From Elusimicrobiota bacterium (lineage in GTDB: Bacteria; Elusimicrobiota; Elusimicrobia; UBA1565; UBA9628), in the NCBI GenBank assembly GCA_023249645.1, contig JAHFCF010000009.1, forward strand, positions 27,772-91,771: a DNA stretch of 64,000 nucleotides, written 5' to 3'. Under the pieces are notes generated by a model, which was given only the letters and a program-made list of their open reading frames with translations, searched no databases and had not been told where the DNA came from. Within the stretch, counting starts at the first letter, position 1. Each line of letters opens with the position of its first letter. The position numbers and the translations under genes are program-made. Positions 1-64,000 of this stretch are shown one piece after another.

Positions 1-1052
1 TACATCGCGGCCACCACGGCCGGCAGGACCTGCGCCGTGCAGATGTTGCTCGTGGCCTTCTCGCGCCGGATGTGCTGCTCGCGCGTCTGAAGGGCCAGCC
101 GCAGGGCGGGCTTGCCTGAGGAGTCCTTGGACACTCCCACGATGCGGCCTGAGATGCATCTTTTCAAGGAATCCTTGGTCGCGAAATAGGCGGCGTGCGG
201 CCCGCCAAATCCCAGGGGCAGCCCGAAACGCTGGGTCGAGCCCACAGCCGCGTCCGCGCCGAATTCTGCCGGGGTCTTCAAGAGAGCCAGGCTCATGAGA
301 TCCGCGGCGACGATGGCGCAGGCGCCGGCCTTATGCGCGCGATCGAAAAACGCGGCATAATCGCAGATGGCGCCGTCGGTCTTCGGGTACTGGACCAAGA
401 CGCCGAAGACCTTCGGTGAAAAATCGAATCTCTCATGGGCTCCGACGATGACCTCCACGCCAATAGCGGCAGCTCGCGTGGAGGCCACGGCGATGGTCTG
501 AGGATGGCAGTCCTCGCTGATGAAAAAGGCGTCGACCCGCGGGTCCGGGCGCGCGTTGCGCGCCATGGCCATGGCCTCAGCCGCGGCCGTGGCCTCGTCC
601 AAGAGCGAGGCATTGGCCACATCGAGGCCAGTCAAGTCGCAGATCATTGTCTGGAAGATCAGCAGGGCCTCCAATCGGCCTTGCGAGATCTCTGCCTGAT
701 AAGGAGTGTAGGCCGTGTACCAGCCGGGGTTCTCGAGGATGTTGCGCCGGATGACCGCCGGGGTCACGGCCTCATGGTAACCCATGCCGAGATAGGAACG
801 CCAGATCTGGTTTTTGGAAGCGATGGCCTTGAGTCCGGTCAAAGCCTCGTGCTCGCTGAGAGCCTCGGGAAGATGCAGCAGACGCTTGAGGCGGATGTCC
901 TCGGGCACGGCCGCGTCAGCCAAAGCTTCCAAAGAAGGATAGCCCAGAAGCTTGAGCATCCGGGCCCTTTCCTCAGGACCGGGGCCCAGGTGGCGCGAAG
1001 CGAAGCTCTCGGACGGCGGGATCTCGGCCGCCGGGGCCTTAGTGGCCCGCAT
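1..1052 (-). CDS. gcvP: Glycine dehydrogenase (decarboxylating), P-protein, N-terminal part
   Basis: PLP-dependent P-protein of the glycine cleavage system. It decarboxylates glycine and passes the aminomethyl group to the lipoyl arm of GcvH. About 350 N-terminal residues lie in the window and the rest runs off the left edge. Visible family blocks are [13 protein letters not shown] near the start, [62 protein letters not shown] and [16 protein letters not shown]. The FxxRHxGP start is typical of the long single-chain P-protein (about 950 residues) rather than the split two-subunit form, but the C-terminal half is not visible to prove it. The ATG at 1052 overlaps the end of gcvH by 14 bases, as expected for translational coupling in a gcvT-gcvH-gcvP operon. 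Confidence 0.95.
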
Positions 1053-1440
1053 GGGCTTCAGCGGTCTTCAGGAAGGCCTGATAGGCCGCCCAATCCATCA
1101 GCTTGTTGATCTCCCCGGGGTTGGAAGGCTTGAGCTTGAAGAACCAGCCTTCGTCGTGCGGGGAGCGGTTGACCACGGCCGGATCCTGGGCCAGAACCGG
1201 ATTGCCAGCCGTGACTTCTCCGGTGATGGGAGAATAGACGTCGAAGGCGGCCTTGACCGACTCGACCACGCCGCAGGCCTCCCCGACGTTGACCGTCCGA
1301 CCTGGCTTGGGCGGCTCGGCGAAAACGATGTCCGTGATCTCCTTCTGGGCATGGTCGGAGAGTCCCACCACGGCGACTCCTCCTTCCAGGCAGACCCACT
1401 CGTGCGTCTTGGCGAAGCGGCAGTTCTCAGGCTTTGGCAT
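1039..1440 (-). CDS. gcvH: Glycine cleavage system H protein
   Basis: Lipoyl carrier protein of the glycine cleavage complex, 133 residues, the usual family length. It shuttles the aminomethyl group from P-protein to T-protein. The lipoylation site is seen in [20 protein letters not shown], where Lys63 is the modified residue. The N-terminal KTHEWV and the C-terminal [13 protein letters not shown] blocks are also typical. It overlaps gcvT upstream by 14 bases and gcvP downstream by 14 bases, so all three are probably made from one transcript in fixed ratio. Confidence 0.97.
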
Positions 1441-2548
1441 TTTTGAGCTCCTTGGAAAGATAGAACGGCATGCGCACGATCTCGGCCGCTGCCTGGCGGC
1501 CGTGGATCTCGACAGAGACCTGGGCGCCGGGCTTCAGATCCGGTCGATCGAGATAACCCATCCCGATGCCGACCTGCAGAGTGGGCGAGAAGGTGGCGCT
1601 GGCCAGAGTCCCGGAAGGCTTGCCTTCCACGAAGACCGGGCAGCCGGGCCTGGGGACTCCGCGCTCGCAGAGCTTGATCCCGAAGAGCCGGCGCTTCAAG
1701 CCCGCGGCCTTCTGACGGACCAGGATCTCTTTGCCGATGAAATCGCCCTTATCCAGCTTGACCACCCAGCCGTAGCCTGCCTCGAAACTGGAATGCTCCG
1801 CGTCGATGTCCGAGCCGTAGAGGAGATAGCCCGCCTCCAGACGCAGGGTGTCGCGGCAGCCCAGGCCGCAGGCAACGGCCTCGAAAGCCTCGCCGCGCGA
1901 CATGAGATGCTCCCAGACCTGGACCGTGTGCCCGGAAGGGACGATGAACTCGCAGCCCTCCTCGCCCGTGTAGCCGGTGCGGGTCACGATGCCGGGCTTG
2001 CCCAGGATGTCGAGCTCCACGGCCCCGAAGCGCGCAAGCTTGGGCACGGACGGGAAATCCAGGCCCACGACTTCCAAGGCCCTGGGGCCCTGGAGCGCGA
2101 TCATGCCGTAGTCATCGCTCTTGTTCTCCAGGCGGACCTGAAAATTGGCAGCCTGGCTCTTCAGCCAGGTAAAATCATCCTCGCAGGTCGAGGCATTGAC
2201 CACGAGAAAATAGCGGTCCGGTGCGAAGCAGGAGATGATGAGATCGTCGACCACGCCGCCCTTCTCGTTGGGCAGATGGGAATAGATGGCCTGGCCGGGC
2301 TTGATGCGGGAGATGTCGTTGGTGTTGACCTTCTGGAGGAAGTCGAGAGCCTGAGGACCATGGACCCAGACCTGGCCCATGTGGGAGACGTCGAAGAGAC
2401 CGACGGCCTGGCGCACCGCCTGGTGCTCCTTCAATATGCCCTCATACTGGACCGGCAGCTCCCAACCGTGGAAATCCACGATCCGGCCGCCAAGCTTCTT
2501 GTGGGTCTCGTAGAGAGGGGTGCGCCGCAGGATCGCGCTGGTCGTCAT
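1427..2548 (-). CDS. gcvT: Glycine cleavage system T protein (aminomethyltransferase)
   Basis: Tetrahydrofolate-dependent aminomethyltransferase that releases ammonia and makes 5,10-methylene-THF from the aminomethyl-lipoyl group on GcvH. The protein is 373 residues from the ATG at 2548. Family blocks seen are TPLYETHKKLGGRIVDFHGW, GLFDVSHMGQV, TGYTGEEGCEFIVP and the C-terminal GIGMGYLDRPDLKPG. The open frame extends 14 codons further upstream to 2590, but MTTSAILRRTPL is the normal start of the family and I chose it. No strong ribosome-binding site precedes it. A TATTTT sequence 9 bases before the ATG could be a -10 box. It is the first gene of the gcv operon and divergent from the gene at 2673. 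Confidence 0.95.
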   Translation of the reverse strand: MTTSAILRRTPLYETHKKLGGRIVDFHGWELPVQYEGILKEHQAVRQAVGLFDVSHMGQVWVHGPQALDFLQKVNTNDISRIKPGQAIYSHLPNEKGGVVDDLIISCFAPDRYFLVVNASTCEDDFTWLKSQAANFQVRLENKSDDYGMIALQGPRALEVVGLDFPSVPKLARFGAVELDILGKPGIVTRTGYTGEEGCEFIVPSGHTVQVWEHLMSRGEAFEAVACGLGCRDTLRLEAGYLLYGSDIDAEHSSFEAGYGWVVKLDKGDFIGKEILVRQKAAGLKRRLFGIKLCERGVPRPGCPVFVEGKPSGTLASATFSPTLQVGIGMGYLDRPDLKPGAQVSVEIHGRQAAAEIVRMPFYLSKELKNAKA

Positions 2549-2596
2549 GATGGGGTCAAAATAGCAAATTGACCGGGCCAGACGCCACAATACCGC

Positions 2597-2640
2597 CTAG
2601 GTCGAAAGGCCTATGCCGCGCCTACCCAAAAGACCCCTGC
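2597..2640. promoter_or_regulatory. Degenerate GGCCTA-containing element in a divergent promoter region
   Basis: Between gcvT (-) and the exported gene at 2673 (+) lies a stretch with GGCCTA and, on the other strand, TCTTTTGGGTAGGC. It resembles, imperfectly, the hairpins at 24977-25004 and 41317-41344, which share CTAGGCCTTTTGGG. Downstream, TACACT at 2660-2665 ends 7 bases before the ATG at 2673 and may be the -10 box. The similarity is partial, so this is a weak call. Confidence 0.3.
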
Positions 2641-2672
2641 GCTAAAACACCGTTTCCTTTACACTATCGTCA

Positions 2673-5429
2673 ATGGTCTTATTGAAGAAGTCATTGGCAA
2701 GCGCGCTCTGCGCGCTGATGCTCCTGTCCGCGCCTGGGCCGCAGGCTTATGCCGCCATGGCCCAGCCCAGCCCCGAATCCGTTCCCATCGTCGGACGGAT
2801 GACTTTCAACGAGAAATATCTCGTCCTGGGCTGTCTCAACCATCACCTCGACACGTTTCCGACATTGACCCCGCTCCCCGAGCCCGATCCGCAGACGCTG
2901 GCTGCTCATTTATCAGGCTTCAGCCTAAGCAAGGAGGATGTCATCGCCAAGCAGGTGCTCAGACAAGCCCTCCTTGAGCCAAAAACCCTGCAGGATAGGA
3001 GATCCAATAACCCCGGCCGGAAGAATCTCGCCGAGAAAACAACGGACATCGCTGCAGTGCTCCATGCGGATCCCCAACGCCGCCAAGCTTTTTTCAATGC
3101 GCTCACGCCTCTTCCCGAAGTCGATCCAGAGACCATCCGGCTTTACAGCCAGCTCATTTTTGACGGGACAGAACTGAAAAAGACCTATGCGGAAGCCGTT
3201 GAAAAATTGTCCAGACCCGCGGAACTCAGGGATGATTCAGGCCCTTTGAATTTCCTGGCAGATGCCATAGAAAAGACCGACCCGCGCGCCGGCCACTTCA
3301 TCGCTCGGAAAATCATCAAAAAATTGCCGGATGCTACTGCACTAACCCTGTGCCGCATGTCCCTGCTCTTGGGAGATGTTTCCCACGGCAACAAAAGAGA
3401 AAACAAGCGCATTGTCCCTGCCCTGCTTTCCCGGCTGGCCCAAGTCTCCGGTGAAGATGCCCTTACTATTATTGGAGATGTCGGCTGGATAGCCAACGAA
3501 GACCGGCGCATTCTTCCTAGCGTCGTCGATTTCTTCCTGCAAAGACTGCCTCAGGCCTCTGGTGATGAACTGGAAAATCTCACCCACATGCTAGGGGTGT
3601 TGGCTCGCCATGCCAAGCAGCGCCCCAGGATCGTCCAGGCCTTGCTTGCCGGCTTTTTACAAGGCGCGGAAGACCGCTTTCACCATTTCTGGAAACCTTT
3701 AGCCACAGCCATGGTTAAAGATAAAAAAACAAGCCATGAGATAGTCGCCCTGCTGCTCAAAGAAGTCTACCCCGACAGCCCGCCATTGAGAGCGATGGAC
3801 ATCGTGAACATCCTCAGCCAACTAGCCAAAGAGGATCCTTCTTTTGTCCCCGTACTCGTGCAGGCTCGTTTGGATAAGGAGTTCCCTAACAACTCACTAT
3901 TCGGCTGGCTCCATGGGGATTTGTGCAGGCTGGTAGATAACCACCCTCAAGCCAGGAAAATACTTTTGCAAGCGTTGGATAAACATCCCGGGGCCTTTTG
4001 CGGCCTGGATCGGCATATCCTAATCGTTGACATGCCCCGGACAGGGCTGGCTGCGGCTAAACTCCTTCTCGGAAAACTCACCCCTGATTCCAGCCTTGGG
4101 ACGTTTGAATCGATCATCTCGCTTCTGCAGTCGTCATATGCCGCGCCTCTCCAACTGCTCAGGAGCGCATGGAACCGTTTCCTCTTCCTTTTGCCCGACC
4201 TTTCCGAAGAAAAATCAGCGGTAATCCGCAATTTTCTTGACCATACTTCGCACAATTTCAAGGACCAGGCTCGCCTCCAACGGATTGCCGCCCAAATAGA
4301 TGAAGAGCGGCGCCTTCGCGGGGCCATGAAGGCATTGGAAACCGTCGCTGGAATCTCCGCATCTTCCGTCTCTCAAGCAACAAACACTCAAAAATCCAAC
4401 TCGTTCCTGAAAAAATTACTCGGGGAAAAACTTGTCGCCTATTTCAATTCCAATGGCCCAACATCTCCGCTGCAACACATCCCCGGCTCCGCGCGACAAT
4501 TCCAAGACGGCCAGCAAACCCTGCAGCGCCGCATGCCTACTCTCTGGCTGGCGCTTCAAAATCCGGACAAAATGGCCCGGCTTCTCTTCATCCTGAGCCT
4601 ACTTCGGATGGCCTACCCCTACAATCTAGCCAATGCCTCTGAAAAAACGCCTCTTCAATGGGCTAAAGAAAATGGGATTGAATTCGAACTCAACGAACTC
4701 CATATCGCCCCGGTGAGCGAAAGTTTCAGAAGGCATATCCTCTACGTCAAAGACACAGCAGGGACTTTCGCCGTGGAGATCAAGATGCCGGGCGAGAGGG
4801 ATGAGAAAACCATGATTTATCCGGAACACTTCCTGATCCCTCAGCAATTATGGGAAAAATATCCGAATGATCCCGGCGTGGTCCAGCCGCTCTATTACAG
4901 CCAATATCAGGGGGAGATCTCCCTCTATGGCGCCAAGATGCAATTCACTAAACTGGCGCCATTGGGCGTCATGATCTTTGCCTATGAAGATGGCAAGCGC
5001 CTCAAAAATGCTACTCCCTTTCTCAAAAATGACTCATGGAAAATGATCTTCATCGATCCGGTCGTCACCGCCATCCGGCTGCACCGCGAAGGATGGCGAG
5101 GAACTCTGCCCATTGACGGGATTCTCCACACGGACATGCACCATGAGAATGTCAGGGTCTTGCCGAGCGGCCAGGGCATATTGGTCGGAGATTTCGGGAT
5201 CTTTCGGAAAGAGCGCCTGAGCATGGAAGAGCGCTCCAGGGAAACGCTAGGGCTGCTCAGCAGCGCACAAACCAATATGATCGGCGCAGAAGGGGTATCG
5301 GTCTCTCCTTCTATGCGTGAAGCCATCTATCCTGAGGTGGTCAAGCGCCTGGCTCAGGGGGTCACCGACCCCCAACAGCTCAAAGCCATCGAAGAAGAAG
5401 TCCGCCAGGAATTGGGTCTGAAAAATTGA
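2673..5429 (+). CDS. Exported protein with helical N-terminal region and protein-kinase-like C-terminal domain
   Basis: A 918-residue protein of unknown role. It starts with a signal peptide (VLLKKSLASALCALMLLSAPGPQAYA). Residues about 100-650 are rich in amphipathic helices and look like a HEAT/ARM-type repeat region, but I cannot assign a family. From about residue 680 there is a kinase-fold signature: FAVEIK (residue about 690, resembling the ATP-binding VAIK lysine), a hinge-like MIFAYEDGKRL, HTDMHHENV (about 818, resembling the HRDxxxxN catalytic loop) and GDFG (about 839, resembling DFG). The spacing of these motifs is correct for a kinase or aminoglycoside-phosphotransferase fold. Base composition is visibly more AT-rich than the neighbouring gcv and cox genes. 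A -10-like TACACT lies 7 bases before the ATG and no ribosome-binding site is seen. It stands alone, so context gives no pathway. Confidence 0.75.
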   Translation: MVLLKKSLASALCALMLLSAPGPQAYAAMAQPSPESVPIVGRMTFNEKYLVLGCLNHHLDTFPTLTPLPEPDPQTLAAHLSGFSLSKEDVIAKQVLRQALLEPKTLQDRRSNNPGRKNLAEKTTDIAAVLHADPQRRQAFFNALTPLPEVDPETIRLYSQLIFDGTELKKTYAEAVEKLSRPAELRDDSGPLNFLADAIEKTDPRAGHFIARKIIKKLPDATALTLCRMSLLLGDVSHGNKRENKRIVPALLSRLAQVSGEDALTIIGDVGWIANEDRRILPSVVDFFLQRLPQASGDELENLTHMLGVLARHAKQRPRIVQALLAGFLQGAEDRFHHFWKPLATAMVKDKKTSHEIVALLLKEVYPDSPPLRAMDIVNILSQLAKEDPSFVPVLVQARLDKEFPNNSLFGWLHGDLCRLVDNHPQARKILLQALDKHPGAFCGLDRHILIVDMPRTGLAAAKLLLGKLTPDSSLGTFESIISLLQSSYAAPLQLLRSAWNRFLFLLPDLSEEKSAVIRNFLDHTSHNFKDQARLQRIAAQIDEERRLRGAMKALETVAGISASSVSQATNTQKSNSFLKKLLGEKLVAYFNSNGPTSPLQHIPGSARQFQDGQQTLQRRMPTLWLALQNPDKMARLLFILSLLRMAYPYNLANASEKTPLQWAKENGIEFELNELHIAPVSESFRRHILYVKDTAGTFAVEIKMPGERDEKTMIYPEHFLIPQQLWEKYPNDPGVVQPLYYSQYQGEISLYGAKMQFTKLAPLGVMIFAYEDGKRLKNATPFLKNDSWKMIFIDPVVTAIRLHREGWRGTLPIDGILHTDMHHENVRVLPSGQGILVGDFGIFRKERLSMEERSRETLGLLSSAQTNMIGAEGVSVSPSMREAIYPEVVKRLAQGVTDPQQLKAIEEEVRQELGLKN

Positions 5430-5477
5430 TCAGCTTGAGAAATGTAGTCGACCTCATTGCTTCGTCGACATTAGGTA

Positions 5478-5483
5478 TATAAT
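5478..5483 (+). promoter_or_regulatory. Possible promoter -10 box upstream of the palindromic repeat
   Basis: A perfect TATAAT at 5478-5483 follows TTGCTT at 5457-5462 with a short 15-base spacer. No protein gene follows on this strand; the next feature is the long palindrome at 5541-5666. If active, it would make an untranslated RNA containing that hairpin. The spacer is suboptimal and AT-rich sequence makes chance matches likely. Confidence 0.25.
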
Positions 5484-5540
5484 TCTCTTCCTTAATACCC
5501 CCGTTTGAGCCCTCATGATTGGTGTGATTACTTTCAAGAA

Positions 5541-5666
5541 AGATGGCGGCACTATCTCGAATTATCTTTATTTTATAAATACTTTTTTTAAAATACCGCC
5601 AGCGCTGGCGGTAAAACAAAAAAAGTGATTATAAAATATGAATTTTCCGATATCGAGCCGCCATCT
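5541..5666. repeat. Long symmetric near-palindromic repeat, copy A
   Basis: A 126-base element with exact two-fold symmetry around 5603.5. The outer arms AGATGGCGGC and GCCGCCATCT (5541-5550 and 5657-5666) pair perfectly. The centre is a perfect 18-base palindrome, ACCGCCAGCGCTGGCGGT, at 5595-5612. Between them are AT-rich arms that pair partly (TATTTTATAA and ACTTTTTTT blocks against their complements). A second element with the same architecture lies at 45113-45235. Both are followed on the right by CGCCAT(C/G)TGGGAACTT (here 5659-5674). Possibilities are a MITE-like mobile element, a structured RNA or a cruciform-forming site. Confidence 0.8.
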
Positions 5667-5723
5667 GGGAACTTCCCATCATTCGTAGCGCGATTGGCGC
5701 TTTCAGATTATGAAGAATTCAGG

Positions 5724-6599
5724 TCACTCAAAACTCAAGGCCTGACCCCAGAAGGCTGACCCCAGAAGGACCAGGACCACGAGCACGAAGGCGTTGAGGT
5801 GGACGAAAGCGACCCGAAAAGAATCAGCGGCTTGCGCATGACGCAGCAGGCGCACGGCTTGACCCGTGAGCCATACGGATGCGACGAACAGCAAGAGGCA
5901 CGTCGTGGTCGAACCGACCACGCCGAAGAGGGGCAGGAGCAGAACCGAAGCCGCGACCATGCTCATCCAGACCGCGGTCAGGCGCGCCAGGCGGATCGGC
6001 CCGAATACCTCGGCCAGGTGAGGGAATCCCGCGCGCCCGAGGTCAGCCGACTGGCTCGGAACCAGCAGCCAGAAATGCGGCACCTGCCAGAGATAAAAGA
6101 AGAAGCAGAGGGCCACAAGCCTTGGATCCTGCCAAGGTCGCCCGGCTGAGAGCCAGCCGAGGATCGGCGGCACGACGCCGACCAGGGCGCCCGGCACCAC
6201 GGCGAAAGGTGTCACACGCTTCAAAGGCGTGTAAACGGCGATGTACCAAGCCACGGCCGCGGCCGCCAGAACGCTCCCCATCAGCCCGGCCGCTTTGAAG
6301 ACCAGGGCAAAACCTATCAGCAGAAAAACAAATGCCGTTGTCAGCGCTTGGCCGGGACTGAGACGGCCCGACGGCAATGGCCGATGCTGAGTACGCCGCA
6401 TCAGCCGATCGAGGTCCCGCTCCTGATACTCGTTGAGCGCGCAGGCTCCGCAAGCCAGCACGAACACGCCCGATCCCAGGAGCGCGGCGCGCCTGTCCAA
6501 GCCATGGGCGGCCAAGACAAAAACGGCCAAAGATGAAAGGCTCGCGGCCGCGCAGATGCGGATCTTGACCAGATCCGCCCAAAGCCGCCAGGACCTCAC
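5724..6599 (-). CDS. ctaB: Protoheme IX farnesyltransferase (heme O synthase)
   Basis: Integral membrane UbiA-family prenyltransferase, 291 residues. It adds a farnesyl group to heme B to make heme O for the terminal oxidase. The prenyl-diphosphate/Mg binding motif is NEYQERDLDRLMRRTQHRPL near residue 57, and YTPLKR and VPHFW blocks follow. About eight or nine hydrophobic segments are visible. The start overlaps the coxB stop by 4 bases, making it the last gene of the act-cox operon. An oddity: the last codons contain a perfect 14-base tandem duplication (5742-5755 and 5756-5769, CTGACCCCAGAAGG on the + strand). Because 14 is not a multiple of three, it changes the C-terminal reading frame. 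Confidence 0.93.
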   Translation of the reverse strand: MRSWRLWADLVKIRICAAASLSSLAVFVLAAHGLDRRAALLGSGVFVLACGACALNEYQERDLDRLMRRTQHRPLPSGRLSPGQALTTAFVFLLIGFALVFKAAGLMGSVLAAAAVAWYIAVYTPLKRVTPFAVVPGALVGVVPPILGWLSAGRPWQDPRLVALCFFFYLWQVPHFWLLVPSQSADLGRAGFPHLAEVFGPIRLARLTAVWMSMVAASVLLLPLFGVVGSTTTCLLLFVASVWLTGQAVRLLRHAQAADSFRVAFVHLNAFVLVVLVLLGSAFWGQALSFE

Positions 6600-7540
6600 C
6601 GGGGCCCCAGCGACTCGATATAGGAGACGACCTCCTCCAACTCGCTCTTCGAGAGCACTGACGGCGGCATGATGGGCGGATAGCCCTTGACCAATTCGTC
6701 TTCAGGCCTCAAGATGACGCGCTTGAGGAACTCTTCGTCCGCCACGACCACCCGCTCCCCGCCATCGACGAACACGGTCTGCCGGCTCTTGAAAAGCCCT
6801 TTCAGCGTGGGGCCCACGCTGGGGCTGCCGTCCACGGAATGGCAGGCCAGGCAGGCCTTAACGCTCAACAGAGAAACGATGGCCGAGCCTTGGCCCTTGG
6901 GCGGGATGATCGGCGCCAGTCGCGACACGGCCTCATCGGAGAAATACCAGGCCTTGAAGTCGGCCTCGGGCAGGACATGGACCTTGGAGAGCATGGCCGA
7001 GTGGCTGACCCCGCAGATGACCGTGCATTGGATGTCGAAATCCCCCAAGAGCCAGGGGATGAACCAGACATAGTTGTGCTTTCCGGGCACCACGTCGATC
7101 TTCACTCGGAAGGCGGGGATGAAGAGTCCGTGGATGACGTCCAAGGACTGCGTCACCAGCTTCACCGGCCGGCCCAGGGCCACATAGAGCTGGTCGGTCT
7201 GCTTGCCGTTGGGATACTTGAAGCTCCAGGCCCATTGCCGGGCCGTCACCTGCACCGCCAGCGCGTCGGGCGGCGGATGGCGCATGGTGCTGAAATTGGT
7301 CCAACCGTAATAGAACATGACCAAGAACAGCGCCAACGGCACCACGGTCCAGATGACTTCAAGGAGCGCGTGGCCTTCCACGTCGACGGGCTCGGGGTGG
7401 CGCTTTCGGCTGTAGCGGATGCAGAAATAGATGATGAAGAAAGTGACCAAGAGCAGGAACACCACGCAGATCGACAAGGCGATCAAAAAAAGCCGGTCGG
7501 TCTGCACGCTGACGCTGGAGGCTTGGGCAAGGAAGGGCAT
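6596..7540 (-). CDS. coxB: Cytochrome c oxidase subunit II with fused cytochrome c (caa3 type)
   Basis: Subunit II of the terminal oxidase, 314 residues. There are two N-terminal membrane helices (residues about 18-42 and 62-80), then a cupredoxin domain. Its CuA site is visible as the His in DVIHGLFIPAF and the CTVICGVSHSAM block (C-x3-C-x3-H-x2-M). The C-terminal third is a class I cytochrome c with heme motif CLACH and a distal methionine region (PPIMPP). The fused cytochrome marks a caa3 oxidase that takes electrons from complex III directly or through a small carrier. There is no obvious lipobox. It lies last among the oxidase subunits, four bases after coxD, whereas caa3 operons usually begin with it. 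Confidence 0.96.
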   Translation of the reverse strand: MPFLAQASSVSVQTDRLFLIALSICVVFLLLVTFFIIYFCIRYSRKRHPEPVDVEGHALLEVIWTVVPLALFLVMFYYGWTNFSTMRHPPPDALAVQVTARQWAWSFKYPNGKQTDQLYVALGRPVKLVTQSLDVIHGLFIPAFRVKIDVVPGKHNYVWFIPWLLGDFDIQCTVICGVSHSAMLSKVHVLPEADFKAWYFSDEAVSRLAPIIPPKGQGSAIVSLLSVKACLACHSVDGSPSVGPTLKGLFKSRQTVFVDGGERVVVADEEFLKRVILRPEDELVKGYPPIMPPSVLSKSELEEVVSYIESLGPR

Positions 7541-7544
7541 GGTC

Positions 7545-7832
7545 TTAGGGCCGCCAGGCGATGTCGAAGAAAAGCATCCCGATGAAGACGACGAGCGTGG
7601 AGAGCGCGACGAAGAGCATGGTCTTGAGCACGATCGTCTCGTACTTCACATGCATGAAGAAATAGAACACGAGGCCGGCCTTGAGCGGGGTGACGCTGAG
7701 CATGGCCCAGACCGCCGCGCCGGAGGACAGGCGGCTGGAGACCACAAGCGCCCCAGTCAAGACGAGCAGAGTCGCCCAGACCTTGATCAAGGTCGCATAC
7801 TCGATGATGTGGCCCTGTTCGTGCTCGCTCAT
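7545..7832 (-). CDS. coxD: Cytochrome c oxidase subunit IV (small membrane subunit)
   Basis: A 95-residue protein with three hydrophobic segments, the pattern of the small subunit IV of heme-copper oxidases (prokaryotic COX4 family). The segment SVTPLKAGLVFYFFMHVKYE matches the conserved KAxLVxxFFMHLKYE block. The start MSEHEQGHIIEY at 7832 was chosen because its ATG overlaps the coxC stop by 4 bases; the frame extends further upstream inside coxC but without family similarity. It probably assists assembly or stability of the oxidase. Confidence 0.88.
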   Translation of the reverse strand: MSEHEQGHIIEYATLIKVWATLLVLTGALVVSSRLSSGAAVWAMLSVTPLKAGLVFYFFMHVKYETIVLKTMLFVALSTLVVFIGMLFFDIAWRP

Positions 7833-8431
7833 GCCGCCAGGTAGAACAACGGAAGAAGGAATATCCAGATCACATCCACCAGATGCCAATAGAGGCCGGA
7901 ATTCTCCAGGGAGACGTAATCATCCGCCCGGACGCGGTCGCGAGCCAGCCAGACCAGCATGACGCACAGCAAGAGAGTGCCTGCCAGCACGTGCAGGCCG
8001 TGCAGCCCGGTCATGATGAAGTAAAGGCCGAAGAAGATCGGCTCGCCCGCAGGGCTGTGCGCCAAGGCCGGGCCGTTGGGATAAAAGCCGTGATGGAACT
8101 TCTGGCTCCATTCGACGCCCTTGTTGATCAAAAAGAACACGCCGCAGGCGATGGTCAAAGCGACCAGGCGCATAGCCAGCTTCTTGCTGCCTTTCTGGAT
8201 GGCCGTGATGGCCGCTGCCATGAACAGGCTGCTGGTGAGAAGGATGACGGTGTTGGCCACGCCCAAGAAGACGTTGAGCTCGCGGCTGGCCGTGTGGAAC
8301 TCCTCGGGGTGCAGGGCGCGGGAGCCGGCATACAGGATGAAGAGACCGCCGAAGAGCATGAGCTCCGTGAACAGGAACAGCCACATGCCGATCTTGGCGC
8401 CCTGGTAGTCCTTCTCCGGGACTTCGCTCAT
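7829..8431 (-). CDS. coxC: Cytochrome c oxidase subunit III
   Basis: Integral membrane subunit III, 200 residues from ATG 8431, the short five-helix form. Family blocks seen are KIGMWLFLFTELMLFGGLF near the N-terminus and FGLYFIMTGLHGLHVLAG, followed by ENSGLYWHLVDVIWIFLLPLFYL at the C-terminus. The frame runs 31 codons further upstream inside coxA, but MSEVPEKDYQGAKIGMWLF is the normal start and overlaps the coxA stop by 4 bases. The subunit stabilises the catalytic core and supports proton uptake. Confidence 0.95.
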   Translation of the reverse strand: MSEVPEKDYQGAKIGMWLFLFTELMLFGGLFILYAGSRALHPEEFHTASRELNVFLGVANTVILLTSSLFMAAAITAIQKGSKKLAMRLVALTIACGVFFLINKGVEWSQKFHHGFYPNGPALAHSPAGEPIFFGLYFIMTGLHGLHVLAGTLLLCVMLVWLARDRVRADDYVSLENSGLYWHLVDVIWIFLLPLFYLAA

Positions 8432-10017
8432 CCGGTCCTCGTGGGATTGTAGGAGTAAGGTCCGGCGGTGATGGTCGGGATCTCGGCGAAGTTCTCGGCC
8501 GGAGGCGGAGAGGACAGCTTCCATTCCAAAGTCAGGCCGCCCCAGGGATTGTCCTCGGCCTGGTCACCCTTGAAAAGAGCCGCCACGAAATTGCCGAACA
8601 GGATCATCAGACCGGCGACCAGGATCCAGGAACCGACGGTCGCGATGAGGTGCGCCGCGTGGAACTGGGGCAGATGCGCGTAGTAGCGCCGGGGCATGCC
8701 CATGGTCCCCATGACCAGGAAGGTGAAGTAAAGGAGGTTGAATCCGACGAACATGTGCGCCCAGGCGACGTACATGGGCTTGGGGTTGTACATCCGGCCG
8801 AACATCTTGGGAAACCAGTAGAGCAGTGCTGCGAAGAACGCGAAGCCCGTGCCGCCGAACATCACATAGTGGAAGTGCCCGACGATCCAATAGGTGTCGT
8901 GCAGGTGCACGTTCAAGCCCAGCGCGCCCTGGATGACGCCGGTCAAGCCTCCGATGGCGAATAGGAAGATGAAGGTCAGGGCGTAGAGCATGGGCGGAGC
9001 CATCTCGATGGAACCCTTGTAGAGCGTGGCGGTCCAGTTGAAGACCTTGATGGCGCTGGGCACGGCCACGATGAAGGTCAAGAGCGAGAAGACCAAGCCC
9101 GCAGTGTCGGACATGCCGCTGGTGAACATGTGATGCGCCCAGACCAGCGAACCGAAGGCGGCAATCGCGAGGGAGGAATAGGCGATGGCCTTGTAGCCGA
9201 AGATGGATTTGCGCGCGAAGGTGGGGATGATCTCGCTCACCACGCCCATCGCCGGCACGATCATGATGTAGACGGCCGGATGCGAGTAGATCCAGAAGAG
9301 GTGCTGATAGAGCAGGGGATCGCCCCCCTTGCCCGGGTCGAAGACGCCGACGTTGAAGAAGCGCTCGATCATGACCAGGACCAAGGTGATGCCGATGATG
9401 GGCGTGGCGAGGATCTGGATCCAGGCCGTGGAGTAGATGGCCCAGACGAAGAGGGGCATGCGGTGCCAGGTCATGCCGGGCGCGCGCAGGCGATGGATGG
9501 TGGTGATGAAGTTCAGGCCGGTCAGGATGGAAGACATGCCCAGGATGAAGGCAGCGAACACGGCCAAGGTGACATTGGTGCTGGTGCGGATGCTGAAAGG
9601 GACGTAGAAGGTCCAGCCCGTGTCCGGCGGGCCGTTGCCGGTGAACAAGGATAGGATCGCCAGGACCGAGCCCACGGCGAAGAAATACCAGGAGAGGAGG
9701 TTGATCCGGGGGAAGGCGACGTCGCGCGAGCCGATCAGGATCGGCATGAAGAAGTTGCCGAAGACCGCGGGCAAGCCCGGGATGACGAACATGAAGATCA
9801 TGATCACGCCATGCACGGTGAAGAGAGCGTTGTAGGTCTGCGCGGAGATGAGGAAGTTGCCGGCAGAGAGGTGCTTGAGGCGCATGGTGAAGCCGATGCC
9901 GACCCCCACCCAAAAGAGAGTGAGCATCAGGATCAGGTAAAGGACGCCGACGCGCTTGTGGTCCGTGGAAGTCAGCCAGGACCGCAGTCCGCCGCCGGGA
10001 GAATCGAGATAGCTCAT
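8428..10017 (-). CDS. coxA: Cytochrome c oxidase subunit I (A2-type heme-copper oxidase)
   Basis: Catalytic subunit I, 529 residues and twelve predicted helices. It reduces oxygen to water at a heme a3-CuB centre and pumps protons. Metal ligand motifs are seen: TVHGVIMIF (low-spin heme His), IYSHPAVYIMIVPAMG (CuB His and cross-linked Tyr), WAHHMF (CuB His pair) and GHFHYVMFGG (heme a3 and heme a His). YSHPAVY in place of GHPEV is the Tyr-Ser signature of A2-type oxidases, which lack the helix VI glutamate of the D-channel. The open frame extends upstream to 10794, but the start MSYLDSPGGG at 10017 overlaps the SCO stop by 4 bases and matches the family. Confidence 0.98.
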   Translation of the reverse strand: MSYLDSPGGGLRSWLTSTDHKRVGVLYLILMLTLFWVGVGIGFTMRLKHLSAGNFLISAQTYNALFTVHGVIMIFMFVIPGLPAVFGNFFMPILIGSRDVAFPRINLLSWYFFAVGSVLAILSLFTGNGPPDTGWTFYVPFSIRTSTNVTLAVFAAFILGMSSILTGLNFITTIHRLRAPGMTWHRMPLFVWAIYSTAWIQILATPIIGITLVLVMIERFFNVGVFDPGKGGDPLLYQHLFWIYSHPAVYIMIVPAMGVVSEIIPTFARKSIFGYKAIAYSSLAIAAFGSLVWAHHMFTSGMSDTAGLVFSLLTFIVAVPSAIKVFNWTATLYKGSIEMAPPMLYALTFIFLFAIGGLTGVIQGALGLNVHLHDTYWIVGHFHYVMFGGTGFAFFAALLYWFPKMFGRMYNPKPMYVAWAHMFVGFNLLYFTFLVMGTMGMPRRYYAHLPQFHAAHLIATVGSWILVAGLMILFGNFVAALFKGDQAEDNPWGGLTLEWKLSSPPPAENFAEIPTITAGPYSYNPTRTG

Positions 10018-10772
10018 GATTTTCTCCGGCGCCTGAAGCTGAACGCCCCGATGAGGGCGAGCGCGAGCAAGAGGCTCGCCGCCCCCACGACGCGCGTCAC
10101 CCGTGACACGAAGACGCGGCCCGCCGGATCGTAATCGTAGCAGAACCGGAGAGTCTTGACGACCGAGGCGCGGACCTGCCCCCGGGCCGCCTCGATCAAA
10201 GCCATCTGGAGATCCTGGGGCGGGAAATCGATGCCGTACATGTAGCGGGTGATCTGGCCCTTGGGAGAGAGGATCACGATGACGGCCGGGTGGACGTACT
10301 GGCCGCTCGGCGCGGCCTTGTACTTGAAGCCCACGGCTTCGGTCAGGGCCTGGATGTTCTTGGGCTGACCGGTCAAGAAGCGCCAGGCTTCGGCGGGGAA
10401 GGGATGGCTGATCTGCCTGAGATAGTTCTGGCGCTTCATCTTGGCCAACAGGGGAGCGTCGTTCGGGTCGAAACTGACGGTGAGAACTTGGTAGGCTTGG
10501 CCGGCTTCGAGCGGAAGATCGTTGAGGCCATCGACCAGGCCGTTCAAGAGCGGGGTGCAGATGCCGGCGCAGCTGAAGAAGTTGAGGGTGAGGATGGTGG
10601 GCTTGCGGATGAGGGAACCCAGAGCCACGGACCGGCCGTCCTCGTCGGTGAAATGAAGTCCCAGGGGAAGCGCGGCGCCGAGGTGTTCTTCGACCCCGAC
10701 TTCGAGCGGGGCGACCGCTGATCGGGCAGGCTTGGCAGGAAACAAGAGGAGGGCCAGAAGCAATATCTTCAT
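10014..10772 (-). CDS. SCO1/SenC-family copper chaperone
   Basis: A 252-residue thioredoxin-fold protein that delivers copper to, or reduces, the CuA centre of oxidase subunit II. The N-terminal MKILLLALLLFPAKPARS is a signal peptide. The copper-binding site is the CAGIC motif (C-x3-C) in LNFFSCAGICTP plus the His in QYVHPAVIVILSP. A C-terminal membrane helix (ASLLLALALIGAFSF) followed by RRRRKS anchors it, so the domain faces the periplasm. The start was chosen because the ATG overlaps the stop of the upstream cytochrome gene by 4 bases. Its place directly before coxA supports the role in CuA assembly. Confidence 0.93.
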   Translation of the reverse strand: MKILLLALLLFPAKPARSAVAPLEVGVEEHLGAALPLGLHFTDEDGRSVALGSLIRKPTILTLNFFSCAGICTPLLNGLVDGLNDLPLEAGQAYQVLTVSFDPNDAPLLAKMKRQNYLRQISHPFPAEAWRFLTGQPKNIQALTEAVGFKYKAAPSGQYVHPAVIVILSPKGQITRYMYGIDFPPQDLQMALIEAARGQVRASVVKTLRFCYDYDPAGRVFVSRVTRVVGAASLLLALALIGAFSFRRRRKS

Positions 10773-11653
10773 GATGATTTCCTGAGCTGGGCAAAGAGCG
10801 CTGCCCATTCGTTGGCGCTTAACCTCGTCGCAGAAATCTTGAAGCCATTTCCCGGCACCTGAGCCGCGACCGCTTGGGCCAGAGCCGAAGGTCCTTGCCT
10901 CCAAGCCGTCGAATTCCTCAGCCACACGGCCGCACGCACGGGGTCTTCGATGATCCGCCCAGCCACACCAGATAATACCAAAGGTTCCGGCATCACATAT
11001 TCTTCTTCGAACTTCGTCATCGCCAAGCTGACCGGGATCTTGTTCGGCACCCATTCCCCCGCCGTCGCAAAACTCTTCGCCAAGGCGGCCAATGCGGCCG
11101 GATCTTCAGGGGGACGCTTGAACGTCGCCAGCGACTGCACATAGTGAACCAAAGCCATACGATCTTTGGTCGGAATATAATCGAAAGCCGCCATCGCGCT
11201 GCCTGGGATCCCGGTCGAGATCGTCTTGAATATCCCAGCCAACCCGGTGCCGTTCTTCCAGCCCTGCGGTTGAGAGAAATTCCGCGGCCGTGGATCCGCC
11301 GTCGAAGCGGCCGGACCATCGCCTAAACCCGAAGGCCCATGGCACTGCACGCAGTTCTTCGCAAAAAGTTCCTGACCCCGCTTCAATAATGCAGGCGAGG
11401 ACGTCATCACGGTCTTCGGGTCCACCGGCGGGATCCGGTAGCCCTTCATCGGCGGATATTCGGTCGGATCCAGCCAGCCCGTGGCCCCCTGGGGTAGGAC
11501 CTCTGGTCCCGCTTCCGGTCGGTTGGCCATGCGCAGGCTCGGCACCACGATGAACTCGAATAAAGCCACCACCGAGATCCCCGCCACCACGGTCATGAAG
11601 ACCGCGGCCAGGCGCTTCAACTCCTCAGGACTGGCGTAGTCTTCGATCTTCAT
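10769..11653 (-). CDS. Membrane-anchored monoheme cytochrome c
   Basis: A 294-residue protein with one N-terminal membrane helix (residues about 15-38, RLAAVFMTVVAGISVVALFEFIV) and one class I cytochrome c domain with heme motif CVQCH in AKNCVQCHGPSGLGDGP. A methionine in SAMAAFD is a possible sixth ligand. After the heme domain there are about 110 residues of no known family. It lies between actF and the SCO gene with 4-base overlaps on both sides. It probably carries electrons from alternative complex III to the caa3 oxidase, though it could also be an extra subunit of complex III. The role is inferred from position. Confidence 0.88.
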   Translation of the reverse strand: MKIEDYASPEELKRLAAVFMTVVAGISVVALFEFIVVPSLRMANRPEAGPEVLPQGATGWLDPTEYPPMKGYRIPPVDPKTVMTSSPALLKRGQELFAKNCVQCHGPSGLGDGPAASTADPRPRNFSQPQGWKNGTGLAGIFKTISTGIPGSAMAAFDYIPTKDRMALVHYVQSLATFKRPPEDPAALAALAKSFATAGEWVPNKIPVSLAMTKFEEEYVMPEPLVLSGVAGRIIEDPVRAAVWLRNSTAWRQGPSALAQAVAAQVPGNGFKISATRLSANEWAALFAQLRKSS

Positions 11654-12726
11654 AGTTTGAACGCTAACCCCTCTTCCAGGAACGGATCGCCCACCGGCAT
11701 ATCCGCCCCCTGGCTCATCGAGCGCCTCACCCAAAGCACAGCCAGTCCGACGAAGAAGCAGGCGAAGCTCAACTCCGGCCAGGAGAAAAGAGGGCGATCT
11801 CCCAGGACCGGGAACACCAGCCAGTAAAGGTCGAGGAAATGCGCGGCCAGGACCAGCACGGCCACTCGCTTGAGGCGCTTCAAGTCCCCCTTCGCATCCT
11901 GGGGGACCAAGGCGAAGAAAGGGATCACGAAATGCGCCAGAGCCAGCACCAAGCACAGACCCCGCCAGGGACCGTGGCTCCGCTGCTGATACCAGTACAC
12001 TTCCTCAGGCAGATCCGCGTACCACATCAGCAGATACTGCGCGAAGGCGATGTAGGACCAGAATACCGTGAAGGCGAACATCCAGGCGCCCAGATTGTAG
12101 AGATGGTCGAAGCGCACCTGAGGCAGCCGGCCCTTCTCGATGAGATGGCTCACGGCCAAGACCACGGCGGAGAGGCCCGCCAAGAACATGCCGGAAAAAA
12201 GGTAGACCCCGATCACGTCGCTGTACCACTCAGGCTCGAGGCTCGAGATCCAATCGAAGGCGACCACCAAGGTGGTCAATCCCATCACGACCAGGAAGAA
12301 GGGAGAAAAGCGCCGCAGCCTCAGGGTCCAAACCAGAGCCCGACTCTCGTCCTGCTTCAAAGACCCGCCGGCCAAGACCTTCCAAGACAGAAGCCATAAA
12401 GCCACGCAGACCAAGGTCCTCGCGATAAAGAAGGGGATATTCAGCCAGCCCGCCTTGGCCATGACCAGCGGCATCGTCACGGCTTCAGGTCGAGCCCAGG
12501 GATAGAGGACTTTCAAAGAGAAGAGCGCGACCAGAGCCGCGACAGAACCCGGCACCACCAGGCCCGACACCCGCTCGGCCGTCCGCCGCAAGGGCACGCT
12601 CCAGCGCGCGTCTGTCAGATGCTCCAAAGCCACGACGAAAAGCGCTCCCAAGCCCGCGCTCAAGAGCATCAACATCCAGACCAGCCAATTCGCCCAGAAA
12701 CGCTGGATCGTCAACGCTGGCATCAT
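11650..12726 (-). CDS. actF: Alternative complex III subunit ActF (membrane protein)
   Basis: A 358-residue integral membrane protein with about ten helices, the ActF partner of the NrfD-like ActC in the quinol-oxidising alternative complex III. Features of the family include FDWISSLEPEWYSDVIGVY in the middle and FTVFWSYIAFAQYLLMWYADLPEE, which is highly characteristic of ActF. The start overlaps the actDE stop by 4 bases. Its role is structural and possibly in proton or quinol handling next to ActC. Confidence 0.93.
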   Translation of the reverse strand: MMPALTIQRFWANWLVWMLMLLSAGLGALFVVALEHLTDARWSVPLRRTAERVSGLVVPGSVAALVALFSLKVLYPWARPEAVTMPLVMAKAGWLNIPFFIARTLVCVALWLLSWKVLAGGSLKQDESRALVWTLRLRRFSPFFLVVMGLTTLVVAFDWISSLEPEWYSDVIGVYLFSGMFLAGLSAVVLAVSHLIEKGRLPQVRFDHLYNLGAWMFAFTVFWSYIAFAQYLLMWYADLPEEVYWYQQRSHGPWRGLCLVLALAHFVIPFFALVPQDAKGDLKRLKRVAVLVLAAHFLDLYWLVFPVLGDRPLFSWPELSFACFFVGLAVLWVRRSMSQGADMPVGDPFLEEGLAFKL

Positions 12727-13808
12727 GGCAGATCCGTGTCCTGGGCGTGCTGCGCCCTCTGCAGAGCCCGGACATAATGCACCACGGCCCAGCGTTCATC
12801 CTCAGTGAACCCGAGACCCAACGCCGGCATGGCATTCTTACCATGCATGATGGCATGGTAGATCTCGCCATCCGTGTAGCTGAGGAATTTCTTGGCTTGC
12901 AGATTGGCGGGCTTGGCGCCGTAAGCCGCGGTCAAGATCGGCGTCCCATTGGCCAGCGGCCCGTGGCAGATCAGACAGTTGTTGGAGAAGACCTTCCTGC
13001 CCAGCTCCAGCACCGCCTTGGTCCTCGGCAGGGGATTGCCCAATGCTCCAAGGTAAGGCATGCGCCCTCGCGCCACCGTGCCCGCGACGGGCGGCCTCAT
13101 GCCCCGCTGCTGCGCGTCCAGCCTGGGCTGGACCAGCATGTGCGACATGGGCGGCAGGACAGGGAAGAGCTTGACCGCCCCATACATGCCGGCTCCGGCA
13201 AGCGCGCAGGTCAAGGCCCCGGCCGCGGAGAGGGCGAGCAAAGCGTTGAGCGAGACTTTGGAGGCTGGCGCTGGAAAGGCAACGACTTCGACGGAGAGCG
13301 CGCCGGCTTGCCTCAGGATCGCCTGAGCGGCCGCGACATCCAGGCTTCCGCTCTCGGCTTCGATCGACAGAGCGAACTTGTCGCGCGTGACCTCGGCGCA
13401 GGACTTGGACAGCAGGAAGGGATGCCAGAGATCCGGCAGCCGATTCAGCAGCAAGAGCATCCCCAACCCAGCGGTGAAAGCCGCGAAGAGCACCGTCACC
13501 TCGAACATGATGGGCACGAAGGCCTGCCAGGAAGACGGATCCTTGCCCCCCACCACGAGCGGATAGTCCACGGAGTTCATCCACCATTGAAAGAGGAAAG
13601 CCGTCAGAGTCCCCAGGGCTCCCATGACCAGGACCATGCCTCCCAAGGGCGAGCGGCTCAGGCCCAAGACTCCCGGAAGTCCATGGACCGGATAGGGCGT
13701 GTAAGCCTCGAGCTTGCCCAGACGCTTGGACTGGACGAGGGGTACGGCCTTGAGCAGGGCCGCGGGATCCTCGAAGAGACCGACGACACCGAAGATATTC
13801 TCAGTCAT
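12723..13808 (-). CDS. Fused alternative complex III subunits ActD-ActE
   Basis: A 361-residue fusion of two usually separate subunits. Residues 1 to about 180 are ActD (DUF3341): N-terminal FGVVGLFEDPAALLKAV, two membrane helices around residues 55-75 and 100-125, and the conserved HPFLLSKSCAEVTRDKF. Residues about 190-361 are ActE: a membrane segment then a monoheme cytochrome c with NNCLICHGPLANGTPI and MPALGLGFTEDERWAVVHYVR. The complex uses the cytochrome to pass electrons toward the oxidase. Fusion of D and E is known in some lineages; here the reading frame is continuous with no sign of an assembly join. It overlaps actC by 8 bases. Confidence 0.92.
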   Translation of the reverse strand: MTENIFGVVGLFEDPAALLKAVPLVQSKRLGKLEAYTPYPVHGLPGVLGLSRSPLGGMVLVMGALGTLTAFLFQWWMNSVDYPLVVGGKDPSSWQAFVPIMFEVTVLFAAFTAGLGMLLLLNRLPDLWHPFLLSKSCAEVTRDKFALSIEAESGSLDVAAAQAILRQAGALSVEVVAFPAPASKVSLNALLALSAAGALTCALAGAGMYGAVKLFPVLPPMSHMLVQPRLDAQQRGMRPPVAGTVARGRMPYLGALGNPLPRTKAVLELGRKVFSNNCLICHGPLANGTPILTAAYGAKPANLQAKKFLSYTDGEIYHAIMHGKNAMPALGLGFTEDERWAVVHYVRALQRAQHAQDTDLP

Positions 13809-15141
13809 GCAAGGAACCCTTGACTTCGCTCGTGGCGATCACAGGCAGGACGCGCGAGAACAGAAGCACGCAGGTGAAGAAGAAGCCGAAGGAGCCCAAG
13901 AGGATGCCGTAATCCACGAAGGTCGGTTTGTAGACGAGCCAGGAGGACGGCAAGAAATCATGGTAGAGCGAGATGACGATGATGGTGAAACGCTCGAACC
14001 ACATGCCGGCCAGAGCGGCCACGCCCACGATGGCCATGACCGGCAAGCTGCGCCGCGCCCGACGCAGCCAGAAGATCTGGGGGACCAAGGTGTTGCAGGC
14101 GATCGCCAGCCAGCCCGCCCAACCGTAAGTCCCCGAGATATACTGCAGGAAGGTGTGGTGGATGTAGGGGTTCATGCTGTACCAAGCCGTGAAGGCCTCG
14201 CAAAGATAGGAATAGCCCATCAGGCACGAGCAGCCCAGGATGACCTTGTTGCCCAGCTCCAGATGGCGCAGCGTGATGAGGTCCTCCAAGGCCATGACCC
14301 GCCGCACCACGGCGAGGACCAGAACGACCATGGCGAAGCCCGAGAAGATGGCTCCGACGACGAAATACGGCGGGAAGATGGTCATGTGCCAGCCCGGCAC
14401 CACGGAGACCGCAAAGTCGAAGGAGACCACGCTGTGCACGGAGAGGACCAGGCCCGTGGCCAGGCCCGCCAACAGCAGATAGGCTTTCTCATAGTGGCGC
14501 CAATGCCCGGCGCTGCCGCGCCAACCCAGACTGAGGATGGTGTAGAGTATCCGGCGAGCGCGGCTCGTGGTCCGATCGCGCAGGGAGGCCAGGTCAGGCA
14601 GCAGGCCCAGGTACCAGAATAAAATGGAGACCGAGAAATAGGTCGAGACAGCGAACACGTCCCACATCAGCGGGGAACGGAAGTTGGGCCAGAGCCCCCG
14701 CTGGTTGGGATAGGGGAAGAGCCAGTAGGCCAGCCAGGGCCGTCCGAGATGGATGAGCGGGAAGAGCCCGGCGGTCATGACCGCGAAGATGGTCATGGCC
14801 TCAGCGAAGCGCGCCAAGCCGTTGCGCCAGCGCGCCCGGAACAAAAAGAGGATGGCGGAGATCAAGGTGCCCGCGTGGCCGATGCCGATCCAGAAGACGA
14901 AGTTGATGATGTCGAAGGCCCAGGCCACGGGCCGGTTGTTGCCCCAGACCCCGATGCCGGTGACAATGGTGTAGCCGATCAAGGCGAAGCCCAAGCTCAT
15001 GCAGGAAGCAGCAGCGGCAAAGGCGACGAACCACGCCCGCGGCGGCCGGCGCTCCGGAAAAGCCAGGACGCGCTCATCTAAGACCGCGGCCGAGATCGAA
15101 CCTTCGACCAAAGGCTCGGGCCTCAGGAGTTCAGGAAGCAT
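13801..15141 (-). CDS. actC: Alternative complex III subunit ActC (NrfD/PsrC-like quinol-binding membrane protein)
   Basis: A 446-residue polytopic membrane protein with about ten helices, of the NrfD/PsrC family. In alternative complex III, ActC is the main quinol-binding subunit and lies under the Fe-S arm of ActB. Characteristic stretches are FWIGIGHAGTLISAILFLFR, HLGRPWLAYWLFPYPNQRG, SVVSFDFAVSVVPGWH and AWYSMNPYIHHTF. It overlaps actB by 11 bases and actDE by 8 bases, so it is translated as part of the same operon. Confidence 0.95.
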   Translation of the reverse strand: MLPELLRPEPLVEGSISAAVLDERVLAFPERRPPRAWFVAFAAAASCMSLGFALIGYTIVTGIGVWGNNRPVAWAFDIINFVFWIGIGHAGTLISAILFLFRARWRNGLARFAEAMTIFAVMTAGLFPLIHLGRPWLAYWLFPYPNQRGLWPNFRSPLMWDVFAVSTYFSVSILFWYLGLLPDLASLRDRTTSRARRILYTILSLGWRGSAGHWRHYEKAYLLLAGLATGLVLSVHSVVSFDFAVSVVPGWHMTIFPPYFVVGAIFSGFAMVVLVLAVVRRVMALEDLITLRHLELGNKVILGCSCLMGYSYLCEAFTAWYSMNPYIHHTFLQYISGTYGWAGWLAIACNTLVPQIFWLRRARRSLPVMAIVGVAALAGMWFERFTIIVISLYHDFLPSSWLVYKPTFVDYGILLGSFGFFFTCVLLFSRVLPVIATSEVKGSLHD

Positions 15142-17920
15142 CGGCCTGGGGGGGATTGCGGAGGTCGGCCAGATAGGTCACGGAAGGCTTCACTCCGAGT
15201 TCTTCGAGCACGCGGTAGCCCCGCTCGCTTCGCGTAAGTTTTGACACCCGGCTCGTGGAATCCTTGAGGTCTCCGAACACGATGGCGCGCGCCGGGCACG
15301 CCGCGGCGCAGGCCGGCTCGATGTCTCCATCCTGCAAAGGGCGGCCGCGGACTTTCGCGGCCTGCTTGGCCTCCTGGATGCGCTGGACGCAGAACGTGCA
15401 TTTCTCCATGACCCCGCGCGGCCGCACCGTCACCTCGGGATTGAAGGCCAGACGCGCCGAGGCGGGGGTCTGGGCCGTGTACTCGAAGAAGTTGAACCGC
15501 CGCACCTTGTAGGGGCAGTTGTTCTGGCAATAGCGCGTGCCCACGCAGCGGTTGTAGGCCATCTCATTGAGGCCCTCGTCGCTGTGGTTGGTCGCGGCCA
15601 CGGGGCAGACGTTCTCGCACGGCGCGTCGTCGCACTGTTGGCAGAGCATGGGCTGCATCAGGATGCGAGGATTCTCAGGCGAGCCCTCATAGTAGCGGTC
15701 CACGCGCATCCAATGCATCTCGCGGCCTTTGAGCACGCGCTCCTTGCCGACGGTCGGGATGTTGTTCTCGGACTGGCAGGCCAGCACGCAGGCCTGGCAT
15801 CCCACGCACAGGCTCAGGTCCACGGCCATGACCCATTTGTGCTTCGGGAACTTGCGGGGCTCATAGAGCGAAGCGAGGTCTTTTCTGGGCGCCAAGCGTC
15901 CCTTCGGCCAAGCCAGGCTGCGCACGACATCCCGTCCTTCGAGCGTGTGATGCCTCTGCATGAACGCCAGGACTTCTCGACGGCCCGCATCCTTCACAGC
16001 CACGGGCGCAGCGTTCCAAAGCGGGAAAAGATTCGCGCCGACTCCCTGGGCGATGGATCCGGTCCGGCGGCCGTAGCCCAGGGCCGCTGAGAGTACGCCA
16101 GGCGCCTGGCCCGGCTGGACCACGACGGGAAGCTCGACCTCCCGGCCGGAGGCCGACAATCTCACGACCTGCCCATCCTCCAGGCTCAGGCGGCTTGCGT
16201 CTGTGGGACTCATGGAAACGGCATTGCCCCAAGAAAGCTTGGTCACGGGATCGGGCAATTCCTGAAGCCAACCATTGTTGGCGTAGCGGCCGTCGAACAG
16301 ATTGGCCGAAGGCGAGAGGAGCAGTTCCCACTGCGGCCTCTCGGACTGGGCCGCGACCTGAGCCCAGCGGTTGACGGCTGAACCATTCAAACGGCGAGGA
16401 GGCTTCGCCTCAGCCTTCCTCTGGCAGACGCCGTCGTGCAAAGCCGCGGACCAAAAACTCTCGAAAGGAACCAGGGATCCGGAAGGCTGGACTTCCCGCT
16501 GCCAGCGGGCCATCAGGTAATGGCGATAATCGATCGGGGCTCCGCCGCCCAAACCGCGCAGGATGTCCAGCAGGATATCCTCGGCCTGCTTGGTCTCATA
16601 TAAAGACCCCACCGCCGGCTGCTGCAGGCTCAGAAGGTCTTCCGCCGTCTCGAAATCATTCCAGGACTCAAGCCAGTGATGCTCCGGCAAGACCAGCTCG
16701 CAGTCTTGAGCTGTCTCGTCTTCATGCAGCCCGATGCGGACCTTCAAGGGGATGGCGGCCACCGCGGCCTTCCAGAGCTTCGCGTCTGGGAATGAATAGG
16801 CGGGATTGACCTGCCAGAAGATGGCCGCGCCGAACTTGCCTTCCTGAGCCTCGCGCAGCGCTTGAGCGACCGCGTCCGATCCAGAAAGAGGCTCCGCGAC
16901 GGAAGAGGAGGCGTCCACGGTATGACCTTCAGCGCCCAGCATGGCGTTAAGGAGAAAAGCGGCGGCATGGGCCTGCGGCGGCAGGGATGGGCCGGCCACG
17001 ACAACGGCTTGGTTCCTGGATTTCTTCAGGTCGCCTACCAACGCGCGCAAAAGTCCGGAGTCCAATCCCTCCAGGCTGAAATCAGACAAGCTCGAACTGT
17101 CCACGCCTGAAGGCCAGGGGACCCCGGCCTGATGCAGCTCGCGCGCCAAGGCAAAGCCCAGGGCCGCGGCCCGCGACGGTCGCCAGGCAACGCGGACATC
17201 CGCATTGGCTCCGGTCAGGCTCACACTGCCTTCAAAGGCGTAGAGGCGGTTCATGGAGCGTTCGGTCCTGTTCGAGGCAAACCCACCGATCTCCTCGGTC
17301 CGCCCGCCGGAGAGGAGGTCCGCCTCCAACGCCACGATGACCTTGGCCCGCTCCAGACGCAGGCGGGGACGCCGCGCCGAGCCGTAGCAGTCTTGCAGCG
17401 CCGCGGTTTGGCCGTCGCCCAGCGCGGGCTCCCAGGACACATGCCGAAGACCGGGAAGGACCTTTTTCAGATCCATGATCAGGGCCCGACGCGCGGGAGA
17501 GAGCAGGGCCCCGGTCACGAGAAGGACTGACTGATCCTTGAGGGAGGAAACGAGCTTGGACTCGACCGCTGACCAGTCCGCAGGATGTCCGTCCATCAGC
17601 GGGTGCTTGAGCCTATCCGGGTCATAGAGGCCCATGATGTCGGCGATGGCGGCCGGGGAAGTCTTGGACTTGAAGGCGGGGTGCCTGTCGTTGCCCTGCA
17701 CATGGATGGGGCGGCCCTCACGGGTCTTGACCAGCACCCCATAGGCGCAGAGCCCCTCTTGAAAAGTGCTCGCGTAAAAATCAGCCACGCCCGGCTTGGC
17801 GCCTTCGGGCCGCTTGGTGAAGGGAACGATCTCGCCGCGGTCCTTCGAACAGCCTGCGACGAAAGTCGCGGAACCAATCAGGCCCAGGAACTCCCGGCGC
17901 GAGAATCGCGGATCACTCAT
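15131..17920 (-). CDS. actB: Alternative complex III subunit ActB (fused molybdopterin-like and Fe-S domains)
   Basis: A 929-residue periplasmic subunit. The N-terminus has a twin-arginine signal (SRREFLGLIGSATFVAGC), whose Ala-Gly-Cys could also be a lipobox. Residues about 40-690 resemble the molybdopterin oxidoreductase fold (ActB1), which in this complex is believed to hold no cofactor. The last 230 residues are the ferredoxin-like ActB2 arm: CVGCQACVLAC, CQQCDDAPCENVCP, CVGTRYCQNNCPYK and CTFCVQRI with a later CAAACP, enough cysteines for four clusters. Electrons from quinol at ActC pass through this arm to the heme subunits. The gene starts 8 bases inside the small ORF upstream of it. 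Confidence 0.95.
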   Translation of the reverse strand: MSDPRFSRREFLGLIGSATFVAGCSKDRGEIVPFTKRPEGAKPGVADFYASTFQEGLCAYGVLVKTREGRPIHVQGNDRHPAFKSKTSPAAIADIMGLYDPDRLKHPLMDGHPADWSAVESKLVSSLKDQSVLLVTGALLSPARRALIMDLKKVLPGLRHVSWEPALGDGQTAALQDCYGSARRPRLRLERAKVIVALEADLLSGGRTEEIGGFASNRTERSMNRLYAFEGSVSLTGANADVRVAWRPSRAAALGFALARELHQAGVPWPSGVDSSSLSDFSLEGLDSGLLRALVGDLKKSRNQAVVVAGPSLPPQAHAAAFLLNAMLGAEGHTVDASSSVAEPLSGSDAVAQALREAQEGKFGAAIFWQVNPAYSFPDAKLWKAAVAAIPLKVRIGLHEDETAQDCELVLPEHHWLESWNDFETAEDLLSLQQPAVGSLYETKQAEDILLDILRGLGGGAPIDYRHYLMARWQREVQPSGSLVPFESFWSAALHDGVCQRKAEAKPPRRLNGSAVNRWAQVAAQSERPQWELLLSPSANLFDGRYANNGWLQELPDPVTKLSWGNAVSMSPTDASRLSLEDGQVVRLSASGREVELPVVVQPGQAPGVLSAALGYGRRTGSIAQGVGANLFPLWNAAPVAVKDAGRREVLAFMQRHHTLEGRDVVRSLAWPKGRLAPRKDLASLYEPRKFPKHKWVMAVDLSLCVGCQACVLACQSENNIPTVGKERVLKGREMHWMRVDRYYEGSPENPRILMQPMLCQQCDDAPCENVCPVAATNHSDEGLNEMAYNRCVGTRYCQNNCPYKVRRFNFFEYTAQTPASARLAFNPEVTVRPRGVMEKCTFCVQRIQEAKQAAKVRGRPLQDGDIEPACAAACPARAIVFGDLKDSTSRVSKLTRSERGYRVLEELGVKPSVTYLADLRNPPQADAS

Positions 17921-18059
17921 GTCGTTTCACCGAATCACGCGGAGGCCTCGGCTGAGGGGCGGCCCCTGAGCGGATCGTCGCCATCAAACCCAAGCATGCG
18001 GCAGGCAGAGCGAGCAGGCAGCTCTTGAGGAAATCCAGACGGCTAACGATGGCAGGCAT
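17913..18059 (-). CDS. Putative small twin-arginine-signal-like peptide between actA and actB
   Basis: A 48-codon ORF with an ATG at 18059 that overlaps the actA stop by 17 bases and the actB start by 8 bases. The peptide begins MPAIVSRLDFLKSCLLALPA, which looks like a signal with the SRxxFLK shape of twin-arginine signals but only one arginine, followed by a short tail of about 20 residues rich in Pro and Arg. Without it there would be a 122-base gap in an operon where all other junctions overlap, which supports it being translated. I do not recognise it. It may help export or assembly, or only couple translation of actB. Confidence 0.45.
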   Translation of the reverse strand: MPAIVSRLDFLKSCLLALPAACLGLMATIRSGAAPQPRPPRDSVKRHE

Positions 18060-18624
18060 TGCAATTCTCCGGAGCGCGGACGATGGTCGAGCCCGCGGGC
18101 AGGGCCGGCCGCGGGTCGCGATGGCAGGCCAGGCAGTTGCCCATGCGCAGGGACATGTGTTGGGAGATGACCGCCATCTCCTGGACCGGTCCATGGCAGG
18201 TCTGGCAGGCCACGCCGGCCAGGACATGCGGACGATGGTCGAAGAAGACGTGGCTGGGCAGGGAGTGAACCCTCTTCCAGGCCAACACGCCGCCAGATTT
18301 CCATACCGCGGCGAGCTTTTGGATCGAGGGACTGTCGGTCTTGGTCACACGATGGCAGCCCATGCACTCCTCAACAGAAGGGATGCCAGCGGCGCGCGAT
18401 TTCTCCGCGCCTGAATGGCAGTGCAGGCAGGGGATGGCCAAGGACCCGGCATGGAGCCGGTGCGAAAAAGGGATGGGCTGTGTCGGAGCAAAACCGCGCG
18501 CCAAGCGGTCCGGCTGGGTGAACCAGCCGACGAAGACGACGACCAGGACGACGCAGACCGCCGTAGCTGCGCAGACGACGCGCACGACCGGGTCGCGCAG
18601 AGCCTGCCAAAAGGCTTCAAGCAT
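18043..18624 (-). CDS. actA: Alternative complex III subunit ActA (pentaheme cytochrome c)
   Basis: A 193-residue pentaheme cytochrome c with one N-terminal membrane anchor. Five heme-binding motifs are seen in order: CLHCH, CMGCH, CQTCH, CLACH and CNACH, the count expected for ActA. It is the first gene of the act-cox operon and carries electrons from the ActB Fe-S clusters. The frame is open to a TTG at 18633, but I prefer the ATG at 18624 (MLEAFWQALRDP). A promoter lies about 60 bases upstream (18682-18709) with a 17-base dyad at the predicted transcription start. Confidence 0.94.
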   Translation of the reverse strand: MLEAFWQALRDPVVRVVCAATAVCVVLVVVFVGWFTQPDRLARGFAPTQPIPFSHRLHAGSLAIPCLHCHSGAEKSRAAGIPSVEECMGCHRVTKTDSPSIQKLAAVWKSGGVLAWKRVHSLPSHVFFDHRPHVLAGVACQTCHGPVQEMAVISQHMSLRMGNCLACHRDPRPALPAGSTIVRAPENCNACHR

Positions 18625-18657
18625 CCGGTCCAAACCATGAAAATCGATTTCTTAAAG

Positions 18658-18674
18658 ACATGCTTTGAGCATGT
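18658..18674. promoter_or_regulatory. 17-base dyad, possible operator of the act-cox operon
   Basis: The sequence ACATGCT-TTG-AGCATGT is a perfect inverted repeat with 7-base arms. On the minus strand it begins about 8 bases after the -10 box of the act-cox promoter, so it would cover the transcription start. That is a usual place for a repressor operator; a weak 5' RNA hairpin is the alternative. The regulator is unknown. Confidence 0.5.
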
Positions 18675-18681
18675 ACATTTT

Positions 18682-18709
18682 ATTATAAATCCAGCCGACG
18701 AGCAAACAA
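18682..18709 (-). promoter_or_regulatory. Promoter of the act-cox operon
   Basis: On the minus strand TTGTTT (18709-18704), a 16-base spacer and a perfect TATAAT (18687-18682) form a sigma-70-type promoter about 58 bases before the actA ATG. It lies back to back with the + strand promoter at 18713-18741; only 3 bases separate the two -35 boxes, so the two transcription units could be controlled together. Confidence 0.65.
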
Positions 18710-18712
18710 AGC

Positions 18713-18741
18713 TTGACTCACCGCCCGCCTCCTGCAATAAT
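18713..18741 (+). promoter_or_regulatory. Promoter of the gene at 18750, probably giving a leaderless mRNA
   Basis: TTGACT (18713-18718), a 17-base spacer and AATAAT (18736-18741). Only 8 bases separate the -10 box from the ATG at 18750, so transcription would start at or next to the first codon. No ribosome-binding site can fit. Confidence 0.65.
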
Positions 18742-18749
18742 CTCCCATC

Positions 18750-19532
18750 ATGGACCAGTCAGCTCCCCCCCAGCGCTCCAGCCGACCGGCCGCGATCCTC
18801 GCCGTCCTGGTGCTCGCCGCCTCGGCCGTCGGCGTCATCGTCTATCAGCTCATGCCGAAGGAAAAAAGCACGGCGGATCGGGCCGGATTCGACATCTCCC
18901 AGATCCAGGAAGGGCCGCAAGCCGCAGCGACGATCCCCCAAAGCCCCAGCAGCCAGTCCAGCCTCGGCATGATCAAGAAAGGCGCCATGGGCCCGATGCG
19001 CTTCGGCGCGGGGGCCGTCCAAGCCGGCGCAGGCCGCAAGGCCCTGGATTTCACGGCGATCGCGCGCGCCAGCGAGGCCAAGGTCCAGGCCTTGGCCGGG
19101 CGCTACACCCGGCGCTATCCGCTCATCGCCCAGTACGGGCAGGATTGGATGAGCTATCCGGATCTCAAAGAGCTCAACGACGGCTACATGCGCGACCACG
19201 ACCCGGTGAGATTCCTGCACGGCGTGGCGCGGTCCAAGAATTTCGGAAAGCTGGCGGGCAAATACGCCGCGGCCTCGCCCATCCAAAACTTCGTCAAGGA
19301 CGCCATGAAGGACGCCGGCGCAGACGCGACCTCAGCCGCCATGAGCTTGATAAAGGACGACAGCCTGGTCAAAAGCCTCATATCCAATACGGCTTCCAGC
19401 CTTGGGCTGCCGCCGGCTTTGACCGCGGGGCTGTTCAGCTCGGGTCAAGTGGATGAGAAACAGATCATGGGCCAGATCATGCAGAACCCCGATCTGCAGA
19501 AGTCCCTCCAGAATCCCAACTCGGGGAAGTAA
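18750..19532 (+). CDS. Membrane-anchored protein of unknown function
   Basis: A 260-residue protein with one N-terminal membrane helix (residues about 14-34, AAILAVLVLAASAVGVIVYQL) after a short cytoplasmic stretch, so most of it is predicted outside the cytoplasm. A low-complexity Gln/Ser/Ala-rich linker follows (residues 50-75). The rest is mostly helical, with the block TRRYPLIAQYGQDWMSYPDL and a C-terminal run of MGQIMQNPDLQKSLQNP. I do not recognise a family. It is a single-gene unit with its own strong promoter, divergent from the act-cox operon and convergent with the lipoprotein gene at 19540. Any link to respiration rests only on the shared divergent region. Confidence 0.85.
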   Translation: MDQSAPPQRSSRPAAILAVLVLAASAVGVIVYQLMPKEKSTADRAGFDISQIQEGPQAAATIPQSPSSQSSLGMIKKGAMGPMRFGAGAVQAGAGRKALDFTAIARASEAKVQALAGRYTRRYPLIAQYGQDWMSYPDLKELNDGYMRDHDPVRFLHGVARSKNFGKLAGKYAAASPIQNFVKDAMKDAGADATSAAMSLIKDDSLVKSLISNTASSLGLPPALTAGLFSSGQVDEKQIMGQIMQNPDLQKSLQNPNSGK

Positions 19533-19539
19533 CCCGGCC

Positions 19540-19746
19540 TTATTGCGACGGGCCGCAACCGGGCTGTTTGGGCGATGACGGCGTTGTTGAGTTAGGACTT
19601 ACCGCCGCCCCGGTCTTATTGTTCACGCACCCTTTTCCCTGCTGATGCGATCCTCCAGGGCAGTCCGGGGGAGTCGGCTCCGGTTGCGGGCAACCCATGC
19701 ATCCGAGCATCCCGAAGAAAAAAGCCGCGGCCATCAATTTTTTCAT
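19540..19746 (-). CDS. Small cysteine-rich lipoprotein
   Basis: A 68-residue protein with a signal peptide MKKLMAAAFFFGMLGC ending in a lipobox-like LGC or MGC, followed by a Pro-rich start and a low-complexity Ser/Thr/Pro tail. Four more cysteines (PPDCPGG, GKGCVNN, QPGCGPS and one of the lipobox pair) could form disulfides. There is no recognisable domain. It converges with the anchored protein at 18750, with 7 bases between their stops. The signal peptide and reading frame make it likely to be real. Confidence 0.7.
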   Translation of the reverse strand: MKKLMAAAFFFGMLGCMGCPQPEPTPPDCPGGSHQQGKGCVNNKTGAAVSPNSTTPSSPKQPGCGPSQ

Positions 19747-19814
19747 AGCCCCCCCATCGCCCCACCAGTTTAGGGCAGAAACAAGACGATGTCAAGAGGA
19801 GCCGCCGTTTTTTA

Positions 19815-19850
19815 TTGAATTTTTATCGGGAAAAAAGTACGCTTTTTCCC
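19815..19850 (+). promoter_or_regulatory. Promoter and start-adjacent hairpin of the ferredoxin gene
   Basis: TTGAAT (19815-19820), a 17-base spacer and TACGCT (19838-19843) lie 8 bases before the ATG at 19852, again predicting a leaderless or near-leaderless mRNA. The same region contains an 8-base inverted repeat, GGGAAAAA (19828-19835) and TTTTTCCC (19843-19850). It overlaps the -10 box and ends one base before the ATG. If transcription starts near 19850 the hairpin is not in the RNA and would act as DNA, for example as an operator. Confidence 0.5.
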
Positions 19851-19851
19851 T

Positions 19852-20166
19852 ATGACCCATGTCATCACGAAGAACTGCCTCGGAGAGACCTACGCCCGCT
19901 GCGCCGCGATCTGTCCGGTCGATGCCATCCATCCCGGGACCTACCAGGGTGAGCCCTTCATGGCCATCGACCCGGAGACCTGCATCGACTGCGACGCCTG
20001 CACCGCGGAATGCCCCATCGGGGCCATCGTCGCCACGGCCGACGAATCCCCTGAGTGGGCCAAGATCAACGCCGAGCTCACGCCCCAATGCAAGGGCAAC
20101 GCCGCGCTCACGCCCCGGCCGGCAGACGATCCGCCGCGCAAGCCCGATCACAAACTGGTCAGGTAA
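19852..20166 (+). CDS. Ferredoxin with 3Fe-4S/4Fe-4S (7Fe-type) cysteine pattern
   Basis: A 104-residue electron carrier. The first cluster set is CLGETYARC-x3-CP (C-x7-C-x3-CP), which lacks the second cysteine of a normal 4Fe site and fits a 3Fe-4S cluster as in FdxA-type 7Fe ferredoxins. The second set, CIDCDACTAECP, is a standard 4Fe-4S motif. The C-terminal 40 residues carry no further motif. It is the first gene of a + strand unit, and its TAA is followed at once, in the same frame, by the TTG start of the double peptidase at 20167. The redox partner is not indicated by context. Confidence 0.9.
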   Translation: MTHVITKNCLGETYARCAAICPVDAIHPGTYQGEPFMAIDPETCIDCDACTAECPIGAIVATADESPEWAKINAELTPQCKGNAALTPRPADDPPRKPDHKLVR

Positions 20167-22131
20167 TTGCGCTTTGACAACCACTGCCGAACGCGCCGTC
20201 TGGTCCTGGCCTTGGCGGCCATCGCCGGCGCGCGAAGCGTCCAGGCGATGAACCACACCTTCGTCCTGCGCACGCCCCTGGACGCCGACGGTTTCCAGAT
20301 GGAGGGATTGACGCGCGTCCCCTTCAGCGAGGGGCTCTTGCGCACAGCGCGCTCCAGCGCCGTTCTGGAATCGAAGATCATCCGCCCCCCCGAACCCTTC
20401 GACGACCTGGTCGGATCCTGGAATGCCGTGCTCCCAGCAGGCGCGCGCGTGGAGATGCAGGTCCAGGTTTCCTCGGGCCCGGATTGGTCCACTTGGTATT
20501 CTTTGGGAACAGCCATCGGCCAGTCCAAAAAACACCTGGAGATGGGTTCGCCCGCCTCGCAGGAAGACAGCCGCGGTCTCGTGGACGTGGACACTCTCAA
20601 GCTGAAATCTCCCGCCGAGGCCTTGCGCTACAGATTGATCTTCTCGGCTCCGGACCGCCCGATCCTTCTGCGCCTGGCGGCTGTCACGGTCTCGGACTCC
20701 TGGGCGCCGGTGGAGCCGCCGCCGTGGCGTCCCGATTCCTGGTCGCCCGAGGTGAAGGTCCGCGGCCGCTCCCAGATGATCGAGTCTTCGGACTACAAGC
20801 ATGACATCTGCAGTCCCACGGCGCTCGCCGCGGTCCTGGAGCGTTGGGGCGTTAACCGAAGGACATTAGATATCGCGGAACGCGTGCGCGACCAGACCAC
20901 GGGCGATTTCGGCGACTGGGCCTTCAACGCGGCTGCCGCGGGCGCCTTGGGCTTTGAAGCTTATGTCTCTCGGCTCAACTCCTTGGATGATCTGGCCGAG
21001 GAGATCGCCCTGGGCCGCCCGATCGTCGTGAGCGTCACCTTCGGCGCCGGTGAGCTGGCCGGATCTCCCATCAAGGCCTCGCGCGGGCACCTTCTGGTCG
21101 TGACCGGCTTCACCCGCGAGGGTGACGTCCTGGTCATGGATCCGGCAGGCCCTTCGGACAAGAAAACCCGCCGGATCTACGACCGCGGCCAATTCCATCG
21201 CGCCTGGCGCGTGAACAAGCGCGGCCTGGCCTATCTCGTGGGACCGCTCTTCGACGACCGCCGCCTGACTGTCGGCGTTCCTGTCGCGGACCTTTGGGCC
21301 TCGCCGCGCCGAGAATCGAAAGCCAAGCCGGCCTTGGACGATCGCGGCCATCTCACGCAGCTCCTCTATGGAGAGAGCGTGACCGTGCAAAGAGCCCGAG
21401 GAGACTGGGTCCAGGTCCTGGCCGACGAGCAGGACCATCTGGTCCGGGGCTCGTGGCAAGGCTATCCGGGCTGGCTGCGCGCTGATCAGCTGACCGCGGC
21501 CCTCCCGTCGACCCCGAACGCCGTGGTCCGCACGCGCCAAGCCATCCTTCATAAAGAAGATGGGCTGCTCGTCCTTTCCGTGGGCACCCGGCTTTCGCGC
21601 CAAGGCTCGCGCGTGAGGCTCCTCGATGGCAGCCAAGCCCAGGCCTCCGAAGATGCGCTCATCGTCCTGGAGGCGGTCCCCAACGAATCCTGCCGACCCC
21701 TCATCCTCAAGACCGCGGAGCTCTTTTTGGGGACCAGCTACTATTGGGGCGGCCGCTCAGGCGTGCAGCCGGACCACACCTGGGGGGTGGACTGCTCCGG
21801 CCTGGTGAACCTGGCCTATCACGTCTGCGGCATCGACACGCCGCGCGACGCCGACAAGCAGCGCGCCAAGAGCCGTCCCATCGCCCGCCAGGATCTTCGT
21901 CCCGGCGACCTGGTCTTTTTGACAGAGAAGCCCCGCTCTAAAAAAGTCGACCATGTGTTCATCTACACGGGAGGCGACGGCTTGATCGAGAGCTGCCCGG
22001 ACCGCGTCACGCGCACCACGTTTGCCGAGCGCTTCGGCGTCAAGCTCGACCAGATCGAGGCGGGCCAGATCGTGACCACGGCTTTGCCCAAGCCTCGCCA
22101 ACGAAAGATCTTCTTCGGCTCGTACTTCTAA
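20167..22131 (+). CDS. Exported double cysteine peptidase: C39-like plus NlpC/P60 domains
   Basis: A 654-residue protein. The start is a TTG directly after the ferredoxin TAA, with CAGG just upstream; it gives a short signal peptide (RRLVLALAAIAGARSVQA). Residues about 30-190 are a beta-rich region of unknown family. Residues about 195-370 look like a peptidase_C39_2 domain: DICSPTALAAVLERWG (catalytic Cys), GHLLVVTGF (His) and VMDPAGP (Asp). An SH3-like segment follows (about 375-500). The C-terminus is an NlpC/P60 peptidase: YYWGGRSG, VDCSGLVNLAYHVCG (catalytic Cys), RPGDLVFL and VDHVFIYTG (His). NlpC/P60 enzymes usually cut peptidoglycan stem peptides. The C39-like part may process a peptide or also act on the wall. 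An ATG start at 20248 would lose the signal peptide. Confidence 0.85.
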   Translation: MRFDNHCRTRRLVLALAAIAGARSVQAMNHTFVLRTPLDADGFQMEGLTRVPFSEGLLRTARSSAVLESKIIRPPEPFDDLVGSWNAVLPAGARVEMQVQVSSGPDWSTWYSLGTAIGQSKKHLEMGSPASQEDSRGLVDVDTLKLKSPAEALRYRLIFSAPDRPILLRLAAVTVSDSWAPVEPPPWRPDSWSPEVKVRGRSQMIESSDYKHDICSPTALAAVLERWGVNRRTLDIAERVRDQTTGDFGDWAFNAAAAGALGFEAYVSRLNSLDDLAEEIALGRPIVVSVTFGAGELAGSPIKASRGHLLVVTGFTREGDVLVMDPAGPSDKKTRRIYDRGQFHRAWRVNKRGLAYLVGPLFDDRRLTVGVPVADLWASPRRESKAKPALDDRGHLTQLLYGESVTVQRARGDWVQVLADEQDHLVRGSWQGYPGWLRADQLTAALPSTPNAVVRTRQAILHKEDGLLVLSVGTRLSRQGSRVRLLDGSQAQASEDALIVLEAVPNESCRPLILKTAELFLGTSYYWGGRSGVQPDHTWGVDCSGLVNLAYHVCGIDTPRDADKQRAKSRPIARQDLRPGDLVFLTEKPRSKKVDHVFIYTGGDGLIESCPDRVTRTTFAERFGVKLDQIEAGQIVTTALPKPRQRKIFFGSYF

Positions 22132-22136
22132 ATCTA

Positions 22137-23255
22137 TCAGGGCGTCGGAGGCGGGGGCTCCGCGCTTTTCCTAGAATAAACCCCCAATTCGGCGATCAGA
22201 GACTCATTATCAGTTTCCAACCGCCTTGCCGCCGCGCCCTTCCAGGTCGCCTTCTCACTCTTGGAATCCGGGATGCGCAACTCTCCCAAAGAGGTCTTGA
22301 TATGGGTTGCCAAGAACCGCGTCCTGGAGTTGCCGACACGGTGTGCGCGTGTCAAAAGATCGATCTTCGCTTGCACCATCCGGCCCGGCCTGCCGACAAG
22401 GAGCCGAAAATGTTGCTTGTTCCTATCGGAAATAGCCTGCCCCTTCACAGCATCCACATAAACATAATCCCCATTGCTCGACTCAAGGATATACAGAGGT
22501 TTTCTATTTTCAGGGATCACGCTTTTCTTGGCAGCCGGCCCGAGCGAAACTCCCCTGGATGTTGGCTGCAGGCCAGTGGCGTCCACAGCCTCTCTGGACT
22601 TGTCCCAGCCCTTGGTGCCCTCAGCGACCATTTCACAAGCATCCTCGAAATGCTGCCGGAACTCGAAACCGATGAATGCGCTATAGGCTTGCGTCAGGTG
22701 GCGCAACTTCTTCAGGACCTCTTCGTAGCTCTTCACGGATGCTTCATACGCCGGCCTATTGCCCTCATCGAGGTATGCATAGGCTTGCCTTCTATACATC
22801 CTGCCTACAAGACTCCAAGAGCGAATCTCCCTTCCCACAAAGTCACGCATGTAGGCCTGCACCCAAAGATGGGAATAGGCCTTGATGACCCGCATATCAG
22901 GATTGGTCTTCCAATCCTTATTCTTCTCCGACTCAAGTGGGCTAAAGCGGATGTCAGCAGAGGCTTTCACAGTTCCTAACCGCAGCCTCTCAGTCATTTC
23001 TATCAGAGGCCCCTCTTCTCCTCCCCACCCGAAATCGCGCTCAAATTTTTTAAGGATACCCCCCTCTGAGTCGGCAAGATAACGCATCGCATGGCGCCAT
23101 CCAGGGTCCACGGCGGAGATGCGCGTGGCCACCCCGCCGCCCAAATCTCCCGGCTTAGGGGAGATGGGAATGGGACCAGAATGCACTCGGGCAAGAGGCA
23201 GGCTGAGAACAAGCAGGGCAATCAGGACTCGATGCCGCAGGTTCAATCGGCGCAT
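22137..23255 (-). CDS. Exported protein of unknown function, short paralogue of the gene upstream of it
   Basis: A 372-residue protein with a signal peptide (RHRVLIALLVLSLPLARVHS). It is clearly related to the 536-residue protein at 23267-24877. Shared blocks are GGVxTxI followed by PGWxxAxxYLAxSxGGIL, the central ATGLQPTSRGVSLGPAAK (TTGLQPTTRKVPLAPVAA in the partner), NGDYVYVD, VGRPGRMV, GELRIP and the C-terminal ESLIAELGVYSR. It ends where the long paralogue continues with an extra domain. No catalytic motif or known family is recognised. More AT-rich than most of the window. It lies 11 bases downstream of its paralogue, so they are probably co-transcribed. Confidence 0.82.
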   Translation of the reverse strand: MRRLNLRHRVLIALLVLSLPLARVHSGPIPISPKPGDLGGGVATRISAVDPGWRHAMRYLADSEGGILKKFERDFGWGGEEGPLIEMTERLRLGTVKASADIRFSPLESEKNKDWKTNPDMRVIKAYSHLWVQAYMRDFVGREIRSWSLVGRMYRRQAYAYLDEGNRPAYEASVKSYEEVLKKLRHLTQAYSAFIGFEFRQHFEDACEMVAEGTKGWDKSREAVDATGLQPTSRGVSLGPAAKKSVIPENRKPLYILESSNGDYVYVDAVKGQAISDRNKQHFRLLVGRPGRMVQAKIDLLTRAHRVGNSRTRFLATHIKTSLGELRIPDSKSEKATWKGAAARRLETDNESLIAELGVYSRKSAEPPPPTP

Positions 23256-23266
23256 ACTTTTAGGCT

Positions 23267-24877
23267 TTATTTTTCAGCTGCGACTTCGGCTATCCGATAT
23301 GCGTGAACCATGCCATCACCATCCAACACAATCTCCACCGACAGCAAAGAACCTGGCAGTGCGTCATGTGTGAAACCGGAGAAATCAATCTCCATCATTG
23401 CCCCGCTCAATTCCCCTCCAGAAATCTTGCCGACGAATTTGCCATCTTGAAAAGTCCAACGCCCCGAAAGAGAAGCTGACTTTCCATTACCCGCGAGCTG
23501 AACTGCCAAATTCCCATCAGACAGGATCGACAGCCTCATGGTAAAATCAGTATCAAAGATGCCGCCCTCCGGGGAGACTTCCTTGAGAACGTAACGACCG
23601 GGCAGATTTGCAGCCGTGATCGGGGAGCCTGCTGGTCCGACCATCTTCGCCAGTTTCAGTTTCAACCGAGACCAGAGAAGCAGCAACTCCTGGAATCGGC
23701 GCTGCACGCTCTCTTTGATGGAACTCCATCGGTCGTCAGAAATGAGAGGTTTGGGGTGGCGCACGAGGAACAACCACTTTCGCACGCTCTTATTTATCGA
23801 GTTCCCTTGGGTTCTAGAGTAGACCCCTAGTTTGGCGATCAGAGCCTCATCTATTTCAAGCTGCTTTACAGCCCTCCCATTCCACGTCGCATGCTTCTCC
23901 TTCTCAGACATGGGCGGAAGGTAGAGCTCCCCCAAAGGAGTCGTGATGAAGGTGGTACCGCCATCAAGGTAGGAACGAACATATATGCTTTGAGTCTCCA
24001 CCATGCGGTCTGGCTTACCGACAAAGAATCGGTAACGCTCATGATATTCACGATCAGAATACCCCTTCAGACTTTTAGAGGTATCCACATAAATATAGTC
24101 TCCGTTTCTCAACTGCAGCGCATAGCGAGGCTCTCGATCTTCCGGGGTCACGCTTTGCGCGGCAACCGGCGCGAGAGGAACTTTTCGAGTGGTTGGCTGC
24201 AGGCCGGTGGTGTCCACAGCGCCCGCATCGGCCTTGTCCCAGTCCTTGGTGCCCTCGGAGACAAGTCGGCGGGCAAGCCTGACCTTCGATTCCGCATCGA
24301 CGCTTGGCATGAATGTCTCATAGGCCTTCATCAGATGCTTCAACTTTTCCACAACCTCCCGGAAGTTCTCGATGTCTGACGGCCTGTGCGGATGATTCGC
24401 ATATTTATAGGCATCCGCCCGAGCGGCGAGTACCCGGAGCTGCATCTGGACCAAACTCTTCATATGTTCCCGAATTAAAACAGATGCCATCTTCTTAATG
24501 ATCTCCATGTCCGGATGGGTCGCCCAATCCGCCTTCATGTTCTTCGCATAATCGTAATAGGGAGAGCGCGGGTCCTCGGCGCGTTCCTTCATCCCCTGAA
24601 GGTCCCTCGTTAGACGCATGAGAGGCGACTCTCCTCCGGCGAACGCAAACTTGCCTCCCTGTGAAAAATCAAGCTCGAACTGATTGAGGATACCCCCCTG
24701 TGAGCTGGCAAGATAGCTCACCGCATTGCCCCATCCCGGATAAGCCTGCACCACGGAAGCGATAGGAGTCAGCACTCCGCCGCGCAAACTGCCCGGCACA
24801 GGTCCGGCGCCTCCAGCCGAGTGAGCCGTGGGAAGGGCAAGTCCGAGCACAAAAATCGATGATAAGAAATGCTTCAT
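23267..24877 (-). CDS. Exported protein of unknown function, long paralogue with extra C-terminal domain
   Basis: A 536-residue protein with signal peptide MKHFLSSIFVLGLALPTAHS. Residues 20 to about 365 align with the whole of the 372-residue neighbour at 22137, which indicates tandem duplication. Residues about 365-420 are a basic helical linker. Residues about 425-536 form an extra beta-rich domain (GRYVLKEVSPEGGIFDTDF, then LSGRWTFQDGKFVGKISGG) that looks like a lipocalin or calycin-type barrel, a tentative guess. An AGGAG ribosome-binding site lies about 11 bases before the ATG. A perfect 11-base-pair hairpin lies about 100 bases upstream in the region shared with the divergent amidase gene. 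Function unknown. Confidence 0.82.
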   Translation of the reverse strand: MKHFLSSIFVLGLALPTAHSAGGAGPVPGSLRGGVLTPIASVVQAYPGWGNAVSYLASSQGGILNQFELDFSQGGKFAFAGGESPLMRLTRDLQGMKERAEDPRSPYYDYAKNMKADWATHPDMEIIKKMASVLIREHMKSLVQMQLRVLAARADAYKYANHPHRPSDIENFREVVEKLKHLMKAYETFMPSVDAESKVRLARRLVSEGTKDWDKADAGAVDTTGLQPTTRKVPLAPVAAQSVTPEDREPRYALQLRNGDYIYVDTSKSLKGYSDREYHERYRFFVGKPDRMVETQSIYVRSYLDGGTTFITTPLGELYLPPMSEKEKHATWNGRAVKQLEIDEALIAKLGVYSRTQGNSINKSVRKWLFLVRHPKPLISDDRWSSIKESVQRRFQELLLLWSRLKLKLAKMVGPAGSPITAANLPGRYVLKEVSPEGGIFDTDFTMRLSILSDGNLAVQLAGNGKSASLSGRWTFQDGKFVGKISGGELSGAMMEIDFSGFTHDALPGSLLSVEIVLDGDGMVHAYRIAEVAAEK

Positions 24878-24976
24878 GTTTTATTGTTCTCCTAGGCATG
24901 GCCGGCCAACCATGTCTATATCATAACTCAATCGTCCAAGAACCCCTTAGAGCTTTAGACCTAGAAAGGTCTCAGC

Positions 24977-25004
24977 AAAAGGCCTAGGACTTTCTAGGCC
25001 TTTT
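24977..25004. promoter_or_regulatory. Perfect palindrome AAAAGGCCTAG-N6-CTAGGCCTTTT in a divergent promoter region
   Basis: An 11-base-pair inverted repeat with loop GACTTT. It lies between two genes read outward (24877 - and 25032 +), so it cannot be a terminator of a gene in the window. Its right arm covers the -35 position of the amidase promoter, whose -10 is TAAAAT at 25020-25025. The same arms occur at 41317-41344, and both copies continue as CTAGGCCTTTTGGG. An operator or 5' RNA element is likely. Confidence 0.6.
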
Positions 25005-25019
25005 GGGTAAAAGTTTATG

Positions 25020-25025
25020 TAAAAT
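25020..25025 (+). promoter_or_regulatory. -10 box six bases before the amidase start codon
   Basis: TAAAAT at 25020-25025 is followed by only 6 bases and the ATG at 25032, with no ribosome-binding site. Transcription would begin at the ATG. No good -35 hexamer is seen at the expected distance; that position is occupied by the palindrome. Confidence 0.5.
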
Positions 25026-25031
25026 AGCCGC

Positions 25032-26843
25032 ATGCTCCTCGCCCTCTGGATCTTCCTGGCGTCTTCCGCTCCGGCCGCAACCCTCATGCCCGAGCGCTCC
25101 ACAGCGACCATCAACATCGTCTGGCCGCCGGAAGGCCTCTCCATGCCCCTCGCCGAAGGCGAGTTCATCCTGGGCTCGGTCAAGCCCTCCTCGGCTCCCT
25201 TCCTCATCAACGGCGCCACCGTGCCCGTCCGCCGCAGCGGCGCGTTCTTGGCCTGGCTGCCCATCACACCGGGCACATTCACCTTCCATGGCAGTGTCGG
25301 CCTGGAGCCTCATGCCACGACCTTCGCGCGCTCCATCTTCGTCGTGCCGCCGCTGACCGCTCCGGCGACGGCACCGCTCACCATCGACCAGGATTCCATC
25401 TGGCCCGGCCAAGACACGGACTTGCGGCCCGGAGACTATCTGACCTTCAAGATGCGCGCCAGCCCCGGACGCAAGGCCAAATGCCGCCTCGGTTCACGGT
25501 CCTGGCAGGATCTGCGAGAGGCGCGCCCCGGCTTCTACGAAGCCCTACAGGCCATCGATCCGGGTGAGAATTCCGCACCGGCCTCTGTTGAATGCAAGAT
25601 CAAATCAGGCCCCAAGGCCTTCAGCCGCGCCAAAACCTCCATCGCCTCCGGCCCGCCTGCCGTCGCCGTCATCAAGAACCACGCCGTCGTGCGCACCGTG
25701 GCGGAAGGCTACATGGCCTTCCCGCTGCCCGGGACCAAACTTCCCATCGCCGGCCGCATGGGCGACGAACTCAAGGTCAGCCTGGGACCCCTGGACGGAC
25801 TCATCGACGCCAAGGACGCGGATATCCTGCCCTCCGGCGCTCCGCTGCCGCGGGCTACGGCAGGCACCATCCACACGACCACCCTGCCCCGCGCCACTCA
25901 GGTCCGCATCGCCTTGACGGAAAAAGCCCCATTCACCGTGGAAGAAGACGCCGCCTCCTCCTCGATCATCCTGCGCCTTTTCAACTGCGCCAGCCGCATC
26001 AACTGGATCATCTACGACCCCCATGACCGCTTCGTCAAGGAGATCCGCTGGAAGCAGGAAGCCTCCGGCGTCGTGGCCGTCACGATCAAGCTCAATGACC
26101 GCATGACCCTGTGGGGCTGGCAGACTTCCTATGAGGGAGGCTCGCTCGCACTCGAGCTGCGCCGGCCGCCGGCTCTGGCCGCGGCTCCCGCCTCTCCCTT
26201 GAAGGGCCTCACCGTGGTCGTGGATCCCGGACATATGCCCTCGGCTCCAGGCGCCGTCGGGCCCCTCGGGACCAAGGAGATGGACGCCAATCTCGCCATC
26301 GCCCAGGCCTTCTCCCGGGTCCTCTCCGAACGCGGGGCCATCCCGATCCTGACGAGGAGCGCGGATCAGGAAGTCGCCTTGAGCGATCGTCCGCATATCG
26401 CCATGGAAAAGAGCGGCGACATTTTTGTCAGCATCCACAACAACGCCCTCTCGGACGGCGAAAATCCTTTCGCCCAGCCCCGAGGGTTCTCGGTGTTCTA
26501 CTACCACCCGCACAGCCTGGCTCTAGCGCGCCAAGTCTACCGCTCCTATGAGAAGCGCATCCCTTTGCCCGGAGAGGATCTGCGCTACGGCAACCTTCTG
26601 GTCGCGCGCCTCTCGGCCATGCCCGCGATCCTCGTGGAAAACGCCTACATGATCATCCCCGACCAGGAAGAGAAGCTCAACGACCCGGCCTTCCGAGGGA
26701 TACTAGCCAGAGCCTTGGCCGATGGGATCTCCTCCTTTTTGGAAGAAGAACGCTCCAAGCAGCCCGCGGTCCAGGAAACACCCGTACAATCCCCCGCACA
26801 TCAATCTCCCCAAAACAAGAAGCGCCATCCGGCTAAGCCATGA
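25032..26843 (+). CDS. N-acetylmuramoyl-L-alanine amidase (amidase_3 family)
   Basis: A 603-residue exported zinc amidase that cuts the bond between N-acetylmuramic acid and L-alanine in peptidoglycan. The short signal peptide is MLLALWIFLASSAPAA. Residues about 290-380 look like an AMIN-type targeting domain. The catalytic domain spans about 395-580: VVVDPGHMP (zinc His), GTKEMDANLAIA (zinc Glu), IFVSIHNNAL (zinc His) and AILVENAYM (catalytic Glu). The N-terminal 290 residues are beta-rich and unassigned. The C-terminal tail is low-complexity Gln/Pro/Lys. It overlaps the DUF2079 gene by 4 bases. Confidence 0.92.
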   Translation: MLLALWIFLASSAPAATLMPERSTATINIVWPPEGLSMPLAEGEFILGSVKPSSAPFLINGATVPVRRSGAFLAWLPITPGTFTFHGSVGLEPHATTFARSIFVVPPLTAPATAPLTIDQDSIWPGQDTDLRPGDYLTFKMRASPGRKAKCRLGSRSWQDLREARPGFYEALQAIDPGENSAPASVECKIKSGPKAFSRAKTSIASGPPAVAVIKNHAVVRTVAEGYMAFPLPGTKLPIAGRMGDELKVSLGPLDGLIDAKDADILPSGAPLPRATAGTIHTTTLPRATQVRIALTEKAPFTVEEDAASSSIILRLFNCASRINWIIYDPHDRFVKEIRWKQEASGVVAVTIKLNDRMTLWGWQTSYEGGSLALELRRPPALAAAPASPLKGLTVVVDPGHMPSAPGAVGPLGTKEMDANLAIAQAFSRVLSERGAIPILTRSADQEVALSDRPHIAMEKSGDIFVSIHNNALSDGENPFAQPRGFSVFYYHPHSLALARQVYRSYEKRIPLPGEDLRYGNLLVARLSAMPAILVENAYMIIPDQEEKLNDPAFRGILARALADGISSFLEEERSKQPAVQETPVQSPAHQSPQNKKRHPAKP

Positions 26844-28696
26844 CGGCGGCGTCTAAAAAAAAGAAAGCTCCCGCGCTGGAGAAGCCCAGCACTCTTGTCC
26901 AAGTCTTCTGGCTCCCGGCAGCTGTCTTTATCTTCATCGCGGCCTACGTGATCATCGGCTCCACAAGCGCGCACAATTACCCGCAGCAGGCATTCTTCGT
27001 CCACAATGACGTCTTGAACGGCTTATCTCTGGGCTGCTTCATCCTGGCCGGACTCTTGACGCTCGTGCCGCCGCTCAGACGCACCCTCTCCCGGCATCTG
27101 GATAAATTTTCCGCTCTCCCTGCCAGCACGCACTGGATCGGAGTCGGCTTATGTTTCCTGGGAGTTTTCACCTGGTTGTCCTTCATTAAATTCTGCCAGT
27201 ACCGGGCCTACCTCCTGCCCATCGACACGGCCAACGACATCAACGCCGCCTACACCTTCCTGCATCACGGCGTCCTGGAATATCCGGTCTGGGGAGCCAA
27301 GATCCTCAGCATCCATTTCTCCCTCCTCATGGCGGTCTTTTCCCCCTTCTTATTGATCTATAACCATCCGCTCACCCTCCTCTTGATCCAGAATATCTTC
27401 ATCGCCTCTGTTCCATTCGCCATGTACTGCCTCATCTGGATGCTTACAGCCTCCTCCATGGCCGGCGCCGCGGGCATGATCCTCGTCTTGTCCATCCCCT
27501 ATCTCTATGAGCTTCTCACCTCCAACCTCAATGCCTTCAACGCCTCTCTCTGCTGTTTCCTGCCTTGGGCCATGGTCTTCTTCTATTTGAAAAGATGGTG
27601 GCTGGCGGCCCTCTTCATCGTCCTGATGATCTGCCAAAAAGAGCAGGTGCCGTTCATCTTCTTCGGCATGGGACTTTATGCCATCCATGCCTGGCAAGGC
27701 AGAACGCGTTGGAATTGGGCCGCCGGCGGCCTGATCTGCGCAGCCTCCATCGGCCTATGGGTCGCGGAAATGGCGCTCATCTCTCATTATCAAAAGCAGC
27801 CGGGGGCCTTGCCAGAGGCATCGACCTATTTCGCCATGTTCGCTCATCTAGCGCCGCGAGGGACCCCCGTGGACCGCATTTTCACCGAGATCATCGGTCA
27901 TCCGTTCCGGACCGCCGCCCTCACGTTGTCTTCCCAATACAGATTCTTTCCTCTGCTGAGAGTCCTTTTTTCCGTCGGATTTTTATGCCTCTTGGCGCCC
28001 CTGCAGATGCTGCCCTTTTGGACGACCATCCTTCCGCAGGTCTTGGCGACGCCGGGCAATCCCATCGGTTTTTTCGATCACAGCCCCATCACCTATTGGG
28101 ATTTCGGGCTGCATCATCCCTCCTATTTCTTCGGCCCCTTGGTCTGGGCCACGGCGCACGGCATCGCGGTCCTTCATAAAAAACTCTCCCCCGCCCGACG
28201 CCAAAGCTGGCTTCTGGTCGTCATCCTGTTCTTCAGCGGCTTCGGCTTCAAGTACGCCAACCGAACCTTGCTGCCCAATTGGAACCCGCAGTGGTTCGAT
28301 GCCGCGCCCCGCGTGATGAGCCGCATACCGCCTCAAGCCAGGCTCTGGACCCTGGAATATCTCGCCACGCCCTTATCCGCCAGGCGATGGCTGACCTGGA
28401 TCATGTGGGGACCGGATGACCCGACGGGCTGCAAGCGCCTCTTCAAGCCGGACTATGTCTTCTTCGACAAAGCGTTCGTGGTTTACGCCAAACCGCCCTA
28501 CCGCGACAAGATGCTGACCTTCTTCGCCCAGAACAAGTACGAGAAGATCGCCGACGACCACAATCTCATCCTGCTGAAGTCGCCCAATCCTTCCGCTGAG
28601 CCGGATGCCGATATCTCCGAGTGGATGCAGCTTCCAGCTCCTGACATGAAGCTGATCCAGGACTACGGCAGATATCTGTTGAGCGGCGGTTCATAA
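26840..28696 (+). CDS. DUF2079-family polytopic membrane protein
   Basis: A 618-residue membrane protein with about a dozen hydrophobic segments. The segment TANDINAAYTFLHHGVLEYPVWGAK followed by IHFSLLMAVFSPFLLIY matches the conserved DUF2079 region, a family related to GT-C glycosyltransferases, and ICQKEQVPFIFFGMG also fits. The N-terminal 20 residues are basic and cytoplasmic. Function is not established; transfer of a sugar or lipid-linked substrate is possible by fold. It is translationally coupled to the amidase upstream, which may hint at a cell-envelope role. Its 3' end overlaps the small ORF at 28663 on the other strand by 34 bases. Confidence 0.85.
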   Translation: MTAASKKKKAPALEKPSTLVQVFWLPAAVFIFIAAYVIIGSTSAHNYPQQAFFVHNDVLNGLSLGCFILAGLLTLVPPLRRTLSRHLDKFSALPASTHWIGVGLCFLGVFTWLSFIKFCQYRAYLLPIDTANDINAAYTFLHHGVLEYPVWGAKILSIHFSLLMAVFSPFLLIYNHPLTLLLIQNIFIASVPFAMYCLIWMLTASSMAGAAGMILVLSIPYLYELLTSNLNAFNASLCCFLPWAMVFFYLKRWWLAALFIVLMICQKEQVPFIFFGMGLYAIHAWQGRTRWNWAAGGLICAASIGLWVAEMALISHYQKQPGALPEASTYFAMFAHLAPRGTPVDRIFTEIIGHPFRTAALTLSSQYRFFPLLRVLFSVGFLCLLAPLQMLPFWTTILPQVLATPGNPIGFFDHSPITYWDFGLHHPSYFFGPLVWATAHGIAVLHKKLSPARRQSWLLVVILFFSGFGFKYANRTLLPNWNPQWFDAAPRVMSRIPPQARLWTLEYLATPLSARRWLTWIMWGPDDPTGCKRLFKPDYVFFDKAFVVYAKPPYRDKMLTFFAQNKYEKIADDHNLILLKSPNPSAEPDADISEWMQLPAPDMKLIQDYGRYLLSGGS

Positions 28697-28806
28697 AGCC
28701 CGCCCTTGTGCTTCTGCTTGCGCCAAGGCCTCTTGGTCTTGTCCGGAATGATCTTCGTGACCGGCTTGATCGGCCAGAATCGGCGCACCTTTACTTTTTT
28801 TCTCAC
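28663..28806 (-). CDS. Putative small basic protein coupled to uraA
   Basis: A 47-codon ORF starting with GTG at 28806, which overlaps the uraA stop by 4 bases (GTGA). The peptide is strongly basic (VRKKVKVRRFWPIKPVTKII, then several KxxK and RKQKHK groups) and ends in YEPPLNRYLP. The GTGA junction is the same kind of coupling as other genes here use. The last 34 bases overlap the 3' end of the DUF2079 gene antisense. It could bind nucleic acid, but that is a guess from charge. No family is recognised with certainty. Confidence 0.5.
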   Translation of the reverse strand: MRKKVKVRRFWPIKPVTKIIPDKTKRPWRKQKHKGGLYEPPLNRYLP

Positions 28807-30044
28807 AAAAGCCCGTTCAAGACCAGGGCCATGAGGGTGCCGACCGTGATGCCCGAGATGTTGACGCCGGCCACGCCCAGTCCCTTCAAGCCCAGGCCCG
28901 TGGCCACGATGACCGAGGAGCCGGCCACGATCAGGTTCTTGTGCTCCGAGAAATCCACCTGGGCGTCCACCCAGATCTTGACGCCCATGATGGCGATGAG
29001 GCCGTAGAGGACGATCGTGACTCCCCCCAAGACCGGCATGGGGATGGACTGGATGAGGGCGCCGAACTTGGGGCTGATGCCCAGGATGAGCGCGATGGAA
29101 GCCGCCATGACGAAGTTGTACACGCTGAAGACCTTGGTGATGGCCATGACGCCCATGTTCTCGGCGTAGGTCGTCTGGGGCGTGCCGCCTCCCATGGCGG
29201 AGACGAAGGTCGCCACGGCGTCTCCCATGTAGGCCCGCCCCAGATGCGGGCTTAAGTCGCGCTTCAAACACGAGGAGATGGCCGTGATGTGCCCCTTGTT
29301 CTCAGCCACGAGGACGATGAAGACCGGCGCGATGACGCCGATGGCCTGCCAGCTCCAACTAGGCGTCTGGAATGGCGGCAGGCCGATCCAGGCCGCGTTC
29401 TTGATGGCTGCCAAGGCCGCCGGGTCGAGCCTTCCCAAGACCGCGGTCAGCCCATAGCCAGCCACGACTCCGCTTAAGATGGGCAGGAGGCTTAAGAAAT
29501 TCCTGAAGAAGATGGAAACGGAGACCGCCGTCAGGAACGTGACCGCGGCGATGAGAAGCCGCACGGCATCGTCGCCCGTGCGCAGGGCGAAGTCGCTGTT
29601 CAAGCAATTTGCGACCGAGGAGGACGCCAGATTGAGGCCGATGATCGTCACCACGGTGCCTGTCACCAAGGGCGGCATGAGCTTATCCACCCAGCCGGAG
29701 CCCCACTTCATGGTCGCGGCGGCGGCGATGCCGTAGAGGACCGCGGCGCCCGCGATGCCGCACAGAGCGAAGGGGATGTTCTCAGGCCTGCCGCCCGTCA
29801 CGGCTAGGACCGGGCCGATGAAGGTGAAGCTCGAACCCAGGTAACTTGGGACATGGAAGCGGGTCAAAAAGAGGAAGATCAAGGTGCCGACGCCTGAGAA
29901 GAAAATGGCGGTCTGGGGATTGAAGCCCATGATGAGAGGCGCTAAGACCGTGGCCCCGAACATGGCCACCACATGCTGAAGGCCCATGGGCACCAGCTTG
30001 GCCCAGCCGATGCGTTCTTCGGGATAGATGATCCGTCGAGCCAT
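28803..30044 (-). CDS. uraA: Uracil permease (NCS2 family)
   Basis: A 413-residue NCS2 transporter that imports uracil (or a related base) with protons. About 14 hydrophobic segments are visible. Signature motifs are present: GLQHVVAMFGATVLAPL near the N-terminus, ENKGHITAISS, and GGGTPQTTYAENMGVMAITKV, the NCS2 signature. It begins one base after the nth stop, in the order MFS transporter-nth-uraA, so it is probably co-transcribed. Substrate is assigned by family resemblance to UraA rather than to the xanthine branch (TTYAENMG instead of NTFSQNVG). Confidence 0.92.
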   Translation of the reverse strand: MARRIIYPEERIGWAKLVPMGLQHVVAMFGATVLAPLIMGFNPQTAIFFSGVGTLIFLFLTRFHVPSYLGSSFTFIGPVLAVTGGRPENIPFALCGIAGAAVLYGIAAAATMKWGSGWVDKLMPPLVTGTVVTIIGLNLASSSVANCLNSDFALRTGDDAVRLLIAAVTFLTAVSVSIFFRNFLSLLPILSGVVAGYGLTAVLGRLDPAALAAIKNAAWIGLPPFQTPSWSWQAIGVIAPVFIVLVAENKGHITAISSCLKRDLSPHLGRAYMGDAVATFVSAMGGGTPQTTYAENMGVMAITKVFSVYNFVMAASIALILGISPKFGALIQSIPMPVLGGVTIVLYGLIAIMGVKIWVDAQVDFSEHKNLIVAGSSVIVATGLGLKGLGVAGVNISGITVGTLMALVLNGLL

Positions 30045-30045
30045 A

Positions 30046-30678
30046 TCAAACCCCCCGTTGGGGACAGACCTTATTCAAACTGCAGCCCGGGCAGTCGGGA
30101 TGGCGCGCAAAGCATACGCGGCGGCCGTGCCAGACCAGGCCGTGGCTGAACATGATCCAATCCTTCTTCGGCACGAGCTCCATCAGATCCCGCTCGACCT
30201 TCTCCGGATCGGTCTCATCGGTCAGTCCCATCCGGAAGGCGAGACGCTTGACGTGCGTGTCCACCACGACGCCCTCGGCCTTGCCGAAGGCTGAACCCAG
30301 GACCACATTGGCCGTCTTGCGCGCCACGCCGCGCAGCTCGAGCAGATCCTCCATGCGGTCGGGCACCCGGCCTTTGTGCTTGGCGACAAGGCAGGCAGCC
30401 ATCTCGCGGATGGACCTCGCCTTGGCCCGATAGAAACCCGTCGAGCGCACCAAGGCCTCCAGGTCCTCCCTCTTGGCTTTGGAAAAGTCAGCCGCTGTCT
30501 TATATTTTTTAAAAAGTTCTTTGGTCACGACATTGACGCGCTTGTCCGTGCACTGGGCGGAGAGGATCGTCGCGACCAGAAGCTCCAGGGGCGTTTTGAA
30601 ATCCAGCTCGCAGTGCGCGTCGGGATAGAGTCGGCGCAGACCCTTGAGGATCAGGCGGCTGCGCTCCAGGGCCTTCAT
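30046..30678 (-). CDS. nth: Endonuclease III
   Basis: A 210-residue base-excision-repair glycosylase/AP lyase for oxidised pyrimidines. The helix-hairpin-helix ELRGVARKTANVVLG contains the catalytic lysine (RKTAN), and VVVDTHVKRL carries the catalytic aspartate. The C-terminal 4Fe-4S site is CFARHPDCPGCSLNKVCP (C-x6-C-x2-C-x5-C). Length is normal. The start codon overlaps the MFS transporter stop by one base, and the stop is one base from uraA. Confidence 0.97.
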   Translation of the reverse strand: MKALERSRLILKGLRRLYPDAHCELDFKTPLELLVATILSAQCTDKRVNVVTKELFKKYKTAADFSKAKREDLEALVRSTGFYRAKARSIREMAACLVAKHKGRVPDRMEDLLELRGVARKTANVVLGSAFGKAEGVVVDTHVKRLAFRMGLTDETDPEKVERDLMELVPKKDWIMFSHGLVWHGRRVCFARHPDCPGCSLNKVCPQRGV

Positions 30679-32165
30679 CAGTCCTCCCGACCCTCCTCAT
30701 GGACGCGTATCCAGCGCTTGAAGACCAAAAGGCCGATGGGCGTGGCCAGGGCCATGAGCCCGACGATGAGCCACAGGGTGCCTGAGTCCCGAGGCCCCTG
30801 CGCCGGACAATAGGCCTGCAGGAGCGCGCCGGAGAGCCCGCCGGCGAAGAACTTCGCGACGAAATAGGGCAGCATGGACAGGGCCATGTATGAGGCTTCC
30901 TGCCCCTGGGGCGCGATGGCGGCGGGATATTCGTAGAGCCGCGGCGACCAGAAGGCCTCGCCGATGGAGTAGACAACGGCCATGAGCGCGATGGAGACAT
31001 AATAGGGATTGACCACGCCCTGCACCCCGAGCCAGCGATGCGCGAGGATCGCGCCGAACCAGCCATCGGCCAGAGGCTGGAAGACCGACGGCGAAAGCGC
31101 CAGAAGGAAGACCGAGGAAGTCGAGATCAAGCTGCCGATGACCACGGCTTTGTAGGCCGAGACCTTCTGGGTCAGAGCCCCAATCAAAGGCGCCAGGATC
31201 ACGATGAGCACCGGATTGATGACCAAGAACAGCCTGCCGACCGGCGCGCCCGGCCCCAGCTCGCGGATGGCGAACTTGGGGAAGGTGTAGTACATGTGGT
31301 AGATGATGAGCCGCACACCCACGACCAGGGTCAAGAAAAGGAGGAAGCGATAGAACGCCGGCTGGCTCCAAAGGCTCGAAAAGATGCGCGTCCAAGCCCG
31401 GAACGCGTCGCGGCACGCCAGGCCGATCCTTTTGAAGATGGGTTCGCCTAAGTACTTCGACTCCTCCGGCTTGATGGAAACCCCCTCATCAGTCACCTCC
31501 ACGCCCGGCCTCAGCCCGAAGTAGACGATGATCAAATTCGGGATGGTGCACAGACAGCCCAAGAGGATGATGACCTGATAGGTGCTCAAAGAGGCGCCCA
31601 TCAGAGAAAAATGGCCGTACTCACCCAAGGCCCCGCGCACTCGGTCGAAGGTCCAGCCTGCCACGGCAAAGCCCACGTTCATCATGGCGTAGTAGACGGA
31701 GAAAGCCATGGACCGCTGGCGCGTGGTGGAGAAGCGCTTGACCGCGGCGACCAGGACCGGGGTCTGCAGGGCCTCCCCCACGGCCAGGGGCAGAAGGCCG
31801 AGCAAAAGCGCGATGCCCAAGGACACGGAGACGGACATCACCCCGCGCGAGACGACGCAGAGGGCCAAGCCCAGGAGGAATGCCCGCCGGATGCCCACGG
31901 CGTCGGCCAACGAGCCCACCATGACCGTGCAGAGCGTCAGGACCGTCGACCATGTGGCGACGACAAAACCCGCTTTCACGTCGCTCAAGCCCATGTCCGA
32001 GGAGAGCCAGAGCACCAAGGTCGAGTTGACCAGGCCGTAGGCCACGATGGTCAGGATCTTGACGCCGAAAACGACCCACAGCTCGCGCACCGCGCCCTTC
32101 AAGACCAGGAATTTGCCGATGAAGGAGGAAAAAAGACCTTGTGGTTCGTCAGGCTGAAAACTCAT
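30678..32165 (-). CDS. MFS transporter
   Basis: A 495-residue major facilitator superfamily transporter with about twelve helices and a central loop (residues about 225-275). An MFS loop motif is seen in VGSLADAVGIRRAFLLG. The final half contains the segment GEAFWSPRLYEYPAAIAPQGQEASYMALS, resembling oligopeptide or drug transporters. Substrate unknown. I chose the ATG at 32165 because ACAAGGAGCG precedes it at good spacing; the frame opens 13 codons earlier at 32204 inside the palindrome. It is the first gene of the MFS-nth-uraA unit. A 38-base palindrome with two DnaA-box-like ends lies 17 bases upstream. Confidence 0.85.
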   Translation of the reverse strand: MSFQPDEPQGLFSSFIGKFLVLKGAVRELWVVFGVKILTIVAYGLVNSTLVLWLSSDMGLSDVKAGFVVATWSTVLTLCTVMVGSLADAVGIRRAFLLGLALCVVSRGVMSVSVSLGIALLLGLLPLAVGEALQTPVLVAAVKRFSTTRQRSMAFSVYYAMMNVGFAVAGWTFDRVRGALGEYGHFSLMGASLSTYQVIILLGCLCTIPNLIIVYFGLRPGVEVTDEGVSIKPEESKYLGEPIFKRIGLACRDAFRAWTRIFSSLWSQPAFYRFLLFLTLVVGVRLIIYHMYYTFPKFAIRELGPGAPVGRLFLVINPVLIVILAPLIGALTQKVSAYKAVVIGSLISTSSVFLLALSPSVFQPLADGWFGAILAHRWLGVQGVVNPYYVSIALMAVVYSIGEAFWSPRLYEYPAAIAPQGQEASYMALSMLPYFVAKFFAGGLSGALLQAYCPAQGPRDSGTLWLIVGLMALATPIGLLVFKRWIRVHEEGRED

Positions 32166-32181
32166 CGCGCTCCTTGTCGAG

Positions 32182-32219
32182 TTATCCACCAACTCGGTGC
32201 GCACCGAGTTTGTGGATAA
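32182..32219. promoter_or_regulatory. 38-base palindrome with two inverted DnaA-box-like ends
   Basis: Two 19-base arms with a single mismatch. The left arm starts TTATCCACC and the right arm, read on the other strand, starts TTATCCACA, a perfect DnaA-box consensus; the centre is CTCGGTGCGCACCGAG. On the minus strand TATAAA lies just before it and the AAGGAG of the MFS gene just after it, so it sits around the transcription start or in the 5' leader. It could be an operator, a DnaA-titration or regulation site, or an RNA hairpin. Confidence 0.6.
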
Positions 32220-32258
32220 GTTTTATAGCATTTTCAAACTTTCATTGCGTCAGTGCGC

Positions 32259-32477
32259 TCACACCGCCACTTCAACCTGAAGCACGCCGACAAATGCGTT
32301 CTGAATGATCCGCCCCTTTTCATTTTTCAGGCAAAGCCTGATCGCCTCTCTGAGACGTTTCTCCAGTGCGTTCAAGTTCCCAGCCTGGGTATGGCAACCC
32401 TTGAGATCCGGAACGATTCCCACATACCACCCGTCCTCGTCGTGTTCAATGATGGCGGGGAAATAATATTTCTTCAT
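32259..32477 (-). CDS. HicB-like antitoxin domain protein (orphan)
   Basis: A 72-residue protein with the HicB/UPF0150 fold pattern: YYFPAIIEHDEDGWYVGIVP followed by DLKGCHTQAGNLNALEKRLREAIRLCL. It is short and has no separate C-terminal DNA-binding domain, only a strand-like QNAFVGVLQVEVAV. In HicAB systems a 60-residue double-stranded-RNA-binding toxin lies beside it. I see no HicA-like ORF on either side, so it is an orphan or works with a distant partner. An alternative start lies three codons upstream at 32486. It is a single gene between the MFS operon and sdh. Confidence 0.75.
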   Translation of the reverse strand: MKKYYFPAIIEHDEDGWYVGIVPDLKGCHTQAGNLNALEKRLREAIRLCLKNEKGRIIQNAFVGVLQVEVAV

Positions 32478-32532
32478 GATGCTCATAGGTTAGCAGGGAT
32501 ATCAGGCGGGCGCAAGGGGGCGGCCTCTATCA

Positions 32533-32562
32533 TTGTATAAGCAAAACTTATATTGCTAAAAT
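32533..32562 (+). promoter_or_regulatory. Promoter of the sdhCAB operon
   Basis: TTGTAT (32533-32538), an 18-base spacer and TAAAAT (32557-32562) precede sdhC by 34 bases. In contrast to several other promoters here, there is a real leader with an AAGGAG ribosome-binding site before the ATG at 32597. Confidence 0.6.
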
Positions 32563-32596
32563 CCGGAACCGCGCTGCGCGGCAAGGAGATTTACTC

Positions 32597-33249
32597 ATGC
32601 GCTGGCTTTTCGATTTCCTCAATTCCTCCATCGGCAAGAAAGTCACGGTAGGCCTGGCGGGGCTGCTTTTGTGCGGCTTCCTGCTCACCCACCTGGCGGG
32701 CAACCTCATCCTCTTCGCCGGCCAGGCCAAATTCAACGCCTACGCCGAATTCCTCGAGAAGAACCCGCTGCTGCCGGCTCTCGAGATCGGTCTCGCGGCG
32801 CTCTTTCTCATCCACATCATCGTCACCCTCTACGCCCGATGGCAGAACTGGCAGGCCCGCCCCGTCAGCTACGAGATGACTGTCTCGAAGGGCGGCCGGA
32901 CCTGGGGCTCTCGCACCATGACCTACACCGCCTTCCTCCTTCTCGGCTTCATCATCCTCCACGTGGCCACGCTCAAATACGGACTGGCCACCTCCTTCAC
33001 GGAGGACGAAGTCTTCCAGCGCGTCATGACCTTCCTCAAAAGCCCCTGGATGGCCGGCTTCTACGTCCTGACCATGGCGGGCCTGGGCCTGCACTTAAGC
33101 CACGGCTTTGAGAGCGCCTTCCAGACCCTGGGAGTCAACCATCCCAAATACACGCCCGTCATCAAGGCCGCGGGAATCCTCTTCGCCGTCGCCGTCGCCG
33201 GGACCTTCGCGGTCATCCCCCTGTGGGCCTATTGGCAAGGAGGTCTCAA

Positions 33250-33253
<4 letters not shown>
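32597..33253 (+). CDS. sdhC: Succinate dehydrogenase cytochrome b558-type subunit
   Basis: A 218-residue membrane anchor with five helices, of the single-polypeptide diheme cytochrome b558 family found with Bacillus/Wolinella-type succinate:quinone reductases. Helix histidines likely to bind heme occur in [35 protein letters not shown] and [14 protein letters not shown]. This type usually reacts with menaquinone. An AAGGAG site lies 7 bases before the ATG. It overlaps sdhA by 4 bases. Confidence 0.93.
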
Positions 33254-35159
<1,906 letters not shown>

Positions 35160-35163
<4 letters not shown>

Positions 35164-35909
35164 ACCTCACTTTACGCGTCTGGCGCCAGAAAGGACCCAA
35201 GGAAAAGGGCCATTTCGAGACCTACCAGGTCCAGGATGTCACGCCGGAGATGTCCTTCTTCGAGGCCTTGGACAAGGTCAACGAGGAGCTCATCACCGCG
35301 GGCCGCGAGCCCATCGCCTTCGACCATGACTGCCGCGAGGGCATCTGCGGGACCTGCAGCCTCACGATCAACGGCCAGCCGCACGGCCCCGATGAGGCCG
35401 CCACCGGCTGCCAGCTCCACCTGCGCGCTTTTAAATCGGGGGACACCATCACCATCGAGCCCTTCCGCGCCCGGGCCTTCCCCGTGATCAAGGATCTCGT
35501 CATCGACCGCTCGGCCTTGGACCGCGTCATGACCGCCGGAGGCTTCGTCTCCGTCAACACCGGAAGCGCCGCGGAAGCCAACTCGATTTTGGTCCCCAAG
35601 GACAAGTCCGACGCAGCCATGGACGCGGCCGCCTGCATCGGCTGCGGGGCATGCGTCGCCGCCTGCCCCAACGCCTCGGCCATGCTCTTCGTCTCGGCCA
35701 AGGTCTCCCACTTCGCGCTTCTGCCGCAGGGCAAACCCGAGCGAGACCGCCGGGTCTTGGCCATGCAGAAACAGATGGACCTCGAAGGCTTCGGCAACTG
35801 CTCCAATGAATCCGAATGCGAGGCCGTCTGCCCCAAGGAGATCAAGGTCTGCAACATCGCCCGGATGAACCGGGAGTTCTTGCGGGCGATCTTCTGGTCG
35901 AAGGAGTGA
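35160..35909 (+). CDS. sdhB: Succinate dehydrogenase iron-sulfur subunit
   Basis: A 249-residue Fe-S subunit that carries electrons from SdhA to the membrane quinone site. The 2Fe-2S ferredoxin domain has [15 protein letters not shown] and a later CQLHLRA. The C-terminal domain has [15 protein letters not shown] and [20 protein letters not shown] for the 4Fe-4S and 3Fe-4S clusters. Length is normal for the family. It overlaps sdhA by 4 bases and the release-factor-like gene by 4 bases. Confidence 0.97.
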
Positions 35910-36265
35910 ACCTCGGCGAGCGCTTCGACGTCTCCCCGGCGAAGGTCGAGGAACTCAAAGCCCGCATCGCCAAGCTCGGCATCCACGTCTCCCTGATCGA
36001 AGAGTCGTTCGTGCGCGGCTCAGGCAAGGGCGGACAGAAGATCAACAAGACCGCTAACTGCGTCCAGCTTTATTATCCCCCTCTGGATGTCCGAGTCCGC
36101 TGCCAGCGCGAGCGCAAGCGCACCATCAACCGCTTTTTAGCCCTGCGAGAGCTTGTCGATCGGATCGAGATGAAGGTGTCGCCTGAAACCTCGCAGCGCC
36201 TGCAGGACTTCGAACGCATCCGCCGCCGCAAGGCCCAAAAAAAGTATCGGGGCACTCGGGGTTGA
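35906..36265 (+). CDS. Class I release-factor-like protein (GGQ domain only)
   Basis: A 119-residue protein holding only the peptidyl-tRNA hydrolase domain of class I release factors. The GGQ motif is in [20 protein letters not shown] and a basic tail follows ([13 protein letters not shown]). It lacks codon-recognition domains, like ArfB/YaeJ and the mitochondrial ICT1 and C12orf65 proteins, so a ribosome-rescue role is likely. The start is a GTG that overlaps the sdhB stop (GTGA), with GAAGGA just upstream. Its last 19 bases overlap the 3' end of the tRNA-Pro gene on the other strand, so the C-terminal residues are encoded by the complement of a tRNA. Confidence 0.85.
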
Positions 36266-36319
36266 ACCGAGAACCTCCTGGTCCCAAACCAGGCGCTCTG
36301 CCAATTGAGCTATGCCCCG
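36247..36319 (-). tRNA. tRNA-Pro(UGG)
   Basis: A 73-base cloverleaf reads on the minus strand. The acceptor arms CGGGGCA and TGCCCCG pair fully, with discriminator A. The D arm is AGCTCAATTGGCAGAGC. The anticodon stem-loop is CCTGG-TTTGGGA-CCAGG with anticodon TGG. The T arm is CTCGG-TTCAACC-CCGAG. The CCA end is not encoded; after the discriminator comes TACTTTTTT, which may help termination. Confidence 0.96.
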
Positions 36320-36331
36320 TCTCCGCTGATT

Positions 36332-36736
36332 TTACAATAATCTCGCGTACTCTTTAATCAACACGTTCTCCTCTCTGGAAATCCGATCTTTAAGCACGGC
36401 GACCATCCTGCCGAAATCGGCGGGGATGTCGACCGCCGAGGGATTCTTCTCGTATTTTCTGAAGAAAGACAGGACCGTTCTCGTGACCTCATCCATATCC
36501 TTGGCAAAAACGTCCAAGATCCATTGCAACTCCTGATGGTCCATGGCGCGCTTTCTTAAAGGCGGATACAGATGCTGTTCTTCATTGCGGAGATGGTCCA
36601 AGATCATCTCTTTGGCGGCCAGCAATCGCTCCTTTCCCCGGGCGCTGGCAATATCGAGCTTGGGGATCGCCTCCAAAACCGTGGCAATAGCCGCATGCTC
36701 GGATTTCCATGCTTTCTCGAATTCAGGCACATCCAT
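36332..36736 (-). CDS. Hemerythrin-like (HHE) domain protein
   Basis: A 134-residue four-helix protein of the HHE cation-binding family. Likely diiron ligands are the His in KSEHAAIAT, the His/Glu/His of LDHLRNEEQHLYPPL and the Glu in RISREENVLI. Such proteins bind oxygen or sense oxygen, nitric oxide or iron. One expected histidine near the C-terminus is replaced by acidic residues, so metal content is uncertain. It is a single gene, directly downstream of the tRNA-Pro gene when the tRNA is read in reverse, and divergent from the gene at 36790. Confidence 0.82.
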   Translation of the reverse strand: MDVPEFEKAWKSEHAAIATVLEAIPKLDIASARGKERLLAAKEMILDHLRNEEQHLYPPLRKRAMDHQELQWILDVFAKDMDEVTRTVLSFFRKYEKNPSAVDIPADFGRMVAVLKDRISREENVLIKEYARLL

Positions 36737-36789
36737 ACCGCTGACATTCTATCACTTAGCGAAAGTGTTATAATCGCCTTTCTCCACAG

Positions 36790-37869
36790 ATGCCTTCCCC
36801 GAACCTCCAAGTCCTGATCGGCCCGGTCCAAGAGACCCCTCTGATCATTGGGCTGCCCGCTGTCCTGCGCTTGGCACAGAAGATCTCCGAAGAGGTGGTG
36901 CCCGAACGCATCGTCCTGGAAAACATCCCCAGCGGATTCACTGAACGCTGGGCACCTCAGCTCTCCAGTTTGGACAAGTTGGCGCCGACGCTGCGCAACG
37001 GCGACCCGGTTCTGGCGTTTTCCTCCAGAGGACTTCCCCAAAACGGAGCCCTCAAGCGCTTCCTTCTCGCCGCCCAAGGCGCGGGCCAGCCTCTGCGCTG
37101 GATCCATCAAGGCCAAGTCGTGGCCTCGTGGGTCCCCTCCTCGGCTGTCCAGACCGAAGGACGAACTTGGGAAGGAAAGGACGATGATTGGGAAGATCTC
37201 AGCAGCCCGGGCGCCATCGCCCGCGCCGAGCAGGACATCTTCGACGGCCTCGTCAAGGACGTGGACGGCTACATCGCGCGCTTCGACCGCCGCCTCTCCA
37301 TCCCTCTGTCCCGCTGGATGCTCAAAGCGCCGATCACCCCCAATCACATCACGCTGGCCAGCCTCCTCTTGGGCCTCGTGGGAGCGGCCGCTCTCGCCTT
37401 CGGTTCCTACGCCGGGCAGGTGGCCGGCGCGCTGCTTCTGTGGTTCTGCGCCATCCTGGACGGCTGCGACGGCGAGGTGGCTCGCTTGAAGCTCCTCTGC
37501 TCGCCCTCCGGCGCGGCCTTCGACCTCAGCGCCGACCACATCGCGCATCTGGCCATCTTCGTGGCCATCCCGCTCGCCGTGCGCTCGGTCAACCCGCAGG
37601 CGCAGATCCTGCTTCCCGGCCTGCTCATGGTCTCCGGCATGCTCGCCTCCATGTTCACCGTCTGGAAGCTCATCTTAAGCCGCCCCCTGCCGGCCGCAGA
37701 CCCTCTGCGCCTGATCTTCGAGCGCATCGCCAGCCGCGACTATGTCTATCTCATCGTGGCCCTGGTCGTCCTGCAAAAGCTGCATTGGTTCCTTTGGGCC
37801 GCGGCTTTCGGGACGCACTTCTTCAATCTCTTCCTCTGGTGGACCTTCCTGCGCCGCCAGAAGGCCTAG
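36790..37869 (+). CDS. CDP-alcohol phosphatidyltransferase family protein with N-terminal extension
   Basis: A 359-residue protein. Residues about 155-359 form a CDP-alcohol phosphotransferase domain with several membrane helices and the signature D-G-x2-A-R-x8-G-x3-D-x3-D, seen in CDGEVARLKLLCSPSG then AAFDLSADH. It transfers a phospho-alcohol from a CDP donor to make a phospholipid or an inositol-phosphate-type product. Residues 1-150 have no clear family. They occupy the place where bifunctional enzymes carry a nucleotidyltransferase domain, and may be a reduced version of one. A TATAAT at 36769-36774 lies 15 bases before the ATG. It ends two bases before the GYF_2 gene. Confidence 0.85.
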   Translation: MPSPNLQVLIGPVQETPLIIGLPAVLRLAQKISEEVVPERIVLENIPSGFTERWAPQLSSLDKLAPTLRNGDPVLAFSSRGLPQNGALKRFLLAAQGAGQPLRWIHQGQVVASWVPSSAVQTEGRTWEGKDDDWEDLSSPGAIARAEQDIFDGLVKDVDGYIARFDRRLSIPLSRWMLKAPITPNHITLASLLLGLVGAAALAFGSYAGQVAGALLLWFCAILDGCDGEVARLKLLCSPSGAAFDLSADHIAHLAIFVAIPLAVRSVNPQAQILLPGLLMVSGMLASMFTVWKLILSRPLPAADPLRLIFERIASRDYVYLIVALVVLQKLHWFLWAAAFGTHFFNLFLWWTFLRRQKA

Positions 37870-37871
37870 CC

Positions 37872-38279
37872 ATGGCTCAGTTCTTCTGGTTCGACGGTCA
37901 GGCGCCGCAAGGACCTTTCGAGATCCCCGAGCTCCTCGATAAGCCCGGCTTCGGTCCGCAGAGCATCGTCTGTCCCGTGGGAGCCAGCCAACCCGAGGAT
38001 TGGAAACCGGCGGCCTCCTTCGAGCCTTTCCGCGAGGTGTTCGCCCCGCCGGCGCCTCCTCAGGAAAAGCCCGCGGAGATCCCCGAGCCGGAAGAAGCCT
38101 CGATGAACATCGGCCTCATCATCGCCGCCGTGCTCATCGCCTGTTTATGCGCGGCCCTGGCTGGGCTTTATCTGAGGAATCCCTCGGCGCCGCCGCAGCC
38201 GGAGGGTCCGGTCGTCAACTTGGCTCCTCCGACACCTGCCAAGCTCCCGGTGCAGCCGGGAACGCCGATCCAGGAATGA
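37872..38279 (+). CDS. GYF_2-domain membrane protein
   Basis: A 135-residue protein. The first 50 residues (AQFFWFDGQAPQGPFEIPEL, then PVGASQPEDWKPAASF) match the GYF_2/DUF4339 pattern, a small domain that probably binds proline-rich peptides. A Pro/Glu-rich linker follows, then one membrane helix (about residues 78-98, IGLIIAAVLIACLCAALAGLYL) and a Pro-rich tail. The start at 37872 follows the stop of the CDP-alcohol phosphotransferase gene by two bases. Function unknown. Confidence 0.8.
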   Translation: MAQFFWFDGQAPQGPFEIPELLDKPGFGPQSIVCPVGASQPEDWKPAASFEPFREVFAPPAPPQEKPAEIPEPEEASMNIGLIIAAVLIACLCAALAGLYLRNPSAPPQPEGPVVNLAPPTPAKLPVQPGTPIQE

Positions 38280-38282
38280 CCG

Positions 38283-41225
38283 TTAACGCCTAGACTTGGA
38301 AGCGGCCCTCATCTGGTCCAGATTCCGAGAGGCCCGGTAAAGAAGTGCCGCGTAGGACTTCCGAGTCACGATCTCGAGCTCCTCGCTGACATGGTTGACC
38401 GCGTAGATGTGGAATTTCCCCGCCTTGACAGCCTCAACCACCGCGCTGGAAAGCTGGAGGTTGGCCACGTTGCCCACGGGGATGATGACGCCCTGATCGC
38501 CGGTCAAACCATGCGCCTTGCAGATCTCGAAAAAGCCTTCGATCTTCTCATTAGCCCCGCCGATGACCTGCAGATTGCCGTATTGGTCGGCTGAACCTGT
38601 CATGGAGTATATCTGCAAGATGGGCGCGTCCGCGAGGAGGGACACAGTCGCAGTCATCTTCGCCCCAGTCGAAGAATCGCCATCGATGCCCCCATAGAGT
38701 TGCTCTTTTTTCACATGCACTCGCGCGGGGAACGGCTGAGACCGGCCTTGCCGATCCTTGCTAAAGAGGGAGAGGATGAAGCTGTCGATCTCTGCAACCC
38801 CGGCCCGATAACTGTCCCCAGCCCAACCGACTTTTTGATCCAGATCCTCCACGCCCCCCTCCCCCTTGGGTTCGGACTGAGTGGCGGTCGCTCGACTTGC
38901 CACACCGAATTTTCCCAAGAGGATGGTGAGGCTATTCACCTGGCCGACTTTCGACCCGGAAGTTTCCACGCGCACCCTCCCCGTGGAATACTCTTCCATA
39001 TGGGCCTTATAGTCGATGTCCCGCGCCTGGCGCTCAGCCAGGACTGCCTCGACATGCGCCCGGGAGACCAAGGCCTGCGCCTGACCCCACTGGCTCGCCT
39101 CTCGAAGGAGCTTGTAGATCTCGCCGAACTCGGCGGTCAATTTCTCATTGCTTTCCGCCAAACGCGCGGCATACTCGAGAACCGCGGCGATGCCGCTCTG
39201 CTCGAAATCCCTGATCATGCCGGCGCTCTTGACGATGGAGCTTTTTATGAAATCCACATACCCGGCGATCGTGGCGTCATCGATCTTCAGCTGCAGATCG
39301 AAATTCACCGAGGCATTGAAATGCTTGCGAAAACCCCTATTATCCTCAGCCAACATATCCCTGAGATGCGGCGGGCCGATGAGGATCACCTTCACCGTGG
39401 ACGGCACATAATGCTGCTTGCCGCCTTCCTCGGCCATAGGGCCGGCGCCATCCTCCAAGAGGCCCGCTTGGCCCGAAGTCAGCGCCTGCATGATCGCCTC
39501 GAGAACGTCGGTCTTCTGCTTCAGGACATCCACGACATCCAAGATCAGATAGCCCCCATTGGCCCTGGCGTATGCTCCCGGCTCGAGGGTGGGCCCTCCG
39601 ACGGATGGTCCTCCCCTGCCGTGCGAATTCGGAGTGAAAGAACCGAAGATATTATGCCGGGTGGGATCCTTCACCATGATGACTGGCGCACCCGCGCCGG
39701 GGGTGTTCTCCACCATGACGCTGGCCCGATACAATTCCTCCGGCGGCATCTTCTCCTCCTTCGGGTCGTCTGGAGGAAGAAAATCATTGAAGTTCCCCAC
39801 CGCATGATGGAACAACTGTTGGACATACTTGCCTGCCTCGGCATTGTTCTGCGCAGCCAACAGCACGGCCCGGCCGATGCCAAAAGGCTTGCCCAATTGC
39901 GCCTTGAGGGCCGCTTTGAGTTCTTCAGAAGCGGCTTTACCCTTCTCCTCCTGATAGGCGTCCTGCGTTCTGATCATCCCATCGAGGATCGGCTTGGCTT
40001 TGGCCAGCATCTCGGCTATGGCCTGCTCGATCTCAAGCGAGGTCGCTTGTTTCGTCTCGATCAGGTTTTCGATTTTTTCTTGCGAATCCAGGGGCTCATC
40101 TCCCAAGGTCAGGAACATGACATACCGGCCATTCTCCTCTGCCCGTTTTTGAATGGCCACGCCAAAGCGCCCCCGTCCCACCTTGAGCTTGGCGACCAGG
40201 GCTTGGATCCCATCCAAGGCCTCAGCCTTCTTTTGATCAGCTTCTGCCTGCAAGGATTGCGACATCTTCAGAAATAGCGCAGGCGCCTTGGCCTGCATGT
40301 CTTCCAGGAACTGCTGCATGCCGGCGACAAAGTCTTTCCCGCGGCCCGCGTCGAATCTCAGGGTCACCGGCTGATCCATGTCCTCGAAATTGGTGACAGA
40401 CACCAGATCCGGAGGGGTAGGCATCTTGGGCGCGAGCTCTGAGAGGACTTGCGAAACCGCCTTCTCCCGGCCCATGCCGTCGAAACCGGAGACATAGACG
40501 CTGTATCCCGGACCAGGCATGCTCAAAGCCCGGCGGAGATCCGCCATCGCCTGCTCTTGACCGATGACCTGATCCGGCTTCCCAGGGAGATCCTTCGTGC
40601 TCTTCGGGAGCAGCTCAGGCGCGGGCGTCCAGCGCAAGCTCTCGACAGGCAACTCGAAATCCTTGGCCGGGCGAGCCGCAGGCAGGGACTTCTCGACCTT
40701 GGCCAGCAAAATCTTCTGGATTGGCGGAACCATCCACAGATGATTCGCCAGCCTCTCCCATGGGCCGGCGATCAAGGCTTCTTCAGCGGCCTTGATCACA
40801 GCGGTATTGTCATAGATTGAAGACAGATCGATGCTGGAGACACTGCCTCCCGGGGGAGCGGCGAGCATCGCGGACATGCGCATCAAGCGCTCGCGCGCCG
40901 GTCCTGACGGGAGAGACGAGACCGCGGCGCGTATCTTCATCACCGTCCCCGGAGTTCTGGGGAGCTGAGCGAAGTCGACGCCGATCGTCTGGAACTGCCG
41001 GGAGAAATCTCCCGCGGGATTGGCGGCCATGGCCTGGCGCAGGGCCTCGATGGAATCCAGCGCCGGAGCCAGCCGTATCGAGCCCATGCCGCCGGGAGTC
41101 AGCGGCTGCGCGTTCAACCTCGAATGCGGGACATCCATGCTCATGGCAGCCGCCAGGCCAGGGAAAATCAGAGCTGAAGAAAGGACAAGAGAAAGGATTT
41201 TCGCGTTCCATGGAGAAATCTTCAT
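38283..41225 (-). CDS. Lon-related protease (LonH/YcbZ-like) with an N-terminal signal peptide
   Basis: A 980-residue protein. The start at 41225 is set by AAAAGGA about 8 bases upstream and by a TATAAT further upstream; a longer frame to 41318 would cross both. The N-terminus is a clear signal peptide (ILSLVLSSALIFPGLAAAMS). Residues about 200-700 resemble the AAA+ and insertion regions of YcbZ-type Lon-related proteases, but the Walker A region reads SGFDGMGREKAV and lacks the usual GKT/GRT. The S16 protease domain is well conserved: YGGIDGDSSTGAKM contains the catalytic Ser (about residue 848) and GGANEKIEGFFEIC the catalytic Lys (about 892). Such proteases are cytoplasmic and ATP-dependent, so export is unexpected. 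Confidence 0.85.
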   Translation of the reverse strand: MKISPWNAKILSLVLSSALIFPGLAAAMSMDVPHSRLNAQPLTPGGMGSIRLAPALDSIEALRQAMAANPAGDFSRQFQTIGVDFAQLPRTPGTVMKIRAAVSSLPSGPARERLMRMSAMLAAPPGGSVSSIDLSSIYDNTAVIKAAEEALIAGPWERLANHLWMVPPIQKILLAKVEKSLPAARPAKDFELPVESLRWTPAPELLPKSTKDLPGKPDQVIGQEQAMADLRRALSMPGPGYSVYVSGFDGMGREKAVSQVLSELAPKMPTPPDLVSVTNFEDMDQPVTLRFDAGRGKDFVAGMQQFLEDMQAKAPALFLKMSQSLQAEADQKKAEALDGIQALVAKLKVGRGRFGVAIQKRAEENGRYVMFLTLGDEPLDSQEKIENLIETKQATSLEIEQAIAEMLAKAKPILDGMIRTQDAYQEEKGKAASEELKAALKAQLGKPFGIGRAVLLAAQNNAEAGKYVQQLFHHAVGNFNDFLPPDDPKEEKMPPEELYRASVMVENTPGAGAPVIMVKDPTRHNIFGSFTPNSHGRGGPSVGGPTLEPGAYARANGGYLILDVVDVLKQKTDVLEAIMQALTSGQAGLLEDGAGPMAEEGGKQHYVPSTVKVILIGPPHLRDMLAEDNRGFRKHFNASVNFDLQLKIDDATIAGYVDFIKSSIVKSAGMIRDFEQSGIAAVLEYAARLAESNEKLTAEFGEIYKLLREASQWGQAQALVSRAHVEAVLAERQARDIDYKAHMEEYSTGRVRVETSGSKVGQVNSLTILLGKFGVASRATATQSEPKGEGGVEDLDQKVGWAGDSYRAGVAEIDSFILSLFSKDRQGRSQPFPARVHVKKEQLYGGIDGDSSTGAKMTATVSLLADAPILQIYSMTGSADQYGNLQVIGGANEKIEGFFEICKAHGLTGDQGVIIPVGNVANLQLSSAVVEAVKAGKFHIYAVNHVSEELEIVTRKSYAALLYRASRNLDQMRAASKSRR

Positions 41226-41316
41226 GATAAATTCCTTTTCAACTATTTTCTTGCTCCTATTATAGACAGGAAGAGCATGAAGCCGTATAGGTCCAAAGAC
41301 CTTCTTCCCGTCAGAC

Positions 41317-41344
41317 AAAAGGCCTAGACTCGCCTAGGCCTTTT
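41317..41344. promoter_or_regulatory. Second copy of the AAAAGGCCTAG-N6-CTAGGCCTTTT palindrome
   Basis: An 11-base-pair perfect inverted repeat with loop ACTCGC. On the minus strand it starts 5 bases after the stop of the secreted-protein gene and ends in TTTTG, so it could serve as a terminator. It is also about 90 bases upstream of the Lon-like gene. Identical arms and the CTAGGCCTTTTGGG extension at 24977-25008, where no gene ends, argue for a regulatory role in addition or instead. Confidence 0.55.
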
Positions 41345-41349
41345 GGGCC

Positions 41350-41913
41350 TCATTGGAGGGACTGGGAACTGCGGAAAACCACCGCCAAACCGCTCGCATC
41401 GTCGGCCGAAGTGTAAGCGGAGAGCTCGGCGGCCGCGATCTGGACGGCTGGTTCGAAATGGATGCCGCGCTGGGCGCCGGGCAGGACCTTGCCGTCCGCG
41501 ATCAGAGCCTGAAACACGACGACCGGCGCGCCGACGTCCTCCGAATCGAGTTCCACCGCCTTGGCAAAGGACCGCGCTTCGATGCGGCAGCTGGCGACCA
41601 CGGAGATGCCGCCGGTAAGATAATTGACGTTGGCATGGAGCTCCCGGCTGGACCCGGCCTTGCACGCGTAGTTCCAATGGCCGCCGCCTTTTTTATCGAT
41701 CCGCAGCGTCAGGCGCGAGCCGTCGGCCAGAGACCGCCCGCTCGCATCCAGGGAAAAGTCAAAATCGACCTTGTAGCCTTGCCAGCCGAATCGGTCGGCG
41801 AACTCGACGCGCTGGCCCAGGGGCTCGAATTCCCCTGCATCGGAGAGGGAATACCTCTGCGCCCAAGCCACGCTCGGCGCCAGCATCAAGACGGCAAAAA
41901 GGAGGTTTTTCAT
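41350..41913 (-). CDS. Secreted protein of unknown function
   Basis: A 187-residue protein with a clean signal peptide, MKNLLFAVLMLAPSVAWA, cut before QRYSLS. The mature part is beta-rich with two cysteines about 40 residues apart (NYACKAG and VVASCRIE) that could form a disulfide. No family is recognised. A possible promoter, TTGAAA-N18-TAATAA, lies upstream on the minus strand, and AGGGCG precedes the ATG. The palindrome at 41317 follows the stop at once. Confidence 0.78.
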   Translation of the reverse strand: MKNLLFAVLMLAPSVAWAQRYSLSDAGEFEPLGQRVEFADRFGWQGYKVDFDFSLDASGRSLADGSRLTLRIDKKGGGHWNYACKAGSSRELHANVNYLTGGISVVASCRIEARSFAKAVELDSEDVGAPVVVFQALIADGKVLPGAQRGIHFEPAVQIAAAELSAYTSADDASGLAVVFRSSQSLQ

Positions 41914-42033
41914 CGCCCTGGGATACTCGGGATGATAACAGGGCTGATTTACGGATTTATTACAGGAGTTAGACAGGGTCTTTCAAAAATGTTTTAATTT
42001 TTTGTCGCAGAAGCCGCAGGAGGATAAGACATC

Positions 42034-42357
42034 GTGAGAAAGAAAGGTTTGTTGTCCGTGAAGATACCCGGTCCGAGCAAGACCGTCAAGACCAAGCCGG
42101 TCTCAAGCGCGCTCGGCATCGACTATCCGCAGCTGGGCGAGACGGTGTGCCGCGGTCATTACGCCGTCCGGATCTCGGGAGGCGACGGCTCATCCCAGGT
42201 TTCCATCGACTCCGGCGCCTGGCAGGAATGCCGCGCCGATGCCGGCTATCACTGGTACGATTGGTTCCCGGAAACGCCGGGCAGCCACCTCATCTCGGTC
42301 CGATCCCGCGTCAACAGCAAGTGGGGCAAGGCCGAGCGGACCTGCAGCGTCGAGTAA
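42034..42357 (+). CDS. Small protein with a beta-sandwich (Ig-like) pattern
   Basis: A 107-residue protein starting at GTG 42034 with a strong AGGAGG nine bases upstream. The N-terminal 25 residues are basic and Ser/Pro/Lys-rich without a signal peptide. The rest (residues about 28-107) has alternating strands and repeated aromatic residues: HYAVRISGGDGSSQVSID, GYHWYDWFPETPGSHLISVR. Short bacterial Ig-like or carbohydrate-recognition domains look like this. Three cysteines are present. Function unknown. Confidence 0.7.
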   Translation: MRKKGLLSVKIPGPSKTVKTKPVSSALGIDYPQLGETVCRGHYAVRISGGDGSSQVSIDSGAWQECRADAGYHWYDWFPETPGSHLISVRSRVNSKWGKAERTCSVE

Positions 42358-42426
42358 ACCCAGGCCTTCCCGCGCCAACCGCCTCTCCCCCTTCGCTTGA
42401 GCAAGCGGAGCAGGATGTTTTTATCT

Positions 42427-42432
42427 TAAAAT
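42427..42432 (+). promoter_or_regulatory. -10 box nine bases before the transketolase-like start codon
   Basis: TAAAAT at 42427-42432 is followed by 9 bases and the ATG at 42442, without a convincing ribosome-binding site (GGGG only). It fits the recurring short-distance pattern. TTGAGC lies upstream but with a 24-base spacer, so the -35 is unclear. Confidence 0.4.
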
Positions 42433-42441
42433 AGGGGCATC

Positions 42442-44787
42442 ATGAACACAGACACCCTCCCCCTGAAAAAGCCCAAAAGCCTCAAGCTGCGCTCGCGGAG
42501 AGGAGTCTTCCTCAAGGCCCCACGAGCGCCCTTGCCGGACCAATCCTTCTTCGAGGAACTCGACCTCGCCTACCGCACCCTCTGCGCCGTCCTTTTCAAT
42601 TTCGTACCGACCTCCGGCCATCCGGGAGGCAGCATCTCCTCCGGCCGCATCGTGGAAGGACTCCTCTACGAGGGTCTGGCCTATGATTTCTCCCAGCCGG
42701 AGTGTCCTGAGGCGGATCTCCTGTGCTACGCGGCCGGCCACAAGGCCATGGGCCTCTACGCCATGTACGCGCTGCGCAACGAATTGGCGCGCATCGGCGA
42801 CGCTTCCCTCTTGGCTCCGGAAAAACGCCAGCTGCGCCTCGAGGACCTTCTGGGATTCCGCCGCAACCCGACCCAGGAGACCCCGCTCTTCAAGCGTTTC
42901 CATGCCAAGGCCCTGGACGGCCACCCCACCCCGTCCGTCCCCTTCGTGTCCATCGCGACCGGCGCCAGCGGCGTGGGCGTGGCCGCCGGCCTCGGCCTGG
43001 CCCTGGGCGCGCTCGACTCCTATGGCGGCGGCGCGGCTCCGCGCGTGCATCTCATCGAAGGCGAGGGCGGCATGACGCCCGGCCGCGTGCATGAGGCCGT
43101 CGGCATGGCCGGCACGATCGGCCTGTCCAACGCCCGGATGCACGTGGACTGGAACCAGGCCTCCATCGACTCCAACCGCGTGTGCGCGGCCGAAGGCTGT
43201 CCCGGCGACTACGTCCAGTGGGATCCCATGGAATTTTTGGCCCTGCACGACTGGAACGTCATCGACGCGGGAGACGGCTTCGACTTCAAGCGCGTCGTGG
43301 GCGCCCAACGCCTGGCGGAAAGCCTCTCCAACGGGCAGCCCACGGCCGTCGTGTACCGGACCACGAAAGGCTGGAACTACGGCATCGAGGGCCGCTCTTC
43401 CCACGGGGCGGGCCATCCCTTCTGCTCCGAGGGCTACTACAAAGCCGTCGAGCCCTTTGAGAAGAAATTCAAGGTCCAGTTCCCCCGCTTCGAGGGAGAC
43501 AAGACGCCGGATCGCGTCGAGCAGGCGTATTTCGACACCCTCATGACCCTGCGTTCCGCCCTAGAAAAGCGCCGCCAACTCCCGGCTCAAGCCGCTCAGA
43601 AGCTGCGCGCCGCGGCCGAGCGCCTGAAGGCCAAGGCGCGCACGCCCCGACCGGACGCTCCTGCCACGGCCCTCCTTTATACGGACGCGGTCTCGCCGCA
43701 AAGCACTCCGCCTGAGCTCGGCATCGTGCCTGGCAAGTCCATGACCCTGCGCGCGGCCCTGGGAAGTTCGATGGGATACCTCAACAACCTCACCCAGGGG
43801 GCCTTCCTCGCCTGCGCCGCGGATCTTTTTGAATCCACCAGCATCTCGGCTGTCAGCGGCACGGCGCCCAAAGGTTTCTACAACGCCCAGACCAACGCCG
43901 CCTGCCGCCTCGTCCCGGTCGCCGGCATCTGCGAGGATGCCATGGGCGGGGTCATGGCCGGGGTCTCGAGCTTCGGACGCCACGTGGGAGTGACGAGCTC
44001 GTACTCCGCCTTCATCGCGGCCCTGGAGCACATCTCGGCGCGGCTGCACAGCATCGGCCAGCAGGCGCGCCATGAAGCCACCGGAGAGCCCATGCGGCCT
44101 TGGATCATGGTCAATGCCCACGCCGGACCCATGACCGGAGAGGACGGACCCACGCACGCGGATCCGCAGTCGCTGCAGCTCCTCTCTGACAATTTCCCGA
44201 AGGGCGCGCTCATCACGCTGACGCCTTGGGAGCCGCAGGAAGTCTGGCCGCTCCTGCTCACGGCCCTGAAGGCGCGGCCGGCGGTCATCGCCCCCTTCGT
44301 GGCGCGGCCCGCCGAGCCGATCCCCGACCGCGCGGCCTTGAAGATCCCCTCCGCCCAAGCCGCGATCAAGGGGCTCTACGCCTGGCGACGCAGCGACAAG
44401 ACGTCAGCGACCATCGTGTTGCAAGGCTGCGCCGTGGCCCTCCTGTTCGCGCGCAAGGTCCTGCCGGAGCTCGACAAGCAAGGGATCGCGGTCAATGTCT
44501 TCTATGTCGCCAGCGCCGAGCTGTTCAGCCTGCTGCCGCAGGCCGAGCAGGACGACATCTATCCGGCCAAGCTCGCGCAGAACGCCATGGCCATCACGGA
44601 CTACACCTGGCCGACCATGGCGCGCTGGGTCCACTCGCAGGAAGGCCTGCGAGCCTCCCTGCATCCCTTCCGCAAGGGACGGTTCCTGGGAAGCGGCGCC
44701 TGGGCCAAGGTGCTCGAGGAGGCCGGGCTCGACGGCGCCAGCCAGCTTAAGGCGGTGCTGGAGTGGTGCCGCAGAGGGCGGCAGTGA
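42442..44787 (+). CDS. Transketolase-family thiamine-diphosphate enzyme, atypical
   Basis: A 781-residue TPP enzyme with the three-domain layout of transketolases. The N-terminal NFVPTSGHPGGSISSGRI is the conserved GHPGG region. The metal/TPP motif, usually GDG-x25-30-N, reads EGEGGMTPGRVHEAVG and ends in HVDWNQAS, so Asp is replaced by Glu. The Pyr domain has HAGPMTGEDGPTHADPQSLQ, like the DGPTHQP block of transketolase. It is about 110 residues longer than typical transketolases. The usual reaction is two-carbon ketol transfer between sugar phosphates, but the altered motifs leave the substrate open. It overlaps the YCII gene by 4 bases. Confidence 0.82.
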   Translation: MNTDTLPLKKPKSLKLRSRRGVFLKAPRAPLPDQSFFEELDLAYRTLCAVLFNFVPTSGHPGGSISSGRIVEGLLYEGLAYDFSQPECPEADLLCYAAGHKAMGLYAMYALRNELARIGDASLLAPEKRQLRLEDLLGFRRNPTQETPLFKRFHAKALDGHPTPSVPFVSIATGASGVGVAAGLGLALGALDSYGGGAAPRVHLIEGEGGMTPGRVHEAVGMAGTIGLSNARMHVDWNQASIDSNRVCAAEGCPGDYVQWDPMEFLALHDWNVIDAGDGFDFKRVVGAQRLAESLSNGQPTAVVYRTTKGWNYGIEGRSSHGAGHPFCSEGYYKAVEPFEKKFKVQFPRFEGDKTPDRVEQAYFDTLMTLRSALEKRRQLPAQAAQKLRAAAERLKAKARTPRPDAPATALLYTDAVSPQSTPPELGIVPGKSMTLRAALGSSMGYLNNLTQGAFLACAADLFESTSISAVSGTAPKGFYNAQTNAACRLVPVAGICEDAMGGVMAGVSSFGRHVGVTSSYSAFIAALEHISARLHSIGQQARHEATGEPMRPWIMVNAHAGPMTGEDGPTHADPQSLQLLSDNFPKGALITLTPWEPQEVWPLLLTALKARPAVIAPFVARPAEPIPDRAALKIPSAQAAIKGLYAWRRSDKTSATIVLQGCAVALLFARKVLPELDKQGIAVNVFYVASAELFSLLPQAEQDDIYPAKLAQNAMAITDYTWPTMARWVHSQEGLRASLHPFRKGRFLGSGAWAKVLEEAGLDGASQLKAVLEWCRRGRQ

Positions 44788-45080
44788 GCCCGAACTTCAT
44801 CCGCTACGCCTACCTGATGTCGCATCGTCTAGGCGGAAGAATAACCCCAGAGCTGATCGCCGCGCATATCGCGCATCTGCGCCAACTCGATGAGAACGGC
44901 CAGCTGGTGCTCTGCGGGCCGTTCAAGGATCACAAGGGCGGAATGGTGGTGGTCAAGGCGGATTCTCGCGAAGCGGCCCGCCAGATCGCCGAATCTGATC
45001 CCTTCATTAAGGAAGGATTCGAGACCTATGAATTAAGGACCTGGGAATTGGCCTGCCGGGAAAACGATTACCTCGGATAA
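44784..45080 (+). CDS. YCII-domain protein
   Basis: A 98-residue protein of the YCII-related alpha/beta (ferredoxin-like) fold: FIRYAYLMSHRL at the start, then HIAHLRQLDENGQLVLCGPF, GGMVVVKADSREAARQIAESDPFIKEG and YELRTWE. The His and Asp of the family core are kept (HLRQL and SDPF). The start is a GTG overlapping the transketolase stop (GTGA). Members of the family include a chloromuconate-related dehydrochlorinase, but most have no known activity. Confidence 0.85.
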   Translation: MSPNFIRYAYLMSHRLGGRITPELIAAHIAHLRQLDENGQLVLCGPFKDHKGGMVVVKADSREAARQIAESDPFIKEGFETYELRTWELACRENDYLG

Positions 45081-45112
45081 GCAATCGCACAAGCGACCCG
45101 CATCCCGATCGG

Positions 45113-45235
45113 TGGCGACTTGAAAACAAAATTTTACTTTAAATATATGACTTTTTTACATTTCACTGTCAGCGCTGACAGTGACTTATTAAAAAATACT
45201 TAAAAAACCTACACTTCTCTTCTCACCAGTCGCCA
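45113..45235. repeat. Long symmetric near-palindromic repeat, copy B
   Basis: A 123-base element with two-fold symmetry around 45174. The outer arms TGGCGACT and AGTCGCCA (45113-45120 and 45228-45235) pair perfectly. The centre is a perfect 18-base palindrome, ACTGTCAGCGCTGACAGT, at 45165-45182. AT-rich partly pairing arms lie between. Compared with copy A at 5541-5666, the central palindrome differs at two positions and both partner positions change to keep pairing; the outer arm shows a third such change. CGCCATGTGGGAACTT follows at 45231-45246. It lies directly upstream of the HNH gene. Confidence 0.8.
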
Positions 45236-45263
45236 TGTGGGAACTTTTTTCAAGGTCGATCGT

Positions 45264-46262
45264 ATGTATATCATGGAGCTGGAACTCACAAAGCTTTCCA
45301 ATGATGCCTTGCTCGGCAAGATAGAAGCGCTGGCCGAGACAGAACGATTCAGCCTGATCGATCTCCTCATCCATCTGGGAGAACTGGACCAGCGTACTGC
45401 CTGCCAAAACTGGGGCTACCCTTCCGTGTTCGTTTTCCTGACACGCCGCCTTGGCTATTCCGAGTCCGATGCCATGAGACGCATTCGGACCGCCCGTGCG
45501 GCACGGAAATACCCATCGATTTTGCGCATGCTCGCCGCAGGCGAACTGCACCTGGTCAGCGTGTCTCTCTTGGAACCTCTGCTCACGTCCGAAAACCATG
45601 AGCGTCTGCTTCGGCAAGCCTCGCGCAGGAGCACGCGAGATGTGCAACGCTTGGTCGCTGACATTTCCCCTGCGACAGCAGAGCCGCGCGACCAAATCCG
45701 ACAACTCCCTCCGCCATGCGCTGCCGCGCCAAGTCCCCCCGACGCGCCCCACTTAGAAAGCCCCTTTCTCGATCTGGAGCTTGTCCCGCCAAGCGATCCC
45801 GTCGCCGAGGCGACTCTGACAGACAAGCGTGTGGCATTCTCCTTCACCGCTGACGCGCAGGTTCAAAGCTGGTTCGAGCAGGCGCGCGACTTGCTGCGGC
45901 ACCGGTTTCCCATAGGACGGATGGAAGAGGTATTCGGCGAGGCCCTCAGACGCTTGGTGACGCAAGAGCTCTTCGCAAAACCGAGCCGGCGTAAAAAGAA
46001 GAAGCCCACTTCTCCTGGAGCTCGGCATATCCCAAAGTGGGTGCAGGACGAGGTCTGGCAGAGGGATGCGGGCCGATGCAGCTACACTGGGCCGGACGGC
46101 GTGCGTTGCGGAGCGACCGCATGGCTGGAATACGACCACATCATCCCGGGGGCCCTGGGAGGAAGATCGGACGATGCGTCGAACATCCGGCTCCTGTGCC
46201 GCGCGCACAACAAATCAGAAGCGCAGCGTCTCGGCTTATGGAAGGGTCCAAAGACCGCTTGA
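45264..46262 (+). CDS. HNH endonuclease-domain protein
   Basis: A 332-residue protein with an N-terminal helical domain (ELTKLSNDALLGKIEALA, then DLLIHLGELDQR) and a C-terminal HNH nuclease domain. The HNH core is RDAGRCSYTGPDGVRC for the first zinc pair, EYDHIIPGALGG for the catalytic His, and NIRLLCRAHNKSEAQR for the final His/Asn. Basic KKKKP residues precede it. Proteins of this layout are common and often multi-copy in GC-rich genomes; their role is unsettled. I chose ATG 45264 with CAAGG upstream; the frame opens at GTG 45237 at the edge of repeat B. The element-gene pair may be mobile. Confidence 0.85.
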   Translation: MYIMELELTKLSNDALLGKIEALAETERFSLIDLLIHLGELDQRTACQNWGYPSVFVFLTRRLGYSESDAMRRIRTARAARKYPSILRMLAAGELHLVSVSLLEPLLTSENHERLLRQASRRSTRDVQRLVADISPATAEPRDQIRQLPPPCAAAPSPPDAPHLESPFLDLELVPPSDPVAEATLTDKRVAFSFTADAQVQSWFEQARDLLRHRFPIGRMEEVFGEALRRLVTQELFAKPSRRKKKKPTSPGARHIPKWVQDEVWQRDAGRCSYTGPDGVRCGATAWLEYDHIIPGALGGRSDDASNIRLLCRAHNKSEAQRLGLWKGPKTA

Positions 46263-46270
46263 AATCATTG

Positions 46271-46276
46271 TAGAAT
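46271..46276 (+). promoter_or_regulatory. -10 box six bases before the acyl-CoA synthetase start codon
   Basis: TAGAAT at 46271-46276, then 6 bases and the ATG at 46283. No ribosome-binding site and no clear -35 box are seen. Confidence 0.4.
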
Positions 46277-46282
46277 AGGCGC

Positions 46283-48499
46283 ATGCAAGTCATTGAATCA
46301 CTCCTGGCCGCGGCCGCCACCGAAGGCCGTTGGTCTCTTTCCGAAGCCGAGGTCTACGACGTCCTCGACGCGCTGGGCCTCGAGACTCCCCGGCGGATCC
46401 TCATCTCGCTCAAAAAAATCACATCAAAGATCGATTTAAGTTCTTTTGCCGGTGACAAAGTCGTCCTCAAGGTCTCCTCGCACAAGACCCTGCATAAGAC
46501 CGAATCAGGCGGGGTGCTGGTCTGCGCCAAAACAGCGGCGGCCTCGGCTTTGGCCGAAATGAAGTCAAAATTCAAGGACGCCGAAGGCATCCTCATCGTG
46601 GAATTCGTCCCCCACGCTGTCTTTTCCCTGGGCCAGGAGCTCATGCTCGGAGGCAGAGCGGACGCGGCCTTCGGCCCTCTGCTGACCCTGGGCCTGGGCG
46701 GCACGGACGCCGAGGCCCTGACCGCGGCCTTGAAGCCCGGCTTCTCTCCCGCCATCGCGGCCGTGAAGCTGCTCTCGCCAGCGAAAGGCTGGCCCAAGTT
46801 CCTCGACCAAGCCTGGATCTGGCGCTATGTCTCTGGACGCGTGCGCGGCGGCAAGCGGCTGGCGGCGGATGCCGACATGCGGCGATGGCTCGAGGCCTTC
46901 AGCCGGCTCCTTATTCACTTCTCTGACGGCGGCTCGTCCGCCTGGACCATAGAGGAAGTCGAGGTGAACCCCTTGGCCGTGTCGCAGAGCAAACTCGTGG
47001 CCTTGGACGGCGTCTTGCGCTTTAGAAAATCTACAAGCATGAAGAAAGACTTCCCCTCCCCCAAAGCCGTGCAGTCGCTTTTGAATCCCAAGACCGTCGC
47101 CGTCGCCGGGGTGAGCGAGAAGAAGATGAACATGGGCCGCATCATCTTGAACAACGTCCTCGCGGCTGGGTTCGACAAAAACAAACTTTTTGTATTGAAG
47201 GACGGTGTTGCAGAGATCGATGGGGTCCGATGCTTCAAGAGTCCCGCCCTTTTCCCGGAGACCGTGGATATGTTCGTGGTGGCCGTGCCCTCAGCCGAGA
47301 CGCCGGCGGTGCTCAAGGCCGCGGGCGAGAGCGGCAAGGTCCGAGGCGTGGTCCTCATCTCCGGCGGCATGGGAGAGAAAGCCGGGAGCGAAAAAATCCA
47401 AGAAGAGGTCCTGCGCGCCATCGCCGCTGGCCGGCGCAAGAATCCGGATTTCGCGGTCAGCGGCGGCAACTCGCTGGGCATCGTCTCGGTGCCGGCCAAG
47501 GTCAACACCTTCTTCATCCCCCAGGCCAAGCTTTCCCTGGGAGCCGGGGAGAACCCCGCCATGGCCCGCACGGCCTTCATCAGCCAGAGCGGCGCCTTCG
47601 TCATCTCGGCCCTGAGCAAGATGGACTGGCTCAAGCCCGCCTACTGCGTCTCCGTGGGAAACCAGATGGACGTGACAGCCTGCGACTACGTCGAGCAGGT
47701 CGTTGAAGATGCGACGGTCCGAGTCATCTTGGTCTATTTGGAAGGATTGAAAGAGACCGACGGGCTCAAGCTGAGGCGCGCCATCTCACGCGCCCGCAAA
47801 CTTAAGAAAACCGTGATCGTGTACAAGGCCGGCCGCACGCCCACAGGGCAGAAGGCGGTCATGGGGCACACCGCTTCGCTCGCCGGAGACTTCGTGGTCG
47901 TGCGGTCTCTTCTCGCGCAGGCGGGAGCCCTGCTCGCCGAGACCTTCGACGATTTCGAGGACCTCGCCCAGCTCGCCTGCTTCAGCCATGGCCGCCCAGC
48001 GGGACAAGGACGCTTCTTCTTCATGAGCAATGCGGGCTTCGAGAGCGCCGGAATGGCCGACGCCGTCCTGCCGCACGGCCCGCTGAGCGCTCCGCCGCCC
48101 GACACCCGGCTCGCTCGGCATCTCCAGGATGTACTCGCCCGGCACGGTCTTGACTCCATCGTGGACGCGAAAAATCCACTCGACGTGACGCCCATGGCCA
48201 CGGATGCGGCCGCCATCGAGACCGCCGCCGCTGTCCTCTCCAACCCCAGCCTGGACGGCTTGATCGCCGCCATGATCCCGCTGACGCCGACCATGAAGAC
48301 CCTCCTGGAAGAAGGTCTTGGGGAATCCTTCGCCGCCCGACTCGGCGACCTGGCCAAAAAATCAGGCAAGCTCGTCGTGTTCTGCGTGGCCAGCGGCTCG
48401 CTCTACGAGCCCTATGTCGCCGAGGCCCGCCAGCGCGGCCTGCCGGTCTTCCGCTCGGCCGACCGGGCCGTGCGGGCCTTGGCCGCTTTCGTCGCCTAA
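46283..48499 (+). CDS. Acyl/acetate-CoA ligase (ADP-forming), fused beta-alpha type
   Basis: A 738-residue NDP-forming acyl-CoA synthetase that makes ATP from acetyl-CoA (or another acyl-CoA), ADP and phosphate, or the reverse. Residues 1 to about 245 are an ATP-grasp domain (VVLKVSSHKTLHKTESGGV, EEVEVNPLAV). Residues about 265-385 are the CoA-binding Rossmann domain (LLNPKTVAVAGVSEKKMNMG). The rest is the succinyl-CoA-ligase-like part with the phosphohistidine region MGHTASLAGDF. The ATP-grasp domain comes first, the reverse of the alpha-beta order in many bacterial fusions. Acyl specificity cannot be read from the sequence. It stands alone. Confidence 0.88.
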   Translation: MQVIESLLAAAATEGRWSLSEAEVYDVLDALGLETPRRILISLKKITSKIDLSSFAGDKVVLKVSSHKTLHKTESGGVLVCAKTAAASALAEMKSKFKDAEGILIVEFVPHAVFSLGQELMLGGRADAAFGPLLTLGLGGTDAEALTAALKPGFSPAIAAVKLLSPAKGWPKFLDQAWIWRYVSGRVRGGKRLAADADMRRWLEAFSRLLIHFSDGGSSAWTIEEVEVNPLAVSQSKLVALDGVLRFRKSTSMKKDFPSPKAVQSLLNPKTVAVAGVSEKKMNMGRIILNNVLAAGFDKNKLFVLKDGVAEIDGVRCFKSPALFPETVDMFVVAVPSAETPAVLKAAGESGKVRGVVLISGGMGEKAGSEKIQEEVLRAIAAGRRKNPDFAVSGGNSLGIVSVPAKVNTFFIPQAKLSLGAGENPAMARTAFISQSGAFVISALSKMDWLKPAYCVSVGNQMDVTACDYVEQVVEDATVRVILVYLEGLKETDGLKLRRAISRARKLKKTVIVYKAGRTPTGQKAVMGHTASLAGDFVVVRSLLAQAGALLAETFDDFEDLAQLACFSHGRPAGQGRFFFMSNAGFESAGMADAVLPHGPLSAPPPDTRLARHLQDVLARHGLDSIVDAKNPLDVTPMATDAAAIETAAAVLSNPSLDGLIAAMIPLTPTMKTLLEEGLGESFAARLGDLAKKSGKLVVFCVASGSLYEPYVAEARQRGLPVFRSADRAVRALAAFVA

Positions 48500-48503
48500 A
48501 GCG

Positions 48504-48950
48504 CTACGGATTCGATCTGTAGTCCTTCAAAACATCTTGGGAGGCATGATTGATCTTGATGTCCTTATACCCGATGCCGATGGTCTCGACGATCTTGCTC
48601 TTGATCGCGACCCGGACCCCGTTCGATTCCCTGATCTTGATCGCGGTCCTTCCGATCTCCGCTAGAACGTGGATGTCCTGGAGATCCCCCAACTGGCCCT
48701 TGCGGATAGCAGCTTCCAGATCCCAGGTCCGTCCATTGCTATCATAAAGTTCCTGATGCCACTGCCTGACTTGGGCCTTGGTGCAGATCCCCTCCGCGAC
48801 ATATTGTTCGATGGCCAGAGTATGATGACGATACTCCTCCTGCAGCCTCGCCTTGTCTTCAATATTCTCGATCCTCTCGATCTTGAGTTGGGCGATGGAT
48901 CTCTTGTCCACCAGTTCATCCAGGGGATACCTGAGATCGTTCTTTTCCAT
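48504..48950 (-). CDS. Unknown protein at the end of a glycosyltransferase operon
   Basis: A 148-residue protein without signal peptide or membrane helix. The N-terminus, DLRYPLDELVDKRSIAQLKIERIEN, has the shape of a helical family found in surface-sugar gene clusters that begins with ELIDKLTILEIKxERI-like sequence (DUF6165 is one). I consider the link tentative. A long helical region up to about residue 95 is followed by two or three strands (IKIRESNGVRVAIKSKIVETIG). It begins 5 bases after the GT4 gene at 48956. Confidence 0.65.
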   Translation of the reverse strand: MEKNDLRYPLDELVDKRSIAQLKIERIENIEDKARLQEEYRHHTLAIEQYVAEGICTKAQVRQWHQELYDSNGRTWDLEAAIRKGQLGDLQDIHVLAEIGRTAIKIRESNGVRVAIKSKIVETIGIGYKDIKINHASQDVLKDYRSNP

Positions 48951-48955
48951 GATCC

Positions 48956-50092
48956 TTAACCTCCGCCAAAACGCCTGTAGACTTCCAAATGCCGGCGCGC
49001 CGTCTGCTCCCAGGTGAATCTCTTCGCCCGCGCGATGCCGGATGCGGACTTCTTCTGCCTCAGAGCAGGGTCCTTGAGCAGCGACGCGACCAGGGCGGCC
49101 AGCTCTTGCGCATCATCCCCGGCCGCCAGAAGGGCGGCGTCCGCAGCCACCTCCGGCACGGAACTCGTCGCGAAGGCGACCGCCGGGCATCCGCACGCCA
49201 TCGCCTCCAGCACGGGCCTCCCGAAGCCCTCATATCGGGTCGGATGGACCAGCGCCTGGGCCAGACTATAGATCCCCGCCAGCTCTTCATCCGAGACCTT
49301 GCCCACGAACAGGACCCGCGCCAAGCCCCTCTCGCTGACGATGCTCTCCAAGCGGGCCCGGTAGGGGGTCGGATCCCCGACGAACACCAGCGCCAAGTCG
49401 GGGACGATCTCCCGCCACCGCGGATAGGCTTGCAGCACGACTTCGAAGTTCTTTCGCGGCGTGAAAGGGCCCACGCACACAATGAAGCGGCTCGGCAGAC
49501 CCAGCCGTTGAGCCAGTCCGAAACGATCCTGCTCAGGGAGCGGCCGGAAGATCCCATGGTCCAGCCCGAGCGGGATGGCGGTGACTTTCTCCTCCGGCAC
49601 TCCATAGACTCGGATCAGATCGCGTTTCGTGCACTCGGAAACGGTGATCAGGTGCATCGCCCGCCGCGCATTGATGCGCATGATCCGGCGGATATCCGGG
49701 TCGCTCCATTGGGGATAGAGCTCCGGCATCAGGTCATGGAACGTGACGATCGATGGAAAGCGCGTCGGGGCCGGATAGATCTGCTCCGAGATATGAAGCA
49801 GGCAGGCCCCCCGGCGCCGGAGCAGCCATCCCCGAGGATCCCAGCCTAGCCGGTCTTCGGCCCAGTGCACGATCCTTTGAGGCAGTCGCGGAGTGAAGAC
49901 CGAGAAATTCGGGGCGTGGGGATTGGCGAGCCGATCGGCGATGTCGGAGCTCTTGGCTCCGTAATTGAACAGGAGATACCGGTTCTGCGTGTCGATTCGG
50001 GCCAAGGCGTTCAACAAAGCGCTGTCCATGCTCCAGACCGAGCTATGGACTCCCGACGCGGACCGCAGACATCCTTGATAGGCGATGACCAT
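48956..50092 (-). CDS. Glycosyltransferase, GT4 family
   Basis: A 378-residue cytoplasmic GT-B glycosyltransferase. The donor-binding E-x7-E block is seen in YEGFGRPVLEAMACG, preceded by VCVGPFTPRKNFEVVLQA and FVGKVSDEELAGIYSLA. The N-terminal acceptor domain starts MVIAYQGCLRSASGVHSS. It probably adds one sugar to a growing lipid-linked surface glycan; donor and acceptor are unknown. It lies in a - strand run with the methyltransferase at 50103 and the GT4 at 50887. Confidence 0.9.
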   Translation of the reverse strand: MVIAYQGCLRSASGVHSSVWSMDSALLNALARIDTQNRYLLFNYGAKSSDIADRLANPHAPNFSVFTPRLPQRIVHWAEDRLGWDPRGWLLRRRGACLLHISEQIYPAPTRFPSIVTFHDLMPELYPQWSDPDIRRIMRINARRAMHLITVSECTKRDLIRVYGVPEEKVTAIPLGLDHGIFRPLPEQDRFGLAQRLGLPSRFIVCVGPFTPRKNFEVVLQAYPRWREIVPDLALVFVGDPTPYRARLESIVSERGLARVLFVGKVSDEELAGIYSLAQALVHPTRYEGFGRPVLEAMACGCPAVAFATSSVPEVAADAALLAAGDDAQELAALVASLLKDPALRQKKSASGIARAKRFTWEQTARRHLEVYRRFGGG

Positions 50093-50102
50093 AGCAGACT
50101 GC

Positions 50103-50861
50103 CTATTTCTTCTTGACCGCTTTGACCACCAAGGTCCCGGTCACAATATGGTCATTGTGCAGGATCCCCGAACCTGTCTCCGCATGGTAGTAGAGGCATA
50201 CCCCCAAGCGAAAGACCCGCCAAAGCTGACACCGCACCCAGCTGCGAAAATCCTGCGCCACAGGCCCCGCAGGACGGAATATGAAATCCTCGAATCCAGT
50301 CACGGTGAGGATCTGGGCCAGGCTGTAGCGGGTAAAAGCGTTCTCATGGGTGAAATCGATATGCCGCAGCCTCCCCCCAGCGATCCCGTCGGCATTGAGC
50401 GTGTGCGCCACGAAGACGCCCCCGGGCTTCAAGGCCGCATGGCACGCATCCAGGAATTCGACCGCTTCATCCTTGAAGAAATGCTCTAAGACGTCCATGC
50501 ACAAAAGGACATCGAAGCTGGCCGGATGCGCGCGCAGATACTCCAAGGCATCCGCCTGCTCGACCTGGACCTGGCGCTCGCGGGCCAAGCGGACCATCTG
50601 CGGACTGCGGTCCACCCCCTGCACATGGCGGTAGCCTTCCTGCTGCAGCCAGGCCAGCAAAGAGCCCGTGCCGCACCCGACATCCAGGATGCAGGCGTCC
50701 TTGCTCGCGGGGATATGCGGCAGGAAATGCGCCCGATAGATGGGGCCGAAGGCGGCCACGGGATCCGCCGGCGACGTCAGGGTCAGCTCCCGGGCGATGG
50801 AACTCTGATACTCCTGGAAGATCCGTTGCCGATAACGTTCCGCAGCCTCATGCAGACCCAT
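50103..50861 (-). CDS. SAM-dependent methyltransferase, class I
   Basis: A 252-residue methyltransferase. Motif I is ILDVGCGTGSLLAWL, the post-I acidic residue is in VQGVDRSPQM, motif II is DVLLCMDVLEHF and motif III is LKPGGVFVAHT. The sequence resembles methyltransferases that act in polysaccharide clusters, so a sugar or lipid-linked glycan is a likely substrate. It lies between two GT4 genes, 11 bases from the downstream one and 25 bases from the upstream one. Confidence 0.88.
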   Translation of the reverse strand: MGLHEAAERYRQRIFQEYQSSIARELTLTSPADPVAAFGPIYRAHFLPHIPASKDACILDVGCGTGSLLAWLQQEGYRHVQGVDRSPQMVRLARERQVQVEQADALEYLRAHPASFDVLLCMDVLEHFFKDEAVEFLDACHAALKPGGVFVAHTLNADGIAGGRLRHIDFTHENAFTRYSLAQILTVTGFEDFIFRPAGPVAQDFRSWVRCQLWRVFRLGVCLYYHAETGSGILHNDHIVTGTLVVKAVKKK

Positions 50862-50886
50862 GGTCTCTCATCTCCTCATCGGCGCG

Positions 50887-52035
50887 TCATGCGCGCTGCG
50901 CCGCCGCCTCTCGATAGACTTCCAGGGTTTCCCTGGCCGCGCGTTCCCAGGTGATCGGGCGCGTCAGTTCCAGTCCGCGCCCGCGCATCTGAGCGCGCAG
51001 ATCGGCGCTTTCTAGGACGAGAAGAAGCTGCGCTTGCAGATCGTCCAGGAGGTGGGGATTGAAATAGACGGCCGCATCCCCGAGGGACTCCCGGTTGCCC
51101 CCCGCCTCCGAAGCGATGACCGGGGTGCCGCTGGCCGCGGCCTCCCGCAGGGCCGTCCCGAATTCCTCATAGTAGGAAAGATGGATCATGCTCTCAGCCA
51201 GATTGTAGACCGAACACAGGTCTTCGTGAGGGACATACCCCGCGAACTTGACGCGGCTTTGCAGCCCCATCGCCTGCACGCGATCGACCAGCTGCAGGCC
51301 ATGCTCCTCGAGACCTCCGGCGAGCACCAGATCCATCCCGCGCAGCAGGCGATGGTCCTGCAGGCGCTGGAACACGCACAGAAGGTGTTCGATGTTGTCT
51401 CGGAATTGGAAGGGACCCACGGCCAGAAGGAACTTCTGCGGCAATCCGTATTTCCGGCGGACCGAATCCAAGCGGGCTCGATCGTCGATGGGCTGAAACA
51501 GGCTGTGGTCCACTCCGAAGTAGACCAAACGGATCTTCTCAGGACGCAGGGGATAGTATTTCAGCAGGAAGTCGCGCAGCACTTGGCAATGGGCGATGAT
51601 CCGGGTGCAGCGGAACAGGTGCGGCACCACGCGCTTCTCGAAGTCAGGGGAAAGGCGCGCCAATCCGAAGCCGCTGCCATGCGACGTATAAACCAGCGCC
51701 GTGCGCCGCGTGTCGACCAGATGCGTTCCCGCGTCATGGAAGACGTCGATCTTCCTCGGCGCCAGGAAACGGCGATCGACCCAAGGATAACCCAGTTTTT
51801 GCTCGGCCAGGCCGACCAGCCTCTGGGGCCAATGGGGGATGTCGAGGCGGACGTTGCTGCCGGCTAAGGAAGAGAGCCGTTGGAAATGCTTGGGATGATC
51901 CCGATAAAAATAGGTAAAGGCGATGAACTCGTCTGAAGGCGCCACGACCCCCAGAGCGCGCGTGAGGTTGCACCCGTACTGATAGGCGCCTCGCGCTCCC
52001 TGGGCATAATAGGGTATTTCGATTCCCACACGCAT
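50887..52035 (-). CDS. Glycosyltransferase, GT4 family
   Basis: A 382-residue GT-B glycosyltransferase from ATG 52035 (MRVGIEIPYYAQGARG). The frame extends to 52089 but this start fits the family and follows a TATAAA sequence on the minus strand. The E-x7-E block is EEFGTALREAAASGTPVIA; LLAVGPFQFRDNIEHLL and KFAGYVPHEDLCSVYNLAES are also typical. It is the first gene of the four-gene - strand run 52035-48504 and divergent from the flippase gene. Confidence 0.9.
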   Translation of the reverse strand: MRVGIEIPYYAQGARGAYQYGCNLTRALGVVAPSDEFIAFTYFYRDHPKHFQRLSSLAGSNVRLDIPHWPQRLVGLAEQKLGYPWVDRRFLAPRKIDVFHDAGTHLVDTRRTALVYTSHGSGFGLARLSPDFEKRVVPHLFRCTRIIAHCQVLRDFLLKYYPLRPEKIRLVYFGVDHSLFQPIDDRARLDSVRRKYGLPQKFLLAVGPFQFRDNIEHLLCVFQRLQDHRLLRGMDLVLAGGLEEHGLQLVDRVQAMGLQSRVKFAGYVPHEDLCSVYNLAESMIHLSYYEEFGTALREAAASGTPVIASEAGGNRESLGDAAVYFNPHLLDDLQAQLLLVLESADLRAQMRGRGLELTRPITWERAARETLEVYREAAAQRA

Positions 52036-52142
52036 CAGACTCGTATTAGGCCATTTTATAGACGGAAACTTCAAGGTGCCTCGCCTCATTCCACCGACGC
52101 ACCCAAACGTGCTACCATCTCCACATTCCGCTCCCAGCGCCC

Positions 52143-53687
52143 ATGAGTCACGCCCATCACTCCCGATCCGTGCGCTTGGCCTGGAACGCCGGCTGGAACA
52201 TGTCCGGGCAGCTCGGACTCGCGGTCCTGACCTTCTGGCTGATCCCCTACATCGTCAAGACGCTCGGACCCGAGGGCTACGCCCTCTACAGCCTCTTGGG
52301 CATCCTGTCGGGTTATTTCATGCTCCTCACGCTGGGAGCGGGCGCAGCCACGGTCAAGTATATCTCAGAGCATGTGGGCGCCCAACGCCGCGACGCCCTC
52401 GCGACGATCCTCGGGGCGTCTTTCTGGATGCATGGCCTGGGAGTGACGCTGGGCGCCGTTGCCGCCTTCGCCTTCCGCCACCAACTGGCCTCCCAATTCT
52501 TCAGAGTGGGACCTGAATCCCTCGCCCCGGCAGCCTGGGTGATCGCCTGCGCCGCGGCCGGCGCGGCGTTCTGGGCTCTGGCGCAATGCGGGCTATCGAT
52601 CCTGCAGGGCCTGCAGCGCTACGACCTCTCCAACATATTCTCCTTGGCGCAGTCCGCAGTCTTCCTGGGCGGGGTGGCGATCCTCCTGCGGCGGGGCCAT
52701 CACATCCACGCCATCGGGGAACTCTATATCGTCGTCTACGCCGTGTTCGCCTGGGCCGTCCTGAGAACCATCTCGCGCCTCTCTCCGGTCCTGCCGTCCT
52801 GGACTCTCTGGAAGCAGAGGCGCTCGCCGGCCGTGCGGTCTTTTTTCAACTACAGCGTCAGCGCATTCATCCTGCAGCTGACCTGGTCGGTCACCTTCCA
52901 AGGCGACAAGCTGTTTATCGGCCACATGCTGCCCTTGAAGCAATTGACCTACTATATCATCCCCTCGGCGATCCTGCAGAAGTTCTGGCTGATCCCGACG
53001 GCCATCACCTCGACGGCGTTCCCGATGCTCAGCGAACTCCACGGCGCGGGAGACCGCGAAGCCCTCAAGCGCTTCTACCGCAAGTGCTCCCACCTCGTGC
53101 TCTGGCTGGTGGTCCCCGGTTGCGTCATGCTGATGGTGCTGGCCCCGCAGTTCTTGACCCTGTGGCTGGGAGAGGAATTCTCCCATTTCGGGACCTGGCC
53201 GTTGCGCCTTCTGACCATGGGCTATTTCATTTATTTCTTAGGGAATGTGCCCAACCTCGCTTCGGCGGGCATGGATCGGATCCATTACGCGGTGCGGGCG
53301 GGCGTGGCGCTGGCCCTATGCTGTCTGCTCTTCTGGAGTTTTCTTATCCCGCGGTTCGGCATCGTCGGAGCGGCGTGGGGATTCTTCCTGGCCTGCGCGT
53401 CGGTCTATATCCCGTTCCTCTTCCTCATCAACCGGGATTTCTTCGGTATGTCCTGGCGGGAATATCTGGAGGACGTCTGCTTAAGGCCGTTCTCGGCCGG
53501 GGCCGTTCTTCTGGCCGCCGTCTGGCCGGCCCATTTCTGGGTTTCCAACTGGACCTCATTGCTGCTGCTCGCTGGAATCTGCACCGCGCTCTATGCCGGC
53601 GTGGGCTTCCTGCTGCTCGACCAGGAAAGCCACGACAGCCTGCAGGCAGTCCTATCGAACCTGCGGGGCCGTCTGGCTCTCCGATAA
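52143..53687 (+). CDS. Polysaccharide/O-antigen flippase (Wzx-like, MATE/MOP superfamily)
   Basis: A 514-residue polytopic membrane protein with about 14 helices. The N-terminus (NAGWNMSGQLGLAVLTFWLI then VKTLGPEGYALYSLLG) is the usual start of Wzx-type lipid-linked oligosaccharide flippases, and TAFPMLSELHGAGDREAL matches the second conserved region. It would move undecaprenyl-linked repeat units across the inner membrane. Its 3' end overlaps the FkbM gene on the opposite strand by 36 bases. No Wzy polymerase or chain-length regulator is recognisable nearby. Confidence 0.9.
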   Translation: MSHAHHSRSVRLAWNAGWNMSGQLGLAVLTFWLIPYIVKTLGPEGYALYSLLGILSGYFMLLTLGAGAATVKYISEHVGAQRRDALATILGASFWMHGLGVTLGAVAAFAFRHQLASQFFRVGPESLAPAAWVIACAAAGAAFWALAQCGLSILQGLQRYDLSNIFSLAQSAVFLGGVAILLRRGHHIHAIGELYIVVYAVFAWAVLRTISRLSPVLPSWTLWKQRRSPAVRSFFNYSVSAFILQLTWSVTFQGDKLFIGHMLPLKQLTYYIIPSAILQKFWLIPTAITSTAFPMLSELHGAGDREALKRFYRKCSHLVLWLVVPGCVMLMVLAPQFLTLWLGEEFSHFGTWPLRLLTMGYFIYFLGNVPNLASAGMDRIHYAVRAGVALALCCLLFWSFLIPRFGIVGAAWGFFLACASVYIPFLFLINRDFFGMSWREYLEDVCLRPFSAGAVLLAAVWPAHFWVSNWTSLLLLAGICTALYAGVGFLLLDQESHDSLQAVLSNLRGRLALR

Positions 53688-54536
53688 ATCAGCATAAAGG
53701 ATGTGCCGCGCCGCTCGAACGCGGTAGCCTCGATCCTCGAGGAATCGGCGCACCGCATCGATGGGCCCGGCGCCCCCCTCCACTTCCATGACGATGCGGG
53801 GCCCGCGGGCGAGCGCCGCGGCGGCGCCCTGGAGCACCGCCAGACCGGCGAATTCGACATCGATCTTGAGGAGATCCACGCGGGAGATCCCGAGCTCCGC
53901 GAGGATGCCGTCGAGAGTCCGGCCACGGACCGTGACCGGGACGCTGCCCTCTTCTTGGACGATGATGGAATTGCCGGCGGAACCCAGAGGGTGCTGGTAA
54001 AGAACGACATCCCCTTCGGCATCGTTGGCCGCGGCCCGCACCAGGGTCGCATGGGCAAATCCGTTGACGGCAATATTGCGCTCGAGGATGTCTTGATTGC
54101 GCGGCGAAGGCTCGATGGACACCACGCGGCCTGTCCCTCCCACCCGCGCAGCCGCCCTCATCGAGAAGATCCCCTGGTGCGCCCCGACGTCCACCACCAC
54201 CTGGCCGGGCTGGGGGATGAAGCCGGGGTAGGCCTCGTACATCCCATCCACGACGAATTCCTTGACAGCGAAAGCGGCAGTCACCAGGTCGAACTCCGCC
54301 CGCACGCCCCCCGGAAGGCGCACCCGGACCAGGCGAGAGGAAAGACCGAGACGCGGGCCGAGCCAGACCTGAGCGGCGTGTTGGCTCTCATCCTGGGTGC
54401 GGCCGGTGGCGCGATAGACGCCATAGACGGCATACCAAAGGCCGACGTAGAAGAGCCGCGAGGCCAGGGCCCCCTGCCATTGGAATTGGGCGAAGAGGTC
54501 GCGAAGGATGTTTTTTGCTGCTTCCAAGCTCGCCAC
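53652..54536 (-). CDS. FkbM-family methyltransferase
   Basis: A 294-residue SAM-dependent methyltransferase of the FkbM type. Seen are VVVDVGAHQGIFSMRAAAR (motif I), VVSIEPSPRNQDILERNIAVNG and VDLLKIDVEFAGLAVLQGA followed by RIVMEVEG, the last two being FkbM hallmarks. The N-terminal 60 residues contain a possible membrane-associated helix (ASRLFYVGLWYAVYGVY). It probably O-methylates a sugar of the surface glycan. It converges with the flippase gene and lies 20 bases downstream of the GT4 at 54557. Confidence 0.9.
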   Translation of the reverse strand: MASLEAAKNILRDLFAQFQWQGALASRLFYVGLWYAVYGVYRATGRTQDESQHAAQVWLGPRLGLSSRLVRVRLPGGVRAEFDLVTAAFAVKEFVVDGMYEAYPGFIPQPGQVVVDVGAHQGIFSMRAAARVGGTGRVVSIEPSPRNQDILERNIAVNGFAHATLVRAAANDAEGDVVLYQHPLGSAGNSIIVQEEGSVPVTVRGRTLDGILAELGISRVDLLKIDVEFAGLAVLQGAAAALARGPRIVMEVEGGAGPIDAVRRFLEDRGYRVRAARHILYADLSESQTAPQVR

Positions 54537-54556
54537 AGACGCCCATTATACTGCTT

Positions 54557-55690
54557 TTACAGGAAGGACTCGTAAACCCGGAGTGTTTGGGCAGCCGTCC
54601 GACGCCAGTCGAAACAGCGCAGGCGCTCGAACCCTTTCGTCACGAGCTCGCGGCGCAGCTCGGCGTCCTGGAGGACTTGCGCCATCCGGGCGGCAAGATC
54701 ATGAGGATCCTTCCCTTCAAAATAAAGCGCCGCATCCCCCGCGATCTCCGGCAAGACCGAGGCGCGCGCCGCGATGACGGGAACGCCGCAGGCCATGGCC
54801 TCCAGGAGAGGCAGTCCGAAGCCTTCCAGGAGGGAGGGATAGACGAAGAGATCCGCCCCGCGATAGAGCGCGTTCAATTGCTCATGGCTGAGAGAGTCGA
54901 TGAACCGGACCTCGCCGGCGATCTTCAAGCGGTCGATCTCCCCTTGCAATTCACGGAAGGCCGCCTCCTCGCGCCAACCGGCCAGGACCAGGCTGTGAGC
55001 AATGGAGCTCCGGGTTTTCAACTCAGCAAAAGCGCGGATCAAGGTGGACAGGTTCTTGCGCTCGTTGATGGCTGAGACGAACAGGATATAGGGTTTGCGG
55101 ATCGCAAGACCTGCTAAAGACGCATCAGAGGCCGGGCTTTTGAAGACTTCCGCGGGGCCTCCCTCCCAGATCACCTCGACCTTGCAAGGATCGATGCCGT
55201 AGAGACCGAGCATGTCCGACTTGGTCTGATGGGAGATCGCGATGAGCTTGTCCGCCTCCAGGCACGCTCGCCGGGTCAGCTCCGCGCCATAGAACCGGCT
55301 CCACCAGGTCTCCCGGTCCGGCTTGTCGCTGACGTGATGGATGGTGACGACGGACGGCAGGCGCGCCAGACGCGGCAGGATGCTCCCCGCCCCATGGAAG
55401 AGATCAGGCTGAAAAGGCAGAAGCCATTTCTCTTGGATCCTCCAGCGCAGGCGTTCCTCGATGGGCAGAGCCAGCTTCTGCGGCAGGCGCCGCAGGGCCA
55501 GTCGGAAATTGGATTGCCGCGGAAGATCTATCTGGCTGATCCGGTCGGGAAAACCCGACCAGAAGGCGGCATAGAGCAGATACTCGTTGGCCTTGTCCAG
55601 CTCGGCCAAAGCCCTCAAGAGTTCCTCGATATAGCGCCGAAATCCCGAAGGAGATCCGAGCGCCCCGCCGATATCGATGACAATGCGCAT
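54557..55690 (-). CDS. Glycosyltransferase, GT4 family
   Basis: A 377-residue GT-B glycosyltransferase. The acceptor domain begins MRIVIDIGGALGSPSGFRRY. The donor domain has ILFVSAINERKNLSTLIRAF, EVRFIDSLSHEQLNALYRGA and EGFGLPLLEAMACGVPVIA with the two glutamates. It is similar in layout to the GT4 at 48956, so the locus probably arose partly by duplication. It is the first gene of a two-gene - strand unit and divergent from the APC permease, with 42 bases between the starts. Confidence 0.9.
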   Translation of the reverse strand: MRIVIDIGGALGSPSGFRRYIEELLRALAELDKANEYLLYAAFWSGFPDRISQIDLPRQSNFRLALRRLPQKLALPIEERLRWRIQEKWLLPFQPDLFHGAGSILPRLARLPSVVTIHHVSDKPDRETWWSRFYGAELTRRACLEADKLIAISHQTKSDMLGLYGIDPCKVEVIWEGGPAEVFKSPASDASLAGLAIRKPYILFVSAINERKNLSTLIRAFAELKTRSSIAHSLVLAGWREEAAFRELQGEIDRLKIAGEVRFIDSLSHEQLNALYRGADLFVYPSLLEGFGLPLLEAMACGVPVIAARASVLPEIAGDAALYFEGKDPHDLAARMAQVLQDAELRRELVTKGFERLRCFDWRRTAAQTLRVYESFL

Positions 55691-55694
55691 AAAA

Positions 55695-55723
55695 TTGAAT
55701 CGTCAGCGGGAAAAAGATAGCAT
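55695..55723 (+). promoter_or_regulatory. Promoter of the amino-acid permease gene, near-leaderless
   Basis: TTGAAT (55695-55700), a 17-base spacer and TAGCAT (55718-55723), then 9 bases to the ATG at 55733. The predicted transcript begins within a few bases of the start codon, and no ribosome-binding site is present. Confidence 0.6.
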
Positions 55724-55732
55724 TTCAGCCTC

Positions 55733-57214
55733 ATGCACCGCTGGCACGGCCTCTGGCGCACAAAGCCGATCGATTCCCTCATCCACGAGGCCCATGTCCG
55801 CGGCCACACTCTCGAGCGCGCCCTGGGATCCTTCGACGTCACCATGATCGGCATCGGCGCGATCATCGGCGCCGGCATCTTCGCCATGGTGGGAGAGGCG
55901 GCGGTCGGCGCCTCCAGCGGCCATCCGGCCGGCCCGGCCCTCATCGTCTCCTTCGTGCTGACCGCGATCGCCTGCGCGTTCACGGCGCTCTGCTACGCGG
56001 AGCTCGCGGCCATGGTCCCGATCTCGGGCAGCGCCTACACCTACGCCTACGCGACCCTGGGCGAGCTCGCGGCCTGGATCATCGGCTGGGATCTGATCCT
56101 GGAATACGCCATCGGCAACGTGGCCGTGGCCATCTCCTGGTCCGGTTATTTCTGCCACCTGCTGCAGAGCACCATCGGAGTCACGATCCCCGCCTGGCTC
56201 AGCCTCGACTACAGAACCTTCCTTCAGCAGGGGCTCGACCTGGCCTCCGTCCCGCACCTCTTCGGCGTGCCCATCGTCTTCAATTTCCCCGCCGTGGCCA
56301 TCGTCGCGGCGCTGACGGCGCTGCTCATCATCGGGATCAAGGAGAGCGCGCGCTTCAACTCGGCCATGGTGCTCTTCAAGCTGGCGATCCTGGCCGTGTT
56401 CATCGGCGCGGGCTTCCATTATTTCCACAAGGAGAACTGGGTCCCCTTCGCGCCGGGAGGCTGGAAGGGCATCCAGGCGGGCGCGGCGACGATCTTTTTC
56501 GCCTACATCGGCTTTGACGCGGTCTCCACCGTGGCCGAGGAGACCAAGGACCCGGGACGCGACATGCCCATCGGCATCATCGGCTCTTTGGCCGCCTGCA
56601 CGGTGATCTACATCCTCGTCACCATCGCCTTGACCGGCATGATCCCGTTCTCCGAGCTCAAGGGCCAGATCGCCGAGCCCCTGGTCGCGGGCCTGGCCTA
56701 TAACCACGCCCCCGCCTGGCTCACCGCGCTCATCTCCGTGGGAGCCGTCGTGGCCAACACGGCGGTGCTGTTGGTCTTCCAGCTCGGCCAGCCGCGCATC
56801 TTCTTCGCCATGAGCCGCGACGGCCTCCTACCCCCCTATTTCGCGCGGGTCCATCCGCGCTTCAAGACGCCGCACGTGACCACGATCTGGACCGGCGTGG
56901 CCGTGGGCACGCTCTCGGCTTTCTGCAACCTCGACGAGATGGCCAACCTCTGCAACATCGGCACGCTGTTCGCCTTCATCCTGGTCTGCTTGGGCGTCCT
57001 CATCCTGCGCGTGAAGGATCCCCACCGCGCGCGACCTTTCCGCATGCCGGGAGGCATGCTCTTCCCGCTTCTGGGCGTCGCGTTCTGCCTCTACCTGATG
57101 CTGGGCCTGGGCGTGGTGAGCTGGGTGCGCTTCTTCGGCTGGCTGGCCGTGGGCCTCGTCATCTACTTCTTCCACGGCTCCAAGAAGAGCGTGCTGCGCG
57201 CGACGCCCCGCTAG
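55733..57214 (+). CDS. APC-family amino acid permease (cationic amino acid transporter type)
   Basis: A 493-residue transporter with about 12-14 helices. The family start is GSFDVTMIGIGAIIGAGIFAM, with the unwound helix 1 motif GAIIGAGIF. FFAYIGFDAVSTVAEETKDP is the helix 6 region typical of the CAT subfamily, and QPRIFFAMSRDGLLPP is the helix 8 loop signature. The substrate is probably a cationic or neutral amino acid. It sits alone on the + strand within the polysaccharide locus and overlaps the end of the GT2 fusion gene by 4 bases in convergent orientation. Confidence 0.92.
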   Translation: MHRWHGLWRTKPIDSLIHEAHVRGHTLERALGSFDVTMIGIGAIIGAGIFAMVGEAAVGASSGHPAGPALIVSFVLTAIACAFTALCYAELAAMVPISGSAYTYAYATLGELAAWIIGWDLILEYAIGNVAVAISWSGYFCHLLQSTIGVTIPAWLSLDYRTFLQQGLDLASVPHLFGVPIVFNFPAVAIVAALTALLIIGIKESARFNSAMVLFKLAILAVFIGAGFHYFHKENWVPFAPGGWKGIQAGAATIFFAYIGFDAVSTVAEETKDPGRDMPIGIIGSLAACTVIYILVTIALTGMIPFSELKGQIAEPLVAGLAYNHAPAWLTALISVGAVVANTAVLLVFQLGQPRIFFAMSRDGLLPPYFARVHPRFKTPHVTTIWTGVAVGTLSAFCNLDEMANLCNIGTLFAFILVCLGVLILRVKDPHRARPFRMPGGMLFPLLGVAFCLYLMLGLGVVSWVRFFGWLAVGLVIYFFHGSKKSVLRATPR

Positions 57215-58641
57215 AGATTCTTCTCCGCTTTCTTGCCGATCACGATGAGAGAAAGGCCCGGCAAAGGAAGAACCGATTCGATGACGCGGAGCAGGGGAAC
57301 CAGCATGTCGAATATCTTCAGCTGTATCCTGTCGATCTTCTCACGCTTCAGGATCACGGCATTCAACCACCATCCGAACATGGAAAGGAAATTGAAGCCA
57401 TGCGTATATTGGACATCGTAGCCGCATTCCCGGAATAGGCGCTCCAATCCCTGGCGATCGTATCTTCTGAAATGCCCCAACATTTTGTCATAGGATCCGT
57501 AGAGCCACCGGAACTGAGGCACGAGGATGATCAGCTTCCCGTCGCGCTTCAGGGGCCGCCGCATCCGCAGGAGGGCCGCCTTGTCATCCTCGATATGCTC
57601 CAGCACGTTGAGGCATACGACCGTATCGTAGCCAGCCGCATCCAGGCTATCGAAGTCTGAGTCCTTGCTCAGATCGAGCTTGGACACATGGACGATGGAA
57701 TTATCGGCGAAGGCGTCTTCCAGGATCTCGAGATACATGGGGTCGTTGTCGGCCACCGTGAGGCGTTCCTTCTTAGGCAGAAGACGAGAGATGTTGCCTA
57801 TCCCCGCGCCGACTTCCAGGATATTCTCCCCCATGAAGGGAAGGAGCATCTTCACCATCCATTCGTTGAAGCGACGGGCGCGCGACAGATCGCCCAGGAT
57901 CGCATGCCCGTAACGGTTCTCGTAGCAATCGTCTAAGACCCCGTATTTGAGGATCGTGTAGATGGCGGCTATGCCATCCTTCCAATCGATCTTTTTCCCA
58001 TCAGCGTAGGACCTGCCGTAGTAATTGATGGGCACTTCGTAAACCACGCAATTCCGTTTCGCTATCTTCGCCGTGATCTCGGGTTCCAGACCGAATCTCT
58101 GCGACCGGAGCGGGATGGTCTTCAGCACGTCCGTTTTAAAGACCTTATAGCCGGTTTCCATGTCCGTCAGGTTCAGGCCGGTCATGAAGTTGGAAAGATG
58201 CGTGAGGAATTTGTTGCCCAGGGTGTGGTGATAGTTCAACACCCGGACCATTTCCCGAGGCAAGAACCGCGATCCATACACGACGTCGGCGCGTCCTTCC
58301 AGTATCGGCTTCAGCAGCCGGGGGTACTCGTTGGGATCATACTCCAGGTCGGCATCCTGAAAGATGATGTAGTGCCCTCGCGCGTGCTCGATGGCCGTGT
58401 GCATGGCCGCGCCCTTGCCCATGTTCTTGGCGTGAAAAAAGGAACGTATGACATCAGGATGGTCTTCAGTCCACCGACGGATCACCTCCTGGGTGCCGTC
58501 CGTGGATGCGTCATCGACCAGGATCACATCTTTTGTCAAGCCGTCAGGAAGGGGCGCCTGCAGAACCTTGGAGACACATTTTCCAAGGTAAGACTTCTCG
58601 TTATAGGCGGGGATCAGGATCGAGACGACATTTTTATTCAT
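57211..58641 (-). CDS. Fusion of GT2 glycosyltransferase and SAM methyltransferase
   Basis: A 476-residue two-domain protein. Residues 1 to about 235 form a GT-A glycosyltransferase of the polyprenol-phosphate-sugar synthase type: VSILIPAYNEKSYLGKCV, VILVDDASTDGT and the metal site FQDADLEYDP. Residues about 255-470 form a class I methyltransferase: NILEVGAGIGNISRLLP, TVADNDPMYLEI, DTVVCLNVLEHIEDD and LKRDGKLIILVPQ. The frame is open far upstream, but the ATG at 58641 has AAGGGGAAG nearby and a TATAAT on its strand. The enzyme may make a polyprenol-phosphate sugar for the GT39-like protein encoded divergently next to it. Confidence 0.9.
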   Translation of the reverse strand: MNKNVVSILIPAYNEKSYLGKCVSKVLQAPLPDGLTKDVILVDDASTDGTQEVIRRWTEDHPDVIRSFFHAKNMGKGAAMHTAIEHARGHYIIFQDADLEYDPNEYPRLLKPILEGRADVVYGSRFLPREMVRVLNYHHTLGNKFLTHLSNFMTGLNLTDMETGYKVFKTDVLKTIPLRSQRFGLEPEITAKIAKRNCVVYEVPINYYGRSYADGKKIDWKDGIAAIYTILKYGVLDDCYENRYGHAILGDLSRARRFNEWMVKMLLPFMGENILEVGAGIGNISRLLPKKERLTVADNDPMYLEILEDAFADNSIVHVSKLDLSKDSDFDSLDAAGYDTVVCLNVLEHIEDDKAALLRMRRPLKRDGKLIILVPQFRWLYGSYDKMLGHFRRYDRQGLERLFRECGYDVQYTHGFNFLSMFGWWLNAVILKREKIDRIQLKIFDMLVPLLRVIESVLPLPGLSLIVIGKKAEKNL

Positions 58642-58669
58642 AAAAACTTCCCCTTGAACTTCGCTGAAT

Positions 58670-58685
58670 TTTATTATACTTTTCA
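58670..58685. promoter_or_regulatory. Overlapping divergent -10 boxes
   Basis: The sequence ATTTTATTATACTTTT between the GT2 fusion gene (-) and the GT39-like gene (+) contains TATACT on the + strand and TATAAT on the - strand, overlapping each other. The two promoters cannot be bound by polymerase at the same time, which would link expression of both genes. Confidence 0.45.
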
Positions 58686-58722
58686 TTCCTTCCAACGACA
58701 AGGGAAGCTGACTGAAAAAGCC

Positions 58723-60024
58723 ATGAAGGATCTCTGGATCATGCTGAGAAACTGGATCAAGGAGCGGGTGCCGGCCCCGCTGGTCTATGCCTGCGCTTTC
58801 GGCGTTGCCATCAGGCTGCTGCATATCTTCTGCGGTCCCATCTACGCGCCGCACGACGAAGCGACTCTCTTCGATGCCATCGGATTGAACCTCGCCTCGG
58901 GGAACCATTTTGCCCTGCCCGGCAGTCCTCCCATGGTGACGAGGGCGCCGCTCTTCCCATTCTTCCTGTCGCTCATCTATCGCACCTGCGGCCACCACTT
59001 CATCGCGGTCTACCTCATCCACACCGCGCTCTTCATCTGCACGGCCCTCGTCCTATTCCAACTGGCGCAAGAGGTCTTTCTGGACCGGACGGTCTCCCTC
59101 GCCACGGTCTGGCTCTTCGCTTGCTTCCCGGGATTCATCGGCTACACGAATGGACTGAAGAAGGAGATCCTCCTATGCTTCCTTCTCATCCAGATGACGT
59201 ATCTTCTGGTCCGGGCGGTCAAGTCCGGGAGCTTATGGGCATACTGCTTCGCCGGGATCTGGCTGGGCCTCTCGGATCTCATCCGTCCCATCGGATTGCT
59301 GTTCCCTCTATGGTTCTCTCTCTTGGCGTTCTTCTATCCGCCTGCCCGTCGACGAGCGGTCTTCGCGGGGGCTGCGGTGTTTTGCATCAGTTCATGGCTC
59401 GTCATCATGCCCTGGACGCTGCGCAACCGCCTCCTCGTACCGGACCAATGGATCCCCGTTTCCACGGACGCGGGGGTGATGCTGTTCGGGGGCAACTATC
59501 CGCCGGCGCAGGGAAGCTGGATCGACTGCGCCCAGGAACCCGTCAAGGGCATTCTGGAGCGGGCCGGCTACAAGCCGGAAGATTGTCTCGAGCCGGGTCC
59601 GGACCGCGTCCTCATCCGGGAAGGCCTCAAGCTCATCGCCGCGCATCCCGCGACCTCCCTGCGACTCTACTTCAAGAAGATCGGGATGCTCTGGCTCAGC
59701 GGCTACAGCAGTTCGCTCGGCTTCTATGCGCCGATCCAGAGCCGGGGCGAACTGATCGCCCGCTACGGATACTCCATGCTGGCTTTCGTGGCGCTCTGCA
59801 AATTCTGGAGCCTGCTGATCCTGGCCTTCTTCGGCTTCGGGCTGTACAAGGCGTTGCGTTCAGGCTCGAACGCTCACGTCCCGATGATCCTGCTCCTCGC
59901 CTACCTCACTCTGCTCCACGCGGTGATGCTGGGGATCGAGGAATACACCCTGCCGGTCTGGCCTCTGGTCATGGCCTACGCGGCCTACGGGGCCGCCAGG
60001 ATTCGAGACAAGTCGCCTATCTAG
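58723..60024 (+). CDS. GT39/ArnT-like membrane glycosyltransferase
   Basis: A 433-residue polytopic membrane protein of the GT-C superfamily. The first luminal loop holds the acidic motif APHDEATLFDAIG with conserved Asp-Glu, and VTRAPLFPFFLSLIYR and LSDLIRPIGLLFPLW are typical of dolichyl/undecaprenyl-phosphate-mannose-type transferases. Such proteins use a polyprenol-phosphate sugar and act on the periplasmic side. The N-terminal start is uncertain; ATG 58723 has AAGGGAAG about 18 bases upstream. Its neighbour at 57211 probably provides the donor. Its 3' end overlaps the PLP enzyme gene by 8 bases in convergent orientation. Confidence 0.85.
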   Translation: MKDLWIMLRNWIKERVPAPLVYACAFGVAIRLLHIFCGPIYAPHDEATLFDAIGLNLASGNHFALPGSPPMVTRAPLFPFFLSLIYRTCGHHFIAVYLIHTALFICTALVLFQLAQEVFLDRTVSLATVWLFACFPGFIGYTNGLKKEILLCFLLIQMTYLLVRAVKSGSLWAYCFAGIWLGLSDLIRPIGLLFPLWFSLLAFFYPPARRRAVFAGAAVFCISSWLVIMPWTLRNRLLVPDQWIPVSTDAGVMLFGGNYPPAQGSWIDCAQEPVKGILERAGYKPEDCLEPGPDRVLIREGLKLIAAHPATSLRLYFKKIGMLWLSGYSSSLGFYAPIQSRGELIARYGYSMLAFVALCKFWSLLILAFFGFGLYKALRSGSNAHVPMILLLAYLTLLHAVMLGIEEYTLPVWPLVMAYAAYGAARIRDKSPI

Positions 60025-61483
60025 CGGCCGCAGTCGCCTTGAGCAGGCCGGTGCGCTCGTTGAACGCGCCAATCAGCTTGTCGTACTCCGTGACCTGGGC
60101 GAAGGTCTTGTCCCAGAACTCAGGGTCCCAGAGGGCGTTCAATTCCGCGACGGTCTTGCCCTGCTGTTCCACCCAGGTGAAGTACTTCAGGTTGTGCAAG
60201 GCCTTGCGGTCGTAGTAGCCGAGCTCCTTGAGGTTGTCGGTCCCCACCCCGCGCAGCCGGCGCTCCAGGTCCGCCACGGCGGACATCTCGCTGTAGGCGC
60301 CGCGCTCCTCATGCATCTCCTTCAAGCGCGAGCCGTAGAGCTCGGAGGAGTCGGTGAAGACGGTGAAGATGACGTCGTCCTTGCCCAGCTCATAGTACTT
60401 GGCCATCTGGATGCTCGCCAGCATGTTGCAGATGCCGGAGAAACCCAACAGCGGCAAAGAGTCCAAGAAATCCTGACCCAGCCCCTGGGCCTTGAGGAGC
60501 TTGCGGCCGGCCGGCTCGTTGAAGAGGCGCAGGATCCGCACCACGGCCTCGTCGTCCACGGCGACGACCATGTCCGTGTTGCGCACGTTGTGGATCCAGG
60601 GCACGTGCTTGTCGCCGATGCCCTCGATGCGGTGGCCGCCGAAGCCGTTGTGCAGGAGCGTCGGGCATTGCAGAGCCTCGACCGCCGCGACCCTCGTCTG
60701 CGGGAAGTCCTTCTTCAATCGGTCACCCGCCGCGATCGTGCCGGCCGAGCCCGTGGCCGAGACGTAGCCGGCCAGACGGCCCTTCTTGCCCTTCACCTGC
60801 GCGAAGACCTCCTCGATGGCCCGGCCCGTGACATGGTAGTGCCAGGTCGGGTTGCCGAACTCCTCGAACTGATTGAAGATGACGCAGTCCTTGCGGTTCT
60901 TCTTGATGTCCCAGCACTTGTCGTAGATCTCCTTGACGTTCGACTCGCAGCCCGGCGTGGCGATGACCTCGGCGCCGATGGACTTGAGCCACTCAAAACG
61001 CTCCTTGCTCATCTCCGCCGGCAGGATCGCCACGGGCGTGCAGGCCAACACCGCGCAGTCAAAGGCCCCTCCGCGGCAGTAATTCCCCGTCGAGGGCCAG
61101 ACCGCCTTCTGTGTGGACGGGTCGAACTCGCCGGTCACCAGGCGCGGGACGAGGCAACCGAAAGCGGCGCCGACCTTATGCGCGCCTGTGGGGAAATATT
61201 TTCCGACGATGCCGATGATGCGGGCCTTGACCCCGGTCAGTTCGCTGGGGATCTCCAGATAGTTCACGTCACCGAACAGGCCGCTTTTCACGTCGTTTTT
61301 CCAGTTGATGCGAAAAAGGTTCGCCGGCTCCACGTCCCACAAGCCCACGGACTTAAGCTTCTTCTTGACGCTCTCCGGCGTCAGGGAGGGATCGGCCATC
61401 TGAGCGAAGGTCGGGATCACGATGCCGCGTTCACGGCAGCGCGCCACGGTCTTCTTCAAAACAGATTCATTGATCTTCATCAT
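60017..61483 (-). CDS. PLP-dependent enzyme, tryptophan-synthase-beta/threonine-synthase fold
   Basis: A 488-residue fold-type II PLP enzyme. The region YFPTGAHKVGAAFGCLVPRL contains the likely PLP lysine (AHKVGA), WPSTGNYCRGGAFD is the SxGN substrate loop, and VSATGSAGTIAAGD is the glycine-rich phosphate-binding loop. It resembles proteins annotated only as PLP-dependent enzymes that accompany carbamoyltransferase/carbamate kinase operons. It is longer than cysteine synthase (about 310) and has extra N- and C-terminal regions. The start overlaps the stop of the threonine-synthase-like gene by one base. A lyase or beta-elimination on an amino acid made by the operon is a reasonable guess. Confidence 0.82.
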   Translation of the reverse strand: MMKINESVLKKTVARCRERGIVIPTFAQMADPSLTPESVKKKLKSVGLWDVEPANLFRINWKNDVKSGLFGDVNYLEIPSELTGVKARIIGIVGKYFPTGAHKVGAAFGCLVPRLVTGEFDPSTQKAVWPSTGNYCRGGAFDCAVLACTPVAILPAEMSKERFEWLKSIGAEVIATPGCESNVKEIYDKCWDIKKNRKDCVIFNQFEEFGNPTWHYHVTGRAIEEVFAQVKGKKGRLAGYVSATGSAGTIAAGDRLKKDFPQTRVAAVEALQCPTLLHNGFGGHRIEGIGDKHVPWIHNVRNTDMVVAVDDEAVVRILRLFNEPAGRKLLKAQGLGQDFLDSLPLLGFSGICNMLASIQMAKYYELGKDDVIFTVFTDSSELYGSRLKEMHEERGAYSEMSAVADLERRLRGVGTDNLKELGYYDRKALHNLKYFTWVEQQGKTVAELNALWDPEFWDKTFAQVTEYDKLIGAFNERTGLLKATAAAR

Positions 61484-62718
61484 CAGGGCACTCCTCCCAT
61501 CCCATGTTCTTTGACCAGCTTCTTGAGTTCAGAAATCTCAGGCTCGATCAGATGCGGCTGACCCACGGCTTTCAGGGCGCTGGCCACGTCCTTAAGACCG
61601 CTTCCGGTGACCAAAGCCACGATCTTCTCGTCAGATTTCACCAGTTTGCGCGCCACCGCCTGGCGCAGGCCCGCAATCGACGCCACTCCCGCCGGCTCTC
61701 CGAACACGCTCTCGCGGCGGGCCGTGTCTCGCATGGCGGCCAAGATCTCCTCGTCCGTGACCGAGATCGCAAAGCCCTTGGATTCTTTAAGAGCCTGGAC
61801 GGCTGCCTCGCCGTCTCGCGGCAGGCTTACCGAGATGCTGTCCGCGATCGTCTCACCGCTCACGGGCCTGATCTTTCCGTCCGACTCGAAGGCGCGCTTG
61901 ACCGCGTCGCTTTTCTCCGCCTGCACGGCCACCAACTGCGGCAGGCGGTCGATCAGGCCCAAGGCCTTGAAATCCCTGAAGCCCTTCCACACACCGCTCA
62001 AAATGTTGCCGTCGCCCACAGGCACGAAGACCTTGTCCGGGCATTCCCATCCCAGCTGTTCGATGATCTCGAAAGAAACTGTCTTTTTCCCCTCCCGGGT
62101 GAAGGGGTTATGGCCTGTGTTGCGGTTATACCAGCCGAACTCTTCCGTGGCCTTGAGGCACAGGTCAAAAGCCTCATCATAGCTGCCCTTGACCGCGATG
62201 ACCGTTGCCCCGAAGATGAGAAGCTGGGCGACCTTGGCCACAGGGGCTTTTTGCGGCAGAAAGATGATGGTCTCAAGACCGAGTCCAGCCGTGAGGCAGG
62301 CCATCGAGGAGGCCGCGTTGCCCGTGGACGCCCCGGTGATCGTTTTGACTCCAAGCTCCAGGGCCTTGGCAGCGACGACGGCCCCAGCGCGGTCCTTGAA
62401 AGAAGCGCTGGGGTTCCTGCCGTCATCCTTCAAGAAAAGATTCTTGAGCCCCAGGTCCGTGCCCAGACGCTGGGCCTTGTAGAGAGGCGTCCAGCCTATG
62501 TGCACGATCGGCACTCCCTTGTATCGGGCGATGGGCAGGATGTCCTTGTAGCGCCAAATGCTCTTGTCGGGATTCGCAGCCAGGGCGGCACGGGTGAGCT
62601 TTTTCTTGATCAAGGAATGATCATAGACGACATCGAGATTGCCCGAGCAGGAAGGACAGGTGTACTGGTCGGCCCCAGCCGCTTCCTTGCCGCACCGCAA
62701 GCACCAAAAGCCGAGCAC
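61483..62718 (-). CDS. Threonine synthase-like PLP enzyme with N-terminal zinc ribbon
   Basis: A 411-residue fold-type II PLP enzyme. The start is a GTG at 62718, 4 bases after the carbamate kinase stop; it keeps the zinc-ribbon-like CLRCG-x13-CPSC at the N-terminus, seen in many threonine synthases. The PLP lysine is in NPSASFKDRAGAVVAAKAL, the substrate loop is TGASTGNAASSMA and the phosphate loop is VPVGDGNILSGVWKG. By sequence it could be a true threonine synthase (O-phosphohomoserine to threonine), but no thrA or thrB is nearby. Its place between carbamate kinase and another PLP enzyme suggests a catabolic role. Confidence 0.8.
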   Translation of the reverse strand: MLGFWCLRCGKEAAGADQYTCPSCSGNLDVVYDHSLIKKKLTRAALAANPDKSIWRYKDILPIARYKGVPIVHIGWTPLYKAQRLGTDLGLKNLFLKDDGRNPSASFKDRAGAVVAAKALELGVKTITGASTGNAASSMACLTAGLGLETIIFLPQKAPVAKVAQLLIFGATVIAVKGSYDEAFDLCLKATEEFGWYNRNTGHNPFTREGKKTVSFEIIEQLGWECPDKVFVPVGDGNILSGVWKGFRDFKALGLIDRLPQLVAVQAEKSDAVKRAFESDGKIRPVSGETIADSISVSLPRDGEAAVQALKESKGFAISVTDEEILAAMRDTARRESVFGEPAGVASIAGLRQAVARKLVKSDEKIVALVTGSGLKDVASALKAVGQPHLIEPEISELKKLVKEHGMGGVP

Positions 62719-62722
62719 AGGT

Positions 62723-63820
62723 CTAACGGACAATCGTGGTCCCCGCGGTGCCGGCCAGGGTCTTATCGAAGAGCTCGGTCTTGCTGATGTAGGCCGCGTG
62801 CCCTCCATCCTGGATGAACTTGATGGCTGCCTTGATCTTCGGCCCCATGCTTCCGGCCGGAAACGGGCAAGGCTTGCGGTTGTAGATCTCCTCGGCTTGC
62901 TTGAGCGTCAGCTTGCGCAGGTCCACCTGGTCCGGCTTCTGGTAGTTGAGCTTGGCCCCGTCCTCGCCGGTGAAGATGGTGAGCGTCACCTGATAGTCCT
63001 CGCCGCGCGAGCGCGCGCGCTTCAAAAGCATGTTGCCCAAAAGAGCCGAGGCCAGGTCCTTGTCGATGACCGCCTCAACACCGGTGTAGATCTTCGAGGG
63101 CTTGCCCTTCGGCTTCTTGAAGCGGATGCCGTAGTTGACTTCGTAGACCTCGCCCGAGCCGTCGGCCTTGGCAGGCACGAGACAGACCGGGATCCCCCCT
63201 CCACCCACGGTCACGGGGATGATGCCGGCTTGGAGCAGAGACTCGACCGCCTCGATCTCGACGATGTCCGTGGGCACGGGAGACGGAACCACGCGCCGCC
63301 ACAGTTCCTTGCCGGCGGAGTCCTTCTTGTAGCACTTCACGGCCCAGCCGTCCTTGGACTGACGACCCAGGGCCTCTTCCTTGCTGTAGGTCGGGCCCAC
63401 GTATTTGGATGGACTCTGGAAGTCCGGGTCGTTCTTGTCCACGACCACCTGGGTCACCAGGGCAGTGACGAGCCGGTCGATGCCGCGCATCTTCAGTTCG
63501 CTGGCCAAGAGGCCCATCATGTAGCCCATGGCCCCCTGGCTGTCCGCGCCGCAAACGTCGAGCGGCAGGGGAGGCAGGATCGGCAGGGAATACTCAGCGC
63601 GCAAGAGGATGTTTCCCACCTGCGGGCCATTGCCGTGGGTCATGACATAGAGGTCATCGGGATGCTTTTCGATGATGTCCGCGACCAGTTTGCAGGTCTC
63701 GGCCGTGCGGCGCCACTGCATGGCGATGTCCGGCACGAGATCCTTTCCGGTCTGGGGGTCCTTCAGCCCCACGGGCGAGACCTCGTTGCCGCCGAAGGCG
63801 AAGATGCGCAGGTTCTTCAT
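62723..63820 (-). CDS. arcC: Carbamate kinase
   Basis: A 365-residue amino-acid-kinase-fold enzyme that makes ATP from carbamoyl phosphate and ADP. Motifs seen are VMTHGNGPQVGNILLR, VCGADSQGAMGYM, TVGGGGIPV, AVIDKDLASALLGNML and CPFPAGSMGPKIKAAIKF. It is about 50 residues longer than typical carbamate kinases because of insertions near residues 125-175 and 225-240. The start overlaps the carbamoyltransferase stop by 4 bases. Together they form a carbamoyl-phosphate-to-ATP module like those in arginine deiminase or ureido-compound degradation. Confidence 0.92.
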   Translation of the reverse strand: MKNLRIFAFGGNEVSPVGLKDPQTGKDLVPDIAMQWRRTAETCKLVADIIEKHPDDLYVMTHGNGPQVGNILLRAEYSLPILPPLPLDVCGADSQGAMGYMMGLLASELKMRGIDRLVTALVTQVVVDKNDPDFQSPSKYVGPTYSKEEALGRQSKDGWAVKCYKKDSAGKELWRRVVPSPVPTDIVEIEAVESLLQAGIIPVTVGGGGIPVCLVPAKADGSGEVYEVNYGIRFKKPKGKPSKIYTGVEAVIDKDLASALLGNMLLKRARSRGEDYQVTLTIFTGEDGAKLNYQKPDQVDLRKLTLKQAEEIYNRKPCPFPAGSMGPKIKAAIKFIQDGGHAAYISKTELFDKTLAGTAGTTIVR

Positions 63821-64000
63821 GCCGCGACGCGCTGTGGCTTGGCCGAGGGCTTATAGTCGAACTTGCTCATGGTCAGGGCCATGATGGCCTTCTGCACGTG
63901 CAGCCGGTTCTCGGCCACGTCGTAGATGATGGAGCGCGGGCCGCTGCACACCTCGTCGGTGACCTCATGGCCCCGGTCCACCGGCATGGGATGGGTGAAG
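63817..64000 (-). CDS. Aspartate/ornithine carbamoyltransferase-family protein, C-terminal part
   Basis: About 60 C-terminal residues of a transcarbamylase; the rest lies beyond the right edge. FTHPMPVDRGHEVTDEV corresponds to the substrate-loop HCLP region of ornithine carbamoyltransferases but with Pro replacing the catalytic-loop Cys, and YDVAENRLHVQKAIMALTM matches the conserved C-terminal ENRxHxQKA helix. This suggests a branch with a different amino substrate, such as the uncharacterised transcarbamylases found in diaminopropionate/ureido gene clusters. The stop overlaps the carbamate kinase start by 4 bases. Confidence 0.85.
   Translation of the reverse strand, partial: FTHPMPVDRGHEVTDEVCSGPRSIIYDVAENRLHVQKAIMALTMSKFDYKPSAKPQRVAA

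What the first reader, a model, noticed from the sequence alone, without database searches (positions are those of the whole stretch)
5541..5666. A 123-126 base symmetric repeat family with compensating base-pair changes
Copies at 5541-5666 and 45113-45235 are both symmetric about their midpoints and built alike: outer arms, AT-rich arms, and a central perfect 18-base palindrome. Between copies the centre changes from ACCGCCAGCGCTGGCGGT to ACTGTCAGCGCTGACAGT, two changes on each side that keep every pair. The outer arm shows a third paired change (GGCGGC/GCCGCC to GGCGAC/GTCGCC). A 16-base block, CGCCAT(C/G)TGGGAACTT, follows each with one difference. Paired changes indicate selection for structure (RNA hairpin or DNA cruciform) or a mobile element with constrained ends. 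I know of no named family that matches.
Basis: partly seen in the sequence, partly recalled or inferred. Interest (0 to 1): 0.78.

Follow-up and report, generated by a model that had tools for sequence, protein, structure and literature searches.

The report
Palindromic repeats paired with nuclease genes
A bacterium of the phylum Elusimicrobiota carries 29 scattered copies of a roughly 127-base self-complementary DNA element, and a copy sits in front of every gene found of one type of DNA-cutting HNH enzyme, which suggests a small mobile-DNA family with an unusual partner enzyme.

Summary
Both copies exist as described, and the own genome holds exactly 29 copies. In the central palindrome 6 of 10 pairs change on both sides and 96% of cells stay paired. 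Copies are nearly all intergenic. At the two junctions tested, five congeners keep the gene order and lack the element, so it moves.

Copy 2 lies directly upstream of a DUF222-like HNH nuclease gene. All 13 close relatives of that gene, in 11 genomes, have the same palindrome 23-188 bases upstream; none of 24 distant relatives does. Two other genomes have an unrelated palindrome of the same build, again upstream of an HNH gene and as solo copies.

Best reading: a REPIN-like non-autonomous family whose partner is an HNH nuclease instead of a RAYT. Mobility and partnership are supported; nuclease-driven movement is inferred. Copy 1 lies inside a decayed MITE.

The parts
5541..5666 (.). Copy 1 of the nested palindrome (centre 5595-5612)
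   Evidence: Sequence, inverted-repeat search, fold z -7.95, R2 hit at G000:C32:33313-33438
5667..5674 (+). GGGAACTT, remnant of the -35 box of the HNH promoter; no gene of that kind follows
   Evidence: at this copy GGAAC to CGTA is 11 nt apart instead of 16-17
5434..5723 (.). Decayed MITE shell around copy 1: left end CTTGAGAAATGTAGTCGACC, right end GAAGAATTCAGG; flanks TCAG/TCAC
   Evidence: Homology of both flanks with L065 (-33..+137; by eye further out) and the intact shells listed
45111..45237 (+). Copy 2 of the nested palindrome (centre 45165-45182), directly upstream of the HNH gene
   Evidence: R2 hit at G000:C32:72882-73009
45240..45264 (+). Promoter-like motif GGAACTTTTTTCAAGGTCGATCGTA (GGAAC-N16-CGTA); ECF-sigma type by inference
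   Evidence: 30 of 34 HNH loci upstream, 0 of 34 downstream
45273..46262 (+). HNH nuclease gene, DUF222-like N-terminal part; proposed partner of the palindrome
   Evidence: Pfam HNH above cut-off, DUF222 below it; HNH residues invariant among 11 relatives

Best explanation
The repeat is a miniature, non-autonomous mobile element: a nested palindrome of about 127 bp with outer arms ATGGCGAC/GTCGCCAT, AT-rich arms and a 16-20 bp GC-rich palindromic centre. It is the cis partner of a subfamily of DUF222-like HNH nuclease genes. A copy lies just upstream of the promoter of each such gene; other copies are dispersed in intergenic DNA. Proposed mechanism: the nuclease recognises its own palindrome type, as an extruded cruciform, a single-stranded hairpin or a symmetric dimer site, and the cut promotes copying of the element to new places in trans, as RAYT transposases are thought to do for REPINs. 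The need to stay self-complementary keeps the paired changes. Shown here: copy number, covariation, intergenic spread, absence from orthologous junctions, strict linkage to one HNH subfamily, and a second unrelated palindrome type linked to its own HNH genes. Inferred: that the nuclease acts on the palindrome, and the copying step.
For: 29 copies in the own genome and no weaker ones; centre covariation; empty junctions in five congeners; palindrome 23-188 nt upstream of all 13 HNH loci at 60% identity or more and of 0 of 24 loci at 47% or less; the 11 genomes with that subfamily are all among the 14 with palindromes, of 57; an independent palindrome type in G009 (1 HNH-linked, 4 solo) and G012 (1 next to a decayed HNH gene, 2 solo); one own-genome HNH-linked copy nests in a supported clade of solo copies that all carry the promoter remnant; catalytic HNH residues conserved.
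Against: No experiment shows that the nuclease touches the palindrome. G036 has two HNH-linked palindromes and no solo copy. G044 has about ten solo copies and no close HNH relative found, though it is a draft genome. Some copies travelled inside MITE shells. No target duplication was found for bare palindromes. Genomes are related, so the co-occurrence statistic is inflated, and in several genomes the HNH-linked copy is the only copy.
Confidence: 0.5

Rival explanations
1. The palindrome is a regulatory or insulating DNA site of the HNH genes (an operator next to the -35 box, or a barrier to read-through). The dispersed copies are debris of HNH units that lost their gene, or were carried around by MITEs; the nuclease does not move them.
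For: The palindrome abuts the promoter in the own genome; 12 of 26 solo copies keep a GGGAACTT remnant; at least five copies sit inside MITE shells with target duplications; several distant HNH genes have only a short palindrome by the promoter.
Against: 14 solo copies have no promoter remnant and end near the palindrome termini. The distance to the promoter ranges widely among relatives. The four Y1 genes and one of the HNH genes share the promoter without this palindrome.
Confidence: 0.25
2. The elements are REPIN-like repeats moved by the Y1 (RAYT-like) transposases of the same genome.
For: Four Y1_Tnp genes are present and share the promoter with the HNH genes; size and build resemble REPINs (PMC3116915).
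Against: No copy adjoins a Y1 gene: the 29 places are kilobases away from the four Y1 genes. The Y1 genes have other repeats beside them (GTCAGGCCTTGAGTTTTGAGTGAC and TGCCTGGCA). No GTAG or CGTC tag at the ends (by eye).
Confidence: 0.1
3. The paired changes come from template-switch correction of the quasipalindrome during replication, not from selection; the element may be a neutral repeat.
For: Such correction is an accepted source of paired changes (PMC8794818). At the T-A/C-G pairs almost no G-U intermediates are seen.
Against: Broken intermediates (G/A, T/C) persist at one pair in several copies, which a fast correction process should remove. It does not explain the strict linkage to HNH genes. 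It is compatible with the best explanation and competes only for the paired changes.
Confidence: 0.1
4. The element encodes a structured RNA of about 120 nt.
For: The copies can fold into long hairpins.
Against: The HNH promoter lies downstream of the palindrome and reads away from it. No Rfam family reaches its threshold. No terminator-like site at either copy. Broken pairs are not of the G-U kind.
Confidence: 0.04

Closest known systems
REPINs with RAYT (TnpA-REP) transposases (PMC3116915, PMC3733652)
   Same: Miniature hairpin-forming elements, mostly extragenic, with a linked partner enzyme gene and solo copies; different palindrome types go with different partner lineages; mostly between convergent or co-directional genes.
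   Different: The linked gene encodes an HNH nuclease, not a Y1 transposase; no GTAG or CGTC tag; the centre is a perfect palindrome without spacer; copy number is 29, not hundreds.
REP13E12 / 13E12 repeat family (DUF222-HNH) of mycobacteria
   Same: Multi-copy genes for DUF222-like HNH proteins, treated as repetitive elements (PMC10589994).
   Different: I know of no palindromic partner or solo palindrome described for it (own knowledge; not tested here). DUF222 scores below Pfam's cut-off in this protein.
MITE-like bacterial repeats (ERIC, RUP, Correia elements; own knowledge)
   Same: About 100-150 bp, imperfect palindromes, intergenic, thought to move in trans.
   Different: No target duplication and no parental DDE transposase were found for the bare palindrome. 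The 243-311 bp shells around some copies are ordinary MITEs with YTAN duplications.
Homing endonuclease genes of the HNH type
   Same: An HNH nuclease gene that appears at several places.
   Different: No intron or intein context; homing gives allelic copies, whereas these solo copies lie at unrelated sites.

Membership tests
REPIN / RAYT system | Partner gene is a Y1 (IS200-like) tyrosine transposase next to a copy | tested here: not met
   Four Y1 genes in the own genome, none beside any of the 29 copies
REPIN / RAYT system | Two inverted copies forming one hairpin, dispersed between genes | tested here: met
REPIN / RAYT system | GTAG or CGTC tag at the palindrome end | tested here: not met
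   Ends read ATGGCGAC/GTCGCCAT; by eye
MITE (bare palindrome) | Target-site duplication | tested here: inconclusive
   No consistent duplication by eye; empty sites are too diverged to read the junction
MITE (shell around copy 1 and five others) | Terminal inverted repeats and target duplication | tested here: met
   20-bp ends; 4-bp duplication perfect in 4 of 7 shells other than copy 1; in copy 1 the ends are decayed and the flanks agree in 3 of 4
DUF222-HNH (13E12) protein family | HNH domain above the curated cut-off | tested here: met
   PF01844 23.6 bits, cut-off 21.4
DUF222-HNH (13E12) protein family | DUF222 domain above the curated cut-off | tested here: not met
   PF02720 17.1 bits, cut-off 24.4, E 0.0035
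Known structured RNA (Rfam) | Match at the gathering score | tested here: not met
   Only a tRNA at 36247-36319

The most novel reading that the evidence does not exclude
DUF222-like HNH nucleases and their cognate nested palindromes form a transposition or homing pair that works like RAYT-REPIN but with an HNH nuclease, each nuclease lineage co-evolving with its own palindrome sequence.
Probability: 0.3. Interest if true: 0.82.

Novelty: new variant of a known kind. Interest (0 to 1): 0.6.

Why it matters
Multi-copy DUF222/HNH genes (the mycobacterial 13E12 family among them) have, to my knowledge, no established role. A conserved, lineage-specific DNA partner gives a concrete substrate to test, and would add an HNH nuclease to the known drivers of miniature mobile DNA. 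Two palindrome types, each with HNH-linked and solo copies, make a ready test of co-evolving recognition. The shared promoter also points to a small regulon of HNH, Y1 transposase and ORF6N genes.

Tried and rejected
Intrinsic terminator: the T-run lies on the wrong side of the hairpin and the scan finds none. Integron attC site: no GTTRRRY/RYYYAAC cores and no cassette array (by eye). Known RNA: none in Rfam. Viral origin: a viral-contig scan found no HNH relative. Generic folding scores upstream against downstream of HNH genes do not discriminate well (z at or below -4 in 12 against 5 of 34 loci) and were not used as evidence. A structure prediction of the HNH protein was requested but had not finished; family and PDB searches gave only weak matches to HNH parts of IscB, Cas9 and SAVED-HNH proteins. 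Insertion junctions could not be read to the base because the spacers are diverged. The 16-base block as an element of its own: rejected, it is the palindrome end plus a -35 box.

Full report
What is there. The two copies are at 5541-5666 and 45111-45237 as described. Copy 1 folds as one long nested hairpin (DNA parameters, z -7.95); copy 2 pairs well at its outer arms and centre and poorly in between (z -3.1). The window lies in a 2.27-Mb assembly of 38 contigs. Named relatives of the neighbouring HNH gene are Elusimicrobia MAGs, so the phylum is inferred from them.

Family size. A covariance model from four copies found copies in 14 of 57 related genomes. A second model from 29 copies finds exactly 29 places in the own genome, each hit on both strands. 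The consensus is ATGGCGAC(C/T)TT..AT-rich..ACTTTTTT..TACYNYCNNCGNNGRNRGTA..AAAAAAGT..TTATAAAATA..AAGTCGCCAT. Several different perfect centres occur (CCGCC-AGCGCT, CTGTC-AGCGCT, CTTTC-CCCGGG, CCTCC-ACCGGT and others). Six of ten pairs change on both sides; score 0.451 against 0.05-0.20 for slid partners. Broken intermediates, mostly G/A or T/C, sit at one pair.

Is it mobile? Nearly all copies are intergenic, with about 11 convergent, 13 co-directional and 1 divergent context by a simple ORF reading. Similarity between solo copies stops near the palindrome ends. For two copies the flanking genes (gltX/recN and hemG/hemH by my reading of the sequence, not confirmed by a family search) are adjacent in five other species of the genus without the element. 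The insertion point cannot be read to the base.

The partner gene. Copy 2 lies directly upstream of an HNH nuclease gene (Pfam HNH above cut-off, DUF222 below it) whose HNH residues are invariant among 11 relatives. Two paralogues at 75-77% identity in the same genome also have a copy directly upstream. Across relatives all 13 HNH loci at 60% identity or more have the palindrome on the sense strand 23-188 nt upstream; 24 more distant loci have none. The 11 genomes with this subfamily all lie among the 14 with palindromes; kinship is not corrected for, and in several genomes the HNH-linked copy is the only copy. More distant HNH genes in G036, G009 and G012 have palindromes of the same build but other sequence. 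The G009/G012 type (outer arm ATGGTCGA, centre GTGTCACNGTGACAC) has one HNH-linked copy in each of the two genomes plus 4 and 2 solo copies, and is otherwise absent from the 57 genomes except for a weak match in G035. In G036 there are no solo copies.

The 16-base block. GGGAACTT is the -35 part of GGAAC-N16/17-CGTA, present upstream of 30 of 34 HNH genes and downstream of none. In 227 kb of own-genome sequence there are ten matches: five HNH, four Y1_Tnp (RAYT-like) and one ORF6N gene. The motif looks like an ECF-sigma promoter; that is inference from general knowledge of such promoters. Twelve of the 26 solo copies, copy 1 among them, keep only the -35 remnant. The sampled sequence was fetched partly because of these genes, so the regulon list is biased and not complete.

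MITE shells. Five copies, and copy 1 in decayed form (5434-5723), sit inside shells of 243-311 bp with 20-bp terminal inverted repeats. Two further shells (379 and 434 bp) lack the palindrome. The 4-bp YTAN duplication is perfect in 4 of these 7 shells. Four further copies share a second kind of flank. Such shells have probably carried some copies around.

How it works. The simplest reading that covers all of this is a miniature mobile element partnered with an HNH nuclease. It works like REPIN-RAYT but is not a member of it: no Y1 gene adjoins any copy and the end tags are absent. Nuclease action on the palindrome and the copying step are inferred. The main rival is that the palindrome is a regulatory or insulating site of HNH genes and that dispersal was passive. 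The paired changes may reflect selection for symmetry or template-switch correction (PMC8794818); the data do not decide between them.

Limits. All genomes are draft assemblies; gene calls are simple ORFs; kinship inflates the co-occurrence statistic; no experiment exists. Literature searches found no description of such a pair, in a library that lacks most subscription journals.

Noticed in passing
window 45240-45264; L237:4350, L238:8324 and 4073, L239:3220, L062:3276, L240:2856, L241:4682: One promoter-like motif (GGAACTTTTT-N-TCGATCGTA) is shared by five HNH genes, four Y1_Tnp genes and one ORF6N gene of the own genome, which suggests a common regulon of nuclease and transposase-like genes.
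   Followed up: partly
window 5723-5746 (minus strand): A 24-base repeat GTCAGGCCTTGAGTTTTGAGTGAC directly beside the MITE end; the same sequence lies upstream of a Y1_Tnp gene (L237) and near L064, so it may be a repeat of that transposase.
   Followed up: partly
window 5742-5769: Tandem 14-base repeat CTGACCCCAGAAGG, two copies.
   Followed up: no
G000:C20:108135-108513 and C11:16249-16682 (L138, L136): MITEs with CCTGAANNNTTCAGTTGA ends and perfect TTAA/CTAA duplications that hold other small palindromes instead of this one.
   Followed up: partly
L240 (G000:C10); L165, L167, L169, L170: A more distant HNH gene lies divergently next to what reads as the start of uvrA in several genera, a stable place beside a DNA-repair gene (gene name by eye).
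   Followed up: no
L119 near 2830-2870 (same sequence in L161): The left outer arm of the palindrome upstream of the HNH gene is tandemly duplicated (CGACGGCGACTTCGCGCTGACG repeated).
   Followed up: no
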